DNA of 64,000 nt, taken from positions 124,001 through 188,000 of the forward strand of contig NZ_CP071868.1 of NCBI RefSeq assembly GCF_017569225.1. The letters run 5' to 3'. Positions 1 to 64,000 of this stretch are shown piece after piece; position 1 is the stretch's first letter; each line of letters starts with the position of its first letter. Origin of the DNA: Pengzhenrongella sicca. GTDB taxonomy: Bacteria > Actinomycetota > Actinomycetes > Actinomycetales > Cellulomonadaceae. The notes beneath the pieces were generated by a model that saw only the letters and a list, made by a program, of their open reading frames with translations, was not told the DNA's origin and searched no databases. The position numbers and the translations under genes were made by a program.

Positions 1-173
1 CCGAGTCCGGCGAGACCCGGCCCGTCGCCACGGTCAACGGCACCCTCGGCACGACCCGCTGGATCGTCGCGATCCTCGAGAACCACCAGCTGGCGGACGG
101 GTCGGTGCGCGTGCCCGTCGGCCTGCGGCCCTACCTCGGCGGCCTCGAGGTGCTCGAGCCGGTCGCTCGATGA
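1..173 (+). CDS. serS: Seryl-tRNA synthetase, C-terminal end (partial)
   Basis: Only the last 56 codons are present, read from base 3 to a TGA at 171-173. SerS charges tRNA-Ser with serine in the cytoplasm. The motif [12 protein letters not shown] is typical of the class II motif 3 region at the SerS C-terminus, where the conserved arginine contacts ATP, and it is preceded by the usual NGT turn. The stop codon overlaps the next ATG (ATGA), so the HAD gene is translationally coupled to serS. The 5' part lies outside the window. Two tRNA-Ser genes occur about 16 kb downstream but are not linked in an operon with this gene. Confidence 0.9.
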
Positions 174-1033
174 CGCCCGGGCAGGAGATCGCGCCCGGCG
201 CGGGGCCCGGCGGGCTCGGTGGCGCGCGCCTGGTCGGGACTGGGCCGATGCTCGTCGCGCTCGACATCGACGGCACGCTCGTCACGTACGACGAGGTGAT
301 GTCCGCCGACATCCGCGCCGCCGTGGCCGCGCTGCTCGACGCCGGCGTCCACGTCGTGCTCGCGACGGGACGCTCGGTGCACGCGACCATGCCGATCGCC
401 CACGAGCTCGGCATCACCTCGGGGTGGGCGGTGTCCTCGAACGGGTCCGTGACCGTGCGCCTGGACCCCGGCACCGCGCTGGGCTACGAGATCGTGGACC
501 GGATCACGTTCGACCCGGGCCCGGCGCTGCGGCTCATGCACGCCGAGCTGCCGGAGGCGCACTTCGCGGTCGAGCAGGTCGGCACCGGCTTCCGCGTGAA
601 CAAGCCGTTCCCCGACGGCGAGCTCAGCGGCGTCCTCGACGTCGTCGACCTCGAGGACCTGTGGAGCGATCACGTCACGCGCCTCGTCGTGCGCAGCCCC
701 GGGCACACCAGCGAGCAGTTCCACGAGCTCGTGCACCGCATGGGGCTCGACGACGTGTCCTACTCCGTCGGCTGGACCGCGTGGATGGACATCGCGCCGC
801 ACGGCGTCACCAAGGCGAGCGCGCTCGAGGTCGTGCGCCGCCGGCTGGGGGTCGAGCCGGCCCGCACGGTCGCGATCGGCGACGGCAGCAACGACCTGCA
901 GATGATCGACTGGGCGGCCCGCGGCGTCGCGATGGGCCACGCCCCGCTGGCCGTCCGCGAGGTCGCCGACGAGGTGACGGGCACCATCGACGACGACGGC
1001 GCCGTCGCCGTCCTGCGCAGCCTGCTCGCCTGA
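170..1033 (+). CDS. HAD-superfamily (Cof-type, class IIB) phosphatase
   Basis: A probable cytoplasmic sugar-phosphate or flavin-nucleotide phosphatase of about 260-287 residues. HAD motif I is DIDGTL at residues 32-37, with the nucleophile and acid/base aspartates. A motif II-type ATGR follows, and motif IV is GDGSNDLQM near the C-terminus, with the magnesium-binding aspartates. The insert between motifs II and III has the size of the Cof (IIB) cap. The ATG at 170 overlaps the serS stop. The first 26 residues are Gly/Ala/Pro-rich and precede the fold, so the ATG at 248 (MLVALDIDG) is an alternative start. The substrate cannot be read from sequence. A serS-Cof hydrolase pairing is common in actinobacteria. 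Confidence 0.85.
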
Positions 1034-1086
1034 CGCCGGAGCGCAAGGCTGGACGGGCACCCGCAGTGGTGGCACAGTCAGCGACC

Positions 1087-2109
1087 GTGGCGCATGGCAT
1101 CGACGAAGTTGCCCGGGTCGCGGGGGTCTCGACGGCGACCGTCTCCCGCGCGCTTCGTGGACTGCCCAACGTCTCGGACAGCACGCGCGAACGGGTGCGC
1201 AGCGTCGCGACCCAGCTCGGGTACGTCGCGTCGCCGTCGGCCGCCTCGCTCGCCTCCGGCCGGACGATGACGATCGGGCTGCTCACGCCGTGGGTCAAGC
1301 ACTGGTTCTTCGCGAACGTCATCGAGGGCGCCGAGCGGGCGCTGCAGTCCGAGGGCTTCGGCGCGCTGCTGTACACCTTCGAGATCTCTCGCAACGCCCC
1401 GCGCCGGCGGGTCGATCCCGACGTGCTGCGCCGCCGGGTGGACGGCATCCTCGTCGTCGGCCTGCCGCTCGACCCGGCTGAGGTGGCGGCGCTGGTCGGG
1501 CTCGGCCACCCGATGATCTTCGTCGGCTCGGGCGTCGAGGGGCAGCTGACCGTGCGGCTCGACGACCTGGTCACGGGCCGCACGGCGACGGAGCACCTGA
1601 TCGACCTCGGGCACCGGCGGATCGGGCACATCAGCGGCGCGCCCGACGACGTCACCCCGTTCTCGCCGCCCGCGGCGCGGCGCCGGGGCTGGCTCGAGGC
1701 GATGGGGGCCGCGGGCCTGAGCGTCGAGCCGACGCTCGAGGTGCACGGGCACTTCGACCTCGACGGCGGCCGCGACTCGATGCGCCAGCTGCTGGCGCAG
1801 CGGCCGGACGTGACCGCGGTCTTCGCGGCGTCGGACGAGATGGCGATGGGGGCGATCCTCGCGGTGCGCGAGCTCGGGCTGCGCGTGCCGCAGGACGTCT
1901 CGGTGATCGGCATCGACGGCCACGACCTCGGCGAGCTCGTCGGGCTGACCACCATGGCGCACCCGGCCGTCGAGGAGGGCGCCGCCGCCGCGGCGCTTCT
2001 CCTCACGATGATCGCGGGCACGTCGGCGCCGGCGGACCTCGTCTACCAGACCCGGTTGGTGCGCCGAAGCTCGACCGGACCGCCTCGCGAAGGCGTCGCT
2101 CATGCGTGA
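1087..2109 (+). CDS. LacI-family transcriptional regulator (probable repressor of the adjacent alpha-glucoside locus)
   Basis: A 340-residue DNA-binding repressor. The N-terminal LacI helix-turn-helix reads IDEVARVAGVSTATVSRALRG, followed by the hinge helix region (SPSAASLASGRT). It continues into a periplasmic-binding-like sensor domain with the conserved IGLLTPW strand, the AVFAASDEMAMGA segment and the DVSVIGIDG motif near residue 270. GTG at 1087 puts the HTH at the very N-terminus, as usual. GTG at 1066 or 1069 is also possible, and neither has a strong ribosome site. It lies directly upstream of, and on the same strand as, the ABC importer and amylosucrase, with a LacI-type operator in the gap. 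This suggests local control with a sugar inducer. Confidence 0.88.
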   Translation: MAHGIDEVARVAGVSTATVSRALRGLPNVSDSTRERVRSVATQLGYVASPSAASLASGRTMTIGLLTPWVKHWFFANVIEGAERALQSEGFGALLYTFEISRNAPRRRVDPDVLRRRVDGILVVGLPLDPAEVAALVGLGHPMIFVGSGVEGQLTVRLDDLVTGRTATEHLIDLGHRRIGHISGAPDDVTPFSPPAARRRGWLEAMGAAGLSVEPTLEVHGHFDLDGGRDSMRQLLAQRPDVTAVFAASDEMAMGAILAVRELGLRVPQDVSVIGIDGHDLGELVGLTTMAHPAVEEGAAAAALLLTMIAGTSAPADLVYQTRLVRRSSTGPPREGVAHA

Positions 2110-2154
2110 CCGAATCGTTACCAGTTTGAGCCCGTTTGGGCTTGCGTCCGACAG

Positions 2155-2170
2155 ATGTAAGCGCTTGCAT
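2155..2170. promoter_or_regulatory. LacI-type operator
   Basis: ATGTAAGCGCTTGCAT is a 16-bp inverted repeat with one mismatched pair around a perfect AAGCGCTT core, which is the usual form of LacI/GalR-family operators (central CG). It lies 74 bp before the binding-protein start and 45 bp after the lacI stop, where repressor binding would block transcription of the transporter operon. The match is read directly; assignment to the neighbouring regulator is inferred from position. Confidence 0.75.
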
Positions 2171-2243
2171 GGGAGCCGTACCCCCGGGTGACGCTGTGGT
2201 GACCCGTGGGCTGTCCTGAGCACAACGACGTGGAGGTCAGTAG

Positions 2244-3617
2244 ATGTCCAGCATTCGTAGTCGCCGCGCTGTCGCGGCCGTCGCCGGGGGGCTGGGGTTC
2301 GCCCTCGTCCTCACGGCCTGTTCGAGCGGTGATTCCGGTGGCGGAAGCGATGCCTCCGGAGACACGACCGCCGATTGCGCCGATTTCGAGGTCTACGGCG
2401 ACCTCTCGGGCAAGGAGGTCGATGTCTACACCGGCATCGTCACGCCCGAGGACACCCCCTACATGGACTCCTACAAGCCGTTCGAGGAGTGCACCGGCGC
2501 GAAGATCGTCTACACCGGCGACAAGGCGTTCGAGACGCAGATCCTGGTCCGCGCGAAGGCCGGCAACCCGCCCGACATCGCGATCGTGCCGCAGCCGGGC
2601 CTGCTCCAGCAGCTCGTCGCGACCGGTGCGGCCGTCGAGGCCCCGGCCGACGTCGCCGCGAACGTGGACGAGTTCTGGGGCGAGGACTGGAAGGCGTACG
2701 GCTCGGTCGACGGCACGTTCTACGCGGCCCCGTCGGGTGCGAGCGTGAAGTCGCTCGTCTGGTACTCCCCGACCGAGTTCGCGGACAGCGGCTACGAGGT
2801 CCCCACGACGCTGGACGACCTCATGGCGCTCACCGAGCAGATCCAGTCCGACGGCAAGGTGCCGTGGTGCGCGGGCATCGGCAGCGGTGAGGCGACCGGC
2901 TGGCCGATCACCGACTGGATGGAGGACTTCATGCTCCGGCTCTCGGGCCCGGAGGTCTACGACCAGTGGGTCAACCACGAGATCCCCTTTAACTCGCCTG
3001 AGTCGGAGGCCGCGCTCGACGGGGTCGGCGACTACCTGAAGAACCCCGACTTCGTCAACGGCGGCCTCGGCGACGTCACGAGCATCGCGACCACCACGTT
3101 CCAGGACGGTGGCCTGCCGATCCTCGAGGGCACGTGCTCGCTGCACCGCCAGGCCAGCTTCTACGCCTCGAACTTCCCGGAGGGCACGACGGTCGCCGAG
3201 GACGGCGACGTGTTCGCGTTCTACCTGCCGGGCGAGACGGAGGAGGACCACCCGGTGCTCGGCGGCGGCGAGTTCAACCTCGCGTTCTCTGACGCCCCCG
3301 AGGTGCAGGCCTTCCAGACGTACCTCTCCTCCGACCTGTGGGCCAACACGAAGGCCACCATCAGCTCGGAGGCCACGGGCGGCGGCTGGATCAGCGCCAA
3401 CACGGGCCTCGACGTCGCGAACCTGACGAACCCGATCGACCAGCTTGCCGCCGGCATCCTCCAGGACCCGAACACGGTCTTCCGCTTCGACGGCTCGGAC
3501 ATGATGCCCGCCGCGGTCGGCTCGAACGCGTTCTGGAAGCAGGCGACCAACTGGATCACCGGTCAGAGCACCAAGGAGACGGTGGACAACATCGAGGCGG
3601 CCTGGCCGGCCTCCTGA
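2244..3617 (+). CDS. Sugar ABC transporter substrate-binding lipoprotein (AglE-like)
   Basis: A 457-residue extracellular solute-binding protein of the family 1 type that captures an oligosaccharide for the two permeases downstream. It has a lipoprotein signal: Arg-rich start, hydrophobic GGLGFALVL and lipobox LTAC, with the lipidated cysteine near residue 27 followed by a Ser/Gly/Asp linker. The C-terminal part (FDGSDMMPAAVG, then FWKQATNWI) matches the alpha-glucoside (AglE/GgtB-like) subgroup as I recall it. Ribosome site GGAGG at 2232 lies 7 bp before ATG. Neighbours (LacI, operator, AglF/AglG-like permeases, amylosucrase) point to sucrose or another alpha-glucoside. The exact ligand is not proven. 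Confidence 0.85.
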   Translation: MSSIRSRRAVAAVAGGLGFALVLTACSSGDSGGGSDASGDTTADCADFEVYGDLSGKEVDVYTGIVTPEDTPYMDSYKPFEECTGAKIVYTGDKAFETQILVRAKAGNPPDIAIVPQPGLLQQLVATGAAVEAPADVAANVDEFWGEDWKAYGSVDGTFYAAPSGASVKSLVWYSPTEFADSGYEVPTTLDDLMALTEQIQSDGKVPWCAGIGSGEATGWPITDWMEDFMLRLSGPEVYDQWVNHEIPFNSPESEAALDGVGDYLKNPDFVNGGLGDVTSIATTTFQDGGLPILEGTCSLHRQASFYASNFPEGTTVAEDGDVFAFYLPGETEEDHPVLGGGEFNLAFSDAPEVQAFQTYLSSDLWANTKATISSEATGGGWISANTGLDVANLTNPIDQLAAGILQDPNTVFRFDGSDMMPAAVGSNAFWKQATNWITGQSTKETVDNIEAAWPAS

Positions 3618-3691
3618 TCGCGCCCAGCTCGACCGGCTCGATCCGCATCACCCGCTACACCTGCTAGACCGACGATTCGCCCTCGGGCGCT

Positions 3692-3725
3692 CGGGCGTGC
3701 ACGGCATCGACCGCGTGCACGCCCG
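3692..3725 (+). other. Intercistronic hairpin between binding protein and permeases
   Basis: A perfect 12-bp stem (CGGGCGTGCACG at 3692-3703, its complement at 3714-3725) with a 10-nt loop and no T-run. Hairpins in this position are known to stabilise or attenuate ABC operon mRNAs so that binding protein exceeds permease. That role is inferred here; a weak terminator is the alternative. Confidence 0.5.
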
Positions 3726-3760
3726 GGCCCCCCGCTCTCACAAGGAGGTGATGAGCCCAG

Positions 3761-4726
3761 ATGGACATGACCGGGAAATTCCTGACCATGGTTCTCGCTG
3801 TGCTGATCTTTGTCGCGGTGGTAGGGGTCATCCTCTTCATCGCATCCCGCGCCGAACGCCGGAGCGGCAAGGGCGTCGCCCTGATGTTCCTGCTCCCGAC
3901 CGCGGTCATGCTCGGCATCGGCCTGCTCTACCCGGCCGGCCGGACGATCTTGCAGTCCTTCTACGACGCGGCCGGCACCTCCTTCATCGGCCTGGGCAAC
4001 TACGAGACGATCTTCACGTCGTCCGACCAGCTTGTCGTGCTGCGCAACACCGCGCTGTGGGTGCTGGTCACCCCGTTCGTCGCGACCGCCATCGGCCTGC
4101 TCTACGCGATCCTGGTCGACGGGGCTCGCGGCGAGGCCGCGGCCAAGGCCCTCATCTTCCTGCCGATGTCGATCTCGTTCGTCGCGGCGTCGATCATCTG
4201 GAAGTTCATCTACGCCTACCGGCCGGACCAGCCGGGCGTCGAGCAGATCGGCCTGCTCAACCAGCTGCTCGTCTGGCTGGGAGGGACCCCGCAACAATGG
4301 CTGGTCAGCGCGCCGCTGAACACCTTGTTCCTGATCGTCGTGATGATCTGGATCCAGGCGGGCTTCGCCATGACCATCCTTTCCGCCTCGATCAAGGCGA
4401 TCCCGGAGGACGTCATCGAGGCCGCCCGCCTGGACGGCGTCAACGCGTTCGGCATGTTCCGCTTCGTCACGCTGCCGAGCATCCGGCCGTCCGTCGTGGT
4501 GGTGCTCACGACGATCGCGATCGGGACGCTCAAGGTCTTCGACGTCGTCCGGACGATGACCGGCGGGCAGTTCGACACGAGCGTCGTGGCGAACGAGTTC
4601 TACAGCCAGAGCTTCCGCAGCGACAACCAGGGGCTCGGTGCCGCCCTGGCCGTGCTGCTCTTCATCCTCGTCATCCCGATCGTTGTCTACAACGTTCGGC
4701 AGATGCGCGCATCGGAGGCACGATGA
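3761..4726 (+). CDS. Carbohydrate ABC transporter permease (AglF/MalF-like)
   Basis: A 321-residue inner-membrane subunit with an N-terminal transmembrane segment (MVLAVLIFVAVVGVILF), a second near residue 45 and further hydrophobic segments. The EAA loop that contacts the ATPase is visible as EAARLDGVNAFGMFRFVTLP near residue 225. The segment IIWKFIYAYR followed by QIGLLNQ resembles AglF-type permeases. A strong ribosome site, AAGGAGGTGA at 3742-3751, fixes the ATG. The stop overlaps the start of the next permease (ATGA). No ATP-binding subunit is encoded nearby, so a shared MsmK-type ATPase elsewhere is expected. Confidence 0.88.
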   Translation: MDMTGKFLTMVLAVLIFVAVVGVILFIASRAERRSGKGVALMFLLPTAVMLGIGLLYPAGRTILQSFYDAAGTSFIGLGNYETIFTSSDQLVVLRNTALWVLVTPFVATAIGLLYAILVDGARGEAAAKALIFLPMSISFVAASIIWKFIYAYRPDQPGVEQIGLLNQLLVWLGGTPQQWLVSAPLNTLFLIVVMIWIQAGFAMTILSASIKAIPEDVIEAARLDGVNAFGMFRFVTLPSIRPSVVVVLTTIAIGTLKVFDVVRTMTGGQFDTSVVANEFYSQSFRSDNQGLGAALAVLLFILVIPIVVYNVRQMRASEAR

Positions 4727-5658
4727 GCACCACCACGCCCCAGCTCGACCTCACCCCCGAGGAGCGCGCGTCGCTGGCGAAGATGTCGACGACCGGCCGC
4801 GCCGCCGCCAACGCCAAGAAGCGCCTGACGTCGCCGTGGGCCTCCTTCTTCGCCGTGGTCCTCGCGGTCCTGTGGACCATCCCGACGTTCGGGCTGCTCC
4901 TGACCTCGTTCCGGCCCGAGCTCCTGATCAAGACGACGGGGTGGTGGACGATCTTCACCAACCCCGAGCTGACGTTCGCGAACTACCAGACCGTCCTGAG
5001 CACCGAGGGCAGCGCCGGCCTCGGCAACTACTTCGTGAACTCCTTCGTCATCGTGATCCCGTCGGTGCTCATCCCGATCTGCCTGGCGACCCTCGCGGCG
5101 TACGCGTTCGCGTGGATCGACTTCCGCGGGCGCAACTTCCTGTTCGTGCTGGTGTTCGCGCTGCAGATCGTGCCGATCCAGGTCACGCTGCTCCCGCTGC
5201 TCACGCTGTACGTCGACGCCGGGCTCGCGGGCACGTTCTGGCCGATCTGGCTCTCGCACTCGGCGTTCGCGCTGCCGCTCGCGATCTTCCTCCTGCACAA
5301 CTTCATGAAGGAGATCCCGAGGGAGCTCATCGAGGCGGCGCGCATGGACGGCGCCGGGCACGTGAAGATCCTCTTCGGCGTCCTGCTCCCGCTGATGAAG
5401 CCGGCCCTGGCGGCGTTCGCGATCTTCCAGTTCCTGTGGGTGTGGAACGACCTGCTCGTGGCGCTGACCTTCGCGGGCGGTGGGACCGACGTGGCCCCGA
5501 TCATCGTCGGGCTCGCGAACCTCAGCGGGACCCGGGACACCGCGTGGCACCTGCTGTCCGCGGGGGCGTTCGTCTCGATGATCGTCCCGGTGGTCGTGTT
5601 CCTGTCGCTGCAGCGGTACTTCGTGCGCGGGCTGCTCGCCGGCGGGCTCAAGGGCTGA
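4723..5658 (+). CDS. Carbohydrate ABC transporter permease (AglG/MalG-like)
   Basis: A 311-residue inner-membrane permease and partner of the preceding subunit. A cytoplasmic N-terminus of about 40 residues is followed by six predicted membrane segments, beginning WASFFAVVLAVLWTIPTFGLLL. The EAA loop (LIEAARMDGAGHVKILFGVLLP) lies near residue 205, and the C-terminus ends YFVRGLLAGGLKG, as in MalG-type proteins. Its ATG overlaps the previous TGA by 4 bp, so the two are coupled. The segment FANYQTVLS before a periplasmic loop is typical of the AglG/MalG branch. It belongs to the operon that continues into the amylosucrase. Confidence 0.88.
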   Translation: MSTTTPQLDLTPEERASLAKMSTTGRAAANAKKRLTSPWASFFAVVLAVLWTIPTFGLLLTSFRPELLIKTTGWWTIFTNPELTFANYQTVLSTEGSAGLGNYFVNSFVIVIPSVLIPICLATLAAYAFAWIDFRGRNFLFVLVFALQIVPIQVTLLPLLTLYVDAGLAGTFWPIWLSHSAFALPLAIFLLHNFMKEIPRELIEAARMDGAGHVKILFGVLLPLMKPALAAFAIFQFLWVWNDLLVALTFAGGGTDVAPIIVGLANLSGTRDTAWHLLSAGAFVSMIVPVVVFLSLQRYFVRGLLAGGLKG

Positions 5659-5697
5659 CCGGCCCCGTCCGCCCCCGGCCGCCGCGGAGTTGAGACC

Positions 5698-7680
5698 ATG
5701 CTCCCCCATGCCGACAGTGCTTCACCCGCCAATGCCCGGACCGACGGCGCCTGGCTCGCTGACCTGTGGTCGGACGACGTCGAGGACCTCCTGGTGGGCC
5801 TGCCCGCCGGGCGGCGCGAGCTCTTCGAGCTTCGCGTCGCCCGGTGGTGGCCCGACCTGCGGGCCGGCCTCGCCAGCGCGTACGCCCCCGGCGACGTCGC
5901 GCCGCTCGAGCGGCGCATCATGCTGGCGGCGGCGGCCGCGTTCGTCGAGCGCCCGCCCGAGCTGTCCCGGCTCGACCAGGAGCGCACGCTCGAGCCCGAC
6001 TGGTTCCAGCGGCCGAGGATGCTCGGGTACGCCGCGTACGCCGACCGGTTCGCGGGCGATCTCGCGGGCGTGCGCGCCCAGATCCCCTACCTGCGCGAGC
6101 TCGGCGTCACCTATCTGCACCTTATGCCGGTGCTGCGCCCGCGCGACGGCGACAACGACGGCGGCTACGCCGTCGCCGACTACCGGCAGGTGCGCCCCGA
6201 CCTGGGCTCCATGGCGGATCTGCGGGAGCTCGCCACGGCGTTGCGCGCCGAGGGCATCAGCCTCGTGCTGGACCTCGTGCTCAACCACGTCGCGCGCGAG
6301 CACGAGTGGGCGCGCGCCGCGCGGGCCGGCGACCCTCGGTACCGCGACTACTTCTATGTGTACGCCGACCGCGCGGTGCCCGACGCGTTCGAGCGCAGCC
6401 TGCCGGAGGTGTTCCCCGACTTCGCGCCGGGCAGCTTCACGTGGGACGCCGAGCTGGACGGCTGGGTGTGGACGACCTTCAACACGTGGCAGTGGGACGT
6501 GCGCTGGTCGAACCCCGACGTCTTCGTGGAGTACGCCGAGATCGTCCTGCTCCTCGCCAACGCTGGGGTCGAGGTGCTTCGGCTCGACGCGATCGCGTTC
6601 CTGTGGAAGCGGCTCGGCACGTCCTGCCAGAACCAGCCCGAGGTCCACGCGCTGACCCAGGCGCTGCGCGCGATCGTGCGGATCGCGTGCCCGGCGGTCG
6701 TCTTCAAGGCCGAGGCGATCGTCGCGCCGTCCGAGCTCGCGCCGTACCTCGGCACGGGCGAGCGCTACGCCAAGGTGAGCGATCTGGCCTACCACAACTC
6801 GCTCATGGTCCTGACCTGGTCGATGCTCGCCGAGGGCGACGTGCGGCTCGCCGCGCACGCCCTCCAGCGGATCCCGGTCGCGCCCGCGAGCACGGCGTGG
6901 ATCACCTACGTGCGCTGCCACGACGACATCGGCTGGGCCATCGACGACGACGACGCCGCGGCAGTCGGGCGGTCGGGCTACGCGCACCGGTCCTTCCTGT
7001 CCGACTACTACACAGGCGCCTACCCGACGTCCGCGGCCCGGGGCCTGGTGTTCCAGCACAACCGCGCGACGGGGGACCGGCGGGTCAGCGGGACGGCCGC
7101 CGCGCTCGCGGGGCTCGACGCGGCCCGGGGCGCGGGTGCGTCGGGCGTGGACACCGCCGTCGCGCGCCTGCTGCTCGCGCACGCGATCGCGCTCGGGTGG
7201 GGCGGCATCCCCGTGCTCTGGATGGGCGACGAGCTCGGCCTGCCGAACGACCCCGCGTGGGCCAGCGAGCCGGGCCACACAGGCGACAACCGGTGGGCGC
7301 ATCGACCGCGCATGCCGTGGGACGGCGACGCCGCGCGCCGGCACGACGCGGCGTCGGTGCCCGGGCGCGTGTTCGCGGGGCTGCGCCACCTCGTCGAGGT
7401 GCGCGCGGGGCTGCCGTACCTCGACGCGAGGTTCGGCGCGCAGGTGCTCACGCCGAGCGACCCGGCCGTCCTGCCCGTGCTGCGCCAGCATCCCCTCGGT
7501 CCGTTCCTGGCCCTGTACAACGTGACCGGCACCTGGCGCCCCTGGCCCGGGCACCGGCTCGCCGAGCTCGGCCTCGGCAGCTGCGTCGACGCGATCAGCA
7601 GTGAGCCGATGACCGTCGGCGACGACGGCATGGTCTGGTTGCCGCCGTTCGCGGCCCGCTGGCTCATCCCGGCCGGGTAG
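5698..7680 (+). CDS. GH13 alpha-amylase-family enzyme, amylosucrase type
   Basis: A 660-residue (beta/alpha)8 glycoside hydrolase without a signal peptide, so cytoplasmic. Three catalytic positions are visible and match the GH13_4 amylosucrase pattern: nucleophile Asp297 in RLDAIAFLWK, acid/base Glu339 in FKAEAIVAPSEL, and transition-state Asp409 in VRCHDDIGW. The length is close to that of Neisseria amylosucrase (about 636). Amylosucrases split sucrose and transfer glucose to an alpha-1,4-glucan, releasing fructose. Some relatives act as sucrose hydrolases or trehalulose-forming enzymes. The ATG at 5698 has a weak GGAG upstream, and ATG 5707 is possible. It follows the second permease by 39 bp, so imported sucrose is the likely substrate. 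Confidence 0.85.
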   Translation: MLPHADSASPANARTDGAWLADLWSDDVEDLLVGLPAGRRELFELRVARWWPDLRAGLASAYAPGDVAPLERRIMLAAAAAFVERPPELSRLDQERTLEPDWFQRPRMLGYAAYADRFAGDLAGVRAQIPYLRELGVTYLHLMPVLRPRDGDNDGGYAVADYRQVRPDLGSMADLRELATALRAEGISLVLDLVLNHVAREHEWARAARAGDPRYRDYFYVYADRAVPDAFERSLPEVFPDFAPGSFTWDAELDGWVWTTFNTWQWDVRWSNPDVFVEYAEIVLLLANAGVEVLRLDAIAFLWKRLGTSCQNQPEVHALTQALRAIVRIACPAVVFKAEAIVAPSELAPYLGTGERYAKVSDLAYHNSLMVLTWSMLAEGDVRLAAHALQRIPVAPASTAWITYVRCHDDIGWAIDDDDAAAVGRSGYAHRSFLSDYYTGAYPTSAARGLVFQHNRATGDRRVSGTAAALAGLDAARGAGASGVDTAVARLLLAHAIALGWGGIPVLWMGDELGLPNDPAWASEPGHTGDNRWAHRPRMPWDGDAARRHDAASVPGRVFAGLRHLVEVRAGLPYLDARFGAQVLTPSDPAVLPVLRQHPLGPFLALYNVTGTWRPWPGHRLAELGLGSCVDAISSEPMTVGDDGMVWLPPFAARWLIPAG

Positions 7681-7731
7681 CCGCCCGCCGCCGAGACCGC
7701 GCCGCCGCGCCGCCCGCACTACCGTGTGGGC

Positions 7732-8640
7732 GTGCCGACCCGTACCGGCCCGGTCCTCGGACGGGTTCCCGCCCCCGCGCTCTTCGTCGTCTCCGGGCTG
7801 ACCCAGTACCTCGGCGCAGCGCTCGCGGTCGGGCTGTTCTCCGTGCTGGCCGCCCCGGCGGTGGCCTGGCTGCGCGTCGCCGTGGCCGCGGTGGTGCTCG
7901 TCGCGTGGCGTCGACCCTGGCGGACCCGCTGGTCACGGCGGGACCTCGCCGGCATCGCCGCGTTCGGCGTCGTGCTCGCGGCCATGAACGTCACGTTCTA
8001 CATCGCGATCGAGCACCTCCCGCTCGGCACGGCCGTCGCGATCGAGTTCGTCGGCCCGGTCGCGGTCGCCGCGATCACCGGCCGCGGCCGGCGCGAGCGG
8101 GTCGGGATCGCGCTCGCCGGCGCCGGGGTGCTCCTGCTCGCGGGGGCGACGGTCACGGGCGGCGGGCCCGACGTCGTCGTCGGCCTGATCGCGATCGGGC
8201 TGGCCGCGGCCTGCTGGGCGGGCTACATCCTGCTCGGGCGGCGGATCGCGCTGCGCGGGTCGGGGGTGACGTCGCTGTCGATGGCGATGACGGCGGGCGC
8301 GCTCGCGTTCGCGCCGTTCCTGGGCGCCGCTGCCGCCCCCGTGCTGCACGACGGGCGGCTTGCGCTCGCGATCGTCGGGATCGCCGTGCTCTCGTCCGTC
8401 ATCCCGTACGCCATCGAGCAGGTGGTGCTCCGACGCGTGAGCGCGGCGACGTTCGCCGTGCTCCTGGCGATGCTGCCGGCGACGGCGGCAGTGGTCGGCG
8501 CGGTCACGCTGCGCCAGGTCCCGGCCCCGATCGACCTGGTCGGACTCCTCGCGGTCTCCGCGGCGATCGCCCTGACCGCCGGGTCGTCCACACCCGGCCC
8601 GTCGAGCGGCGGTTCGTCCAGCGTCGATCCGGCACGCTAG
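7732..8640 (+). CDS. EamA-family (DMT superfamily) transporter, RhtA-like
   Basis: A 302-residue integral membrane protein with about ten hydrophobic segments arranged as two EamA repeats (roughly residues 10-140 and 155-285). It includes VAIEFVGPVAVAAITG, typical of RhtA-type amino-acid exporters. The likely role is export of threonine, homoserine or a related metabolite; the substrate is unknown. GTG at 7732 is chosen over GTG at 7726 because a TACCGT -10 element at 7720-7725 ends exactly 6 bp before it, which predicts a leaderless transcript. It converges with the quinone oxidoreductase gene, 37 bp apart. Confidence 0.8.
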   Translation: MPTRTGPVLGRVPAPALFVVSGLTQYLGAALAVGLFSVLAAPAVAWLRVAVAAVVLVAWRRPWRTRWSRRDLAGIAAFGVVLAAMNVTFYIAIEHLPLGTAVAIEFVGPVAVAAITGRGRRERVGIALAGAGVLLLAGATVTGGGPDVVVGLIAIGLAAACWAGYILLGRRIALRGSGVTSLSMAMTAGALAFAPFLGAAAAPVLHDGRLALAIVGIAVLSSVIPYAIEQVVLRRVSAATFAVLLAMLPATAAVVGAVTLRQVPAPIDLVGLLAVSAAIALTAGSSTPGPSSGGSSSVDPAR

Positions 8641-8677
8641 GTGTAGCGGGGCCGCGTTCCGCCCAGTCCGGGCACGG

Positions 8678-9655
8678 CTAGGGGAGCAGGAGCAGCTTGC
8701 CGAAGACGTCGCCCGACTCCAGCAGCTCGTGGGCGTCGCCCGCGGCGGCCAGGGGCAGCCGGGCGTGGATGACCGGCCGCAGCCGCCCGTCGTCGAGCAG
8801 CGGCCACGCCCCGGCCCGCACGGCCGCAACGACCGCGGCCTTCTGGGCCGCGGGCCGGGCCCGGAGCGTGGTGCCCGCGATCGACAGGCGGCGCGACAGC
8901 AGCAGGCCGAGGTCGATCTCGGCGCGGGCGCCCCGCTGCAGCCCGATGACGACGAGCCGGCCCTCGGGTGCGAGCGCGCCCAGGTTCGCGGCGAGCGCGC
9001 CCGCCCCGAGCAGGTCGAGGATGACGTCGACGCCGCGGCCGCCCGTCGCGTCGTCGACGGCGCGGGCGAAGTCCGTGCTGCGGTGGTCGATCGCGAGCTC
9101 CGCGCCGAGCTCCGCGCACCGCGCGGCCCGCGCCGGCCCGCCGGCCGTGGTCGCGACGTGCGCGCCGAGCGCGACGGCGAGCTGGATGGCGATCGAGCCC
9201 ACGCCGCCCGACCCCCCGTGCACGAGCGCCCACTCGCCGGCGTGGAGCCGACCGACCCCGACGAGGTTGGACCAGGCCGTGCACACGGCCTCCGGCAGGC
9301 CCGCCGCGTCGACGAGGTCGAGCCCCGGCGGAACGGGAAGCAGCTGACCCGCGGGCACGGCGACGCGCTCGGCGTAGCCGCCGCCCGCGAGCAGGGCGCA
9401 GACCCGGTCGCCGACGGACCACCCGGTGACGCCCGGGCCGAGCTCGCTGACCAGGCCCGAGACCTCGAGCCCGGGCCAGTCGGGTGCGCCGGTCGGGGCC
9501 GGGTAGTGCCCCTGCCGCTGCAGCAGGTCCGCGCGGTTGACCCCCGCGGCGGCGACGTCGACCACGACCTCGCCGACGCCCGGCACGGGGTCGGGCAGGC
9601 TCGTCTCGGTCAGCACCTGGGCGCCGCCCGGCTCAGGAATGATCACTGCGCGCAC
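8678..9655 (-). CDS. NAD(P)H-dependent quinone oxidoreductase (zinc-free MDR family, PIG3/QorA-like)
   Basis: A 325-residue cytoplasmic medium-chain reductase. The GroES-like domain starts MRAVIIPEPGGAQVL and carries VNRADLLQRQGHY, typical of quinone oxidoreductases that lack catalytic zinc. The nucleotide-binding motif is HGGSGGVGSIAIQLA near residue 145. It reduces quinones or alkenals with NADPH. The start is GTG at 9655. A TACTCT -10 at 9667-9662 lies 6 bp upstream, predicting leaderless mRNA. A 27-bp perfect palindrome covers the spacer and -35 region of this promoter, suggesting repression by a dimeric regulator. Confidence 0.85.
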   Translation of the reverse strand: MRAVIIPEPGGAQVLTETSLPDPVPGVGEVVVDVAAAGVNRADLLQRQGHYPAPTGAPDWPGLEVSGLVSELGPGVTGWSVGDRVCALLAGGGYAERVAVPAGQLLPVPPGLDLVDAAGLPEAVCTAWSNLVGVGRLHAGEWALVHGGSGGVGSIAIQLAVALGAHVATTAGGPARAARCAELGAELAIDHRSTDFARAVDDATGGRGVDVILDLLGAGALAANLGALAPEGRLVVIGLQRGARAEIDLGLLLSRRLSIAGTTLRARPAAQKAAVVAAVRAGAWPLLDDGRLRPVIHARLPLAAAGDAHELLESGDVFGKLLLLP

Positions 9656-9669
9656 CCCGCGAGAGTAGA

Positions 9670-9696
9670 CCTCGTGGGGCGAATCGCCCCACGAGG
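9670..9696. promoter_or_regulatory. 27-bp perfect palindrome (candidate operator)
   Basis: Two 13-bp arms (CCTCGTGGGGCGA and its exact complement) flank a single A at 9683. It sits between the divergent quinone oxidoreductase and conservon genes, immediately upstream of the TACTCT -10 element of the former. Size and position suit a TetR- or MarR-type operator. No regulator gene of that type is adjacent, so the binding protein is unknown. Confidence 0.6.
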
Positions 9697-9833
9697 AAGA
9701 AAACGCAGATCAAGTGCGCGATCATGCTCATGTCGCGGCTCAGTGGCGCCGATGACACGGTAAGCGCCACCCCCCGCCGGCCAGCGGGTGGCCACCGACG
9801 ACCGTCGGCGGCCAGGGATCGAGAGAGGTCACC

Positions 9834-12800
9834 ATGCTGCGCAGGTTGGGCATCCGCGGGAAAGTTCTCGCGGCTCTCGCGGTCCCGGTGCTCGTCCTGT
9901 TCGCCGCCGCGACGCTGATCTCCTGGCAGTCGATCCAGACCGCGCGCACCGCGCGCTCCGTGAGTCAGCTCGTCGCCACCGCCGACGAGCTCTCGGCCTT
10001 CGCCCGCGCGCTCCAGACGGAGCGCCTCGTGGCGCTCGCGTTCGTCGACAACTCGGCGACTGCCGTCACCCGCGTCGAGGCGGCGCGGGTCGGCACCGAC
10101 GAGGCCGGCGCGCGGCTCGACGCCGCGGTCGCGGAGGTCGATCCCGGCAGCCTCGGCTCCGTCGTCATCGCCTCTCTCGCCCAGACGGGCAAGGTGCGGG
10201 CGACCCTGCCCGAGCTGCGCGACGCCGTCGACGCCGCCCAGCCCAGCCGGCTCTTCGTCGACAACAGGTACACGTCGATCATCACGCTGCACGTGCAGCA
10301 GGCAGGCGTCTTCGCCGGGGCGCTCAGCGACCGCGAGCTGGCGCGGTACATGAACGCGTACGGGCTCGTCGGCGAGGCCGAGGAGCTCTTCGTGCACGAG
10401 CTGCCGACGGCGATGGCGGTGCTGCGGTCCAACGGCGAGAACTCGACCGCGGTGCTGGCCGTGTCCAAGACCGTCACGCTCGACACCGCGGCGTACGACC
10501 GGGCGCGCAACGCCGTCCGCCTGCTGCGCACCGATGCCCAGCTCTCCACGCTCGACGCGGCGTACTACACGCAGCGCCAGCAGCTCGCGGCCGGCGACCC
10601 GGCCGCGGTACGCACGGTCGACCCGGGCGCGTACGAGAAGAGCTCCACCACGGTGCTCCAGGAGATCGCCAAGGTCAGCGACCAGGTCAGCGAGAAGGGC
10701 GAGGCCCTCGCGACGGCGAAGGAGGCCGCCGCCAACCGCACGACCGCGCTGACGATCGGCGGCACGCTCGCCACGGTGCTGCTGTCGATCGCGATCGCGA
10801 TGCTCATCGCACGCCAGATCGTCGTCCCGCTGCGGCGGCTCACCCAGGCCGCCGACGAGGTGCGCGTCCAGCTGCCGACGCTGGTGGAACAGGTCGCGGT
10901 TCCGGGTGCGAGCCCGGAGCTGTCGCTCGTCCAGATCCCGGTGCTCTCGCGCGACGAGGTCGGGCGCCTCGCCACCGCGTTCAACGAGGTCAACGCCACG
11001 ACCATCCACGTCGCGCAGGAGCAGGCCGCGCTGCGCGGCTCGATCGCCGAGATGTTCGTCAACGTCGCCCGGCGCGACCAGGTCCTGCTCAACCGGCAGA
11101 TCTCCTTCATCGACGCGCTCGAGCGGTCCGAGGAAGACCCGAACACGCTCGCCAACCTCTTTCGCCTCGACCACCTCGCCACGCGGATGCGCCGCAACGC
11201 GGAGTCGCTGCTCGTGCTTGCAGGCATCGACTCGGGCCGGCGGGTCCGCGACTCGATGCCTCTCTCGGACGTCATCCGTACCGCCTCGTCCGAGATCGAG
11301 CTGTACGACCGGATCCAGCTCGACCTCGGCAGCGACCCGAACATGCTCGGCTTCAGCGCCCTGCCGGCGGCGCACCTGCTGGCCGAGCTGCTCGAGAACG
11401 CCACGATGTTCTCCGAGCCCGAGACCGTCGTCGAGGTCGAGACCTCCGACGCGGGCGAGTTCCAGCGGGTCGTCGTGCACGACCTCGGCATCGGGATGTC
11501 CGACGCCGAGCTCGAGGCCGTGAACCAGCAGATCCGGCGGACCACGGCCAGCGACGCGATCGGGGCCCAGCGGCTCGGCTTCTACGTCGTCGGCCGGCTC
11601 GCCGTTCGGCTCGGGGCCACCGTCACGCTCGAGCGCGGGCGCAACGCCACCGGGATCGACGCGGTCGTGCTCCTGCCCGCGAGCGTGTTCGAGGCCCGGG
11701 TCGAGCTCCCTGCCGGTGCGCTCGAGTCGTCGGCGAACCTCGCCGAGGAGTCCGACGCGGCCCGCGCCGTCCCGGTCGATCTCGCCGGGATGACCGACGG
11801 CGCGACGACCGTCGGCCTGCCCCGGCGCCGCTCGCGCGACGAAGGCGCCCGCCCCGGCGCCCCGGCGCCGGCGAGCTCGACCGGCATCGACGAGAGTCAG
11901 GTCGTCCTGCCCGTCCGCTCCGAGCTCACGCTGTCCCCTGAGCTGTCGGCGGCCCGCGGTGACTGGGCGCCCGCCGTCCCGGCCGAGAGCTCCGCGACCG
12001 TGCTGCCGAGCCGGTCGCTCGCCCCGGGCGCGCCCACGCCCGTCGTCGACGACGGGGTCAAGCCCGCGGCCGTGCCGGGGGAGCCCGCGGCGCGCTCGGG
12101 CCTGTTCGCCGGCTTCCGCGGGCGCGTCGTCGACGCGCAGCCCGGCGCGGACGGTTCGCCCACCGCCTCGCCCACCGCCTCGCCCACCGGCCTGCCCACC
12201 GGCCTGCCCGCTCGGGCCGGCCAGCCGGACCCGACCCCGACTGCGACGCCGAGCGCGTACGCCCCGCCGTCGGCGCCCGCGGCGGGCGCCTGGAACGACG
12301 CCCCGGCCTTCGTGATCCCCGCGCTGCTGCCCGAGGAGGAGTCGTGGGCGCCGGAGCTTCGCCCCGAGCCGCTCCCGCCCCGCCACTCGCCGAGCCACCT
12401 GGCCACGACCGAGATCCCCATCGTCGCGCGAGCGAGCGCGAGCGCGCCGCTCACCGGCCCCGCGTCGGACGATGACGCCCTCGACGGCCTGAGTGCGCCG
12501 GGTGCGCCGAGCGCGTTCGCCGGGTTCGGCGGGCTCGTGGGGGTGGCCGACGCCGACGCGGCCCACCACCAGTCGCGGGACGTCCCGCCGTCGTTCGAGC
12601 CGACGCTCAACGAGGCGCGTGCCTGGGATGCGGGCGAGCCCGTCGTGTCCGCCCCGATCGTGGCCGCCGCCCCGCTCCAGCCGCCCGCCCCGCCCGCGAC
12701 GCCCGCCCCGCCAATCGTCACGAGCTGGGAGCCCGTCCTCGAGGGCGGCGAGATCTGGTCGTCCGTGCCCGAGCTGGCGCCGGACGCCGACGAGCCGCGT

Positions 12801-14051
12801 GCGCCCGTCGCGGCGTCGCCCTTCGCGTCGCCCTTCGCATCGCCCTTCAGCGAGCCGGCCCAGGATCACGCGGAGGCTGGCCTCGGGGCGGTCGGCGCGC
12901 CGGCCCTGGACCCGGCCGTCGACGGCGGCGCGGATCTCGACCCGATGGACGCGCCCGACGATGCCTCGCTGGTGAGCGAGCCCCGCACGTCGGGCACGCC
13001 TGCGCCGTCGCCATTCCCGGTCGCCGCCGAACCGGTCGCTGCCGAGCCGGTTGCCGCCGCGCCGTCGCCCGCGCCGGCCGAGCGACGTCGTCGGTTCGGA
13101 TGGTTGCGCCGCAAGCCAGCCGCGGGCGCGCCCGCGGCGGACCTCACGCCCGCGGAGCTTTCCGGGCTGTCCTGGCTCGACGGGGCCTCGGCCGCCGACG
13201 GCGCCGGAGCGGAGCCCGTCGGGCGTCCGCGCGCCGCGTGGGCGCCCGAGCCCGAGGCCGAGGCGTCCGGCCCGGCCCCGACGCGCATGTCCGCGTTCAC
13301 CCCCGCAGCGCCGGAGCCCGCGGTGTACACGCCGCCGCCGCTGGCCGCGCCTGTGCCAGTGCCGTCCGCCTCGGCGCCGTTCGCCCCCGCTCGGTCGACC
13401 CCCGCTCGGTCGACCCCCGATCTGCCGACTCCCGCGCTGCCGCTACCGGGCAGGTCGCCGTCGTTCGGGGCGGTCCACGCCCCGGCGGACGTGGACCCTG
13501 CCGGCTCGGACGGGCGCGAGCCGGAGTTCGCGGTGCCGGCGTTGCAGCCCACGGAGTCGGAGCCGGTGCCGGACGAGTGGCCGACGCCGCAGTGGTCCGC
13601 GCCGGCGCGGGACGCCCCGCGCGGGCAGATCGCCTCGGGCTGGCTCCCGACCCCGGCTCATCCACAGACCCCCACGGCACGGTCGGCCTCGCCGGGCGTG
13701 CTGGACGAACAGGTGGCAGCAATGCTCGCTCTTCGCTCCGACATTCAGGAGCAGGCGCTCGCCGAGTTCAGCCAGCTCTCGACCTACCGGCCGAACGTGG
13801 CGGGCGGGTCCGGCAGCGGCGGCGCCTCGCTCCAGCGTCGCGTGCCGGCCGTGATCGCCGCGGCCCCCCCGATCTCCGCGCCGTCGACCGACGGCGCGGG
13901 CCCGCGGGACGCCGACAAGCTGCGGTCGCGGCTGTCGAGCTTCCAGTCCGGAACCGAACGCGGCCGCAAGGCCGCAGCTCCCGCCGGGGAGACCGCCCCG
14001 CGCGCGACCGGTGACCATCAGCCCAGTGACGAATCCCAGGAGGAAAAGTGA
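9834..14051 (+). CDS. Conservon sensor histidine kinase-like protein CvnA
   Basis: A 1405-residue membrane sensor. TM1 is near residues 13-33 and TM2 near 303-323. Between them lies a predicted all-helical extracellular nitrate/nitrite-sensing-like (NIT) domain, followed by a HAMP-like segment, an LDHLATRMRR helix and a HATPase domain (LLENATMFSEPE N-box, DLGIGMSD G-box, about residues 480-620). From about residue 625 to the end, roughly 780 residues are a Pro/Ala/Ser-rich, probably disordered tail with short direct repeats (SPTASPTASPTGLPTGLP, PFASPFASPF). It is much longer than the tails I know. The ribosome site AGAGGTC precedes ATG. The stop overlaps cvnB (GTGA). In Streptomyces, CvnA proteins organise a membrane complex with CvnB-D. 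Confidence 0.88.
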   Translation: MLRRLGIRGKVLAALAVPVLVLFAAATLISWQSIQTARTARSVSQLVATADELSAFARALQTERLVALAFVDNSATAVTRVEAARVGTDEAGARLDAAVAEVDPGSLGSVVIASLAQTGKVRATLPELRDAVDAAQPSRLFVDNRYTSIITLHVQQAGVFAGALSDRELARYMNAYGLVGEAEELFVHELPTAMAVLRSNGENSTAVLAVSKTVTLDTAAYDRARNAVRLLRTDAQLSTLDAAYYTQRQQLAAGDPAAVRTVDPGAYEKSSTTVLQEIAKVSDQVSEKGEALATAKEAAANRTTALTIGGTLATVLLSIAIAMLIARQIVVPLRRLTQAADEVRVQLPTLVEQVAVPGASPELSLVQIPVLSRDEVGRLATAFNEVNATTIHVAQEQAALRGSIAEMFVNVARRDQVLLNRQISFIDALERSEEDPNTLANLFRLDHLATRMRRNAESLLVLAGIDSGRRVRDSMPLSDVIRTASSEIELYDRIQLDLGSDPNMLGFSALPAAHLLAELLENATMFSEPETVVEVETSDAGEFQRVVVHDLGIGMSDAELEAVNQQIRRTTASDAIGAQRLGFYVVGRLAVRLGATVTLERGRNATGIDAVVLLPASVFEARVELPAGALESSANLAEESDAARAVPVDLAGMTDGATTVGLPRRRSRDEGARPGAPAPASSTGIDESQVVLPVRSELTLSPELSAARGDWAPAVPAESSATVLPSRSLAPGAPTPVVDDGVKPAAVPGEPAARSGLFAGFRGRVVDAQPGADGSPTASPTASPTGLPTGLPARAGQPDPTPTATPSAYAPPSAPAAGAWNDAPAFVIPALLPEEESWAPELRPEPLPPRHSPSHLATTEIPIVARASASAPLTGPASDDDALDGLSAPGAPSAFAGFGGLVGVADADAAHHQSRDVPPSFEPTLNEARAWDAGEPVVSAPIVAAAPLQPPAPPATPAPPIVTSWEPVLEGGEIWSSVPELAPDADEPRAPVAASPFASPFASPFSEPAQDHAEAGLGAVGAPALDPAVDGGADLDPMDAPDDASLVSEPRTSGTPAPSPFPVAAEPVAAEPVAAAPSPAPAERRRRFGWLRRKPAAGAPAADLTPAELSGLSWLDGASAADGAGAEPVGRPRAAWAPEPEAEASGPAPTRMSAFTPAAPEPAVYTPPPLAAPVPVPSASAPFAPARSTPARSTPDLPTPALPLPGRSPSFGAVHAPADVDPAGSDGREPEFAVPALQPTESEPVPDEWPTPQWSAPARDAPRGQIASGWLPTPAHPQTPTARSASPGVLDEQVAAMLALRSDIQEQALAEFSQLSTYRPNVAGGSGSGGASLQRRVPAVIAAAPPISAPSTDGAGPRDADKLRSRLSSFQSGTERGRKAAAPAGETAPRATGDHQPSDESQEEK

Positions 14052-14497
14052 CAGCGATCAGCACCGAGGCGGCCAACTTCGGCTGGCTCCTGGACAACTT
14101 CGTCCGCACGGTCCCCGGAACCCGCCACACGTTGGTGGTCTCGGCCGACGGACTGCTCATGGCGATGTCCGGCCAGCTCGACCGGACCAGCGGCGACCAG
14201 CTCGGCGCGATCGTCTCGGGCATGTCGAGCCTGACGCGGGGCGCCGCCCGCCAGCTGCGCGCCGGCGACGTTCGGCAGGCGATCGTCGAGATGGACGACC
14301 TGTTCCTGTTCCTCATGAGCGTGTCCAACGGCTCCGTTCTCGCCGTCGTCGCGGACGCCACCTGCGACGTCGGCCTCATCGGGTACGAGATGGCGATGCT
14401 CGTCTCGCGCACGGAGGCGACCCTGACGCCGCAGCTCATCTCCGAGATGCGCGCCCAGCTGCCGGTCGACGGTGCCACCCGCACTCCGGTGAGCTGA
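14048..14497 (+). CDS. Conservon protein CvnB (roadblock/LC7 domain)
   Basis: A 149-residue protein that is almost entirely one roadblock/LC7 domain, the fold that regulates small GTPases (MglB-like). The core TLVVSADGLLMAMSGQLD and the downstream MDDLFLFLMSVSNGSVLAVVAD strands are typical. In conservons CvnB partners the GTPase CvnD and the kinase CvnA at the membrane. GTG at 14048 overlaps the cvnA stop, and AGGAGG at 14038-14043 provides a strong ribosome site 4 bp before the GTG. The gene order A-B-C-D is intact. Confidence 0.9.
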   Translation: MTAISTEAANFGWLLDNFVRTVPGTRHTLVVSADGLLMAMSGQLDRTSGDQLGAIVSGMSSLTRGAARQLRAGDVRQAIVEMDDLFLFLMSVSNGSVLAVVADATCDVGLIGYEMAMLVSRTEATLTPQLISEMRAQLPVDGATRTPVS

Positions 14498-14504
14498 GCT
14501 GGCC

Positions 14505-14882
14505 ATGTCGCAAGCCCCCGAGGAGGAGACCCGCACCGTCCGGCCGTACGCCGTGACCGGCGGACGGGTCAAGTCTGCCTCCTCCAACCTGCCTCTCGAG
14601 GCGCTGGTGGAAGTCGTGCCGAACGCGGGCGACATCAACCGGCTGCCGCCCGAGAAACGCGCCATCATGCAGCACGCGAGCCGTTCGTACGTCTCGGTCA
14701 TCGAGCTGTCCGCATTGCTGCACCTACCGATCGGCGTCGTCCGCATCATCGTGGCGGACCTGGCGGATCAGAACTTCGTCCGCGTGCACTCCACGACCGC
14801 TGTGGGCGCTCGCACCGGCCAGGCCCCCACCCTTTCCCTCAGCGTGCTGGAGAGTGTTCTCAATGGCATTTCTGCCCTCTGA
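14505..14882 (+). CDS. Conservon protein CvnC (DUF742)
   Basis: A 125-residue DUF742 protein. The C-terminal two-thirds look like a winged-helix fold (SVIELSALLHLPIGVVRIIV, then LADQNFVRVH). The N-terminus, EEETRTVRPYAVTGGR, is the usual DUF742 entry motif. The molecular function is not established; in Streptomyces conservons it belongs to the CvnA-D complex. It starts 7 bp after the cvnB stop, and its 3' end overlaps cvnD by 20 bp. Confidence 0.9.
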   Translation: MSQAPEEETRTVRPYAVTGGRVKSASSNLPLEALVEVVPNAGDINRLPPEKRAIMQHASRSYVSVIELSALLHLPIGVVRIIVADLADQNFVRVHSTTAVGARTGQAPTLSLSVLESVLNGISAL

Positions 14883-15477
14883 CGCCGTCTCGGCCGCCCC
14901 GGCCGGCGGAGGTGCCGCCGTCGCCCCCACGGCCGTCAAGATCGTCGTCGCCGGTGGCTTCGCCGTCGGCAAGACGACCTTCATCGGATCGATCTCCGAC
15001 ATCGAGCCGCTGACCACCGAGGCGGCGATGACCGAGTACTCCGTCGGTGTCGACGACGCCGGCGGCGTGTCCGACCGGAAGACGACGACGACCGTCGCGA
15101 TGGACTTCGGGCGCATCGCGCTGCAGAACTCCCTCTGGCTGTACCTGTTCGGGACCCCGGGGCAGGATCGCTTCCTGTTCATGTGGGACGACCTCGTGCG
15201 CGGCGCGATCGGCGCCGTCGTGCTCGTCGACACCGACCGGCTCGAGCAGTGCTTCCCGGCCATCGACTACTTCGAGAGCCGCGGGATCCCGTTCGTCGTC
15301 GCGGTGAACTGCTTCGACGGGATCGCCAAGCATCAGCTCGACGACGTCAAGGAGGCGCTGCAGATCCCGCCGCACGTCCCGGTGCTCTACACCGACGCCC
15401 GCTCCCGCGCCGCGACCAAGCAGTCGCTCATCCAGCTCGTCCGCCTCGCGATGGAGCGGTTGCAGGCTGCTGCCTGA
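14863..15477 (+). CDS. Conservon GTPase CvnD
   Basis: A 204-residue small Ras-like GTPase of the prokaryotic MglA-related type. The G1 motif is GGFAVGKTTF, G3 is FGTPGQDRF, and the G4 position reads VNCFDG instead of the textbook NKxD, which is normal for this family. It is the presumed switch of the conservon, with CvnB as partner. ATG 14863 has GGAGAG 8 bp upstream; GTG 14854 is an in-frame alternative. It is the last conservon gene; the PIN-like gene follows after 121 bp. Confidence 0.9.
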   Translation: MAFLPSDAVSAAPAGGGAAVAPTAVKIVVAGGFAVGKTTFIGSISDIEPLTTEAAMTEYSVGVDDAGGVSDRKTTTTVAMDFGRIALQNSLWLYLFGTPGQDRFLFMWDDLVRGAIGAVVLVDTDRLEQCFPAIDYFESRGIPFVVAVNCFDGIAKHQLDDVKEALQIPPHVPVLYTDARSRAATKQSLIQLVRLAMERLQAAA

Positions 15478-15598
15478 AGTCGGCCCCGAGCGTGCCGGCG
15501 GCCTCGGCGGCCACTCCGACCTGCTCGCGCGCGCCGATAGGCTCCCGACCCAGAGACAGGCACCAGCGGGGGTGCGCAGGCTGCGCGGACGGGGCACC

Positions 15599-16009
15599 AT
15601 GCTGGTCTACGTCGACGGATCGGCGCTCAGCCGCTATCTGGTCGATCTGCCAGGGGCAGCGCAATGGCGCGAATGGGCGGCGGCGCACGAGCATGCCCTG
15701 GTGACCACCCCGCTCGGCCTCACCGAGCTGAGGCTCGTCGCCGGCACGCTCGACGCGGCCGGCCGCACGCGCGCGTACGAGGTGACCGAGCGGATCGCCG
15801 TCGTCCGCTTCTCCGACCAGACCCTGGCGACGGCCGCGATGGCCCGGTCGGTCCTGTCGCCGTTTGCCGCGCTGCACCTCGGGACGGCGGCGACGCAGCC
15901 CGACGTCGGCGCCGTCGCGACCTACGACCTGCGGCTGGCATCCGTCGCGGCCATCTACGGGCTCAGCGTCCTGTCGCCCGGGTACCCCGACGGCTGGTGG
16001 CAGGGGTAG
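15599..16009 (+). CDS. PIN-domain-like protein
   Basis: A 136-residue protein with the acidic pattern of PIN ribonucleases: VYVDGSAL at the N-terminus, LTELR near residue 43, and PDVGAVATYDLRLASVAAIYGL near the C-terminus, the usual last acidic motif followed by a helix. PIN domains cleave RNA with divalent metals, often as VapC toxins. No antitoxin-sized gene is attached upstream, so a toxin role is uncertain. ATG 15599 is chosen because the fold begins directly there; GTG 15572 would add nine basic residues. A TAGGCT element at 15537-15542 could be its -10. The next gene is a tRNA. Confidence 0.65.
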   Translation: MLVYVDGSALSRYLVDLPGAAQWREWAAAHEHALVTTPLGLTELRLVAGTLDAAGRTRAYEVTERIAVVRFSDQTLATAAMARSVLSPFAALHLGTAATQPDVGAVATYDLRLASVAAIYGLSVLSPGYPDGWWQG

Positions 16010-16061
16010 CTGGGCCTCGGCGCCGCGGCGCGCCGCGGTGCGGCACAATGCCTGCGTACCA

Positions 16062-16152
16062 GGAGGGCTGTCTGAGCGGCCGAAAGAGACGGTCTTGAAA
16101 ACCGTTGGAGCGGGTAACCCCGTTCTCGTGGGTTCGAATCCCACGCCCTCCG
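16062..16152 (+). tRNA. tRNA-Ser (anticodon TGA)
   Basis: A 91-nt class II tRNA. Acceptor GGAGGGC (16062-16068) pairs with GCCCTCC (16145-16151), with discriminator G. The anticodon loop is CTTGAAAAC, it has a long variable arm, and the T-loop is GGTTCGAATCC. No CCA is encoded. It reads UCA and wobble serine codons. Confidence 0.97.
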
Positions 16153-16309
16153 CTGCGGCGAACCGTCGGTTGCGACCTGCCGACACCTGCCGACACCCGC
16201 CGATCCGAGTGGGGCGGGAATCCGGCTCGGCGCGCCGATGTGCGGCATCTGTCCGGGACGGATCTCGGCCGCGGTCCGGGGCACCGGCTCGCGCCGTCAT
16301 GATTGACCC

Positions 16310-17581
16310 GTGACCGAGAAACCACCCGCGGAGGAATCGCTCGAGCCCGTCGAGCTGATCCGGCAGTCCGGCATCGTGCTGCGGACCGGCCGGCTGATGC
16401 TCTCCGCCGGGACGGGCAGCTATCGGGTTAAGAGCGCGATGCAGCGCGTGGCCAGCGCCGTCGGCCTGGACCGTCACCACGCGCACGTCACGCTCACGGA
16501 GATCACGGCGACGTCGCACCGCGGCCCGATCTTCCGGACCGAGGTCACGGAGGTCCGGTCGATCGGAGTGAACTCCGACCGGCTCGCCGAGCTCGAGTCG
16601 CTCACCCGGAGCCTCGCCCCGATGGTGACGGTCGACGCCGTCGCGGCGGAGCTGGACCGGATCGAGAGCAAGCCGGCGCTGTATCCCGCGACCCTCAACG
16701 CGATCTGGGGCGCGATGGCGTGCGCGGCCTTCTCTTTCCTCAACAACGGCGGCCCGGTCGAGATCGCCGGCGTGTTCGTGGGGGCCGGCGTCGGGCAGTT
16801 CGTCCGTCGCTGGTTCGCGCACCGGCGGTACAACCAGTTCGGCACGACGATGATCGCGGCTGCCGTCGCGTGCCTGGGTTACCTGGGCTTCATCTCCGCG
16901 CTCGAAGGGCTCGGCGCCGTCGACCCGAAGCACCACATCGGCTACGTCTCGGCGGTGCTGTTCCTCATCCCGGGGTTCCCGCTCGTGACCGCGGCCCTCG
17001 ACCTCGCGAAGCTGGACTTCTCCGCGGGGGTCGCGCGGCTGACCTACGCCCTGATGATCCTGACGTCCGCGGCGCTGAGCGTCTGGGCGATCTCGTCGGC
17101 GGCGGGTCTCAGCCCGGACCCTGCCGAGCCGATCGCGCTGGCCCCCGTCGCCCTCGTCGCCTGCCGGCTCCTCGCGAGCTTCCTCGGTGTGCTGGGCTTC
17201 GCGCTGCTGTTCAACAGCCCCGGCCGGATGGCACTCACCGCGGCGACGATCGGGATGATCGCCAACGTGGTGCGCATCTCGCTCAACGACGCCGGCGCGG
17301 CCCCGCAGGCAGGCGCCGCCGCGGGGGCGCTGCTGGTCGGGTTGCTGGCGGCCTGGTGGGCGCCCCGCGCCGGGTTCCCCCGGATCACCGTGTCGGTGCC
17401 CGCCGTCGTGATCATGGTGCCCGGGGCCGCCGCGTACCGGGCGGTGTTCCACCTCAACAACGGCGACACGACGCAGGCCCTCGCGTTCGGGTTCGAGGCG
17501 GCGCTCGTGGTCATCGCGATCGCGATCGGCCTCGCCGTGGCGCGGATGCTGACCGACCGCGCGTGGGCATTCGAGCGGTGA
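16310..17581 (+). CDS. Threonine/serine exporter family protein (ThrE-like)
   Basis: A 423-residue protein with a soluble N-terminal ThrE domain (VLRTGRLMLSAGTGSYRVKSAM, residues about 25-50, and an HHAHVTLTEI segment). About ten hydrophobic segments follow from residue 130, covering both the DUF1212 and DUF3815-type halves in one chain, as in Corynebacterium ThrE. It exports L-threonine and L-serine. The GTG start at 16310 lacks a ribosome site, and a weak CATGAT element 6 bp upstream suggests a leaderless start. It lies between two tRNA-Ser genes on the same strand. Confidence 0.88.
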   Translation: MTEKPPAEESLEPVELIRQSGIVLRTGRLMLSAGTGSYRVKSAMQRVASAVGLDRHHAHVTLTEITATSHRGPIFRTEVTEVRSIGVNSDRLAELESLTRSLAPMVTVDAVAAELDRIESKPALYPATLNAIWGAMACAAFSFLNNGGPVEIAGVFVGAGVGQFVRRWFAHRRYNQFGTTMIAAAVACLGYLGFISALEGLGAVDPKHHIGYVSAVLFLIPGFPLVTAALDLAKLDFSAGVARLTYALMILTSAALSVWAISSAAGLSPDPAEPIALAPVALVACRLLASFLGVLGFALLFNSPGRMALTAATIGMIANVVRISLNDAGAAPQAGAAAGALLVGLLAAWWAPRAGFPRITVSVPAVVIMVPGAAAYRAVFHLNNGDTTQALAFGFEAALVVIAIAIGLAVARMLTDRAWAFER

Positions 17582-17643
17582 ATTGGGCCTGGTAGCCGCG
17601 TGTTTTGCTGCGCGTGGGCAGGCCGGGTATCCTGTCACCGCCT

Positions 17644-17732
17644 GGAGATGTCGCATAGCCCGGTCTAGTGCGCGACCCTGCTAAGGTCGTGAAGGGGTAA
17701 CCCTTCCGTGGGTTCAAATCCCACCGTCTCCG
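17644..17732 (+). tRNA. tRNA-Ser (anticodon GCT)
   Basis: An 89-nt class II tRNA. Acceptor GGAGATG pairs with CGTCTCC (one U-G pair), discriminator G at 17732. The anticodon loop contains GCT (CTGCTAAGG), with a long variable arm and T-loop GGTTCAAATCC. It decodes AGC/AGU. A terminator follows immediately. Confidence 0.97.
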
Positions 17733-17740
17733 CGTGTGCA

Positions 17741-17779
17741 CGGCCCCGATTCCTGCCGGATTCGGGGCCGTTTGCTTTT
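17741..17779 (+). terminator. Rho-independent terminator after tRNA-Ser(GCT)
   Basis: A 9-bp perfect stem CGGCCCCGA / TCGGGGCCG with a 12-nt loop is followed by TTTGCTTTT. It begins 8 bp after the tRNA discriminator base. Confidence 0.85.
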
Positions 17780-17857
17780 GTCCCAGCCCCGGTGATCGGG
17801 GCTCGGTTTGGGGGAACGCCGCAGGGGCGCTATCCTCGACACCGGCCGCAAGGCCAC

Positions 17858-17930
17858 GCGCCCGTAGCTCAACGGATAGAGCATCTGACTACGGATCAGA
17901 AGGTTGGGGGTTCGAATCCCTTCGGGCGCA
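17858..17930 (+). tRNA. tRNA-Arg (anticodon ACG)
   Basis: A 73-nt tRNA. Acceptor GCGCCCG pairs with CGGGCGC, discriminator A. The anticodon loop reads GACTACGGATC, where ACG becomes ICG after deamination and reads CGU/CGC/CGA. The T-loop is GGTTCGAATCC. It borders the CHAT/caspase pair, a position where islands often insert, but I see no duplicated 3' end on the far side. Confidence 0.97.
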
Positions 17931-17936
17931 CAGGTG

Positions 17937-17976
17937 AAAGGCCCTCGAACTGCGCAGCCGCGGAACGGGGGCCTTT
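17937..17976 (+). terminator. Terminator after tRNA-Arg
   Basis: AAAGGCCC (17937-17944) pairs with GGGCCTTT (17969-17976) around a 24-nt loop. A T-rich but interrupted tail follows. It separates the tRNA from the convergent CHAT gene. Confidence 0.7.
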
Positions 17977-18017
17977 AGTCTTCTCGTTTCGTTCCCACGC
18001 GCTGATCGGTGTGGCGG

Positions 18018-21000
18018 TCACGGGATAGGCGCGGCCGCGCCCGCGGCCAGCCGCACGGTCGGCTCTCCGAGCACCACGAAGGCGCCGCGCTGCTTCGCCT
18101 CCTCGACCGACGCCGCCGCGACCGGCAGCGGGGGGAGCACCAGGTCCTCCGCCGGCAGCCCGAAGTCCCGGCTGCTTCGCTTCGGTGATCCGCCGCCGCC
18201 GGAGACCGCCGACGTCGCGTCGCGGAGCAGGTCGCGCAGGTCGGCCGTCTCCTCGCCAGCGTCGCGCCGCCGCACTAGCGCCGCATACAGCGTGGTCATC
18301 AGCTGCCGAGCCGCCATGTCGTCGACCGGCCAGAGGCTCGCGAGCACCGTCGTGGCGCCCGCCTCAGCCGCCGCCTGCGCGACGCCGTACAACCCGACCC
18401 CGTCACGCGGGCCGCCGACCGCCGTGCTGCAGCCGGAGAACACGATCACCTGAGCGCGCCAGGGCAGCGCGGCGAGCTCCTCGAACGGCGTCCAGACGAC
18501 CCCGCCCGCAGGGCCGCTGGCCAGCAGCAGGCTGCTCCGCCCACCCCGTCGCACGTCGGCGCGGCCGTGCACGGCGAGGTGCACCACGTCCAGGTCCGTG
18601 ACCAGGCCGGTCCGAAGCGTGTCCAGGGAGCAGTCGGCGCCGAGCACCGCCGGGACCCCAAGCATTGCCGCGATGTCCCGGCATTCGCCGGCGGCGCCCT
18701 CGAGGTCGCCAGCGGAGTTGCCGGCGACTAGGGCCGCGCCCCGCCACGCCCTGTCGGCCGGGGTGTGAAGCAGCACGCCCGCCGCGGGGACTCGACCGTA
18801 GGGTCTGCGCTCGCCCCATGCCACGCCGTCCACCGGCACCACGTGCAGCGGAAGGTTAGCGAGCAGGTCGTCAGTGACCACCAGGATCCGGGTCCGCGGC
18901 GCGAGCAGCGCCTCAACGCCGGCCGCGAGCTCCGCCAGAATTGCCGAGCCGGCCACGGTGCGCACGGTTTCGTTGGCGCGGCGCTCGGAGTCGCCCCACT
19001 GGGCGCGGACAAGGTCGTCCACATCGCCCGGGACATGGACCGACCGCACGGCCTGCGGGGTCACGACCAGCGCCAGCAGGCCGTCCCGCACCGCGGTGAC
19101 CTCGACCAGGGCCTCATCGGCGCCGCGCGCCGCAATGAGAGCCCGCACCGCCGCCCCGTCGAGCGGCGTGGCCGGTAGCCCGGACCTTGTGGCGAGCAGG
19201 TCGAGAAGTCGTCGGGCGCGGCCGTGTTGCAGCGCGCCGAGCAGCTCCTCGGCAGGCCGCGAGTTCGCGAGCATCGCCGACACGAGGGAGGGCACCACCC
19301 GGTGGGCGCGGTCGAGCCCCTCGCGTCGATCCGGATCGTCCATCCCCGCGCGCAGCTGCTCGTACGCCTCGGCCGCCGCCCACAGATGCTCGACTGCGCG
19401 CGGATCGTCCGGACCGACGAACGCGGCGAGGGCACGCCGGGCGACCAGCTCACCTTGGGCAGGCAGCCCGCCGGAGGCCAGTCGGCGCTCGAGGTCCGCT
19501 GCGATCAGCGCGGCCTCGTCCCGCGCCTCGGGCCGGTCGCGGCCCGCGCCGCTCAGCAGGTCCAGCAGCCCCGCCGAACGGTTGAGAGTCTCCATCGGCG
19601 CGTCCGCGTCAAGGGCTGCGCGCAGCGACTCCCGCAGGTAGTGCTCGGCGAGATCGTCAGCGCCGGCGGCGCGCGCGACGGATGCCATGCCAACCTCGAG
19701 CTTGCCCGTCCGCTGCCGCGAGACCTGCACCTCGAAGTGGTCTGCGGGCAACTGCGCTTCGCCCAGCAGCCGGCGGCCGAGGGTGTCGAGCAGCAGGGAC
19801 TGCGCGAGCAGGGCGAGCTCTGGTGTGGAGTCGGCCGCCACCCCCGAGTCGGCGAGCGTCGCGAGCGTGCCGGTGGCCATCGCGGCCGGTGCGGCCAACC
19901 CGCGTTCCAGCGCCTCCCCTCGTACCTGGCGGCACAGGTCGACGGCTCGGCGCGAGTCGCCGAAGTCGGCGTACAGGGCAGCGGCGTTCGCTGCGCTGCG
20001 TAGCCGGGTCAGGTGGTCGCCGGCTTGCCCGGCGAGCTGCGCCGCACGCCCAAACGCCGCCGCCGCGTCGTCCGGGCGCTCCTCGGCGCGCAGCGCAACG
20101 CCGGTGAGCAGCCAGCTGATGGCCTCCGCCGGCGGTTCGGGGCACTCGGCCAGCGCACGGGCCAGCCCATCCCGGAAATGCGCCGGGTCGAACATCGCCT
20201 CGGCGGCCTCGCGTGCCAGCGCTCTTGCCTCGTGGAAGGCGGCCGCGGCCTCGCGGGTCCGGCCGAGCTCGGCCAGAACGGTCTGCCGGGCGACGGCGTT
20301 CGTGCAGCGGTCCGCGAGGTCCTGGGCCGGGAACGTCGCGGCCGCCTCGGCAAGCGGCTCCAGCGCGTCATCGAGCTGGCCCGAGCGCTGCAGCGCGAAG
20401 GCGTAGTTGTCCAGGGCGATAGCCAGCTGGTGGCGTGGCGCACCCTGTTCGCGACCGATGCTGACCACTGCCCTCCGCTCGACGACCGCGAGGTCCAGCC
20501 ACCCGAGCGCCTCGAGCGCATCCGCCCGGTTGCCGCGGACCGCTGCCGTCTCCGCCGCCGTGGCGGCAAGCGCTTTGGCCTTGCTGAACTCGCGCACCGC
20601 CGCGTCGAGGTCATCGTCCCTGCCGCGCCGGGTGAGGGCCAGGCCCAGGTTGTCGTGCACCACGCAGCGCAGCCGCGCCGCGGTGCCGTCCAGGGTCAGT
20701 GCGCGCCGGTACTCGTCAATGGTGGTGGTGAGGTCGCCCATGGAGAACGCTGCCCTCGCGCAGACCACATGGGCGACGGCCGCGGTCTGCGCGTCGCCGA
20801 CGGTCCGCGCTAGCGCGGCGACCACCGGGGCGTCGCGACGAGCCGAGGCGCGGTCGCCGGCGGCGAACGCGCCTTGCACGTCGGCCGACGCCATCGGGAG
20901 CAGCTCGCGCACCGCCGTCGTGGTCGCGGCCCACGCGGTCAGCGCCGCCGCCTCCCCGGCCAGCACCGCGTCGCGGAACCGGCCGAGAACGTGACGGTCG

Positions 21001-21185
21001 ACGCCCGGAAGTGCCTCGACCACCGCTTCGACCTCCGACGGTCGGGGCGCGGGGCGCACCCCGTCTGCCGGAGGGACGGCACGGTGCTCATCCCAGGCGC
21101 GGATCGGGAAGCTGGCCGGTGCACACAGCAGCTCCAGCTTCCAGATTCGCAAGCCGCCGACGGCCGCACCGGATGGCTGGCTCAT
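18018..21185 (-). CDS. TPR-CHAT protein (caspase-HetF-associated-with-TPR cysteine protease)
   Basis: A 1055-residue protein without signal peptide or membrane segment. Residues about 110-640 form a long helical TPR-like array (repeated A-helix/B-helix pairs such as CVVHDNLGLALTRRG). Residues about 760-1010 form a CHAT protease domain with catalytic His873 in HLAVHGRAD and Cys919 in VFSGCSTAVGG, followed by the typical GATTVLASLWPVDD strand. CHAT domains are clan CD cysteine proteases. Known members act in caspase-like cascades and phage defence, for example the type III-E CRISPR-associated TPR-CHAT. ATG at 21185 has GGAAGG upstream. It diverges from the caspase fusion gene across 65 bp containing a Crp-like site. 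No gasdermin, CRISPR or nucleotide-cyclase gene is adjacent. The substrate is unknown, but the neighbouring fusion is an obvious candidate. Confidence 0.85.
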   Translation of the reverse strand: MSQPSGAAVGGLRIWKLELLCAPASFPIRAWDEHRAVPPADGVRPAPRPSEVEAVVEALPGVDRHVLGRFRDAVLAGEAAALTAWAATTTAVRELLPMASADVQGAFAAGDRASARRDAPVVAALARTVGDAQTAAVAHVVCARAAFSMGDLTTTIDEYRRALTLDGTAARLRCVVHDNLGLALTRRGRDDDLDAAVREFSKAKALAATAAETAAVRGNRADALEALGWLDLAVVERRAVVSIGREQGAPRHQLAIALDNYAFALQRSGQLDDALEPLAEAAATFPAQDLADRCTNAVARQTVLAELGRTREAAAAFHEARALAREAAEAMFDPAHFRDGLARALAECPEPPAEAISWLLTGVALRAEERPDDAAAAFGRAAQLAGQAGDHLTRLRSAANAAALYADFGDSRRAVDLCRQVRGEALERGLAAPAAMATGTLATLADSGVAADSTPELALLAQSLLLDTLGRRLLGEAQLPADHFEVQVSRQRTGKLEVGMASVARAAGADDLAEHYLRESLRAALDADAPMETLNRSAGLLDLLSGAGRDRPEARDEAALIAADLERRLASGGLPAQGELVARRALAAFVGPDDPRAVEHLWAAAEAYEQLRAGMDDPDRREGLDRAHRVVPSLVSAMLANSRPAEELLGALQHGRARRLLDLLATRSGLPATPLDGAAVRALIAARGADEALVEVTAVRDGLLALVVTPQAVRSVHVPGDVDDLVRAQWGDSERRANETVRTVAGSAILAELAAGVEALLAPRTRILVVTDDLLANLPLHVVPVDGVAWGERRPYGRVPAAGVLLHTPADRAWRGAALVAGNSAGDLEGAAGECRDIAAMLGVPAVLGADCSLDTLRTGLVTDLDVVHLAVHGRADVRRGGRSSLLLASGPAGGVVWTPFEELAALPWRAQVIVFSGCSTAVGGPRDGVGLYGVAQAAAEAGATTVLASLWPVDDMAARQLMTTLYAALVRRRDAGEETADLRDLLRDATSAVSGGGGSPKRSSRDFGLPAEDLVLPPLPVAAASVEEAKQRGAFVVLGEPTVRLAAGAAAPIP

Positions 21186-21218
21186 GGTGACCCTTCCGTC
21201 GGCTGGACGTCGGCCCTA

Positions 21219-21236
21219 GTGTGACCGCCATCACAC
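21219..21236. promoter_or_regulatory. Crp/GlxR-type operator in the divergent CHAT/caspase promoter
   Basis: GTGTGA-N6-TCACAC is a perfect inverted repeat; its core TGTGA-N6-TCACA is the consensus for cAMP receptor proteins (E. coli CRP, M. tuberculosis CRP, corynebacterial GlxR). Its centre is 42.5 bp from the CHAT ATG and 23.5 bp from the caspase ATG. It overlaps a possible TAGTGT -10 (21217-21222) for the caspase gene. Sequence match is direct; regulation is inferred. Confidence 0.75.
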
Positions 21237-21250
21237 GTTTCGGGTAGCCC

Positions 21251-24200
21251 ATGGCTGCCCCGGATTACGGGGGTCGGGCCATGCTCCACGCGCTGCTCGT
21301 CGGGATCGACGACTACCCCGACGGCACGAGTTCGCTGCAGGGCTGCGTCGCGGACGTCGACGCGATCGAGCGGCTGCTGACCCTGCACCCGAGCGGCGGC
21401 TCGGCCGCGCAGATCCGGGTCCTCCGCAACCACGAGGCGACCCGCCAGGGGGTTGTCGACGCATTCCGCGCGCAGCTCGGGAGCGCCGGGCCGGACGACG
21501 TCGCGCTGTTCTGGTACAGCGGGCACGGCTCCCAGCAGCCCAGCGCCGACCCCGGCGATTCAGACGCCAAAGACGAGACGTTGGTGCTCGCGGACAGCCG
21601 GACCGAGGGCGGCCGAGACCTGGTTGATCGCGAGCTCGGCGCCCTGATCACCGAGGTGTCCGCAGCCGGCGCGCACGTGGTCGTGGTGCTGGACTGCTGC
21701 CACTCAGGCAGCGGCACCCGTGATCTCGACCGGCTCGGGATCCGGGAGATCCCGGCGCGCCGAGACGTCCCAGCACCCGACCCGTCGTTCGGCCGATTGC
21801 CGCCGAGGCAGTCGCATCCTGTGATCGAGGTACAGCCAGGCAGCGGCTGGGCAGTCCCGGTGGGGCGGCACGTGCTGCTGGCCGCGTGCCGCTCGGACCA
21901 GACCGCCAAGGAGCGCACGATCGCCGGCGTTCGCCGAGGCGTGTTCAGCGCGGCGCTCGAGCACGCGCTGAGCACCGCGCGGCCTGCGCTCACCTACGTG
22001 GACCTGGTCCGTTCTGTCGCGGTGCTGGTGCGCGACGGGGCCGAGCGGCAGGATCCGCAGCTCGAGGTGTCGGTCGACGAGGACGCCCGCGCTCACGTGC
22101 TGGCCGGGACGCTGGACGAACGGCCCCGCCATCACCTGGTGAGCCACGACGAGGCGGGCTGGACCGTCGACGCGGGTGCGCTGCAGGGAATACCTGCGCC
22201 CGTCGGGGGCGCGGCCGCCGGCGCCGCAACGCTGCTCGACCTTTTCCCGCCGGGGTCCGACCCCGCCTCCGCACTGCCGATCGGGGTCGCGCGGGTGGTC
22301 CGGGTGGGTCCGGCGAGCAGCCGGGTGGAGCCGAGTGCGAGCACCGTCACGCTGGACGAGCACGCCGCCTACCCTGCGGTCGTCACCGCGTGGTCGGCTC
22401 CGCGCACCCCGGTCCGCCTGGAGGCGGGACCAGACGACGAGGTTCATCAGTACCTCGCCGACTCCCTCGACCTCGAACTGGCGGGGCCGGATGAGGCCGC
22501 CCCGCTCGCGATCGCGGTGTCCGGCGCCGGGTACCGGGTGACGGACGAGCGGCGTGAGGTCGGTGTGGACACGCCGGCCGCCGACCGAGCGATCGAGGTC
22601 GCCGCGCACATGGCGCGGTGGTACCGGGTGCGCGGGCTGGACAATCCCGGCACCAAGATCGATCTGTCCGCAGTCGGGCTCGACCTCACGATCGGCGATT
22701 CATCGGGCGAACGCCAGCCAGCGCCGCGAGGCGAGGTGCTCATGCCGTACCTGGGCGACACCCCGGCCCGGTTCGTCCTTGAGGTCACCAACCGAACGTC
22801 AGCCAGGCTCTACGGCGCGATCCTCGGCCTGTCGGAGAGCTACGCGATCGACGGCTCGCCGACGCCGGGCTCCGTGACGACCGCGATCGACCCCGGCGCG
22901 ACGCTGGCCAGCTTCGGCGGCCAGCCGGTGACGGTGGAGATCCCCGACGACTATTGGCGGGCGGGCCACTCTCGACGCGTGGACCACGTGGTGGTGCTGC
23001 TGAGCACCAGCCCGTTCGACCTGTCCTCGCTGACCCAGGGTCGCCTGGAGATCTCGCCGGTCCGCGACGAAGGCTCCGCAGTCGTGGACGCACTGCACGC
23101 CGAGGCCTTCGATGGACTGCTGCGTAGCGTGCGCACACGCGAGTTCGGCGAACCCGGCACCGCACCCGTTGCAGACTGGGCGGTGCTTCGGTTCGCCCTG
23201 GTGGCAGAGCGGGCGCTCGGGGGGGTAGCCGTCGGCGACGGCCGATCGGCGCTCGTGCCCGGAGTCCACGTCGAGCCACACCCCACCCTGCGGGCTACGG
23301 TCCGCCTCAGCTCGCAGGACTTCGCGACCCGCGACGGGGAGGTGCCGATCGTCCCACCCGGCCTGGCCGATGACCCGGCCTCGGTGAGTGGCTTCACGTT
23401 CGTCGACACCAGAGACGGCGCCGAGCCCGTGGACGTGCTCACCCTGGCCGATGTGACCGGAGCACAGTCCGTGACCCGCGCCCAGCCGCTGGTGATCACG
23501 CTCGACGACCCGCCAAGCGGTGACCATCTGCTGGTCACGGGATTGTTCGACGGCGTGCACCTGCCGATCGGGTGGCTTGACGGGAACCGCCTGGTGATCA
23601 CGCAGCTGCCGCCCGACGAGCGGGTGCGCAGCCTGGGCAGCGCGATCCGGCTGCTGGTGACCCGGGTGGTGCGCCGGGTCCGCGGACAGTCCGCGACCGT
23701 GGCGCACCTCGCGCTCGCGACGGCCGAGGACAGGGCGGTCACGACGACCGAGGACGTGGGCCGGATCCGCGCGCGGCTCGCGGAGAAGGCCGGGGGCCGG
23801 GTGCTGCTCCTGGTGCACGGGATCATCGGCGACACCCGAGGGATGGCGGAGTCGTTCCTTGTGCCGCCGCCGGGCAGCCCTCTCGCCGACCGACCGTTCG
23901 ACGTGGTGCTGACCTTCGACTACGAGAACCTGGACACGCCGATCGACGAGACGGCAGGCGTGCTTCGCGCCGTGCTCGATGGCGTGGACCTGGGCGGGCA
24001 CGGGCACGAGGTGACCGTGGTCGCGCACTCGATGGGCGGGCTGGTGTCCCGGTGGATGCTCGAGCAGCCCCGACGGCGCGCGCCGGGGCCTGCTCCCGCT
24101 GACGCGCTCCACGTGCGGCGGCTGGTGACCGCGGGTACCCCGGCAGGAGGCTCGCCGTGGTCCCGGATCGAAGACGTCGCGATCACCGGCATCACCTTCG

Positions 24201-24694
24201 GGCTGAACCGGGTCGCTGCCGGCTTCTGGCCGGCCAAGGCGCTCTCGGTGCTGGTCGGCGCCCTGGAGCAGGCGGACACGACGCTGGACCAGATGCGACC
24301 CGGCTCGGACCTCCTGGTGGATCTGTTCGCCGCAGGCGACCCGCACCTGCCCTACACCGCGCTCGTCGGCAACACCTCGTTGATCGAACGACCGCAGGCC
24401 GGCGGCTTCGTGGCCAGGGTGGTGGCGGGGCTGACCGGACTGCTGGGAAACGCCGTCGACCTCGCCTTCCTCGGTCGCGACAACGACGTCGCGGTCGCGA
24501 CCACCAGCGGCGCGCACATTCCCGCTGAGCGGTCGCCGGCGGTACAGGTGGTCACCGTCGCGAGCAACCACTTCGGGTACTTCGCCAGCCCGGCTGGTGT
24601 CGCCGCGATTGCGGCGGCCCTCGTCGAACCGGACCGACCGGCGGCGCTCAGCACGCCAGGGCCGGTAGGGACCGGCAGTCGTGCGCGGCGGTAA
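21251..24694 (+). CDS. Caspase (peptidase C14) - alpha/beta hydrolase fusion protein
   Basis: A 1147-residue soluble protein. The N-terminal caspase/metacaspase domain covers about residues 10-280. ALLVGIDDYPDG is strand 1, catalytic His92 lies in FWYSGHGSQ, and catalytic Cys150 in LDCCHSGSG. AACRSDQTAKE and a substrate-pocket region follow. Residues about 290-830 are not recognised and are probably beta-rich. Residues about 850-1110 form an alpha/beta hydrolase: LLLVHGIIGDTRG forms the oxyanion region and the nucleophile Ser927 lies in VVAHSMGGLVSRW. The protein thus combines a cysteine protease with a lipase/esterase-like module. ATG 21251 follows an in-frame stop at 21245; ATG 21281, directly before LHALLVGI, is an alternative. 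It is divergent from the CHAT protease gene. Confidence 0.85.
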   Translation: MAAPDYGGRAMLHALLVGIDDYPDGTSSLQGCVADVDAIERLLTLHPSGGSAAQIRVLRNHEATRQGVVDAFRAQLGSAGPDDVALFWYSGHGSQQPSADPGDSDAKDETLVLADSRTEGGRDLVDRELGALITEVSAAGAHVVVVLDCCHSGSGTRDLDRLGIREIPARRDVPAPDPSFGRLPPRQSHPVIEVQPGSGWAVPVGRHVLLAACRSDQTAKERTIAGVRRGVFSAALEHALSTARPALTYVDLVRSVAVLVRDGAERQDPQLEVSVDEDARAHVLAGTLDERPRHHLVSHDEAGWTVDAGALQGIPAPVGGAAAGAATLLDLFPPGSDPASALPIGVARVVRVGPASSRVEPSASTVTLDEHAAYPAVVTAWSAPRTPVRLEAGPDDEVHQYLADSLDLELAGPDEAAPLAIAVSGAGYRVTDERREVGVDTPAADRAIEVAAHMARWYRVRGLDNPGTKIDLSAVGLDLTIGDSSGERQPAPRGEVLMPYLGDTPARFVLEVTNRTSARLYGAILGLSESYAIDGSPTPGSVTTAIDPGATLASFGGQPVTVEIPDDYWRAGHSRRVDHVVVLLSTSPFDLSSLTQGRLEISPVRDEGSAVVDALHAEAFDGLLRSVRTREFGEPGTAPVADWAVLRFALVAERALGGVAVGDGRSALVPGVHVEPHPTLRATVRLSSQDFATRDGEVPIVPPGLADDPASVSGFTFVDTRDGAEPVDVLTLADVTGAQSVTRAQPLVITLDDPPSGDHLLVTGLFDGVHLPIGWLDGNRLVITQLPPDERVRSLGSAIRLLVTRVVRRVRGQSATVAHLALATAEDRAVTTTEDVGRIRARLAEKAGGRVLLLVHGIIGDTRGMAESFLVPPPGSPLADRPFDVVLTFDYENLDTPIDETAGVLRAVLDGVDLGGHGHEVTVVAHSMGGLVSRWMLEQPRRRAPGPAPADALHVRRLVTAGTPAGGSPWSRIEDVAITGITFGLNRVAAGFWPAKALSVLVGALEQADTTLDQMRPGSDLLVDLFAAGDPHLPYTALVGNTSLIERPQAGGFVARVVAGLTGLLGNAVDLAFLGRDNDVAVATTSGAHIPAERSPAVQVVTVASNHFGYFASPAGVAAIAAALVEPDRPAALSTPGPVGTGSRARR

Positions 24695-24716
24695 GCATGA
24701 GCGCTCTGACACCGGG

Positions 24717-24745
24717 TTGACCCAGTGGCCGATCGTGCGTATTGT
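24717..24745 (+). promoter_or_regulatory. rrn promoter P1 (candidate)
   Basis: TTGACC (24717-24722), exactly 17 bp, then TATTGT (24740-24745). This is a near-consensus vegetative sigma promoter about 490 bp before mature 16S, in the usual place for the distal rrn promoter. Confidence 0.7.
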
Positions 24746-24920
24746 TCTCCAGGTTGCCCCGCAGGGAGGAACGGACATCACCGCGCTAAGGCGTGCGAGT
24801 GGTGGCTGGTCCCCGCGTAGGCGACCACCCCTTTGGATAATGGTTTCGGGTTGTTTTTGTGCCTGGATTGTTGTGCGAAGATTGATCGTGGTTCCCGGTG
24901 AGTTCGCTGAAAAAGCGGAT

Positions 24921-24950
24921 TTGGTGGGGGGCTGGGATTGAAGGTAGGAT
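24921..24950 (+). promoter_or_regulatory. rrn promoter P2 (candidate)
   Basis: TTGGTG (24921-24926), 18 bp, then TAGGAT (24945-24950). It is weaker than the upstream element, but its position suits a second rrn promoter. Confidence 0.45.
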
Positions 24951-25002
24951 TGAATGGTTGCCTTTCGACTGGTTGTGAGACTGGTTGGGATGCGCGTCCG
25001 CT

Positions 25003-25020
25003 CCTTGAGAACTCAACAGC
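25003..25020 (+). promoter_or_regulatory. rRNA leader motif (boxA/processing-type)
   Basis: CCTTGAGAACTCAACAGC resembles the conserved actinobacterial pre-16S leader (TTTGAGAACTCAA in mycobacteria) linked to antitermination and processing. A related copy, GCTTGAGAACTGCACAG, precedes 23S at about 27171-27187. Confidence 0.6.
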
Positions 25021-25232
25021 GTGCTAAGTAGTCGATGCCATTTGGTTCATTGGCTTGTGATGGCTGGGCTTTTGTCTGGTTGTTGTGGGTTGGTGGATTT
25101 TAAATTGGCTTAATGCAGGTGCCTTTCCGTCAGTGGGGGGTGCCTGTTTTTTGGTCAGTTCAACTGGCCCTTCGGGGTCGTTTCGTTTTGTCGGTTGCCT
25201 TGCTGCTTTGGTGGTGGGGTTGCTTATAGACA

Positions 25233-30345
<5,113 letters not shown>

Positions 30346-30423
30346 TTACACTGTTGCCATGCGTCCACTGTGCGGTTCCCGAGATACGGACGGGTATACC
30401 CGCAACCAGATATCTCCATAGAG

Positions 30424-30540
30424 TTACGGCGGTCATAGCGAGGGGGAAACGCCCGGTCCCATTCCGAACCCGGAAGCTAAGCCCCTCTGCGCCGATGGTA
30501 CTGCACGGGAGACTGTGTGGGAGAGTAGGTCGCCGCCGGA
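30424..30540 (+). rRNA. rrf: 5S ribosomal RNA
   Basis: About 117 nt beginning TTACGGCGGTCATAGCG, containing the conserved CCCATTCCGAACCCGGAAG, and ending GGTCGCCGCCGG, which pairs with the 5' end. It is separated from 23S by about 78 bp. Confidence 0.95.
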
Positions 30541-30550
30541 CAACCATTAC

Positions 30551-30584
30551 ACAAAGAGCCACCCCTTCGGGGGTGGCTCTTTGT
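30551..30584 (+). terminator. rrn operon terminator
   Basis: A 15-bp perfect stem (ACAAAGAGCCACCCC and its complement) closed by a TTCG tetraloop, 10 bp after 5S. A textbook intrinsic terminator hairpin whose stem itself ends in CTCTTTGT. Confidence 0.93.
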
Positions 30585-30637
30585 CGTCCCCAAACCAGCG
30601 AGTTCGTCCTTCCCCGCCGAGAACGTCCACGAGGACG

Positions 30638-30754
30638 GACGAACTCACCACACAACGACGAACTCACCACACAACGACGAACTCGCCACCCAACGACGAA
30701 CTCGCCACCCAACGACGAACTCGCCACCCAAGGAATGACGAACTCGCGCCCAAC
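30638..30754. repeat. 19-bp tandem repeat array (five units plus a degenerate sixth)
   Basis: Units start at 30638, 30657, 30676, 30695 and 30714. The first two read GACGAACTCACCACACAAC, the next two GACGAACTCGCCACCCAAC, and the fifth differs only in its last base. A diverged sixth (GACGAACTCGCGCCCAAC) starts at 30737 after a 4-bp insert. An inverted core, GCGAGTTCGTC, lies at 30598-30608. There is no spacer diversity, so it is not CRISPR. It sits between the rrn terminator and the 3' end of the GH4 gene. Function unknown. Confidence 0.9.
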
Positions 30755-30762
30755 AGCGGGCC

Positions 30763-32106
30763 TCAGGACAACGCGCGGCCAAGGTCGGGGAAGGCCTGGA
30801 TGTAGCCGGACAGCAACGAGCGGCCGACCGCGACGGAATCGACGAGCGGGTGCAGCCCGAACGCCTTCCACGCCAGCTCGGCGGACCCCTCGAGCGCGGC
30901 ACCGATCGTGAGCTGCTCGACGGCCTTGACCTGCGACATCAGCCCGAGCATGTGACCCTCGACGGGCGCGACCGGCCACGGGTGCACGCCGTCGGCGTCC
31001 ACGGCGCAGCCCACCTCGATCACGGCCTCGGCCGGCAACTGCGGCACGAGCGAGCCGTTCGGGACGTTGAGGATCATCGTCGCGGGCCGGTCCGCGACGA
31101 GCGCGGCCATGAGGTCGAGCGCGACCTGGTGGTAGCCGCCGACGGCGTCCTCCTCGTGTCGCGCTCCCTCGTCGCCCTCGGGCCGACTCTCCGCCATGTA
31201 GGTCGCCTCGCGTTCGGCGTGCGACGCGTTCCAGATCGCGAGCGCGTCTGCGCCCGGTGCCCCGGCGTCGGCGTAGAACGCGTCCTGCTGGTCGCGCAGG
31301 AACTCCCCGCGGGTCTCGGGCGCCGCGGTGATCCGCTGCGTCGCCTCACGGGTGAAGTAGTAGTAGTAGAGGTACTCGTTGGGCAGGGCGCCGAGCGCGC
31401 GGACCCAGTCGAGGCCCATCAGGCGCGCCTCCTCGATGCCCTCGAGCAGCCGCGCGTCGGCGAGCAGCGCGGGCAGCCGGTCGGCGCCGTCGACGTCGAG
31501 CGAGCGCAGCCAGCCGAGGTGGTTGAGCCCCACGTAGTCGAAGCTGCCCGCCGCCGGGGTCGGTGCGCCGAGCGCGGCGCCGGCGCGGCGCATCAGCCCG
31601 ATCGGGGTGTCGCAGATCCCGACCACCCGGTCGCCGAGCACGGCGCGCATGGCCTCGGTGACGATGCCGGCGGGGTTGGTGAAGTTGATGACCCAGGCGT
31701 CCGGCGCGACGTCGGCGATCCGGCGCGCGAGCGCGACCATGAACGGCACCGTGCGCAGCGCGTAGGCGAGCCCGCCCGGGCCGACCGTCTCCTGGCCGAG
31801 CACGCCGAGGTCGAGCGCGGTGCGCTCGTCGAGCACGCGGGCGCCGGTGCCCCCGATCCGCACGGCCGCGAACACGAAGTCCGCGCCCCGCAGGGCCTCG
31901 TCCAGGTCGGTCGTGACCGTCAGCCTCGGCGGGTTCGTGAGCGCGCCGGCCAGCTGCCCGAGCACGCGCGTGATCGCGCGCAGGCGACGTGCGTCGACGT
32001 CGTAGAGCGCGACCTCGTCGATCCGCACGGGCGCCGCGGGGTTGCCGACCGCCGAGAACACCTGCGGAACGCGGAAGCCGCCGCCCCCGATGATGGTGAG
32101 CTTCAT
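30763..32106 (-). CDS. Family 4 glycoside hydrolase (6-phospho-beta-glucosidase-like)
   Basis: A 447-residue NAD- and metal-dependent glycosidase. The N-terminal Rossmann motif is MKLTIIGGGGFRVPQ. The metal-binding pair is visible as Cys165 in GICDTPIG and His196 in VGLNHLGWL. NFTNPAGIVTEA is a further GH4 signature. GH4 enzymes cleave glycosides by oxidation-elimination; this subgroup usually takes 6-phospho-beta-glucosides, but substrate range varies. The ATG overlaps the deoR stop (ATGA), so both are translated together. A PfkB kinase and an ABC importer diverge from this pair, suggesting that the sugar is phosphorylated after import. Confidence 0.87.
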   Translation of the reverse strand: MKLTIIGGGGFRVPQVFSAVGNPAAPVRIDEVALYDVDARRLRAITRVLGQLAGALTNPPRLTVTTDLDEALRGADFVFAAVRIGGTGARVLDERTALDLGVLGQETVGPGGLAYALRTVPFMVALARRIADVAPDAWVINFTNPAGIVTEAMRAVLGDRVVGICDTPIGLMRRAGAALGAPTPAAGSFDYVGLNHLGWLRSLDVDGADRLPALLADARLLEGIEEARLMGLDWVRALGALPNEYLYYYYFTREATQRITAAPETRGEFLRDQQDAFYADAGAPGADALAIWNASHAEREATYMAESRPEGDEGARHEEDAVGGYHQVALDLMAALVADRPATMILNVPNGSLVPQLPAEAVIEVGCAVDADGVHPWPVAPVEGHMLGLMSQVKAVEQLTIGAALEGSAELAWKAFGLHPLVDSVAVGRSLLSGYIQAFPDLGRALS

Positions 32107-32852
32107 ACGGTCAGAACCTCCACGCCGGCGGTGCGAAATGCGGCCAGGGTCGCCGGGTCGGCGCCGAGGCTGGTGATCAGGACGCTGACGGCGTCGGCCC
32201 GGCAGACGCTGAGCAGCCCGCCGCCCGGGTACTTCGACGGGTCCGCGAGCACGACCGTGCGCTCCGACGACGCGATCATCGCCTTCTTGACCGGCACCTC
32301 GATGCCGGTGGAGTCCATCACCGAGCCGTCCGCGCGCAGCCCGCTCGTGCCGAGGAAGCAGATGTGGGCACGCAGCTGGCTCAGCGCCTGCTCGGTGAGG
32401 ATCCCGACCATCGAGTTGTAGTTCTTGCGCACGACGCCGCCGAGCACGATGAGCTCGACGCCGTCGTCGTCGCGCAGCTCGTCGACGACGGCGAGGCTCG
32501 AGGTGAGCACGGTGATGCGCTTGCCGCGCAGGTGCCGGGCGAGCAGCCGCGTCGTCGTGCCGATGTCGATGAGCACGACGTCGCCGTCGGCCACCAGCGC
32601 CGCCGCCCGCGTGGCGATGCGATCCTTCTCGGGGTGCCACCGGCCGGCGACGTCGCCGAACGGAATCGCATCGGCCTCGATGCTGCCGCCCCCGCGCACG
32701 CGGCGCAGCAGCCCCTCCGCGCTCAGCGCGTTGAGGTCCCGCCGGATCGTCGACAAGGAGACGCCGAACATCCCGGCGAGGCCGTCGACCGAGACCTCGC
32801 CCTCGTCCTGCAAGACGCGCAGAATCCTTGCCTGCCGGGTCGCGGTGAGCAT
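32103..32852 (-). CDS. DeoR-family transcriptional regulator
   Basis: A 249-residue repressor. It has an N-terminal winged HTH (RQARILRVLQDEGEVSVDGL, then SLSTIRRDLNALSAEGLLRR) and a C-terminal DeoR sugar-phosphate sensor domain (DIGTTTRLLARHL, VLGGVVRKNYNSMVG, SSERTVVLADPSKY). DeoR sensors usually bind a phosphorylated sugar, which fits the kinase next door. Start ATG at 32852 has no ribosome site. A TATATT -10 at 32865-32860 lies 7 bp upstream, predicting leaderless mRNA. A perfect 14-bp palindrome overlaps both, suggesting autoregulation. Confidence 0.9.
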   Translation of the reverse strand: MLTATRQARILRVLQDEGEVSVDGLAGMFGVSLSTIRRDLNALSAEGLLRRVRGGGSIEADAIPFGDVAGRWHPEKDRIATRAAALVADGDVVLIDIGTTTRLLARHLRGKRITVLTSSLAVVDELRDDDGVELIVLGGVVRKNYNSMVGILTEQALSQLRAHICFLGTSGLRADGSVMDSTGIEVPVKKAMIASSERTVVLADPSKYPGGGLLSVCRADAVSVLITSLGADPATLAAFRTAGVEVLTV

Positions 32853-32864
32853 ATTGCGCAATAT
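32851..32864. promoter_or_regulatory. Perfect 14-bp palindrome at the deoR promoter/start
   Basis: ATATTGCGCAATAT spans the region from the -10 element to the first two bases of the deoR start codon. It is AT-rich in GC-rich surroundings. A second short inverted repeat, TCATC-TTC-GATGA, lies at 32890-32902 on the side of the divergent kinase gene. Both are candidate DeoR operators. Confidence 0.6.
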
Positions 32865-32988
32865 AACAGTCACCTTGACGCAGGATCGATCATCTTCGAT
32901 GATGTGGACGCGTACGGACAGCCGCGAGCGGGAGCGGACATGATGAACTAAGCGTGTGCACAACACGTCTGGCGACGGGAGAACGCGG

Positions 32989-34113
32989 GTGACCGCACCA
33001 TCTGCCGACGGCGCCGCGCCCGCGCGCCGCCTGCGCTGGGACCCGCTCGCCGCCGTCCGCGGCCCGCAGTCGCCCGCCCTCGACGTGCTGCTCGCGGGCA
33101 CGATCTTCTTCGACATCGTGTTCACGGACCTGCCGGCCGACCCGAGCCCGGGCACCGAGGTCTGGGCCGGCGGGATGGGGTCGTGCCCGGGCGGCATCTC
33201 CAACCTCGCGGTCGCGGCCAGCCGGCTCGGCCTGAGCACCGGGCTGGCGGCCGGCTTCGGCGACGACGTGTACGGCAACTGGTGCTGGGACGTGCTCTCC
33301 GGCCAGGAGGGCATCGACCTGTCCACCTCGCGGCGATTCGCCGGGCACTCGGCCGTGACGGTCTCCCTCGCCTCGCACGGCGACCGCAGCATGATCACGC
33401 ACGGGCACCCGGTCCCGGTCAGCGCCGACGAGCTCGTCGGGACGCCGCCGCCCTCGCGTGCCGTCATCACCGAGCTCGCGCCCGTCGCGGCCGAGCCGGC
33501 GCCCTGGTGGCGGCTCGCGGCCGCGGCCGGCTCGCTCGTGTTCGCCGACGTCGGCTGGGACCCGTCGGGCCGGTGGGACCGCTCGACGCTCGACGCGCTC
33601 TCCGCCTGCCACGCGTTCACCCCGAACCAGGTCGAGGCGATGGCCTACACGCGCACCGACCGGCCGGCCGCGGCGCTGCACGCGCTCGCCGACCGGGTCC
33701 CGCTCGCGGTCGTCACGTGCGGGGCCGACGGCGCGATCGCGATCGACGCGACGACGGGCGAGCAGGCGCACGTGCCCCGCGTCGCCGTCGCCGCGCTCGA
33801 CCCGACCGGCGCGGGCGACGTCTTCGCGGCGTCTCTCGTGCTCGGGACCCTCGCCGGCTGGCCGCTCGCCGACCGGCTCGCTTTCTCGGCGCTGTGCTCG
33901 GCGCTCGCCGTTCAGCACTTCGGCGGCTCGCTGGCCGCGCCCGGCTGGGGCGACATCAGCGACTGGTGGCAGCGCGCCGGCGCCGGCGCCGGCGACCGGG
34001 ACCTGCGCACGCGCTACGGCTTTCTCGACGACGTGCTGCCGCGCTGCCCGGTCGACGAGGTGCGCCGGGCCGAGGCCACGCTCACGCTGTACTCCGACCT
34101 GCCCCCGCACTAG
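32989..34113 (+). CDS. PfkB-family carbohydrate kinase
   Basis: A ribokinase-fold sugar kinase of 374 residues. Signatures: the N-terminal GGMGSCPGGISNLAVAASRLG substrate-binding region, the NQVEAMAYT motif, and the C-terminal DPTGAGDVFAASLV motif with catalytic base Asp277. It phosphorylates a sugar or nucleoside with ATP; specificity is not evident. About 35 N-terminal residues and 40 C-terminal residues extend beyond the usual core. GTG 32989 is chosen for its GGGAG at 32977-32981; GTG 32956 is an alternative. It diverges from deoR-GH4 and is followed 98 bp later by the importer genes. Confidence 0.85.
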   Translation: MTAPSADGAAPARRLRWDPLAAVRGPQSPALDVLLAGTIFFDIVFTDLPADPSPGTEVWAGGMGSCPGGISNLAVAASRLGLSTGLAAGFGDDVYGNWCWDVLSGQEGIDLSTSRRFAGHSAVTVSLASHGDRSMITHGHPVPVSADELVGTPPPSRAVITELAPVAAEPAPWWRLAAAAGSLVFADVGWDPSGRWDRSTLDALSACHAFTPNQVEAMAYTRTDRPAAALHALADRVPLAVVTCGADGAIAIDATTGEQAHVPRVAVAALDPTGAGDVFAASLVLGTLAGWPLADRLAFSALCSALAVQHFGGSLAAPGWGDISDWWQRAGAGAGDRDLRTRYGFLDDVLPRCPVDEVRRAEATLTLYSDLPPH

Positions 34114-34169
34114 TCGCCCGGGTTTCGCTGCGCCGGCCGGTCCGGCTCGGTGCGCAGCTTCGTTCGCTC

Positions 34170-34203
34170 AGTTCCGTTCGAGAAGAAGTTCCGTTCGAGA
34201 AGA
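34170..34203 (+). repeat. 17-bp tandem duplication before the binding-protein gene
   Basis: AGTTCCGTTCGAGAAGA occurs twice without a gap (34170-34186, 34187-34203). The second copy ends in the purine-rich AGAAGAGGA that serves as ribosome site for ATG 34212. It may be a recent slippage duplication in the 5' leader. Confidence 0.9.
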
Positions 34204-34211
34204 GGACACGC

Positions 34212-35576
34212 ATGAAGAACGTTGCACCCGCCCGCTGGGTGGGCCTGCTGACCGCCGCCGCGGTGCTGAGCCTGGCGGCGTGCGCCCCGGGCGCCGAGAA
34301 CGCCGACGCCGACCCGACCGCGCCCGACGCTGCGATCCGGACCGACGCGGCCGAGCTCGGCGACGTCACGCTGACGGTCTGGGACCAGGAGGTGCGTGGT
34401 GGCCAGAACGAGCAGATCGAGGCCCTCAACGCCGCCTTCCAGGACGCTTACCCCAACATCACGATCGACCGGGTCTCGCAGTCGTTCGACGACCTCGCGA
34501 CGACGCTGCGCCTGGCGCTGACCGACAACGAGGCGCCCGACGTCGTCCAGGCCAACAACGGCCGCAACACGATGGGCGCGTTCGTCGCGGCCGACCAGCT
34601 CCTGGCGCTGAACGACTACGCGGACGCGTACGGCTGGCGCGACCGCTTCCCCGCGAGCGTGCTGCAGTACTCGACCTACTCCGCCGACGGCTCCGTGTTC
34701 GGCGAGGGCAACATCTACGGCCTCCCGCAGGTCGGCGAGGTCGTCGGCGTCTTCTACAGCAAGGCCAAGCTCGCGGCGCTCGGGCTCGAGGTGCCCGAGA
34801 CCTGGACCGAGTTCGACGCCGCGCTCGAGGCCGCCAAGGCCGCCGGCGAGATCCCGATGCAGCTCGGCAACATCGAGGCGTGGCCGGCGGGGCACGTGTT
34901 TGGTCCCCTGCAGGCCGCGACCGTCGACCCGGCGGACATCACCAAGCTCGGTCTCGGCAACGCGGGCACGAGCTGGGCGACCCCGGAGAACGAGGAGGCC
35001 GCCGCGACGCTGCAGGGCTGGGTCGACGCGGGCTACGTCAACGACGGGCCGAACGGCACCGACTACGACGCCGCCTGGCAGGCGCTCGCCGCGGGTGACG
35101 GGGTCTTCCTTATCGGCGGGTCGTGGCTCGCGGCCGACCTCGAGGACGCGATGGGCGACGACGTCGGCTTCTTCGCCCCGGCCGCGCAGGCGGGCGGCGA
35201 GATCGCGACGACCGGCGGGACGGGCCTGCCGTTCGCCGTCACGACGGCCTCGGAGAACCCCGACGCCGCCGCCGCGTACATCGACTTCCTCACGACCGAC
35301 GCGGCCATGGAGACGATCGCCGAGACCGGCAACCTGCCGGTCAACCGGACCGCGGAGCTCGCGCCGGCCGACGGCGTCCAGAGCGACGTCTACGGCGTGT
35401 TCGACGACGTGTCGGTCAACGGCTCGCTCCTGCCGTACCTCGACTACGCGACGCCGACGTTCGGCGACACCCTCGGGCAGTCGCTGCAGGACCTGATCGC
35501 CGGGCAGGTCACCCCGGCCGAGTTCACGGCCGCGCTCGAGGCCGACTATGGCGAGTTCACGGGCTCGGCCGGCTGA
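34212..35576 (+). CDS. Sugar ABC transporter substrate-binding lipoprotein
   Basis: A 454-residue family 1 solute-binding protein. The lipoprotein signal is KNVAPARW, then a hydrophobic GLLTAAAVLSL and lipobox LAAC with lipidated Cys24. The mature protein has the usual VTLTVWDQ first strand, the APDVVQANNGRNTMG ligand-lobe segment, GLPQVGEVVGVFYSKA, and a C-terminal TPAEFTAALEADYGEF. It delivers a sugar to the two permeases that follow. Ribosome site AGAGGA lies before ATG. It forms an operon with the permeases and probably the PfkB kinase. Ligand unknown; the GH4 neighbour hints at a beta-glucoside or similar disaccharide. Confidence 0.88.
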   Translation: MKNVAPARWVGLLTAAAVLSLAACAPGAENADADPTAPDAAIRTDAAELGDVTLTVWDQEVRGGQNEQIEALNAAFQDAYPNITIDRVSQSFDDLATTLRLALTDNEAPDVVQANNGRNTMGAFVAADQLLALNDYADAYGWRDRFPASVLQYSTYSADGSVFGEGNIYGLPQVGEVVGVFYSKAKLAALGLEVPETWTEFDAALEAAKAAGEIPMQLGNIEAWPAGHVFGPLQAATVDPADITKLGLGNAGTSWATPENEEAAATLQGWVDAGYVNDGPNGTDYDAAWQALAAGDGVFLIGGSWLAADLEDAMGDDVGFFAPAAQAGGEIATTGGTGLPFAVTTASENPDAAAAYIDFLTTDAAMETIAETGNLPVNRTAELAPADGVQSDVYGVFDDVSVNGSLLPYLDYATPTFGDTLGQSLQDLIAGQVTPAEFTAALEADYGEFTGSAG

Positions 35577-35583
35577 TCCGACG

Positions 35584-36507
35584 GTGCGGTCCGGCCTCGC
35601 CGGCCCGACCGCACCGCCGGATCGCCGCCGCGCCGCGGTGCCGCTGCGCCGCCGCCTCACGCCGTACGGGTTCCTCCTGCCGGCGTTCTGCCTGTACGCC
35701 GCGTTCCTGCTCGTGCCGATCGGGCGCGCCGTGCAGCTGTCGCTGTACGAGTGGGACGGGCTGACGGTCGGCACCTTCGTCGGCCTCGACAACTTCGCCA
35801 CGGTCGCCAGCGATCCGCGCCTGCGCGAGGCGTTCTGGCACGCGCTCGTGCTGATCATCTTCTACTCGGTGCTGCCGCTCCTGATCGGCCTCCTGCTCGC
35901 CGCCGTGCTCAACCGCGGGAAGGTCCGCGGCCTGCCGTTCTTCCGCACGGTCATCTTCCTGCCGCAGGTGGTCGCGATGGTGGTGGTGGCGGTCGCCTGG
36001 CGGCAGATCTACGCGCCGAACGGCTCGCTCAACTCCGGCCTGCGCGCCGTCGGCCTCGGCTCGCTGGCCCGGCCGTGGCTCGGCGACTACACGTTCTCGC
36101 TGCCCGCGGTCGGCTTCGTCGGCACGTGGGTGTCGATGGGGCTCGTGACCGTCCTGCTCCTGGCCGGCATGTCCCGGATCCCGATCGACCTGTTCGAGGC
36201 GGCCCGGCTCGACGGCGCGGGCGCCGTCCGCGAGTTCTTCGCGATCACGCTCCCCGCCATCCGGGGCGAGATCACGGTCGCGCTGACCCTGACGATCATC
36301 GCGGCGCTCAAGACGTTCGACCTCGTCTACGTCACCACCGGCGGCGGCCCCGGCACCTCGACGACGGTGCCGAGCTATGAGGTCTACCGGCGCGCGTTCC
36401 AGCTCGGCGAGGTCGGCGCGGCGGCGGCCGTCGGCATCACGCTCACGATCCTGATCTTCGGGATCAACCTCGTCGTCAACAAGGTCGGGGACCGGTCCAG
36501 CACATGA
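35584..36507 (+). CDS. Sugar ABC transporter permease (MalF/UgpA-like)
   Basis: A 307-residue permease with six predicted membrane segments, starting LTPYGFLLPAFCLYAAFLLVP. The EAA loop FEAARLDGAGAVREFFAITLP lies near residue 210, and VYVTTGGGPGTSTTVPSYEV is the typical late periplasmic segment. GTG at 35584 is chosen because it follows the binding-protein stop by 7 bp and begins just before the first helix; an in-frame ATG at 35548 lies inside the upstream gene. Coupled to the next permease by a 4-bp overlap. Confidence 0.87.
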   Translation: MRSGLAGPTAPPDRRRAAVPLRRRLTPYGFLLPAFCLYAAFLLVPIGRAVQLSLYEWDGLTVGTFVGLDNFATVASDPRLREAFWHALVLIIFYSVLPLLIGLLLAAVLNRGKVRGLPFFRTVIFLPQVVAMVVVAVAWRQIYAPNGSLNSGLRAVGLGSLARPWLGDYTFSLPAVGFVGTWVSMGLVTVLLLAGMSRIPIDLFEAARLDGAGAVREFFAITLPAIRGEITVALTLTIIAALKTFDLVYVTTGGGPGTSTTVPSYEVYRRAFQLGEVGAAAAVGITLTILIFGINLVVNKVGDRSST

Positions 36508-37322
36508 TGATCTCGCGCGCCGAGCGCTCCGCGAACTACGTCATCCTCATCGTCTTCGCCGCGTTCGCGCTGTTTCCCCTCGGGTCGATCCTCGCCGCGG
36601 CGCTCGGGCCCGAGAGCGCCTCGGTCGCGCGCGAGGGTGGTGGGCTGCACTGGGAGAACTTCGCCACGGCGTGGACGCAGGGTCAGTTCGGGCGGTACAT
36701 GACGACGTCGGTCGTCGTCTCCGCGCTCGTCGTCTCCGTCGCGCTGGTGTGCTCGATCATGGCCGGGTACGCGTTCGGCACCATGCGGTTTCGGGGCGAG
36801 CAGGCGCTGTTCTACCTGTTCCTGCTCGGCATCATGGTGCCCACCGAGGCGATCATCGTGCCGCTCTACTTTGACCTGCGCACGCTCGGCCTCACCAACA
36901 CGATCTGGGGCGTCGCGCTGCCCCAGATCGCGCAGTCGATCGCGTTCGGCACCTATTGGATGCGGGCGTACTTCAAGAGCTCGAACGTCTCGATCATGGA
37001 GGCCGCGCGACTGGACGGCGCGGGCACCCACCGGATCCTGTGGCAGGTGCTCGTGCCGATCGGCCGCCCCGCGCTGACGACGCTCGTGCTGCTGACGTTC
37101 ATGTGGACGTGGAACGAGTTCCTGATCCCGCTCGTGATGAGCCCGAGCGGCAGTGTCCGGACCGCGCCGCTGGGCCTGGCGTTCTTCCAGGGCCAGCACG
37201 TGCAGGGCACGACGCTCCTCGCGGCCGCCGCCGTGCTGGTCGCGCTGCCCGTGGTGATCGTCTACCTGTTCCTCCAGCGCCACTTCGTCAAGGGCATGAT
37301 CGAGGGCGCCGTGCGGGAGTGA
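36504..37322 (+). CDS. Sugar ABC transporter permease (MalG/UgpE-like)
   Basis: A 272-residue permease with six membrane segments. The EAA loop is EAARLDGAGTHRILWQVLVP near residue 170, with the MalG-type C-terminus FLQRHFVKGMIEGAVRE. ATG overlaps the previous TGA. It is the last gene of the operon; no ATPase gene follows. The 75 bp after the stop consist of degenerate GGAGT(A/G)-rich repeats, and no terminator is seen. Confidence 0.88.
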   Translation: MMISRAERSANYVILIVFAAFALFPLGSILAAALGPESASVAREGGGLHWENFATAWTQGQFGRYMTTSVVVSALVVSVALVCSIMAGYAFGTMRFRGEQALFYLFLLGIMVPTEAIIVPLYFDLRTLGLTNTIWGVALPQIAQSIAFGTYWMRAYFKSSNVSIMEAARLDGAGTHRILWQVLVPIGRPALTTLVLLTFMWTWNEFLIPLVMSPSGSVRTAPLGLAFFQGQHVQGTTLLAAAAVLVALPVVIVYLFLQRHFVKGMIEGAVRE

Positions 37323-37401
37323 CGATGTGGGAGTGAACGCGCAGGAGTAGGTGCGCGGGAGTAGGTGCGGAGTAGGCGCAGCGGGAGCGGGCGCAGCGCC
37401 G

Positions 37402-38196
37402 TCAGCCGGCGGCCTCGGCGCTCTCGGGCTCGTCGGTGCTCATGAGGGTGAACTGCTCGCCGGCCGGCCCGCGCAGGACGGCGAGGCGTCCGTAGGGGCT
37501 GTCGATCGGGCCGTCGAGCACCGTCGCACCGAGCTCGACCGCGCGGGCGGTGGCCGCGTCGGTGTCCGTGACCGCGAAGTAGGTCTCCCAGTGCGGTGGC
37601 GCGTCGGCAGGCAGCGCGCCGACGCCGCCGAGGCCGCCGACCGACTTCCCGTCGACGTTCACGGTGACGTACTCGAAGCCGGGGGCGGACATGTCCTCGA
37701 ACGCGTACCCGAACACGGTTCCGTAGAACGCCCGCGCCGCGGCCAGGTCGTGGCTCAACGCCTCGTTCCAGATCATCGAGCCCGGCTCGTTGACGAGGTT
37801 CGCGCCGGTGTGCGCCCCCGACTCCCAGAGGCCGACGACGGCGCCCGTCGGGTCGACGACGACCGCCATCCGGCCGAAGTCCTCGATGGTCATGGGCGGC
37901 GCCACCACCGTCCCGCCGGCCTCGGAGGCCTTCGCGGTGACGGCCTCGACGTCGTCGACCGCGAGGTAGGTGGTCCACGCCGCGGGCTGACCCTCGGCAC
38001 CCGGCGGCGGCTCGCCGATGCCGGCGACCGGCTGGCCGTGCTTGAGGGCCATCGTGTAGAAGCCCGTCTCGGGGCCGCCCACGGCGAAGTCCCAGCCGAG
38101 CAGCGGGCCGTAGAACTCCTGCGCGGCAACGCGGTCGGGTACGGACAGGTCGACCCAGGAGGGAGTCCCCTGGGGCCAGGCCGTTGCGTGGATCAT
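37402..38196 (-). CDS. VOC-family protein with two glyoxalase-like domains
   Basis: A 264-residue protein made of two tandem vicinal-oxygen-chelate modules (residues about 10-125 and 138-255), each with the FYGPLLGW / FYGTVFGY helix and a GAVVGLWESG or GEQFTLMS final strand. Such proteins include hydroxylases, lyases and antibiotic-binding proteins. Actinobacterial homologues of this arrangement are often called glyoxalase or hydroxylase without proof. AGGAG lies 9 bp before ATG. Function unknown beyond the fold. Confidence 0.8.
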   Translation of the reverse strand: MIHATAWPQGTPSWVDLSVPDRVAAQEFYGPLLGWDFAVGGPETGFYTMALKHGQPVAGIGEPPPGAEGQPAAWTTYLAVDDVEAVTAKASEAGGTVVAPPMTIEDFGRMAVVVDPTGAVVGLWESGAHTGANLVNEPGSMIWNEALSHDLAAARAFYGTVFGYAFEDMSAPGFEYVTVNVDGKSVGGLGGVGALPADAPPHWETYFAVTDTDAATARAVELGATVLDGPIDSPYGRLAVLRGPAGEQFTLMSTDEPESAEAAG

Positions 38197-38239
38197 GTGT
38201 CATCGCTCCTTCGGGTCGACCTCGCCCGGGCGGCGGGGC

Positions 38240-39232
38240 TCAGGTGGTGGGTGGGCTCTCGTGCTCGCCCACCCAGGCGAACATGGCGTCGAAGTAGCGC
38301 TGGCGGGCGGCCGGGCCGGACAGCGCGAGGTCGTGGACGCCGTCGGCGACCTGCACGATCGTGACCTCCGCGCCGAGCCCGGGGGCGCGCGCGACGATCT
38401 GGTCGACGTCGAGCACGCTGTCGGTCGTCGCGAGGTCCGGGTGCCACCGGTCGTACGGGCCCGTCGTCGCGGCGCAGCACACGAGCACCGGGCAGTCGAT
38501 GTCGAGGCCCTGGGCCACGCGGGCGTGGCCGCGGCGGATCGCCCGCAGCCAGCCGGCCCGCGCGGGGAAGCCCTCGTGCGGCTTCCAGGCGAGGTTGTAG
38601 TCCCAGCTGCCCCCGGAGTCGCGATGCAGGCTGAGGCCGTAGTCCGGGGACGCCCCGCCGACCACGACGCGCGGCGCGAGCGGGCCGACGGCGTCGACCA
38701 GCCGCGTGAGGAGGACGCGATCGAACCACCCGCGGTTGAGGTCCAGCCAGGGGCTGTTGAGCACCACGGCGTCGACGACGCCCCGGCCGCGCCGGGCGTG
38801 GGCCCACAGGCTCGCGAGCAGCCCGCCGGTCGAGTGCCCGAGCACGATCAGCTGGTCGTGGCCGTCCTGGTCGCGGATGATCCGCGCGGCGAGGTCGAGC
38901 TCCTCGACGTAGTCGCGCAGGTCGGTCACGTAGTTCGGAGTCTGCCCGGGGCGCAGCGACCGGCCGTGCTTGCGCAGGTCGAGCGCGTAGAAGTCGTAGC
39001 CGTGCTCCGCCCAGGCGTCGCCGAGATGCTTCTGGAAGAAGTAGTCGATGTAGCCGTGCAGGTACAGCACCGCGCGGCGGGTGGGCGTGGCCGGCCCGGC
39101 CCGGCGGACGAGGGTCGCGACGACGGGTCCCTCGGCGTCCGGCTCGAGCTGGAGGGTCCGCGAGGTCCAGCCGTCGCCGAGGAGATCAGGGGCGGCGACC
39201 TCGCCGTCCGCGGCGACCTGCTCGGTGCTCAT
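38240..39232 (-). CDS. Alpha/beta hydrolase (serine aminopeptidase/lysophospholipase type)
   Basis: A 330-residue cytoplasmic hydrolase. The oxyanion motif [10 protein letters not shown] is near residue 58, the nucleophile Ser134 lies in [14 protein letters not shown], and the catalytic histidine is probably in [10 protein letters not shown] near residue 300. It is monoacylglycerol lipase-like in layout. No signal peptide. It sits between the VOC gene and the divergent clpB, 43 bp from the VOC gene, possibly in one transcript with it. Confidence 0.82.
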
Positions 39233-39345
39233 GGGGCGATGCTGCCACGCGCGGCCCCCTCGTGGGGGTCGAAAGCGGCGCCGGTGTCGGGGTGCCCGCC
39301 GGGCCTGCGGGGGCCGAGCGATGGTGGCAAGATTGCCGTAGCTGA

Positions 39346-39366
39346 ATTGAGTGGATCAGGCTCAAG
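39346..39366. promoter_or_regulatory. HAIR element (HspR operator) before clpB
   Basis: ATTGAGT-N7-GCTCAAG matches the HspR consensus CTTGAGT-N7-ACTCAAG at 12 of 14 arm positions. It ends 15 bp before the clpB ATG. HspR represses dnaK and clpB operons in Streptomyces and mycobacteria until heat shock. Confidence 0.8.
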
Positions 39367-39381
39367 TTTGACGGAGGACTC

Positions 39382-41991
<2,610 letters not shown>

Positions 41992-41994
41992 GGT

Positions 41995-42666
41995 CTACTC
42001 GGCGGGGGTGGGCGGCGTCGGGAGCGGGTCGGTGAGACGGGCGCCGTCGGCGCGGTGCAGCAGGCACAGGCCGGTGCGGTCGCCGTCGTCCCACGAGCGG
42101 CTGGTCGGCGCCCAGACGCTCGCGGCGAGCCCGGCTGCGACGTCGGCCTCGCTCAGCTGGCACGCGAGCGCGACCCGGCGGTCGGCGGCGGCCTGACCGG
42201 GCCAGAGGGCATCCGGCGCGAACGCGAACTGCGAGCTCACCTGCGCCTCGTGCGGGTCGGCGCACGGCACCACCCGCACGACGTCGATCGGACCGTCCGG
42301 CGGGAGCGTCTCGAGGCAGTTGCCCGTGACGAGGGCCACGGCGTGCGCGTCCCGGGGCGCCGGGACGTCGGCGGGCAGGGGGCGCGTCGCCATCGAGGTC
42401 GCCACGAGGACGACGACGACCGCGGCCTCGACGAGCGTCCACGCCGCGCCGACGGCGATCGCGGCGATCGCCAGCCCGCGCCCGCGGGTGCGCCGGCGGC
42501 CGATCCGCACGAGCGCGGCGACGCCGAGCCCGATCCCGACCAGGCCGAGCCCGACGACCCCGGTCACGAACGCCGCGACCGCGAGCGGCTCCCGGGCAGG
42601 CCGCGCCGGCTGCCAACCGGGCGCGTAGTACGGCTCGGACGGGCCCGCGAACGAGGGCTGGCCCAC
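41995..42666 (-). CDS. DUF4190 membrane protein with septum-formation-like C-terminal domain
   Basis: A 223-residue protein. Residues about 25-100 hold two membrane segments (LAVAAFVTGVVGLGLVGIGLGVAAL and a second one) typical of DUF4190. The extracytoplasmic C-terminal half carries GNCLETLPPDGPIDVVRVVPCADPHEAQV, the GxCxxxx...VPCxxPHxxEV pattern of the septum formation family. Two conserved cysteines could form a disulfide outside the cell. The stop is 3 bp from the convergent clpB stop. It follows a second DUF4190 gene by 2 bp. Confidence 0.72.
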   Translation of the reverse strand: MGQPSFAGPSEPYYAPGWQPARPAREPLAVAAFVTGVVGLGLVGIGLGVAALVRIGRRRTRGRGLAIAAIAVGAAWTLVEAAVVVVLVATSMATRPLPADVPAPRDAHAVALVTGNCLETLPPDGPIDVVRVVPCADPHEAQVSSQFAFAPDALWPGQAAADRRVALACQLSEADVAAGLAASVWAPTSRSWDDGDRTGLCLLHRADGARLTDPLPTPPTPAE

Positions 42667-42668
42667 GG

Positions 42669-43211
42669 CTACCAGCCGGCCGTGGCGAACATCACGGCCA
42701 CGAAGAGCCCGATCGCGCCGTACGCCGCAGTCAGCAGCGAGCCGATCGCGATGCCCGCGATGGCCAGGCTCTGGCCGCCGGTCACGTCGCGCTTGATCGC
42801 GCGCAGCGCCATGATGCCCAGCACGACGGCGACCGGCGCGGTGAGCGGGATGATCACCGCGACGACCCCCAGGACGAGCGACGCGATCGAGAGCCCGTTG
42901 GTGGGCTGCGTCGGCGCGTACGAGGTGGGGTAGGTACCGGTGCCGTAGGAGTAGCCGGGCTGTGGGTACGGGCCGGCCGCGGGCGGGGGGACCTGCGGTG
43001 CGAGATCATCGAGGCCCATCGGGACGCCGTACGGGTCGGCGCCGGCCTCCGCGCGACTGAACGGCTGCGGCTGACTGAACGGCTGCGGCTGCCCGAACTG
43101 CTGCGGCTGCCCGAACGGGAGGGGCGCGGCGAAGCCGCTCGCGACCGGCGAGGCGAACGGGTCCCGCTCGTTGTCGGACGGCGCGGGCAGCCAGTTCGGC
43201 GGGGTGCTCAT
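42669..43211 (-). CDS. DUF4190 membrane protein
   Basis: A 180-residue protein. The N-terminal 95 residues are Pro/Gln-rich with imperfect repeats (FGQPQQ, FGQPQP, FSQPQP, FSRAE). Two membrane segments follow (LSIASLVLGVVAVIIPLTAPVAVVLGI, and SLAIAGIAIGSLLTAAYGAIGLFVAVMF). The function is unknown. It is in one transcript with the next DUF4190 gene. Confidence 0.75.
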   Translation of the reverse strand: MSTPPNWLPAPSDNERDPFASPVASGFAAPLPFGQPQQFGQPQPFSQPQPFSRAEAGADPYGVPMGLDDLAPQVPPPAAGPYPQPGYSYGTGTYPTSYAPTQPTNGLSIASLVLGVVAVIIPLTAPVAVVLGIMALRAIKRDVTGGQSLAIAGIAIGSLLTAAYGAIGLFVAVMFATAGW

Positions 43212-43229
43212 GGCGATGAACTTAGCGGT

Positions 43230-43505
43230 TCATGCACGCGGTGATCTTCGCAAGCGTCGCCAGCCGAAGGCGAGCGCGGCGTAGACGAGCGCCACCCCGA
43301 GCAGGTAGGCCGTGCGTACCGGCCAGGGCTGATCGGGCCAGGCGATCGCCGCGCCGACCCCGGCGGCCGCGCCGAGCAGCCCGGGAACCCAGCCCGCGAC
43401 GCGCTGCCGCCACGTGCGCGGTGCGGGGTCCGTCCCGCGGTAGGCCGTCGGTTCCGCCGGCCGCGCGCGCGGCGGCCCGGCGGGGCGGGCTGGGCTCGCG
43501 TCCAC
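43230..43505 (-). CDS. Small two-helix membrane protein
   Basis: A 91-residue protein with a Pro/Arg-rich N-terminus, then two hydrophobic segments (WVPGLLGAAAGVGAAIAW and AYLLGVALVYAALAFGW) and a basic tail RRLRRSPRA. GTG at 43505 lies 8 bp after the xthA stop, suggesting coupling. It is not recognised as a named family. Confidence that it is coding rests on the membrane pattern and spacing. Confidence 0.55.
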   Translation of the reverse strand: MDASPARPAGPPRARPAEPTAYRGTDPAPRTWRQRVAGWVPGLLGAAAGVGAAIAWPDQPWPVRTAYLLGVALVYAALAFGWRRLRRSPRA

Positions 43506-43513
43506 GGGGGCGC

Positions 43514-44314
43514 TCAGTCCGCGAGGTCGACGATGACGGGCACGTGGTCGGACGCGCCCTTGCCCTTGCGCTCGTTCCGGTCGATCTCGACGCCCGTCGT
43601 GCGGGCCGCGAGGCTCGGGGACTCGTATGCGAAGTCGATCCGCATGCCCTCGTTCTTGGGGAACCGCAGCCGCTGGTAGTCCCAGTAGGTGTACTTCCGG
43701 TCCTCGGGGACGTGCACGCGCGTGACCTCGGTGTACCCGGCGCCCTCGAACGCCGCGAAGGCAGCGCGCTCGGGCGGCGTGATGTGGGTCTGGCCGGCAA
43801 AGAACTCGAGGTCCCACACGTCGGTGTCGCGCGGGGCGACGTTCCAGTCCCCGACGAGCGCGACCTGCGCCGCCGGGTCACCCGCGGGCGGGGCCAGCCA
43901 CTCTTGGGCGCGGTCCTTGAGCGCGGCCAGCCACGCGAGCTTGTACGCGTAGTGCGGGTCGTCGATCGCGCGTCCGTGCGGGACGTACAGGCTCCACACG
44001 CGCACCCCGGCGCACGTGGCTCCGATCGCGCGGGCCTCGACGACCGGCTCGACGCCGAACGTCGGCTGGCCCGCGAAGCCCTTCTCGACGTCGGCCAGGC
44101 CGGCGCGCGAGATGAGCGCGACGCCGTTCCACTGGTTCAGGCCGAAGGTCGCGACCTCGTAGCCGGCGGCCTCGAACCCCGCCCGCGGGAACTGCTCGTC
44201 GGTGCACTTGGTCTCCTGGAGCGCGAGCACGTCGGTGCCGCTGCGTTCGAGAAAGGCGAGCGCGCGGTCCGCTCGGGAGCGGATCGAGTTGATGTTCCAG
44301 GTGGCTAGCCGCAT
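43514..44314 (-). CDS. xthA: Exodeoxyribonuclease III
   Basis: A 266-residue endonuclease/exonuclease/phosphatase-fold DNA-repair enzyme (AP endonuclease and 3'-5' exonuclease). Signatures: MRLATWNINSIRSR with the metal-binding Asn, LALQETKC with the catalytic Glu, LVGDWNVAP, and the C-terminal KGASDHVPVIVDL with the catalytic His. ATG 44314 begins directly at the first strand. A TATCGT -10 at 44326-44321 is 6 bp upstream, so a leaderless mRNA is predicted. Divergent from the SDR gene. Confidence 0.93.
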   Translation of the reverse strand: MRLATWNINSIRSRADRALAFLERSGTDVLALQETKCTDEQFPRAGFEAAGYEVATFGLNQWNGVALISRAGLADVEKGFAGQPTFGVEPVVEARAIGATCAGVRVWSLYVPHGRAIDDPHYAYKLAWLAALKDRAQEWLAPPAGDPAAQVALVGDWNVAPRDTDVWDLEFFAGQTHITPPERAAFAAFEGAGYTEVTRVHVPEDRKYTYWDYQRLRFPKNEGMRIDFAYESPSLAARTTGVEIDRNERKGKGASDHVPVIVDLAD

Positions 44315-44355
44315 GCGGGCACGATATCCCGCAGACCCCGCCGTAGGCTGGCCCG
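44315..44355. promoter_or_regulatory. Compact divergent promoter pair, xthA / SDR gene
   Basis: Within 41 bp there are two opposed -10 elements: TATCGT (44326-44321, minus) and TAGGCT (44344-44349, plus). Each is 6 bp from its start codon. Both genes therefore appear to be transcribed from their first codon base or nearby. Confidence 0.6.
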
Positions 44356-45111
44356 ATGGCAACCGTATTGATCACAGGCGCCAGCGCGGGTCTCGGGCTT
44401 GAGTTCGCGTGGCAGCTCGCCACCGCCCGGCACGACTTGGTGCTGGTCTCGCGCAACACCGACCGCCTCGAGCGGCTCGCGTCCCAGCTGCACGCGGCCG
44501 CGGGTGTGCACGTCGAGGTCCTCACGGCCGACCTGTCGGTGCGCGCCGACGTCGAGCGCGTCGCCGCTCGGCTGCGCGCCACCGACGCGCCGATCTCGCT
44601 GCTCATCAACAACGCAGGCTTCGCGCTGCACCAGCCGATCGTGGGCGGCGACCCGGAGGTGCACGACCGGGCGCTCGAGGTCATGGTGCGCGCGGTCATG
44701 GTGCTCTCGAGCGCGGCCGCGGGCCAGATGACCGCCCGCGGGCGGGGCGCGATCCTCAACGTGGCGTCGGTCGCCGCGCTCTTCGCGTCCGGCGCGTACT
44801 CGGCGCACAAGGCCTGGGTCCGGTCGTTCACCGAGAGCCTCGCCGTCGAGCTCGCGGGCACCGGCGTGACCGCGACGGTCCTGTGCCCCGGCTTCGTGCA
44901 CACCGAGTTCCACGAGCGCGGCGAGATCGACATGACCTCGTTCCCGGAGATCGCGTGGCTCAACGCCGACTCCGTCGTGGCCGCGGCGCTCGCCGACGTC
45001 CGCCGCGGCACGGTCATCTCGACCCCGAGCCTGCGCTACCGGGCGGTCTCGGCCGTCATGCGGGTCCTGCCGCGCACGACGGTCCGCGCGATCGGCTCCT
45101 ACCGCCGCTAG
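44356..45111 (+). CDS. Short-chain dehydrogenase/reductase
   Basis: A 251-residue Rossmann-fold oxidoreductase. Cofactor motif TGASAGLG at residues 7-14, NNAGF at about 90, and the catalytic YSAHK pair after the Ser-containing strand NVASVAALFASGAYSAHK. An R-N-T after the second strand (LVSRNTDRLE) suggests NADP(H). It belongs to the DltE-like classical SDR group; the substrate is unknown. Predicted leaderless start. Confidence 0.85.
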   Translation: MATVLITGASAGLGLEFAWQLATARHDLVLVSRNTDRLERLASQLHAAAGVHVEVLTADLSVRADVERVAARLRATDAPISLLINNAGFALHQPIVGGDPEVHDRALEVMVRAVMVLSSAAAGQMTARGRGAILNVASVAALFASGAYSAHKAWVRSFTESLAVELAGTGVTATVLCPGFVHTEFHERGEIDMTSFPEIAWLNADSVVAAALADVRRGTVISTPSLRYRAVSAVMRVLPRTTVRAIGSYRR

Positions 45112-45117
45112 CAGCGC

Positions 45118-47025
45118 TCACGCGGAGGCGGGGGCGTAGCGCAGGCCGTGGCCCGCGGCGAAGGTCGGGTCCGGGGTGTCGGACGGGACGTCGGGGCGCG
45201 CGGCGCGGACCGCGGCCATCGAGCGGGGGAGCTGGAACGGCAGCCGGCCCTCGGGCGGCACGGCGCCGGTCAGGGCCGCCACGAGGGCCGGACCTGACGT
45301 GCCGTACGAGGCGACGATCGCGGTCGCGAGCCCGAGCAGCGGCGTGAGGATCGCGGGCCGGTCCAGCGTCACGTCGAGGACCACCGGCACGCGCGCGGCG
45401 AGCTCGCGAACCTGCGCGACGACGTCGGCGGGGAACTCGAGCGAGCCGGCGTGGAACCAGGACTCGAGGAACATGCTGTCGCGGTGCTCCCACGGCGCGA
45501 CCAGCCGCACGACGGCGACGTCGGCGTCCGCGACGTCGTCGACGACCTCGCCGAGGCCGGCCGCGTCCGCGGGGGAGAGCCCGATCGCGAGCACCCGCAG
45601 GCCCGGCGCCAGGGGGAGGATCGGCGTCCCCGCGAGCGCGCCGTTCGTCAGCGGGCCGTTCGTCAGCACGTCGTTCGTCAGCACGGTGACCGAGCGGCTC
45701 TGCGCGCGCAGCCCCGCGGCGACCAGGTCGGCGCGGCCGACGACGGCCGCCGCCGCGTCCTCGTCGACGTACGGATCGTCGAACAGCCCGAGCTCGAACT
45801 TGACCCGCAGCAGCCGCCGCACCGACGCGTCGAGCCGATCCTGCGTCACCGCGCCGTCCGCGACGAGGCCGAGCAGCAGGTCGGTGCACTCCTCGCCGCC
45901 GAACTGGTCGCAGCCCGCCGCCAGGATCTTCACCATCCGGGCGGGCGCGTCGAGGTGCTCGACGCCCCACGCGCGCGCCGCGAGGACCTGCCCGGTCGCG
46001 ACGACGTTGTCGTTGACGAGCTCCCAGTCGGTGACGACGACGCCGTCGTACCCGAGCTCCTCGCGCAGCAGGCCCGTGACGATCTGCCGGTTGTAGCCGA
46101 AGCCGACCGGCTCGATCGGCTCGCCGTCGAGCACGAGGCCGACGGGCATGCCGTAGTACGGCATCATCGCCGCGGTCCGGTGCGCGATCGCGACGCGGAA
46201 CGGCGCGAGGTGGTCCGCGAAGCGCCCGCCCGGGTAGACCTGCTCGCGCCCGTACGGGAAGTGCGCGTCCTCGCCGTCGGCCTGCGGGCCGCCGCCCGGG
46301 AAGTGCTTCGTCGTGCACGCGACCGACCCGGCGCCGAGGCGGCCGTCCGGCCCCTGGAAGCCGTCGAGGTAGGCGGCCGTGAAGGCGCTGGTCAGCGCCG
46401 AGTCTTCACCGAAGGTGCCGAGCTGGCGGGCCCAGCGCGGCTCGGTCGCGAGGTCGACGCACGGGTGCAGCGCGGCCCGGATCCCGACCGCGACGTACTC
46501 CTGCCGGGCGGCGTCGGCGAACTGCCGCACGGCGCCCGCGTCGCCGATCGCGGCGAGCCCGAGCGCGTCCGGCCACTGGGAGAAGTGCCCGGCGGCGAAC
46601 GACGCCCCGGAGTTCTCGTGGAACGCGTGCCGCGGGTCCGTCGAGACGGTCACCGGGATCCCGAGCGGCGTGTCCTCGGCGAGACGCTGCAGCGCGTTGT
46701 GCCAGCGCGCCGCCAGGCGGGGTTCGGGCAGCCGGTGCACGTTGAAGTGGGTGAGGCGCTTGGCCTGCACGACGGCGGTCGTCGGCGACTTGCTGATCGC
46801 ACCCAGGGCCTCGACGAGCGAGCCGTCGGGACCGGTCTCGATGACCGTCTGGAACATCAGGCCCGCCTTGTCGGCCGGCGTCATGCGGGCGAGCAGGTCC
46901 TCGACGCGGTCGGCGACGGGCACCCGGGGATCCTCGTACGGGTCGAGCGTGCCGTTGCCGTTCAGGTCGCGGAACACCGTGCCGTCGGGTGCGGTCAGCG
47001 TGGTGCGGGTCGTTGTCGTGGTCAT
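45118..47025 (-). CDS. Family 3 glycoside hydrolase (beta-glucosidase/exo-glycosidase type)
   Basis: A 635-residue GH3 enzyme with no signal peptide, thus probably cytoplasmic. The N-terminal (beta/alpha)8 domain (about residues 40-390) has the TKHFPGGGPQADGEDAH substrate loop and the nucleophile Asp333 in VVVTDWELVND. A second alpha/beta sandwich domain (about 420-630) follows. The start of the protein, FRDLNGNGTLDPYEDP, is common in bacterial GH3 enzymes. ATG 47025 (MTTTTT) is preferred; an in-frame GTG lies at 47040. It removes non-reducing terminal sugars from oligosaccharides; specificity unknown. Divergent from pyrE. Confidence 0.88.
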   Translation of the reverse strand: MTTTTTRTTLTAPDGTVFRDLNGNGTLDPYEDPRVPVADRVEDLLARMTPADKAGLMFQTVIETGPDGSLVEALGAISKSPTTAVVQAKRLTHFNVHRLPEPRLAARWHNALQRLAEDTPLGIPVTVSTDPRHAFHENSGASFAAGHFSQWPDALGLAAIGDAGAVRQFADAARQEYVAVGIRAALHPCVDLATEPRWARQLGTFGEDSALTSAFTAAYLDGFQGPDGRLGAGSVACTTKHFPGGGPQADGEDAHFPYGREQVYPGGRFADHLAPFRVAIAHRTAAMMPYYGMPVGLVLDGEPIEPVGFGYNRQIVTGLLREELGYDGVVVTDWELVNDNVVATGQVLAARAWGVEHLDAPARMVKILAAGCDQFGGEECTDLLLGLVADGAVTQDRLDASVRRLLRVKFELGLFDDPYVDEDAAAAVVGRADLVAAGLRAQSRSVTVLTNDVLTNGPLTNGALAGTPILPLAPGLRVLAIGLSPADAAGLGEVVDDVADADVAVVRLVAPWEHRDSMFLESWFHAGSLEFPADVVAQVRELAARVPVVLDVTLDRPAILTPLLGLATAIVASYGTSGPALVAALTGAVPPEGRLPFQLPRSMAAVRAARPDVPSDTPDPTFAAGHGLRYAPASA

Positions 47026-47063
47026 CGTCGAGGATCCCACGCGCAGGCCCGTAGCCTGGGACG

Positions 47064-47648
47064 GTGACCGGACTCGATGCCGACCTGATGTCTCCCACCC
47101 CGCGCGAACAGCTGCGCGACCTGATCACCGAGCTCGCGGTCGTCCGCGGCCGGGTGACCCTGTCGTCGGGCATCGAGGCCGACTACTACGTCGACCTGCG
47201 CCGCATCACGCTGCACCACCGCGCCGCGCCGCTCGTGGGCCACGTGCTGCTCGACCGCCTCGAGGAGGTCGGGCTCGGCATCGGCGAGGTCGACGCCGTC
47301 GGCGGGCTCACGCTCGGCGCCGACCCGGTCGCCGCCGCGCTGCTGCACGCGGCCGCGTCGCGCGGGCAGGACCTCGACGCGTTCGTGGTGCGCAAGGAGG
47401 CCAAGGCGCACGGCATGCAGCGCCGAATCGAGGGGCCTGAGATCGCCGGCCGCCGCGTGGTCGTGCTCGAGGACACCTCGACGACCGGCTCGTCGCCCAT
47501 CGCGGCGGTCGAGGCGGCACGCGAGGCGGGGGCCGACGTCGTCGGCGTCGCCGTGATCGTCGACCGCGCGACCGGCGCCCGCGAGCGCATCGAGGCCCTC
47601 GGCGTGCCGTACCACTACCTCTACGACCTCGCGGACCTCGGTCTGTAG
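47064..47648 (+). CDS. pyrE: Orotate phosphoribosyltransferase
   Basis: A 194-residue type I PRTase that makes orotidine 5'-phosphate from orotate and PRPP in pyrimidine synthesis. The PRPP-binding motif is RVVVLEDTSTTGSS near residue 130. FVVRKEAKAHGMQRRIEG is the catalytic flexible loop with its lysines, and SSGIEADYYVDLR is the N-terminal OPRT signature. GTG 47064 is supported by a TAGCCT -10 (47052-47057) 6 bp upstream, predicting a leaderless mRNA; ATG 47088 is an alternative. Confidence 0.93.
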   Translation: MTGLDADLMSPTPREQLRDLITELAVVRGRVTLSSGIEADYYVDLRRITLHHRAAPLVGHVLLDRLEEVGLGIGEVDAVGGLTLGADPVAAALLHAAASRGQDLDAFVVRKEAKAHGMQRRIEGPEIAGRRVVVLEDTSTTGSSPIAAVEAAREAGADVVGVAVIVDRATGARERIEALGVPYHYLYDLADLGL

Positions 47649-47656
47649 GCGAGAAC

Positions 47657-48376
47657 GTGCCGCAGCTGCTCATGGACGGCGTCGCGCTGTTGGTCGGGGT
47701 CGTGTTCGTGGCGCTGATCGCGGCCGCCGTCGCGGCGATCGTCATCTCGGGCCGTCGGCAGAAGGCTCGGCTGCTTGCCTGGACGGCCCAGACCGGCTGG
47801 AGCCTGCGGGCCAGCGCCCCGGAGCTCACCGAGCGCTGGACAGGGGAGCCGTTCGGCATCGGCAGCGGCCGCCGGGCGACCAACGTGCTGACGGGTACCT
47901 GGCAGGGCCGCCCGGCCATGGCGATGCAGTACATGTACACGACGCGCAGCGGCAAGCAGACCACCCGGCACATCCGTGAGGTGGTCGTTCTCACGCTCCC
48001 CGCGTTCCTGCCGACGCTGGAGCTCAGGCCGGAGGACCTGGGCACCCGGCTCGTGAAGGCCTTCGGCGGCCAGGACATCGAGTTCGAGTCGGAGGACTTC
48101 AACCGCGCGTGGCGCGTGACGTCGCGCTCGCCGAAGTTCGCCCACGACGTCGTGCATCCGCAGCTCATGGAGCGCCTGCTCCGCCCGGGCGCGGAGGCAA
48201 ACCTGCGCATCGAGGGCCTCGACATCCTCACCTGGCGCACCGGCCGGCTGGACGTCGATCGCCTCGCCACCCGGCTCGGCCTCCTGGGCGCCGTGGTCGG
48301 GACGATCCCGCGCTTCGTCTGGCTGGACCACGGCTACGATCCGATGACGTCGACAAGCCCCGAGGGGGAGAAGTGA
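47657..48376 (+). CDS. Membrane-anchored protein of unknown function
   Basis: A 239-residue protein with one N-terminal membrane helix ([21 protein letters not shown], residues about 9-30) and a soluble domain of about 200 residues with alternating strands ([29 protein letters not shown]). Its layout is reminiscent of DUF3137-like proteins, but I do not recognise it firmly. GTG 47657 lies 8 bp after pyrE; ATG 47672 is possible. The stop overlaps the lemA start (GTGA), implying a joint function with LemA. Confidence 0.65.
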
Positions 48377-48969
48377 CCGCAGGAACCATCGCGTTGCTCG
48401 TGATCGTGGCGCTCGTCGTGATCGCCGGGTTCTGGGCGATCGGCGCCTACAACGGCTTCGTCCGGCTGCGCAACCTCGTGCAGGAAGCCTGGCGGCAGAT
48501 CGACGTCGAGCTGCACCGCCGGCACGACCTCATCCCGAACCTCGTCGAGACGGTCAAGGGCTACGCGGCGCACGAGCGCGGCGTCTTCGACGAGGTCACC
48601 CGCGCGCGGGCCGCCGCCACGGGCGCCGGCTCGAGCCCCGCGGCGCAGGCGCAGCAGGAGAACGCGCTGACCCAGGCGCTCGGGCACCTGTTTGCCGTCG
48701 CGGAGAACTACCCCGTGCTGCGCGCGAGCGAGAACTTCCAGCAGCTCCAGGCCGAGCTCACCAACACCGAGGACCGGATCGCCGCGGGGCGCAGGTTCTA
48801 CAACGCGAACGTGCGGATGCTGAACACGAAGGTCGAGTCGTTCCCGTCCAACGTCATCGCGGGGGCGTTCCACTTCGCGCGCGCGGAGTACTTCGAGATC
48901 GAGGACCCGGCCGTGCGCGCCGTCCCGACCGTCGAGTTCGGCACGGGGACGCCGACCGACACGCCCTGA
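48373..48969 (+). CDS. LemA-family protein
   Basis: A 198-residue membrane protein. One N-terminal helix ([20 protein letters not shown]) is followed by a cytoplasm- or periplasm-facing helical bundle with the LemA core: [40 protein letters not shown], then [25 protein letters not shown]. The function of LemA is not well defined. GTG at 48373 overlaps the upstream stop, with GGGGGAG as ribosome site. Convergent with the HAD-IIA gene. Confidence 0.9.
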
Positions 48970-49007
48970 CCGCGGCGGCTCGACCTGCGCGGGTCCCGCT
49001 CGACCCG

Positions 49008-49790
49008 CTAGACCCGCTCGACCCGCGCGACCAGGTCGGCGATCGAGTCGACGACGTGGTTGGGGCGGAACGGGTACCGGCCGACGTCCTCGGCCTTGGT
49101 CGAGCCCGTCAGCACCAGGAACGTCGCCAGGCCCGCCTCGATGCCGGCGACGATGTCGGTGTCCATCCGGTCGCCGACCATCGCGGTGTGCTCGGAGTGC
49201 GCGTCGATGCGGTTCAGGGCCGACCGGAACATCATCGGGTTCGGCTTGCCCACGAAGTACGGGTCGCGCCCGGTGGCGCGGGTGATCAGTGCGGCCACCG
49301 CGCCCGTCGCGGGCAGGTCGCCCTCCTTGCTCGGGCCGGTCGCGTCTGGGTTCGTCGCGATGAACCGCGCCCCGCCCTGGATCAGCCGGATCGCCTTCGT
49401 GATCGACTCGAACGAGTAGGTGCGCGTCTCGCCGAGCACGACGTAGTCGGGGTCGGAGTCGGTCATCGTGTACCCGACCTCGTACAGCGCGGTCGTCAGG
49501 CCCGCCTCGCCGATGACGTACGCCGAGCCGCCGGGCACCTGGTCGTCCAGGAACTGGGCGGTCGCGAGCGCCGACGTCCACAGCGAGGCCTCGGGCACGT
49601 CGATTCCGGAGATCAGCAGGCGGGCGCGCAGGTCGCGCGGCGTGAAGATCGAGTTGTTGGTCAGGACCAGGAACGGGATCCCCTTGTCCCGCAGGGCCGT
49701 GACGAAGTCCGTCGCGCCCGGGATCGCGTGCCCCTCGTGCACGAGCACGCCGTCCATGTCGGACAGCCAGCTGCGGATCTCGCGCGTCAT
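49008..49790 (-). CDS. HAD-IIA family phosphatase (NagD/PgpA-like)
   Basis: A 260-residue cytoplasmic hydrolase. Motif I is LSDMDGVLVHEG, motif II is LTNNS in FLVLTNNSIFTPRDL, and a C2A cap is in the middle. Motif III is the lysine of FVGKPNPMMF, and motif IV is MVGDRMDTDIVAGIEAG. It dephosphorylates sugar phosphates or nucleotides. Its ATG overlaps the DedA stop, so the two form an operon. Confidence 0.88.
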   Translation of the reverse strand: MTREIRSWLSDMDGVLVHEGHAIPGATDFVTALRDKGIPFLVLTNNSIFTPRDLRARLLISGIDVPEASLWTSALATAQFLDDQVPGGSAYVIGEAGLTTALYEVGYTMTDSDPDYVVLGETRTYSFESITKAIRLIQGGARFIATNPDATGPSKEGDLPATGAVAALITRATGRDPYFVGKPNPMMFRSALNRIDAHSEHTAMVGDRMDTDIVAGIEAGLATFLVLTGSTKAEDVGRYPFRPNHVVDSIADLVARVERV

Positions 49791-50536
49791 CGCGCGGCGT
49801 CCTTCGGCTCGGTCGTCGGTGTCTGCGTCCCGGTGCCGGCGTCGGTGCTGCCGCTCTCAGCAGCGCTGCCGCCGCTGCGCCGCGCGCGCAGCAGCTCGAA
49901 CGCGACCGGGACGACGGACAGGCCCACGATCCCGATCAGGATGATCTCGATGTTGTCCTTGACGAAGACGACGTTGCCGAGGAAGTACCCCAGCACGGTG
50001 ACCCCGACGCCCCACAGCAACGCGCCGATCACGTTGAACGAGACGAAGTGCCGGTAGTGCATCTTGCCGACCCCGGCGGTCACCGGCGCGAACGTCCGCA
50101 CGAAGGGGACGAACCTCGCGATGATGATCGTGCGGCCGCCGTACTTCTCGAAGTACGCGTTCGTCTGGTCGATGTACTGCTGCTTGAAGATCCGCGAGTT
50201 CGGCCGGTCGAACAGTCGCGGCCCCACGGTGCGCCCGATGACGTACGCCACCTGGTCGCCCAGGAACGCGGCGAGGAAGATCAGCAGGCACAGCAGCCAG
50301 AGCGGGAAGTCCAGCTCGTCCTGTGCCACGAGGAGCCCGGCGGTGAACAGCAGCGAGTCGCCGGGCAGGAACGGGAACAGCAGCCCCGTCTCGATGAACA
50401 CGACGATCACGATGCCGACGAGTGCGTAGGCGCCGAACGAACTGATCAGGCTCTCGGCGTTCATCCAGTCGGGCCCGAGCGCGTGCAGGGGACCGGTGGC
50501 GGGCAGGGAGGCCGCGAGGGCCGTCAGATCGAGCAC
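49787..50536 (-). CDS. DedA-family membrane protein
   Basis: A 249-residue integral membrane protein. Family features: ETGLLFPFLPGDSLLFTAG, FLGDQVAYVIGRTVG, then FFEKYG-type YFEKYGGRTIIIARFVPFVRTFAPVTAGVGKM. The latter contains the conserved Arg-rich membrane-re-entrant motif of DedA lipid scramblases/undecaprenyl-phosphate flippases. The C-terminal 35 residues are a Ser/Gly/Thr-rich tail. GTG start at 50536; TACCCT at 50549-50544 is 7 bp upstream, predicting leaderless transcription. Confidence 0.9.
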   Translation of the reverse strand: MLDLTALAASLPATGPLHALGPDWMNAESLISSFGAYALVGIVIVVFIETGLLFPFLPGDSLLFTAGLLVAQDELDFPLWLLCLLIFLAAFLGDQVAYVIGRTVGPRLFDRPNSRIFKQQYIDQTNAYFEKYGGRTIIIARFVPFVRTFAPVTAGVGKMHYRHFVSFNVIGALLWGVGVTVLGYFLGNVVFVKDNIEIILIGIVGLSVVPVAFELLRARRSGGSAAESGSTDAGTGTQTPTTEPKDAAR

Positions 50537-50614
50537 GCGACCCAGGGTACGGTGCCGACCGGGCGTGCGGTGTGCGCGTGCGGGGGATTGTCTGTGAACG
50601 CCGGGAGGGCGTCG

Positions 50615-51538
50615 ATGGCCGACGAGCTGGTGCTGACCGAGGTCACGCGCCGATTCGGCGCGCGCACGGCGCTCGACGCCGTGTCGTTCCGTGTGCGCCC
50701 GGGCCGGCTCACGGGCTTCGTCGGCGCCAACGGGGCGGGCAAGACGACCGCGATGCGGATCGTGATGGGCGTCCTCGCGGCCGACGCCGGGTCCGTCGAG
50801 CTGGGCGGGCGGCCCCTCGACCTCGCGGCGCGGCGCCGGTTCGGGTACATGCCGGAGGAGCGCGGCCTGTACCCGAAGATGAAGATCGCCGAGCAGCTCG
50901 TGTACCTCGGCCGCGTGCATGGTCTCGACCGCGCGACTGCGGCGAGCCGCACCGCGGAGCTGCTCGAGTCCCTCGGGCTCGCCGACCGCGCGCACGAGCA
51001 GCTCTCGACCCTCTCCCTCGGGAATCAGCAGCGCGTGCAGGTGGCCGCCGCGCTCGTGCACGACCCGGTGCTGCTCGTGCTGGACGAGCCGTTCAGCGGC
51101 CTCGACCCCCTCGCGGTCGACCGGATGGCCGAGCAGCTCCGGGAGCGGGCCGCCGCGGGCGTGCCGGTGCTGTTCTCCTCCCACCAGCTCGAGCTTGTCG
51201 AGCGCCTGTGCGACGACGTCGTCATCATCGGCGGCGGCCGGATCCGCGCGGCGGGCCCCGCCACGGACTTGCGCCGGGACAGCGCGGCCCGCCGCGTGCG
51301 CGTCGTCGTCGGCGGCGTGGTGGCGGCCCGCGTGGTCGAGGCGGCGACGGCGGTGCCCGGGGTGCGCTCGGCCGTGGCTGACGGCGCGGGCCAGGCCGGT
51401 CCGGGCGTCGTCGTCGACCTCGACGCCGGGGCCGATGACCAGGCGTTGCTCGCCGCCGCGGCGTCCCTCGGGCCGGTGCGCGAGTTCCACCCGCTGGTGC
51501 CCACCCTCGCTGAGACGTTCCGGGAGGTGGTCCGATGA
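50615..51538 (+). CDS. ABC transporter ATP-binding protein (NatA-like)
   Basis: A 307-residue ATPase. Walker A GANGAGKTT, ABC signature LSLGNQQRVQVAAAL (Ser-Leu-Gly-Asn variant), Walker B VLLVLDEPFSGLD, switch His in FSSHQLELVE. The C-terminal 80 residues form the extra domain typical of ABC-2 exporters (DUF4162-like). Paired with the membrane subunit through a 4-bp overlap. GGGAGGG precedes ATG. Confidence 0.9.
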   Translation: MADELVLTEVTRRFGARTALDAVSFRVRPGRLTGFVGANGAGKTTAMRIVMGVLAADAGSVELGGRPLDLAARRRFGYMPEERGLYPKMKIAEQLVYLGRVHGLDRATAASRTAELLESLGLADRAHEQLSTLSLGNQQRVQVAAALVHDPVLLVLDEPFSGLDPLAVDRMAEQLRERAAAGVPVLFSSHQLELVERLCDDVVIIGGGRIRAAGPATDLRRDSAARRVRVVVGGVVAARVVEAATAVPGVRSAVADGAGQAGPGVVVDLDAGADDQALLAAAASLGPVREFHPLVPTLAETFREVVR

Positions 51539-52806
51539 CGACCCATACGGGGCCCGGGCGCATCGCCGTGGGTCCGCTGCGGGCGGGCGCGACGGTCCGC
51601 GTCGTCGCCGCCCGCGAGATCAGCGTCAAGCTGCACGACAAGGCCTTCATCGGCTCGACGATCTTCCTGCTCGCGGTGATCGTGCTCGCGACGGCGCTCC
51701 CGATCATCCTGGGCGGGCGAACCCCGCAGGTCACGGTCGCCGTGGCCGGCCCCGGGGCCGCCGAGGCCGTCGCGGCGGCCGCGGCGCTCGGCGCGCCGGC
51801 GGCGGACGAGGCGACGAGCTCGCTGTTCGGCCTCGGCGGGCTGCCCGACGCCGACCTCGAGGTGCGCTCGGTGGACTCCGCGTCGGCGGCGCGCGACCTC
51901 GTCGCGGCCGGCTCCGTCGACGCCGCCGTGATCGGGGCCGGCGTGGCCGACCTCGTCGTCGTCGGCCGGGACGCCGTGCCCGACGAGCTGCAGATGCTGC
52001 TCGCGGCCGCGTCGGCCGCGCTGCAGGCGACCGCCGCGGTGGACGACGCGGGGCTGACCCCCGCGCAGGCGCAGGCCGTGCTCAGCCCGGCGACGCCGCG
52101 GTCCGAGCTGCTCGAGGCCGGCCCGCGCTCGTCGGTCCCGCCGCAGCTGCTCGTGCTCGTGTTCGCGTTCCTGTTCTACATGTCCGTCCTGACCTTCGGC
52201 ATGTCGATCGCCCAGTCCGTCGTGGAGGAGAAGCAGTCGCGCGTGGTCGAGCTGCTCGTCGCGGCCGTGCCGGTGCGCTGGCTGCTCGCGGGCAAGGTGC
52301 TCGGCAACACCGCGCTCGCGGTCGGGCAGATCGTGCTGCTGCTCGGCGTCGGGCTCGCGGGTGCTGCGGTCGCGGGCCAGGGCGACCTGCTCGCCGTGGT
52401 GCTCGGGGCGTCCGGCTGGTTCGTGCTGTTCTTCGTGCTGGGCTTCGTCATGCTCGCGTGCCTGTGGGCGGTCGCGGGCTCGCTCGCGTCCCGGGTCGAG
52501 GACCTGCAGTCGACGACGGTGGTCATGCAGGTGTTCGTCATGGCACCGTTCTTCGCCGCGATCTTCGCGACGGAGGCCGGCCCGGTGCAGACGGCGCTGT
52601 CGTACTTCCCGCTGACGGCGCCGCTGCTCATGCCCGAGCGCGTGCTGCTCGGCACGACGCAGCCCTGGGAGCCGGCGCTCGGCGCCGCGATCGTGCTCGC
52701 GACCGGGATCGTGTTCGTGCTGGTCGGCTCGCGGCTGTACGAGGGTTCGGTGCTGCACACGTCCGCGCGTCTGCGGCTCGGGCAGGCCTGGCGCGCGCGT
52801 GGCTGA
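51535..52806 (+). CDS. ABC-2 type transporter permease (NatB-like)
   Basis: A 423-residue membrane subunit. The first membrane helix is near residues 40-62, and an extracytoplasmic domain of about 130 residues follows. A bundle of about five helices near 200-410 contains MSIAQSVVEEKQSRVVELLVAAVP, the hallmark of ABC-2 permeases of the NatB type. It probably exports sodium, a peptide or a drug. It overlaps the methyltransferase gene by 8 bp. Confidence 0.87.
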   Translation: MTTHTGPGRIAVGPLRAGATVRVVAAREISVKLHDKAFIGSTIFLLAVIVLATALPIILGGRTPQVTVAVAGPGAAEAVAAAAALGAPAADEATSSLFGLGGLPDADLEVRSVDSASAARDLVAAGSVDAAVIGAGVADLVVVGRDAVPDELQMLLAAASAALQATAAVDDAGLTPAQAQAVLSPATPRSELLEAGPRSSVPPQLLVLVFAFLFYMSVLTFGMSIAQSVVEEKQSRVVELLVAAVPVRWLLAGKVLGNTALAVGQIVLLLGVGLAGAAVAGQGDLLAVVLGASGWFVLFFVLGFVMLACLWAVAGSLASRVEDLQSTTVVMQVFVMAPFFAAIFATEAGPVQTALSYFPLTAPLLMPERVLLGTTQPWEPALGAAIVLATGIVFVLVGSRLYEGSVLHTSARLRLGQAWRARG

Positions 52807-53476
52807 GGCGGGCGCTGCGGGCGTGCCGGGCGCCGCGGGCGAGCGCGACGGCGCGGACCTCGACCGGCCCGAGGTCGGCGTCGGCCCCTGGCCCGGCGGA
52901 CCCGAGAGCTGGCCGGACGACCCCCGGCTCGACCCCGAGCTGCTGGCCGAGGGCGACCGGCGCAACGTCGTCGACCGCTACCGGTACTGGACCGTGGCCG
53001 CCGTGGTCGCCGACCTGGACACGCGGCGGCACCCGTTCCACGTCGCGATCGAGAACTGGGCGCACGACATGAACATCGGCTCGGTCGTGCGCACGGCCAA
53101 CGCGTTCGCTGCAGCCGAGGTGCACATCGTGGGCCGGCGCCGCTGGAACAGGCGCGGGGCGATGGTGACCGACCGGTACCAGCACGTGCGCCACCACGCG
53201 GGCGTCGCGGAGCTGCTGGCCTGGGCCGACGCCGCCGGGCTGCCGGTGCTCGGCATCGACAACCTGCCCGGGTCGGTGCCGCTCGAGGGCTACGCGCTGC
53301 CGCCCGCCTGCGTGCTGCTGTTCGGCCAGGAGAGCGTCGGCCTGTCCGACGAGGCGCGCGCCCGGGTGCAGGACGTGCTGCACATCGCCCAGTTCGGGTC
53401 GACCCGGTCGATCAACGCGGGCGCGGCCGCCGCGATCGCGATGCACGCGTGGATCGCCCAGCACGCGCGACCCTGA
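52799..53476 (+). CDS. SpoU/TrmH-family RNA 2'-O-methyltransferase
   Basis: A 225-residue SPOUT methyltransferase. The three knotted motifs are visible: NWAHDMNIGSVVRTANAF (motif 1), CVLLFGQESVGLSDEA (motif 2) and STRSINAGAAAAIAMHAW (motif 3). It lacks the N-terminal substrate-binding domain of TsnR-type enzymes; the first 60 residues are acidic and variable. Target is rRNA or tRNA ribose, not defined. GTG at 52799 lies within the permease 3' end. Confidence 0.87.
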   Translation: MAEAGAAGVPGAAGERDGADLDRPEVGVGPWPGGPESWPDDPRLDPELLAEGDRRNVVDRYRYWTVAAVVADLDTRRHPFHVAIENWAHDMNIGSVVRTANAFAAAEVHIVGRRRWNRRGAMVTDRYQHVRHHAGVAELLAWADAAGLPVLGIDNLPGSVPLEGYALPPACVLLFGQESVGLSDEARARVQDVLHIAQFGSTRSINAGAAAAIAMHAWIAQHARP

Positions 53477-53596
53477 CCACCGGCGACGGGAGCGTCAGAC
53501 GCCTGGAAGTCGACGGTCCCATCGAAGTGATGGGCATTCGTGCCAGACTCGGTGCGAAAGACCACACATCCCTTCACACGTGCAGGAGATTCGTCG

Positions 53597-54619
<1,023 letters not shown>

Positions 54620-54665
54620 TCAGCCTCTGAGCCGGGCGAGGCTCGCCCCGCCCCTCGCAGTTCCC

Positions 54666-54694
54666 GCACCCCGTCGGCTGTGCCGGCGGGGTGC
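54666..54694. terminator. Hairpin between convergent fbaA and STAS gene
   Basis: A 13-bp stem, GCACCCCGTCGGC against GCCGGCGGGGTGC with one G-U pair, and a TGT loop. No T-run. Position suggests a bidirectional terminator. Confidence 0.6.
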
Positions 54695-54722
54695 GCTGCG
54701 TCGTGCCTGGGGCGAACGCGGC

Positions 54723-55166
54723 TCAGCCGACCTGGGGCGTCGTTCCGTCGGGCACCGTCATGTCGGAGCCCGGGTCGCCGTCGTCGAGGTCGAGCAGCTC
54801 GCCGATGCGGGTGACCTCGAGCAGGAACCGGACCGTCGGGGGGACCCGGATGACGCGGACGCGCGCCGGGCTCCGGGTCGAGAGCCGGGCGAGGAACGCG
54901 ACGCCGGACGAGTCCATGAACGTCACGTGATGGCAGTCGACCTCGATCGGCAGGCGCGCGCGCTCCGCCTCGGCCGTCGCCTCCTGCAGGTCCGGGGCGA
55001 CGTCGGCGTCGATGTCGCCGGACAGGACGATGCGCGTACGCTCGGATCCAACGAGGACGTGGACCGACCCGGGATCGGTGACCGGGCTGGACGACGCGGT
55101 GGTCGTCTCGAGCGCGCTATCGGAATCGGCGGGCCCGCCGCTCGTCGGGCTGTTAGCGTCTCGCAC
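54723..55166 (-). CDS. STAS-domain anti-sigma factor antagonist
   Basis: A 147-residue protein with an N-terminal Ser/Thr/Ala-rich stretch (about 35 residues) and a STAS domain. Its core VDCHHVTFMDSSGVAFLARL contains the DSSG loop whose first serine is phosphorylated by the anti-sigma kinase and dephosphorylated by a PP2C partner. GTG 55166 has AAGGAG 4 bp upstream. It diverges from the LOV-like/PP2C/HATPase fusion and is probably one of its substrates. Confidence 0.85.
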   Translation of the reverse strand: MRDANSPTSGGPADSDSALETTTASSSPVTDPGSVHVLVGSERTRIVLSGDIDADVAPDLQEATAEAERARLPIEVDCHHVTFMDSSGVAFLARLSTRSPARVRVIRVPPTVRFLLEVTRIGELLDLDDGDPGSDMTVPDGTTPQVG

Positions 55167-55265
55167 GATGCTCCTTCTCACGGGCAGTCCAGGGTCTCCG
55201 GCGGCCGACGGATCGCGGCCGCCCGGAGGTCCAGCTCGCACGCTAGACGATCGGAGCCGCTCTTG

Positions 55266-57437
55266 GTGAACTTGGGGTCGGGCGACGACTGGCCGCAGGC
55301 GCTGGGCGAGGTGCGGGACAGGGCGCTGCGCGCCACGGATGTGTCCTTCGTCATCACCGACGCCGCCGACCCGGACACCCCGATCGTCTGGGTGAACGAC
55401 GCGTTCACCCGCACCACCGGCTACACGTCGGCCGAGGTCATCGGCCGCAACCCCGCGCTGCTGCGGGGTCCGGCCACCGACCGGGCGGTGACGGCCGAGC
55501 TCAACGAGGCGCTCGCGCAGGAGCGCGCCGGCTCGGCGACCGTCCTGAACTACCGCAAGGACGGCGAGCCGTTCTGGAACCAGGTGTCCGTCGCACCGGT
55601 GCGGGACGCGGCCGGCACCGTGACCCACTGGGTCGGGGTGCAGGTGGACGTCACGAGCCAGATCGAACGCCAGGCGGCGCAGATCGCGGCCGTCCAGCTC
55701 GAGCGGCGCGCGCGCACCGGGCTCGCCATCGTGGCCCGCGTCTCCGAGCTGCTCACGGACCTCGACGACCCCCTGGCGCTGCGCAACGTCGCCGCCCTGC
55801 TGGCCAGCGACGTCGTCGCGTGGGCGGGCTTCTTCCTCGACGACGGCGGCCTGCGCGCCGCCGACGGCGTCGACCTGTCCGCCGTCCCCCGCGGCCGGCC
55901 CCGCCGGCACGGGCCGCCGCCGGCCGCGCGAAGGGCCGCCGACCGGGCCGGCGACGGCGGCGCGGCCGCCGACGATGCGGCCGCCGACGATGCGGCCGCC
56001 GACGCTGCGCCCGACCCGGTGCAGCAGCTGCTCGACGGGGTCCTCGACGGCGTGCTCGAGCTCGACGTCGACGCCGAGCACCCCGACTGCTCGGCGTCGG
56101 GGTGGCTGAGCGCGCGGCTGCGTCCGGTGCTCGCGCAGCTGCCCGGGGCCCCGACGGTCGCCGTGGTCGTCCCGGTCGGCGGCCGGCGGCGGGTCCTCGG
56201 GGTGCTCGTGGCGGTGCCGCTGGCCGGGTCCGCCGGGCCCGCGGGGCTGGACGGGCTCGACGAGAACGCCCACACGGTGCTCTACCTGACCGCGCGCCGG
56301 GTGGGCATGGCCGTCGACAACGTGCGGCTCTACGCCCGCGAGCACCAGCTCGCGGAGACCCTGCAGCGGGCGATGCTGCCCGAGCAGGCCGAGATCGACG
56401 GACTCGACGTCTGGACGTACTACGCGCCGAACTCCGAGCACGCCCAGATCGGCGGCGACTGGTACGACGTGCTGCAGATCTCGCCCGACGTCGTCGGCGT
56501 GGTGATCGGCGACGTCGTCGGGCACGACGTCGAGGCGGCCGCCGCGATGGGCCAGCTGCGGTCGGTGGTGCGCGCGTACACGTTCGAGATCGAGACGCCG
56601 GGGCCCGTCCTGGACCGGGTCGACCAGCTCGTGGCCGGCATGCGGATCCCGCGGTCGGCGAGCCTCGTGCTCGCCACCCTGACCCGGGCCGCCGGCGGCT
56701 GGGGGCTCGAGTACTCCCGGGCCGGGCACCTGCCCGCGCTGCTCGTGCGGGCCGGCGAGGTCAGCCAGCTCGCGGGCGCGTCCGGGTCGCTCATCGGGTT
56801 CGGGTCGAGCCCGCGCGCGACCGCCCGCGCGGACCTGCGCCCCGGCGACGTGCTCGTGCTCTACACGGACGGCCTCATCGAGCGCCGCGACCGCCCGCTG
56901 CGCGAGGGGCTCGACGCGCTCGTCGCCGCGTGCGGCGAGGTCACGGCGATCGACTCGGCCGGGGTGGGGGAGGACCTGCTCTCGCGGCTGGCCGACGCGC
57001 CGGAGGACGACGTCGCGCTCGTCGTCGTCCGCCTGCCGGACCCGCTGTCCGACGGCGACAGCCCGCGGCACAGCCCGCGGCGGCGGCGCTGGCTGCTGCC
57101 CGGCGAGCCGGTGTCGATCGGGCGGGCGCGGCACGCGGTGCTCCGCACCTGCCGGGCCTGGCAGCTCGACGAGGTCGCGAGCGCGGAGCTCGTCGTCTCG
57201 GAGCTCGTGGCCAACGCTGTGCTGCACGGCTGGGGGCAGATCTCGCTCGGGCTGTTCGACACCGGCGACGGGCTCCGGATCGAGGTCGAGGACTCCAACC
57301 CGGCGCCGCCGGTCACGACGGATGGGCACGCCGGCCGGATCGGCGGGTACGGGATGCAGATCGTCGAGCGCCTGGCCGACTGGGGCTGGCGTCCCACCCG
57401 TCGCGGCAAGCTGGTCTGGGCCCGCCTCCGGTCCTGA
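55266..57437 (+). CDS. LOV-like PAS - GAF - PP2C (SpoIIE) - HATPase fusion
   Basis: A 723-residue signalling protein. Residues about 25-135 are a PAS domain of LOV type (TGYTSAEVIGRN, NYRKDGEPFWN at 95-105, VGVQVDVTSQ). The photoactive cysteine position of GRNC is Pro63. A GAF-like region (about 160-360) contains a 15-bp-repeat-encoded Ala/Asp linker near residues 235-250. The PP2C/SpoIIE domain (about 370-595) has QIGGDWYDV, IGDVVGHDVEAAAAM, LYTDGLIERR and DDVALVVV metal-binding motifs. The C-terminal HATPase (about 620-723) has ELVANAVLHG and GYGMQIVERL. It both dephosphorylates and phosphorylates STAS antagonists. GTG 55266 has GGAG 9 bp upstream. Confidence 0.88.
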   Translation: MNLGSGDDWPQALGEVRDRALRATDVSFVITDAADPDTPIVWVNDAFTRTTGYTSAEVIGRNPALLRGPATDRAVTAELNEALAQERAGSATVLNYRKDGEPFWNQVSVAPVRDAAGTVTHWVGVQVDVTSQIERQAAQIAAVQLERRARTGLAIVARVSELLTDLDDPLALRNVAALLASDVVAWAGFFLDDGGLRAADGVDLSAVPRGRPRRHGPPPAARRAADRAGDGGAAADDAAADDAAADAAPDPVQQLLDGVLDGVLELDVDAEHPDCSASGWLSARLRPVLAQLPGAPTVAVVVPVGGRRRVLGVLVAVPLAGSAGPAGLDGLDENAHTVLYLTARRVGMAVDNVRLYAREHQLAETLQRAMLPEQAEIDGLDVWTYYAPNSEHAQIGGDWYDVLQISPDVVGVVIGDVVGHDVEAAAAMGQLRSVVRAYTFEIETPGPVLDRVDQLVAGMRIPRSASLVLATLTRAAGGWGLEYSRAGHLPALLVRAGEVSQLAGASGSLIGFGSSPRATARADLRPGDVLVLYTDGLIERRDRPLREGLDALVAACGEVTAIDSAGVGEDLLSRLADAPEDDVALVVVRLPDPLSDGDSPRHSPRRRRWLLPGEPVSIGRARHAVLRTCRAWQLDEVASAELVVSELVANAVLHGWGQISLGLFDTGDGLRIEVEDSNPAPPVTTDGHAGRIGGYGMQIVERLADWGWRPTRRGKLVWARLRS

Positions 57438-57450
57438 GGGGCCTGGCGAG

Positions 57451-57819
57451 CTAGCTCGTCCGGCCCGGCCGATCCGCGCGCGTCGCGGCCTCGACGTCGG
57501 GCGGCGGGCAGCGGTGGGCGGTGTCGATCCGGAAGAGCTCGAGCGCGCCGCAGACCTCGAGCACGAACAGGTCGCGCGGGTCTGGCCCGCGCAGCACGGT
57601 CGCGCCGCCGCGGCGGCGCGAGGAGTCGGCCAGCGAGATCAGGAACGCGGCGCCGGTGGAGTCCATGAACGTCACCGCGCACATGTCGATCACCAGGAGC
57701 TGGCGGCGCAGGCCGGTGATGCGGGCCGTGATCTCGGGGAACTGGTCCCTCTCGGCGAGGTCGAGGTCGCCGCCGATGGTGAGCGTCGTCGTCGCCGACG
57801 ACATCGAGAGCTCGATCAT
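57451..57819 (-). CDS. STAS-domain anti-sigma factor antagonist
   Basis: A 122-residue STAS protein with the phosphoacceptor loop VTFMDSTGAAFLISLA near residue 55; the acceptor is probably the Ser of DST. The C-terminus has about 25 extra residues. It is convergent with the phosphatase/kinase fusion gene (14 bp apart). Together with the STAS gene at 54723-55166 it forms a partner-switching cluster; no sigma factor is encoded in the window. Confidence 0.85.
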   Translation of the reverse strand: MIELSMSSATTTLTIGGDLDLAERDQFPEITARITGLRRQLLVIDMCAVTFMDSTGAAFLISLADSSRRRGGATVLRGPDPRDLFVLEVCGALELFRIDTAHRCPPPDVEAATRADRPGRTS

Positions 57820-57980
57820 CAGGGGACTCCGTCCGGGGTCGGGCGAGGCGGGGCCGGCGCGGGCGGGGCGACGTGCCGACGGGGGTGAGCGGGCGGGGCG
57901 ACGTGCCGACTGTAGTGAACCGCGCGGGATCTGTCGTGAGCAGCGCGCGGTCGCCGGGCCATCCGGGAGACACTGGTCCG

Positions 57981-58436
57981 GTGAGCCACAACGCACCCAC
58001 CCACCGCTCCCTGCTCGGCGGCCCGGAGCCGGTCCTCCTGCCCCCTGACCACCCCGACGTCGCGGCCGCGGCGGCACTCGCCGCGGGGACGAGCGTGCGC
58101 GACGCCGTCGGCCGCGCGCCGGCGTCGTCGTACCTGTGGGCGCTGCTCGCGGAAGAGGCGCTCGCCCCCGCGGGCGGCGCAGCGCCCGACCCGGTCGCCG
58201 CGTACGCGTACGCCCGGACCGGTTACCACCGCGGGCTCGACGCGCTGCGCCGAGCGGGCTGGCGCGGGCAGGGCCCGGTGCCGGTCGAGCACGTCCCGAA
58301 CCAGGGGTTCCTGCGCGCGGTGCTCGCGCTCTCGGAGGCCGCCGCGGCGATCGGCGAGGCCGACGAGGCGCAGCGGTGCGTCCAGCTGCTCGTCGACTCG
58401 GGCACGACCGCGGACGCCGTCGCCGCGCTGCGGTAG
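57981..58436 (+). CDS. DUF3151 protein
   Basis: A 151-residue helical protein of the actinobacterial DUF3151 family. Recognised by SYLWALLAEEAL, AYAYARTGYHRGLDALRRAGWRGQGPVPVEH and NQGFLRAVLALSEAAAAIGE. Function unknown; the gene is regularly found near fbaA and purA in actinobacteria, as here. GTG 57981; a GACACT hexamer ends 6 bp upstream, possibly a leaderless promoter. Confidence 0.85.
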   Translation: MSHNAPTHRSLLGGPEPVLLPPDHPDVAAAAALAAGTSVRDAVGRAPASSYLWALLAEEALAPAGGAAPDPVAAYAYARTGYHRGLDALRRAGWRGQGPVPVEHVPNQGFLRAVLALSEAAAAIGEADEAQRCVQLLVDSGTTADAVAALR

Positions 58437-58442
58437 TCGGGT

Positions 58443-58465
58443 CGCGACGCGGCTGCCGCGTCGCG
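58443..58465 (+). terminator. Hairpin after the DUF3151 gene
   Basis: A perfect 10-bp stem CGCGACGCGG / CCGCGTCGCG with a CTG loop, starting 6 bp after the stop codon. No T-run. Confidence 0.6.
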
Positions 58466-58494
58466 GCCGTAGCGGGGCCGCACCGCCGTACGGG

Positions 58495-58500
58495 TAAACT
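58495..58500 (+). promoter_or_regulatory. Candidate purA -10 element
   Basis: TAAACT fits TANNNT and stands out in GC-rich sequence; no clear -35. It would give a leader of about 90 nt containing a hairpin at 58561-58584 close to the start codon. Confidence 0.4.
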
Positions 58501-58598
58501 TCCTGAGGAACTGGGCCCTGCCGCCCGTACCCGAGGAAGCGACGCCGAGATCGGACCCGTCGCCCCTCGTAGTCGAGGCAGGCGAGAGTGGGAATCAC

Positions 58599-59885
58599 AT
58601 GCCAGCCGTCGTGGTCATCGGAGCCCAGTGGGGCGACGAAGGCAAGGGCAAGGCGACCGACCAGCTCGGTGCGCTCGCGGACTATGTCGTGAAGTTCAAC
58701 GGCGGGAACAACGCGGGCCACACGGTGGTCCTCGGCAGCGAGAAGTACGCGCTGCACCTGCTGCCGTCGGGCATCCTCAGCCCGGGCGTCACCCCGGTCA
58801 TCGGCAATGGCGTCGTGATCGACCTCGAGGTGCTGTTCTCCGAGCTCGACGCGCTGACCGCGCGCGGCGTCGACGTCAGCCGGCTGCTCGTCTCGAGCGA
58901 GGCCCACCTCATCGCCGGCTACAACCGGACCATCGACAAGGTGACCGAGCGCTTCCTCGGCAGCCGCAAGATCGGCACGACCGGCCGCGGCATCGGCCCG
59001 ACCTACGCCGACAAGATCAGCCGGACCGGCGTGCGCGTGCAGGACCTGTTCGACGAGAACATCCTGCGGCAGAAGGTCGAGGGCGCGCTCGAGCAGAAGA
59101 ACCACCTGCTGATCAAGGTGTTCAACCGCCGCGCCATCACGGTCGACGAGACGGTCACCGAGCTCCTCGCGTTCGCCGAGCGCCTGCGGCCGATGGTCGC
59201 CGACACGTCGCTCGTGCTCAACCGCGCGCTCGACGCCGGCAAGACCGTCGTGTTCGAGGGCGGCCAGGCGACCATGCTCGACGTCGACCACGGCACCTAC
59301 CCGTTCGTCACCTCCTCCAGCGCGACGGCCGGCGGGGCCTGCACCGGCTCGGGCGTCGGGCCGACGCGCATCGACCGGGTCATCGGCGTCATCAAGGCGT
59401 ACACGACCCGCGTCGGCGAGGGCCCGTTCCCGACGGAGCTGCTTGACGACATGGGCGAGCGCCTGCGCCAGCACGGCGGCGAGTTCGGCACGACCACGGG
59501 CCGCCCCCGCCGCTGCGGCTGGTACGACGCCGTCGTCGCGCGGTACTCGGGCCGGGTCAACGGGCTCACGGACCTCGTGCTGACCAAGCTCGACGTGCTC
59601 ACGGGCCTGCCGAAGATCCCCGTCTGCGTCGCGTACGACGTCGACGGCGTGCGGCACGACGAGATGCCGACGGACCAGAGCGACTTCCACCACGCCGTGC
59701 CGATCCTCGAGGAGTACGACGGCTGGACCGAGGACATCACGGCCTGCCGCACGTTCGAGGAGCTACCGGCCACCGCGCAGGCGTACATCCTCGCGCTCGA
59801 GGCGATGAGCGGGACGCGGATCTCCGCGATCGGCGTCGGCCCGGACCGCGAGGCGACGATCATGCGCCACGCCCTGGTGGGCTGA
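58599..59885 (+). CDS. purA: Adenylosuccinate synthetase
   Basis: A 428-residue enzyme that joins IMP and aspartate with GTP in AMP synthesis. The N-terminal [18 protein letters not shown] is the P-loop-like signature with catalytic Asp; [12 protein letters not shown] holds the catalytic His; [17 protein letters not shown] is the IMP-binding segment; and [16 protein letters not shown] ends the GTP region. Full family length. The only upstream purines are weak as a ribosome site. Confidence 0.97.
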
Positions 59886-59907
59886 CGCTCTCAGCCGTGG
59901 GTGGACT

Positions 59908-59942
59908 CGCGCCGCTGGACCGGCGCCGCGCTCAGCGGCGCG
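59908..59942. terminator. Hairpin between convergent purA and ramB
   Basis: A 10-bp stem CGCGCCGCTG / CAGCGGCGCG with a 15-nt loop. It overlaps the last codons of ramB and could act in both directions. Confidence 0.5.
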
Positions 59943-61407
59943 CGTGCTGGTCCAGGAAGGCGTACACCTCGGTGTCGTCGACCCCGGGGAACGTGCCCTG
60001 CGGCAGCGGCGCCAGCACCTGCGAGTGCAGCCGGGCGCTTGGCCACGACTGATCGGCCCAGCGCTCGGCCAGGTCGGCCGGCGGCCGGCGGCAGCAGGAC
60101 TCGTCGGGGCACAGCGACTGCGCGCGCCGCGTCGTCTCGCGGCCGCGGAACCACTTGCTCTGTGCGTACGGGACGCCCACGGTGATCGAGAACTGACCCG
60201 TCGACGTCGTGCCCGTCTGGGTCGTGCACCAGTAGGTGCCGTTCGGGGTATCGGTGTACTGGTGGAACTCGGTCGTTCGGTCACGGCTCGCGAACGCCGC
60301 GCGCGCCGCCCACTGCCGGCACACGAGCTGACCCTCGATCGCCCCGGTCGGGTCGGTGCGGAAGCCCACGCCGTCGTTCTCGTACCCGCGGTACAGGGCG
60401 CCGTCGTCGCCGACCCGCAGGAAGTGCACCCCGATGCCGAGGTGCTCGGTCGCCAGGTTGGTGAACCGGTGCGCCGCCGCCTCGTGCGTGACGCCGAACG
60501 CGTCCCGGAAGTCCTCGATCGCCAGGTCCTTGTCCTTCTTGGCGGTCGAGAGGTAGTCGAGCGCCGCCGACCGCGGCATCAGCGCGGCGGCCGCGAAGTA
60601 GTTGATCTCGACGCGCTGGTGCAGAAAGTCGGCGTAGCTCGCGGGCCGCTCGTGCCCGAGCACGCGGTGCGCGATCGCCTGCAGCGCGAGCGAGCGCAGG
60701 CCGTGCCCGCCCGGGATCGACGCGGGCGGTAGGTAGATGCGCCCGCTGGCGAGGTCGGTCACCGTCCGGGTGGAGTGCGGCAGGTCCCGCACGTGGATGA
60801 TCGTGAACCCGAGCTGCTCGGCCATCCGGGCGACCGTCCGGTGCGTCACCGCGCCGGCCGTGTACCCGGCCGCGCGGACCATCTTCTCGCCGAGCGCCTC
60901 GATCGCGGGCAGGTAGTTGTTCTGGCCGCGCATCCACAGCCGCAGCTCGGTGTTCGCACGGCGGGCCTCCTCCGGCGTCGCGATCGACTCGTTCGCGCGC
61001 CGGGCCAGCTCCGCGTGCAGGCCGACGAGCGCCTCGAGAGCCTCGAGCGGGAGCTTGCGGCCGGGGCGGACCGCCGGCAGCCCGAGCGACGAGTACGCCG
61101 ACCCCCGCTGCGCGCGGTCGAGGGCGATCTCGAGCCCGGCGCGCCGGCTCGGCGGCTCGGGGGCGAGCAGCTCCGTGAGCGGCACGTCCAGGGCCGCGGA
61201 GATCGCGCGCAGCAGGGACAGCCGCGGCTCGCGATGCCCGTTCTCGACCAGCGACAGCTGGCTGGGGGCCGCACCGACCGCGGCCGAGAGCCCATCGAGC
61301 GTCAGCCCGCGCTCGGTCCGGAAGTGCCGGATGCGGCGGCCGAGCGTGATCAGGTCGGGTGCCGTGGGGTCGGGCGTGATCGGGTCGGGCATCGTCGCGG
61401 CGTCCAT
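59932..61407 (-). CDS. ramB: RamB/ScfR-type transcriptional regulator of acetate and C2/C3 metabolism
   Basis: A 491-residue regulator. The N-terminal XRE HTH ([19 protein letters not shown], then [20 protein letters not shown]) covers residues about 20-80. An IrrE-like central domain (about 270-340, [18 protein letters not shown]) follows, then a C-terminal DUF2083 domain with Cys pairs ([10 protein letters not shown]). In Corynebacterium glutamicum, RamB controls acetate activation, the glyoxylate cycle and PEP metabolism genes. ATG 61407 is chosen because the HTH starts there; upstream codons lie in the shared promoter with pckG. The divergent position with pckG supports local control. Confidence 0.87.
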
Positions 61408-61551
61408 GGCTTGACGGTAGATCAAGATCAGCCGATCTTCTCGCCGATCGGCGGCGAAAGTTCGTCGGTCCGGGCCCAGGGTGGGATCCACGCCACCATC
61501 CACGACACCGTCGAGCTGCCGGCTCGACCCCCCGCCCGAGAGGAAAGATGC
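61408..61551. promoter_or_regulatory. Divergent ramB / pckG promoter region
   Basis: 144 bp between the two start codons. It contains a perfect 12-bp palindrome, CGCCGATCGGCG (61442-61453), and just beside it GGCGAAAGTTCG, whose reverse strand (GAACTTTCGC) loosely resembles the RamB motif RAANTTTGCR. AGAGGAAAG precedes the pckG ATG. Operator assignment is tentative. Confidence 0.45.
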
Positions 61552-63459
61552 ATGACGCTCCTCGAGAACGCCACGGCCTCCGCGCGCCGCACCCGCCTGA
61601 GCGGCGTGCCGCCCACCGGCGGCGCGCGGCCGAACCCGACCCGGCACGCCGCGCTGCTCGCCTGGGTCGAGCGCGTCGCGGCGCTGACCCGGCCGGCCCG
61701 GATCGAGTGGTGCGACGGCTCCGACCAGGAGTGGGCGCGCCTGACTGACCTGCTCGTCGAGCGCGGCACTCTGCTCCGGCTCGACCCCGTGAAGCGGCCG
61801 GACAGCTTCCTAGCGCGCTCCGCGCCGTCGGACGTCGCGCGCGTCGAGGACCGCACGTTCATCTGCTCGGACCGCGAGCAGGACGCGGGCCCGACGAACA
61901 ACTGGCGCGAGCCCGCCGCGATGCGGGCCGAGCTCGACGGGGTCTTCGCCGGCGCGATGGCCGGGCGCACGATGTACGTCGTGCCGTTCTCGATGGGCCC
62001 GCTGGGCGGCGCCCTCTCGCAGCTCGGGGTCCAGCTGACCGACTCGCCGTACGTCGTCGTCAGCATGCGGATCATGACCCGGATCGGCGCGGCCGCGCTC
62101 GCGGAGCTGGGGGCCGACGGCGACTTCGTCCCCGCCGTGCACTCGGTCGGCGCCCCGCTGGCGGTCGGCGTTTCCGAGGGCGGCCCGGGCGACGTCCCGT
62201 GGCCGTGCAACGAGACGAAGTACATCGCCCACTTCCCCGCGACCCGCGAGATCTGGTCCTACGGCTCGGGCTACGGCGGCAACGCGCTGCTCGGCAAGAA
62301 GTGCTTCGCGCTGCGGATCGCGTCGGTCATGGGCCGCGACGGCGGCTGGCTCGCCGAGCACATGCTCATCCTCAAGGTGACCTCGCCGCAGGGGCGCGCG
62401 TTCCACGTCGCCGCGGCGTTCCCGTCCGCGTGCGGCAAGACGAACCTCGCGATGCTCACGCCGACCGTCCCCGGCTGGCGGGTCGAGACGATCGGCGACG
62501 ACATCGCCTGGATGCGGCCGGGACCCGACGGCCGGCTGCGCGCGATCAACCCCGAGGCGGGCTTCTTCGGCGTCGCGCCGGGCACGGGGCACGCCACCAA
62601 CCCGACCGCGGTCGCCACGATGAGCCGGAGCACGATCTTCACGAACGTCGCCCTCACGGACGACGGCGACGTGTGGTGGGAGGGCCTGACCGACACCGCG
62701 CCAGCCCACCTCATCGACTGGCGCGGCGCGGACTGGACACCGGCGTCCACCGCGCCCGCCGCCCACCCGAACTCGCGGTTCACCGTCGCCGCGAGCCAGT
62801 GCCCGACGATCGCGGCCGACTGGGAGGCGCCCGACGGCGTCCCGATCGACGCGATCCTGTTCGGCGGCCGTCGTGCGACGAACGTGCCGCTCGTCGCGCA
62901 GTCGCTCGACTGGGCGCACGGGGTGTTCATGGGCGCGACCATCTCGTCCGAGCAGACGGCCGCGGCGGAGGGTGCCGTCGGCGCGCTGCGCCGCGACCCG
63001 TTCGCGATGCTGCCGTTCTGCGGCTACAACATGGCCGACTACTGGGCGCACTGGCTGGCGCTCGGCGAGACGCTCGGCGCGGCCGGCCGGCCGCTGATCT
63101 TCCAGGTCAACTGGTTCCGCAAGGACGCGGCCGGGCGGTTCCTGTGGCCGGGCTTCGGGGAGAACTCGCGCGTGCTCGAGTGGATCCTGCGCCGCGTCGA
63201 GGGCGCCGCCGCGGCGGACCTCGCGCCCGTCGGGCTCGTCCCCGCCGCGGGCGCGCTCGACCTCGACGGCCTCGACCTGCCCGCGGCCGACCTCGCGGCG
63301 CTGTTCGAGGTCGACCCCGCGTCCTGGCTGGCGGAGTGCGACCTCACCGAGGAGTTCTTCGCCCGGTTCGGGGCGGCCCTCCCGCCCGCCCTGACGGCAC
63401 AGCTCGCCGCCCTCCGGCGTCGGCTCGACCCCGTGCCCGCCGGCCGGATCGCGCCCTGA
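61552..63459 (+). CDS. pckG: Phosphoenolpyruvate carboxykinase (GTP)
   Basis: A 635-residue GTP-dependent PEPCK that converts oxaloacetate to PEP for gluconeogenesis. The kinase loop [13 protein letters not shown] is the GTP-PEPCK P-loop with the reactive Cys. [15 protein letters not shown] is the oxaloacetate/Mn site, [22 protein letters not shown] is the guanine-binding segment, and [15 protein letters not shown] also matches. Full family length. ATG 61552 follows AGAGGAAAG. Divergent from ramB. Confidence 0.96.
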
Positions 63460-63529
63460 CCCGCCGGCCCGACCCACGGCCGCGGACGCCGCGGGGAGCG
63501 CCGGAGGCTGGCGGATAGGCTCACGTTTC

Positions 63530-64000
63530 GTGAACATCCTTGTGATTGGGACCGGGGCCCGCGAGCACGCGCTCGTCCGCGCGCTGGTGGACGGCTCCGG
63601 CCCGGCCGACCCGGTGCGGGTGCACGCGGCGCCCGGGAACCCCGGCATCGGGGAGCTCGCCGAGCTGCACGACGTCGACCCGTTCGACGGCCTGGCCGTC
63701 GCCGCGCTGGCCGTCGCCGTCGGGGCGGACCTCGTCGTCGTCGGCCCCGAGGGCCCACTGGTCGCCGGGGTCGCCGACGACGTCCGCGCCGCGGGCATCG
63801 CCTGCTTCGGGCCGAGCGGCGCCGCGGCCGAGCTCGAGGGCTCCAAGTCCTTCGCCAAGGAGGTCATGGCCGCGGCCGGGGTGCCGACCGCGATGGCGCA
63901 CGTGTGCACGACCGTCGCCGAGATCGCCGCGGCGATGGACGGCTTCGGGGCCCCGTACGTGATCAAGGACGACGGCCTCGCCGCGGGCAAGGGCGTCGTC
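63530..64000 (+). CDS. purD: Phosphoribosylamine-glycine ligase (5' part)
   Basis: The first 157 codons; the gene runs off the window. GARS makes glycinamide ribonucleotide in purine synthesis. The N-terminus [36 protein letters not shown] and the ATP-grasp start [15 protein letters not shown] are diagnostic. GTG 63530 has no ribosome site; TAGGCT at 63516-63521 is 8 bp upstream, so the mRNA is probably leaderless. Confidence 0.93.

Follow-up and report, generated by a model that had tools for sequence, protein, structure and literature searches.

A LOV-type sensor without its photoactive cysteine on a phosphatase/kinase fusion of Pengzhenrongella sicca, and its canonical, proline-bearing and eroded orthologues

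The window, i.e. the whole stretch of DNA analysed here, covers 64,000 nucleotides of the genome of Pengzhenrongella sicca. It contains a sensor gene flanked by two STAS genes, and the neighbourhood is anchored by two further genes that we take to encode class II fructose-bisphosphate aldolase (fba-like) and adenylosuccinate synthase (purA-like). In window coordinates the features are:

53597..54619, forward strand: fba-like gene, left anchor of the neighbourhood (open reading frame)
54723..55181, reverse strand: STAS1, anti-sigma-factor-antagonist type, divergent from the sensor gene, MDSSG motif (STAS_2, 1e-16)
55266..57437, forward strand: whole sensor gene, 723 amino acids, with LOV-like PAS, helix, GAF-like region, helix, PP2C and HATPase (translation, Pfam, AlphaFold2)
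55347..55661, forward strand: LOV-like PAS domain, residues 28-132 (PAS_9, LOV chains in the PDB, Foldseek)
55452..55454, forward strand: Pro63 codon (CCC), aligned with the adduct-forming cysteine of Cys orthologues and paralogues
55653..55757, forward strand: predicted signalling helix, residues 130-164, 35 residues (AlphaFold2)
55776..56255, forward strand: GAF-like region, residues about 171-330 (AlphaFold2 secondary structure; sub-threshold GAF in orthologues)
56262..56372, forward strand: predicted long linker helix into the phosphatase, residues 333-369, 37 residues (AlphaFold2)
56487..57035, forward strand: SpoIIE-type PP2C phosphatase domain, residues 408-590, fold from about 378 (Pfam, structure matches)
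57099..57383, forward strand: RsbW-type HATPase_c_2 domain, residues 612-706 (Pfam, 3ke6 alignment)
57451..57819, reverse strand: STAS2, anti-sigma-factor-antagonist type, convergent with the sensor gene, MDSTG motif (STAS, 4e-14)
58599..59885, forward strand: purA-like gene, right anchor of the neighbourhood (open reading frame)

Translation confirms the coordinates and the frame of the sensor gene, from a GTG start at 55266 to a stop ending at 57437. In Pfam, PAS_9 covers residues 28-130 (1.3e-19), and both output domains score above their cut-offs, SpoIIE with 123 bits against 25 (1.4e-35) and HATPase_c_2 with 35.3 bits against 27.4 (1.3e-8). The presence of phosphatase and kinase domains on one chain, claimed in the initial annotation, is thus borne out, although the arrangement is already known from Rv1364c. 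The full-length AlphaFold2 model was built from an alignment of 17 sequences (mean pLDDT 79, pTM 0.49), and a model of the PAS alone has a mean pLDDT of 82. Residues 171-330 give no Pfam GAF match in this protein, and two of the four orthologues tried (L030, L105) give sub-threshold ones. We call the region GAF-like mainly from its predicted fold, which includes an Ala/Asp-rich stretch of low confidence (210-246) and which the full-length structure comparison hardly probes.

The gene order fba, STAS1, sensor gene, STAS2, purA is conserved. A scan of named genomes gave 364 stretches with a relative, and the best 80 were taken for neighbourhood counts, presence being a match with E <= 1e-4 inside the fetched stretch, so that short contigs score as misses. 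STAS1 was found in 78 of these 80 loci, STAS2 in 80, purA in 78, fba in 75, and a further gene, presumably RNA-methyltransferase-like, in 61. Gene order and strand were read from the loci listed, a subset of the best 80; STAS2 is reversed in nine listed rows of the Isoptericola group. STAS2 is also 67-87% identical in most listed rows, above the identity of the sensor. The two flanking STAS genes were rightly recognised by the initial annotation. Each has a D-S-S/T-G motif, and this motif recurs among the 92 loci looked at: STAS1 has it in all 90 matched loci, and STAS2 has D-S-x-G in 86 of 87, where x is T in 82, A in three and S in one (one locus was unread). Two records with other organism names, L037 (Proteobacteria MAG BP9.bin99) and L043 (Sphaerisporangium cinnabarinum ATCC 31213), hold a Cellulomonas/Cellulosimicrobium-type locus, and L043 is more than 97% identical to the Cellulosimicrobium funkei copy L041; both are probably cases of mislabelling or contamination.

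The motif residues of the output half are invariant among the 17 orthologues. In the PP2C domain these are D398, D401, D416, D581 and D582, which we take to be the metal-binding aspartates, and in the HATPase domain E646, N650, D676, G694 and G696, presumably the N-box and G-box residues. When tested, the predicted assignments as a SpoIIE/RsbU-type PP2C and, by domain and N-box/G-box, as an RsbW-type serine kinase both held, phosphorylation of the STAS proteins being putative. A PDB sequence search with the output half gives a single match at E <= 0.01, namely 3ke6, the RsbU and RsbW domains of Rv1364c. It is also the best structural match of model residues 368-722 (Z 28.8, 27% identity), with an rmsd of 13.6 that spans two domains; 6k4e matches the PP2C model with Z 24.5. 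A review attributes both kinase and phosphatase activity to Rv1364c, and cites a paper on this protein that is titled 'Loss of kinase activity' (PMC9138534), so the kinase half should not be taken for granted here. The 'stress' label that the initial annotation gave to this output is not supported. The best match of the genome to the SigB/F/G-type sigma factor model TIGR02980 reaches 133 bits, under the curated cut-off of 234, and the genome combines STAS, PP2C and HATPase proteins with no such sigma factor over the cut-off. Three of 29 genomes reach the cut-off, but none of the 19 that belong to the window's family, where G017 comes nearest at 214.

The PAS domain belongs to the LOV branch, as its nearest relatives in sequence and in fold are LOV domains. 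The top PDB sequence matches to residues 1-137 (best 60 of 161) are LOV domains, the best three with E values of 8e-33 to 1e-32, and all 50 Foldseek entries listed for the PAS model (best 50 of 552 with E <= 0.001) are LOVs. Among the matches listed, the best Foldseek match is 9vf7 (TM 0.80/0.86) and the nearest solved relatives are Chloroflexus flavin-binding fluorescent proteins and one Meiothermus LOV. One non-LOV PAS, mouse EAG1 (4hoi), comes close to the LOVs on the model, with Z 20.1 versus about 20-22. The NCBIfam models YtvA_fam (8.7e-35, residues 19-138) and BluLightHisKinLov (6.9e-36) match the PAS far better than the generic sensory_box (7.9e-17), with scores below their curated whole-protein cut-offs (120 of 250 and 124 of 450 bits, respectively).

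The domain has Pro63 instead of the adduct cysteine of the GxNCRFLQ motif. The initial annotation had placed this proline exactly at the LOV cysteine site, and it does align with the cysteine of six orthologues and nine paralogues. As the cysteine is gone, the translated protein could undergo no flavin-cysteinyl photocycle. Of the ring-side residues, all three of N94, N104 and Q123 (YtvA numbers) are present, as N95, N105 and Q126, and we assume that N94 and N104 hold the flavin ring. In YtvA the ribityl and phosphate contacts of FMN are N61, R63, Q66 and R79 (PMC3836802), and Q123 acts at flavin N5 (PMC9098866). N61 alone is kept from that set, the other three positions having A, R and N (R79 corresponding to N80). 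Hence, the initial annotation correctly listed GRN, NYRKDG, FWN and GVQVDVT, but the claim that nearly the whole flavin-site pattern is kept was overstated, R63, F64, Q66 and R79 being lost. The survey of natural cysteine-less LOV* domains by Yee et al. (2015) demanded no cysteine and at least nine of ten other conserved residues, nine of which are named in its Methods (PMC4682037). The window domain fails this filter, with six of the nine named residues (G59, N61, L65, N94, N104, Q123) kept and three changed (R63 to A, F64 to L, Q66 to R); residues 2-140 lack both cysteine and methionine. Loss of R63 and R79 need not abolish flavin binding, because the FMN phosphate contributes no binding energy in YtvA, where KD is 351 nM for riboflavin and 715 nM for FMN (PMC3836802). 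All in all, it is about an even bet that the domain still binds flavin.

The canonical N-C-R-F-L-Q is present in six orthologues (L030, L119, L120, L122, L123, L124), which come from four other families of the order. All six neighbour fba and STAS1, five neighbour purA, and three have STAS2 at threshold; the contig of the sixth stops about 270 bases beyond the match, leaving purA out of reach. One of them, L122, is a natural LOV without the active-site Gln, with VAALSDVT in place of VGVQxDVT. We built a tree of 95 rows from PP2C and HATPase (IQ-TREE in quick mode, rooted on L119/L120, several rows being long); 29 of the 124 rows stayed outside it, as near-copies (26) or truncated (3). On this output-domain tree the Cys/non-Cys state requires three changes: one before the 86-row clade holding the window (SH-aLRT 99), one in L033 and one in L127/L128. 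We read these as at least three losses of the cysteine, a reading in which root and direction depend on the choice of outgroup and on a regain of the motif being improbable. L113, the one of 74 rows labelled with C by the automatic alignment, was not counted as Cys because the stretch, GCVDVF, is not LOV-like. As traced in these sequences, a canonical blue-light LOV at this locus, with the ancestral cysteine, gave rise to the sensor, and the tree places the loss of the cysteine, old and clade-wide, before the spread of the lineage that includes the window's family.

Of 59 genomes sampled, a number that includes the window's own, 47 contain at least one match at E <= 0.001. In the window's genus, four of five genomes match at 1e-90, with Pro in the window, G001 and G004 and Val in G003; G002 does not match at that level. 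The G001 copy and that of Cellulomonas fimi strain SB (L035) share more than 97% identity. The conservation of Pro63, which the initial annotation had singled out as a check, therefore has two sides: proline is common to many orthologues, but six have the cysteine. If Pro63 were a recent local mutation or a sequencing error of one strain, the ancestral cysteine would be expected, and nothing else speaks for this idea. Fifteen rows of the clade have Pro, including named Cellulomonas and Actinotalea species, which rules it out.

Paralogues provide a control within genomes. Nine of ten further LOV-phosphatase paralogues picked from the matches are canonical N-C-R-F-L-Q (L144-L149, L151-L153), in nine genomes, seven of them in the window's family. 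The tenth, L150, lacks the motif, so the cysteine has been lost in a paralogue too. Three genomes encode both a Pro orthologue and a Cys paralogue (L010/L144 in G011, L012/L146 in G019 and L013/L145 in G035), and the ring trio N94, N104 and Q123 is intact in the Pro orthologues of G011 and G035. Hence, the loss concerns this locus and not the capacity of those organisms for LOV chemistry. In the window's own genome no Cys LOV was seen among three matches. The second of these matches, L130, lies outside the window and by eye has a PAS-PAS-PAS-GGDEF-type layout; its first PAS is 45% identical to the window PAS and shows a LOV-like motif in which Pro takes the place of the cysteine.

The two sides of the flavin site fare differently in the proline-bearing rows. 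The Cellulomonas/Actinotalea clade has 25 rows (support 80, which is weak), and the 15 with Pro keep N94 in 14, N104 in 13, Q123 in 13 and N61 in ten, having mostly lost R63, Q66 and R79 (two rows each keep them; Q66 is His in nine). The 15 Cys LOVs, i.e. six orthologues and nine paralogues, have N94 and N104 in 15, Q123 in 14, N61, R63 and Q66 in 15 and R79 in 12. The 74 remaining rows keep N94 in two, N104 in five and Q123 in 20. In terms of ring contacts, this amounts to 40 of 45 cells in the Pro rows versus 27 of 222 in the 74 rows, counts that must be interpreted with care since rows are related and cells non-independent. Likewise, F103, T71 and D72 are present in 15 of 15 Pro rows versus 6, 14 and 29 of 74. 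These differences, across a Pro subtree of 6.56 changes per site, weigh against an alternative to which we give just under even odds, namely that flavin was lost altogether and that the domain is an ordinary PAS which responds to a different small ligand, to a protein partner or to no signal at all. N94, N104 and Q123 would then be LOV leftovers on the way to the eroded state of Cellulosimicrobium, Oerskovia, Isoptericola and Promicromonospora.

Yet, several observations favour this flavin-free alternative. In the window the cysteine, R63, Q66 and R79 are all gone. Within the Pro subtree N94, N104 and Q123 undergo one, two and two changes, numbers equalled or beaten by 44, 59 and 59 of 116 PAS sites, so by parsimony their rate is average for the domain and an excess of purifying selection on them is not shown by parsimony over these sites. 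R63 undergoes ten changes, and 115 of the 116 sites change as often or less, a single site being more changeable. By these counts the phosphate clamp has clearly been released, the ring side being retained to the same extent as the domain at large. The module does without the ring trio, since 13 of the clade's 25 rows lack all or some of it, and the eroded relatives retain the invariant PP2C and HATPase residues and the STAS neighbours, as expected if it works without a flavin site. Nor is Pro at the cysteine site a mark of flavin: outside the clade 24 of 64 rows have it too (those listed lack the ring trio), as does the PAS-GGDEF protein of the window's own genome.

NG86 estimates, with up to eight non-independent pairs listed per group, give PAS dN/dS below 1 in every pair listed, eroded clades included. 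Some function thus still maintains even the PAS domains that lack the motif, which suits the flavin-free alternative. Among the eight closest Pro pairs listed (one a near-copy of another), the ratio of PAS dN to PP2C dN ranges over 0.9-1.7. For Cys pairs it is 0.8 and 2.0 in two within-family pairs and 0.9-1.1 in four cross-family ones. In the pairs listed for other groups it is 2.0-8.5 (Cellulosimicrobium), 4.6-9.6 (Isoptericola), 2.2-4.4 (Sanguibacter), 1.6-2.8 (Oerskovia), 0.4-10.7 (Promicromonospora) and 1.3-1.6 (three Ser-Ala rows). A relaxation of the PAS in the eroded clades is not clear-cut in these pairs, as ranges of PAS dN/dS overlap and the ratio rises partly from slower PP2C.

The domain might also have remained a blue-light sensor without adduct, in which a nearby Trp or Tyr reduces the photoexcited flavin to the neutral semiquinone and Q126 reads the protonation of N5. 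This has been shown for cysteine-free variants of VVD and YF1 (PMC4682037), and the Pro rows keep Q126 in 13 and D128 in 15 of 15. We regard it as very unlikely, however, because flavin binding is needed first and the closest natural counterpart, the halobacterial BAT-LOV*, undergoes photoreduction almost 100 times more slowly than a VVD variant and responds readily to chemical reductants (PMC4682037). Moreover, nine genomes have Cys LOV-phosphatase paralogues, so that relatives need not use the Pro protein for light.

Our preferred reading, to which we assign a probability of roughly 0.45, is that the domain would still hold the flavin ring, perhaps as riboflavin or loosely bound FMN, and that the redox state of the flavin would be reported through Q126. 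BAT-LOV*, with Pro at the cysteine site and no Cys or Met, shows modest flavin content, loads FAD, FMN or riboflavin, and shifts conformation upon flavin reduction (PMC4682037). Against flavin binding speaks the ribityl contact Q66, which is Arg in the window and His in nine of 15 Pro rows. The protein probably serves as phosphatase/kinase, with its own sensor, in an apparent partner-switching module that would act on STAS1 and STAS2. The signal could pass from the helix 130-164 through the GAF-like region to the helix 333-369, helical linkers from sensor to PP2C having been proposed as a general signal route in such phosphatases (PMC12143880). It would then set dephosphorylation of the STAS serines by PP2C against their phosphorylation by HATPase, activities that we infer from the known families. 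One might speculate further that we see a photoreceptor changing job, one lineage without phosphate clamp having kept the ring site as a sensor of redox state or riboflavin level and its sister lineages having erased the site, but we consider this scenario rather doubtful.

The closest known systems share parts of this picture. Natural cysteine-less LOV* domains have been described (Yee et al. 2015, PMC4682037), above all BAT-LOV*, which resembles the window domain in its Pro, in lacking Cys and Met, in keeping the active-site Gln and in belonging to a multidomain signalling protein; the window domain differs in lacking R63, F64, Q66 and R79, in its PP2C/HATPase output and in its flavin binding being putative. 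Canonical actinobacterial LOV-SpoIIE phosphatases (the nine Cys paralogues and six Cys orthologues) have the same sensor family and PP2C output, and the orthologues share the fba/STAS1 neighbourhood, but unlike the window protein they have the cysteine and nearly all ribityl and phosphate residues. Rv1364c of Mycobacterium tuberculosis (3ke6) also carries PAS, PP2C and RsbW-type domains on one chain. In Rv1364c, however, a STAS domain is fused to them and the target is sigma F, whereas the STAS proteins of the window are separate genes and its genome has no SigB/F-type sigma factor over the cut-off; in the portion of the review consulted the PAS of Rv1364c is not termed LOV (PMC9138534). As for YtvA and the blue-light histidine kinase LOVs, YtvA_fam matches the window PAS, which lacks the cysteine and stays below the whole-protein cut-offs. 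Cysteine-less LOVs, with Pro included, and the phosphatase/kinase fusion are thus already in print. As far as literature searches show, the syntenic erosion series and the Pro state with ring side kept and phosphate clamp lost are new. The locus was not found in the LOV literature searched, and the supplementary list of about 70 LOV* of Yee et al. may hold a close relative. One LOV survey used a search pattern ending in the cysteine (PMC4844311), and was therefore blind to cysteine-less LOV domains.

Yee et al. proposed redox-active flavoproteins as the ancestors of LOV photoreceptors (PMC4682037). At the locus studied here the course runs the other way: orthologues that are canonical, that bear Pro or that are eroded all occupy the same conserved neighbourhood. 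Since some genomes pair a Pro orthologue with a Cys paralogue, the fate of LOV domains after loss of the cysteine becomes testable with matched pairs.
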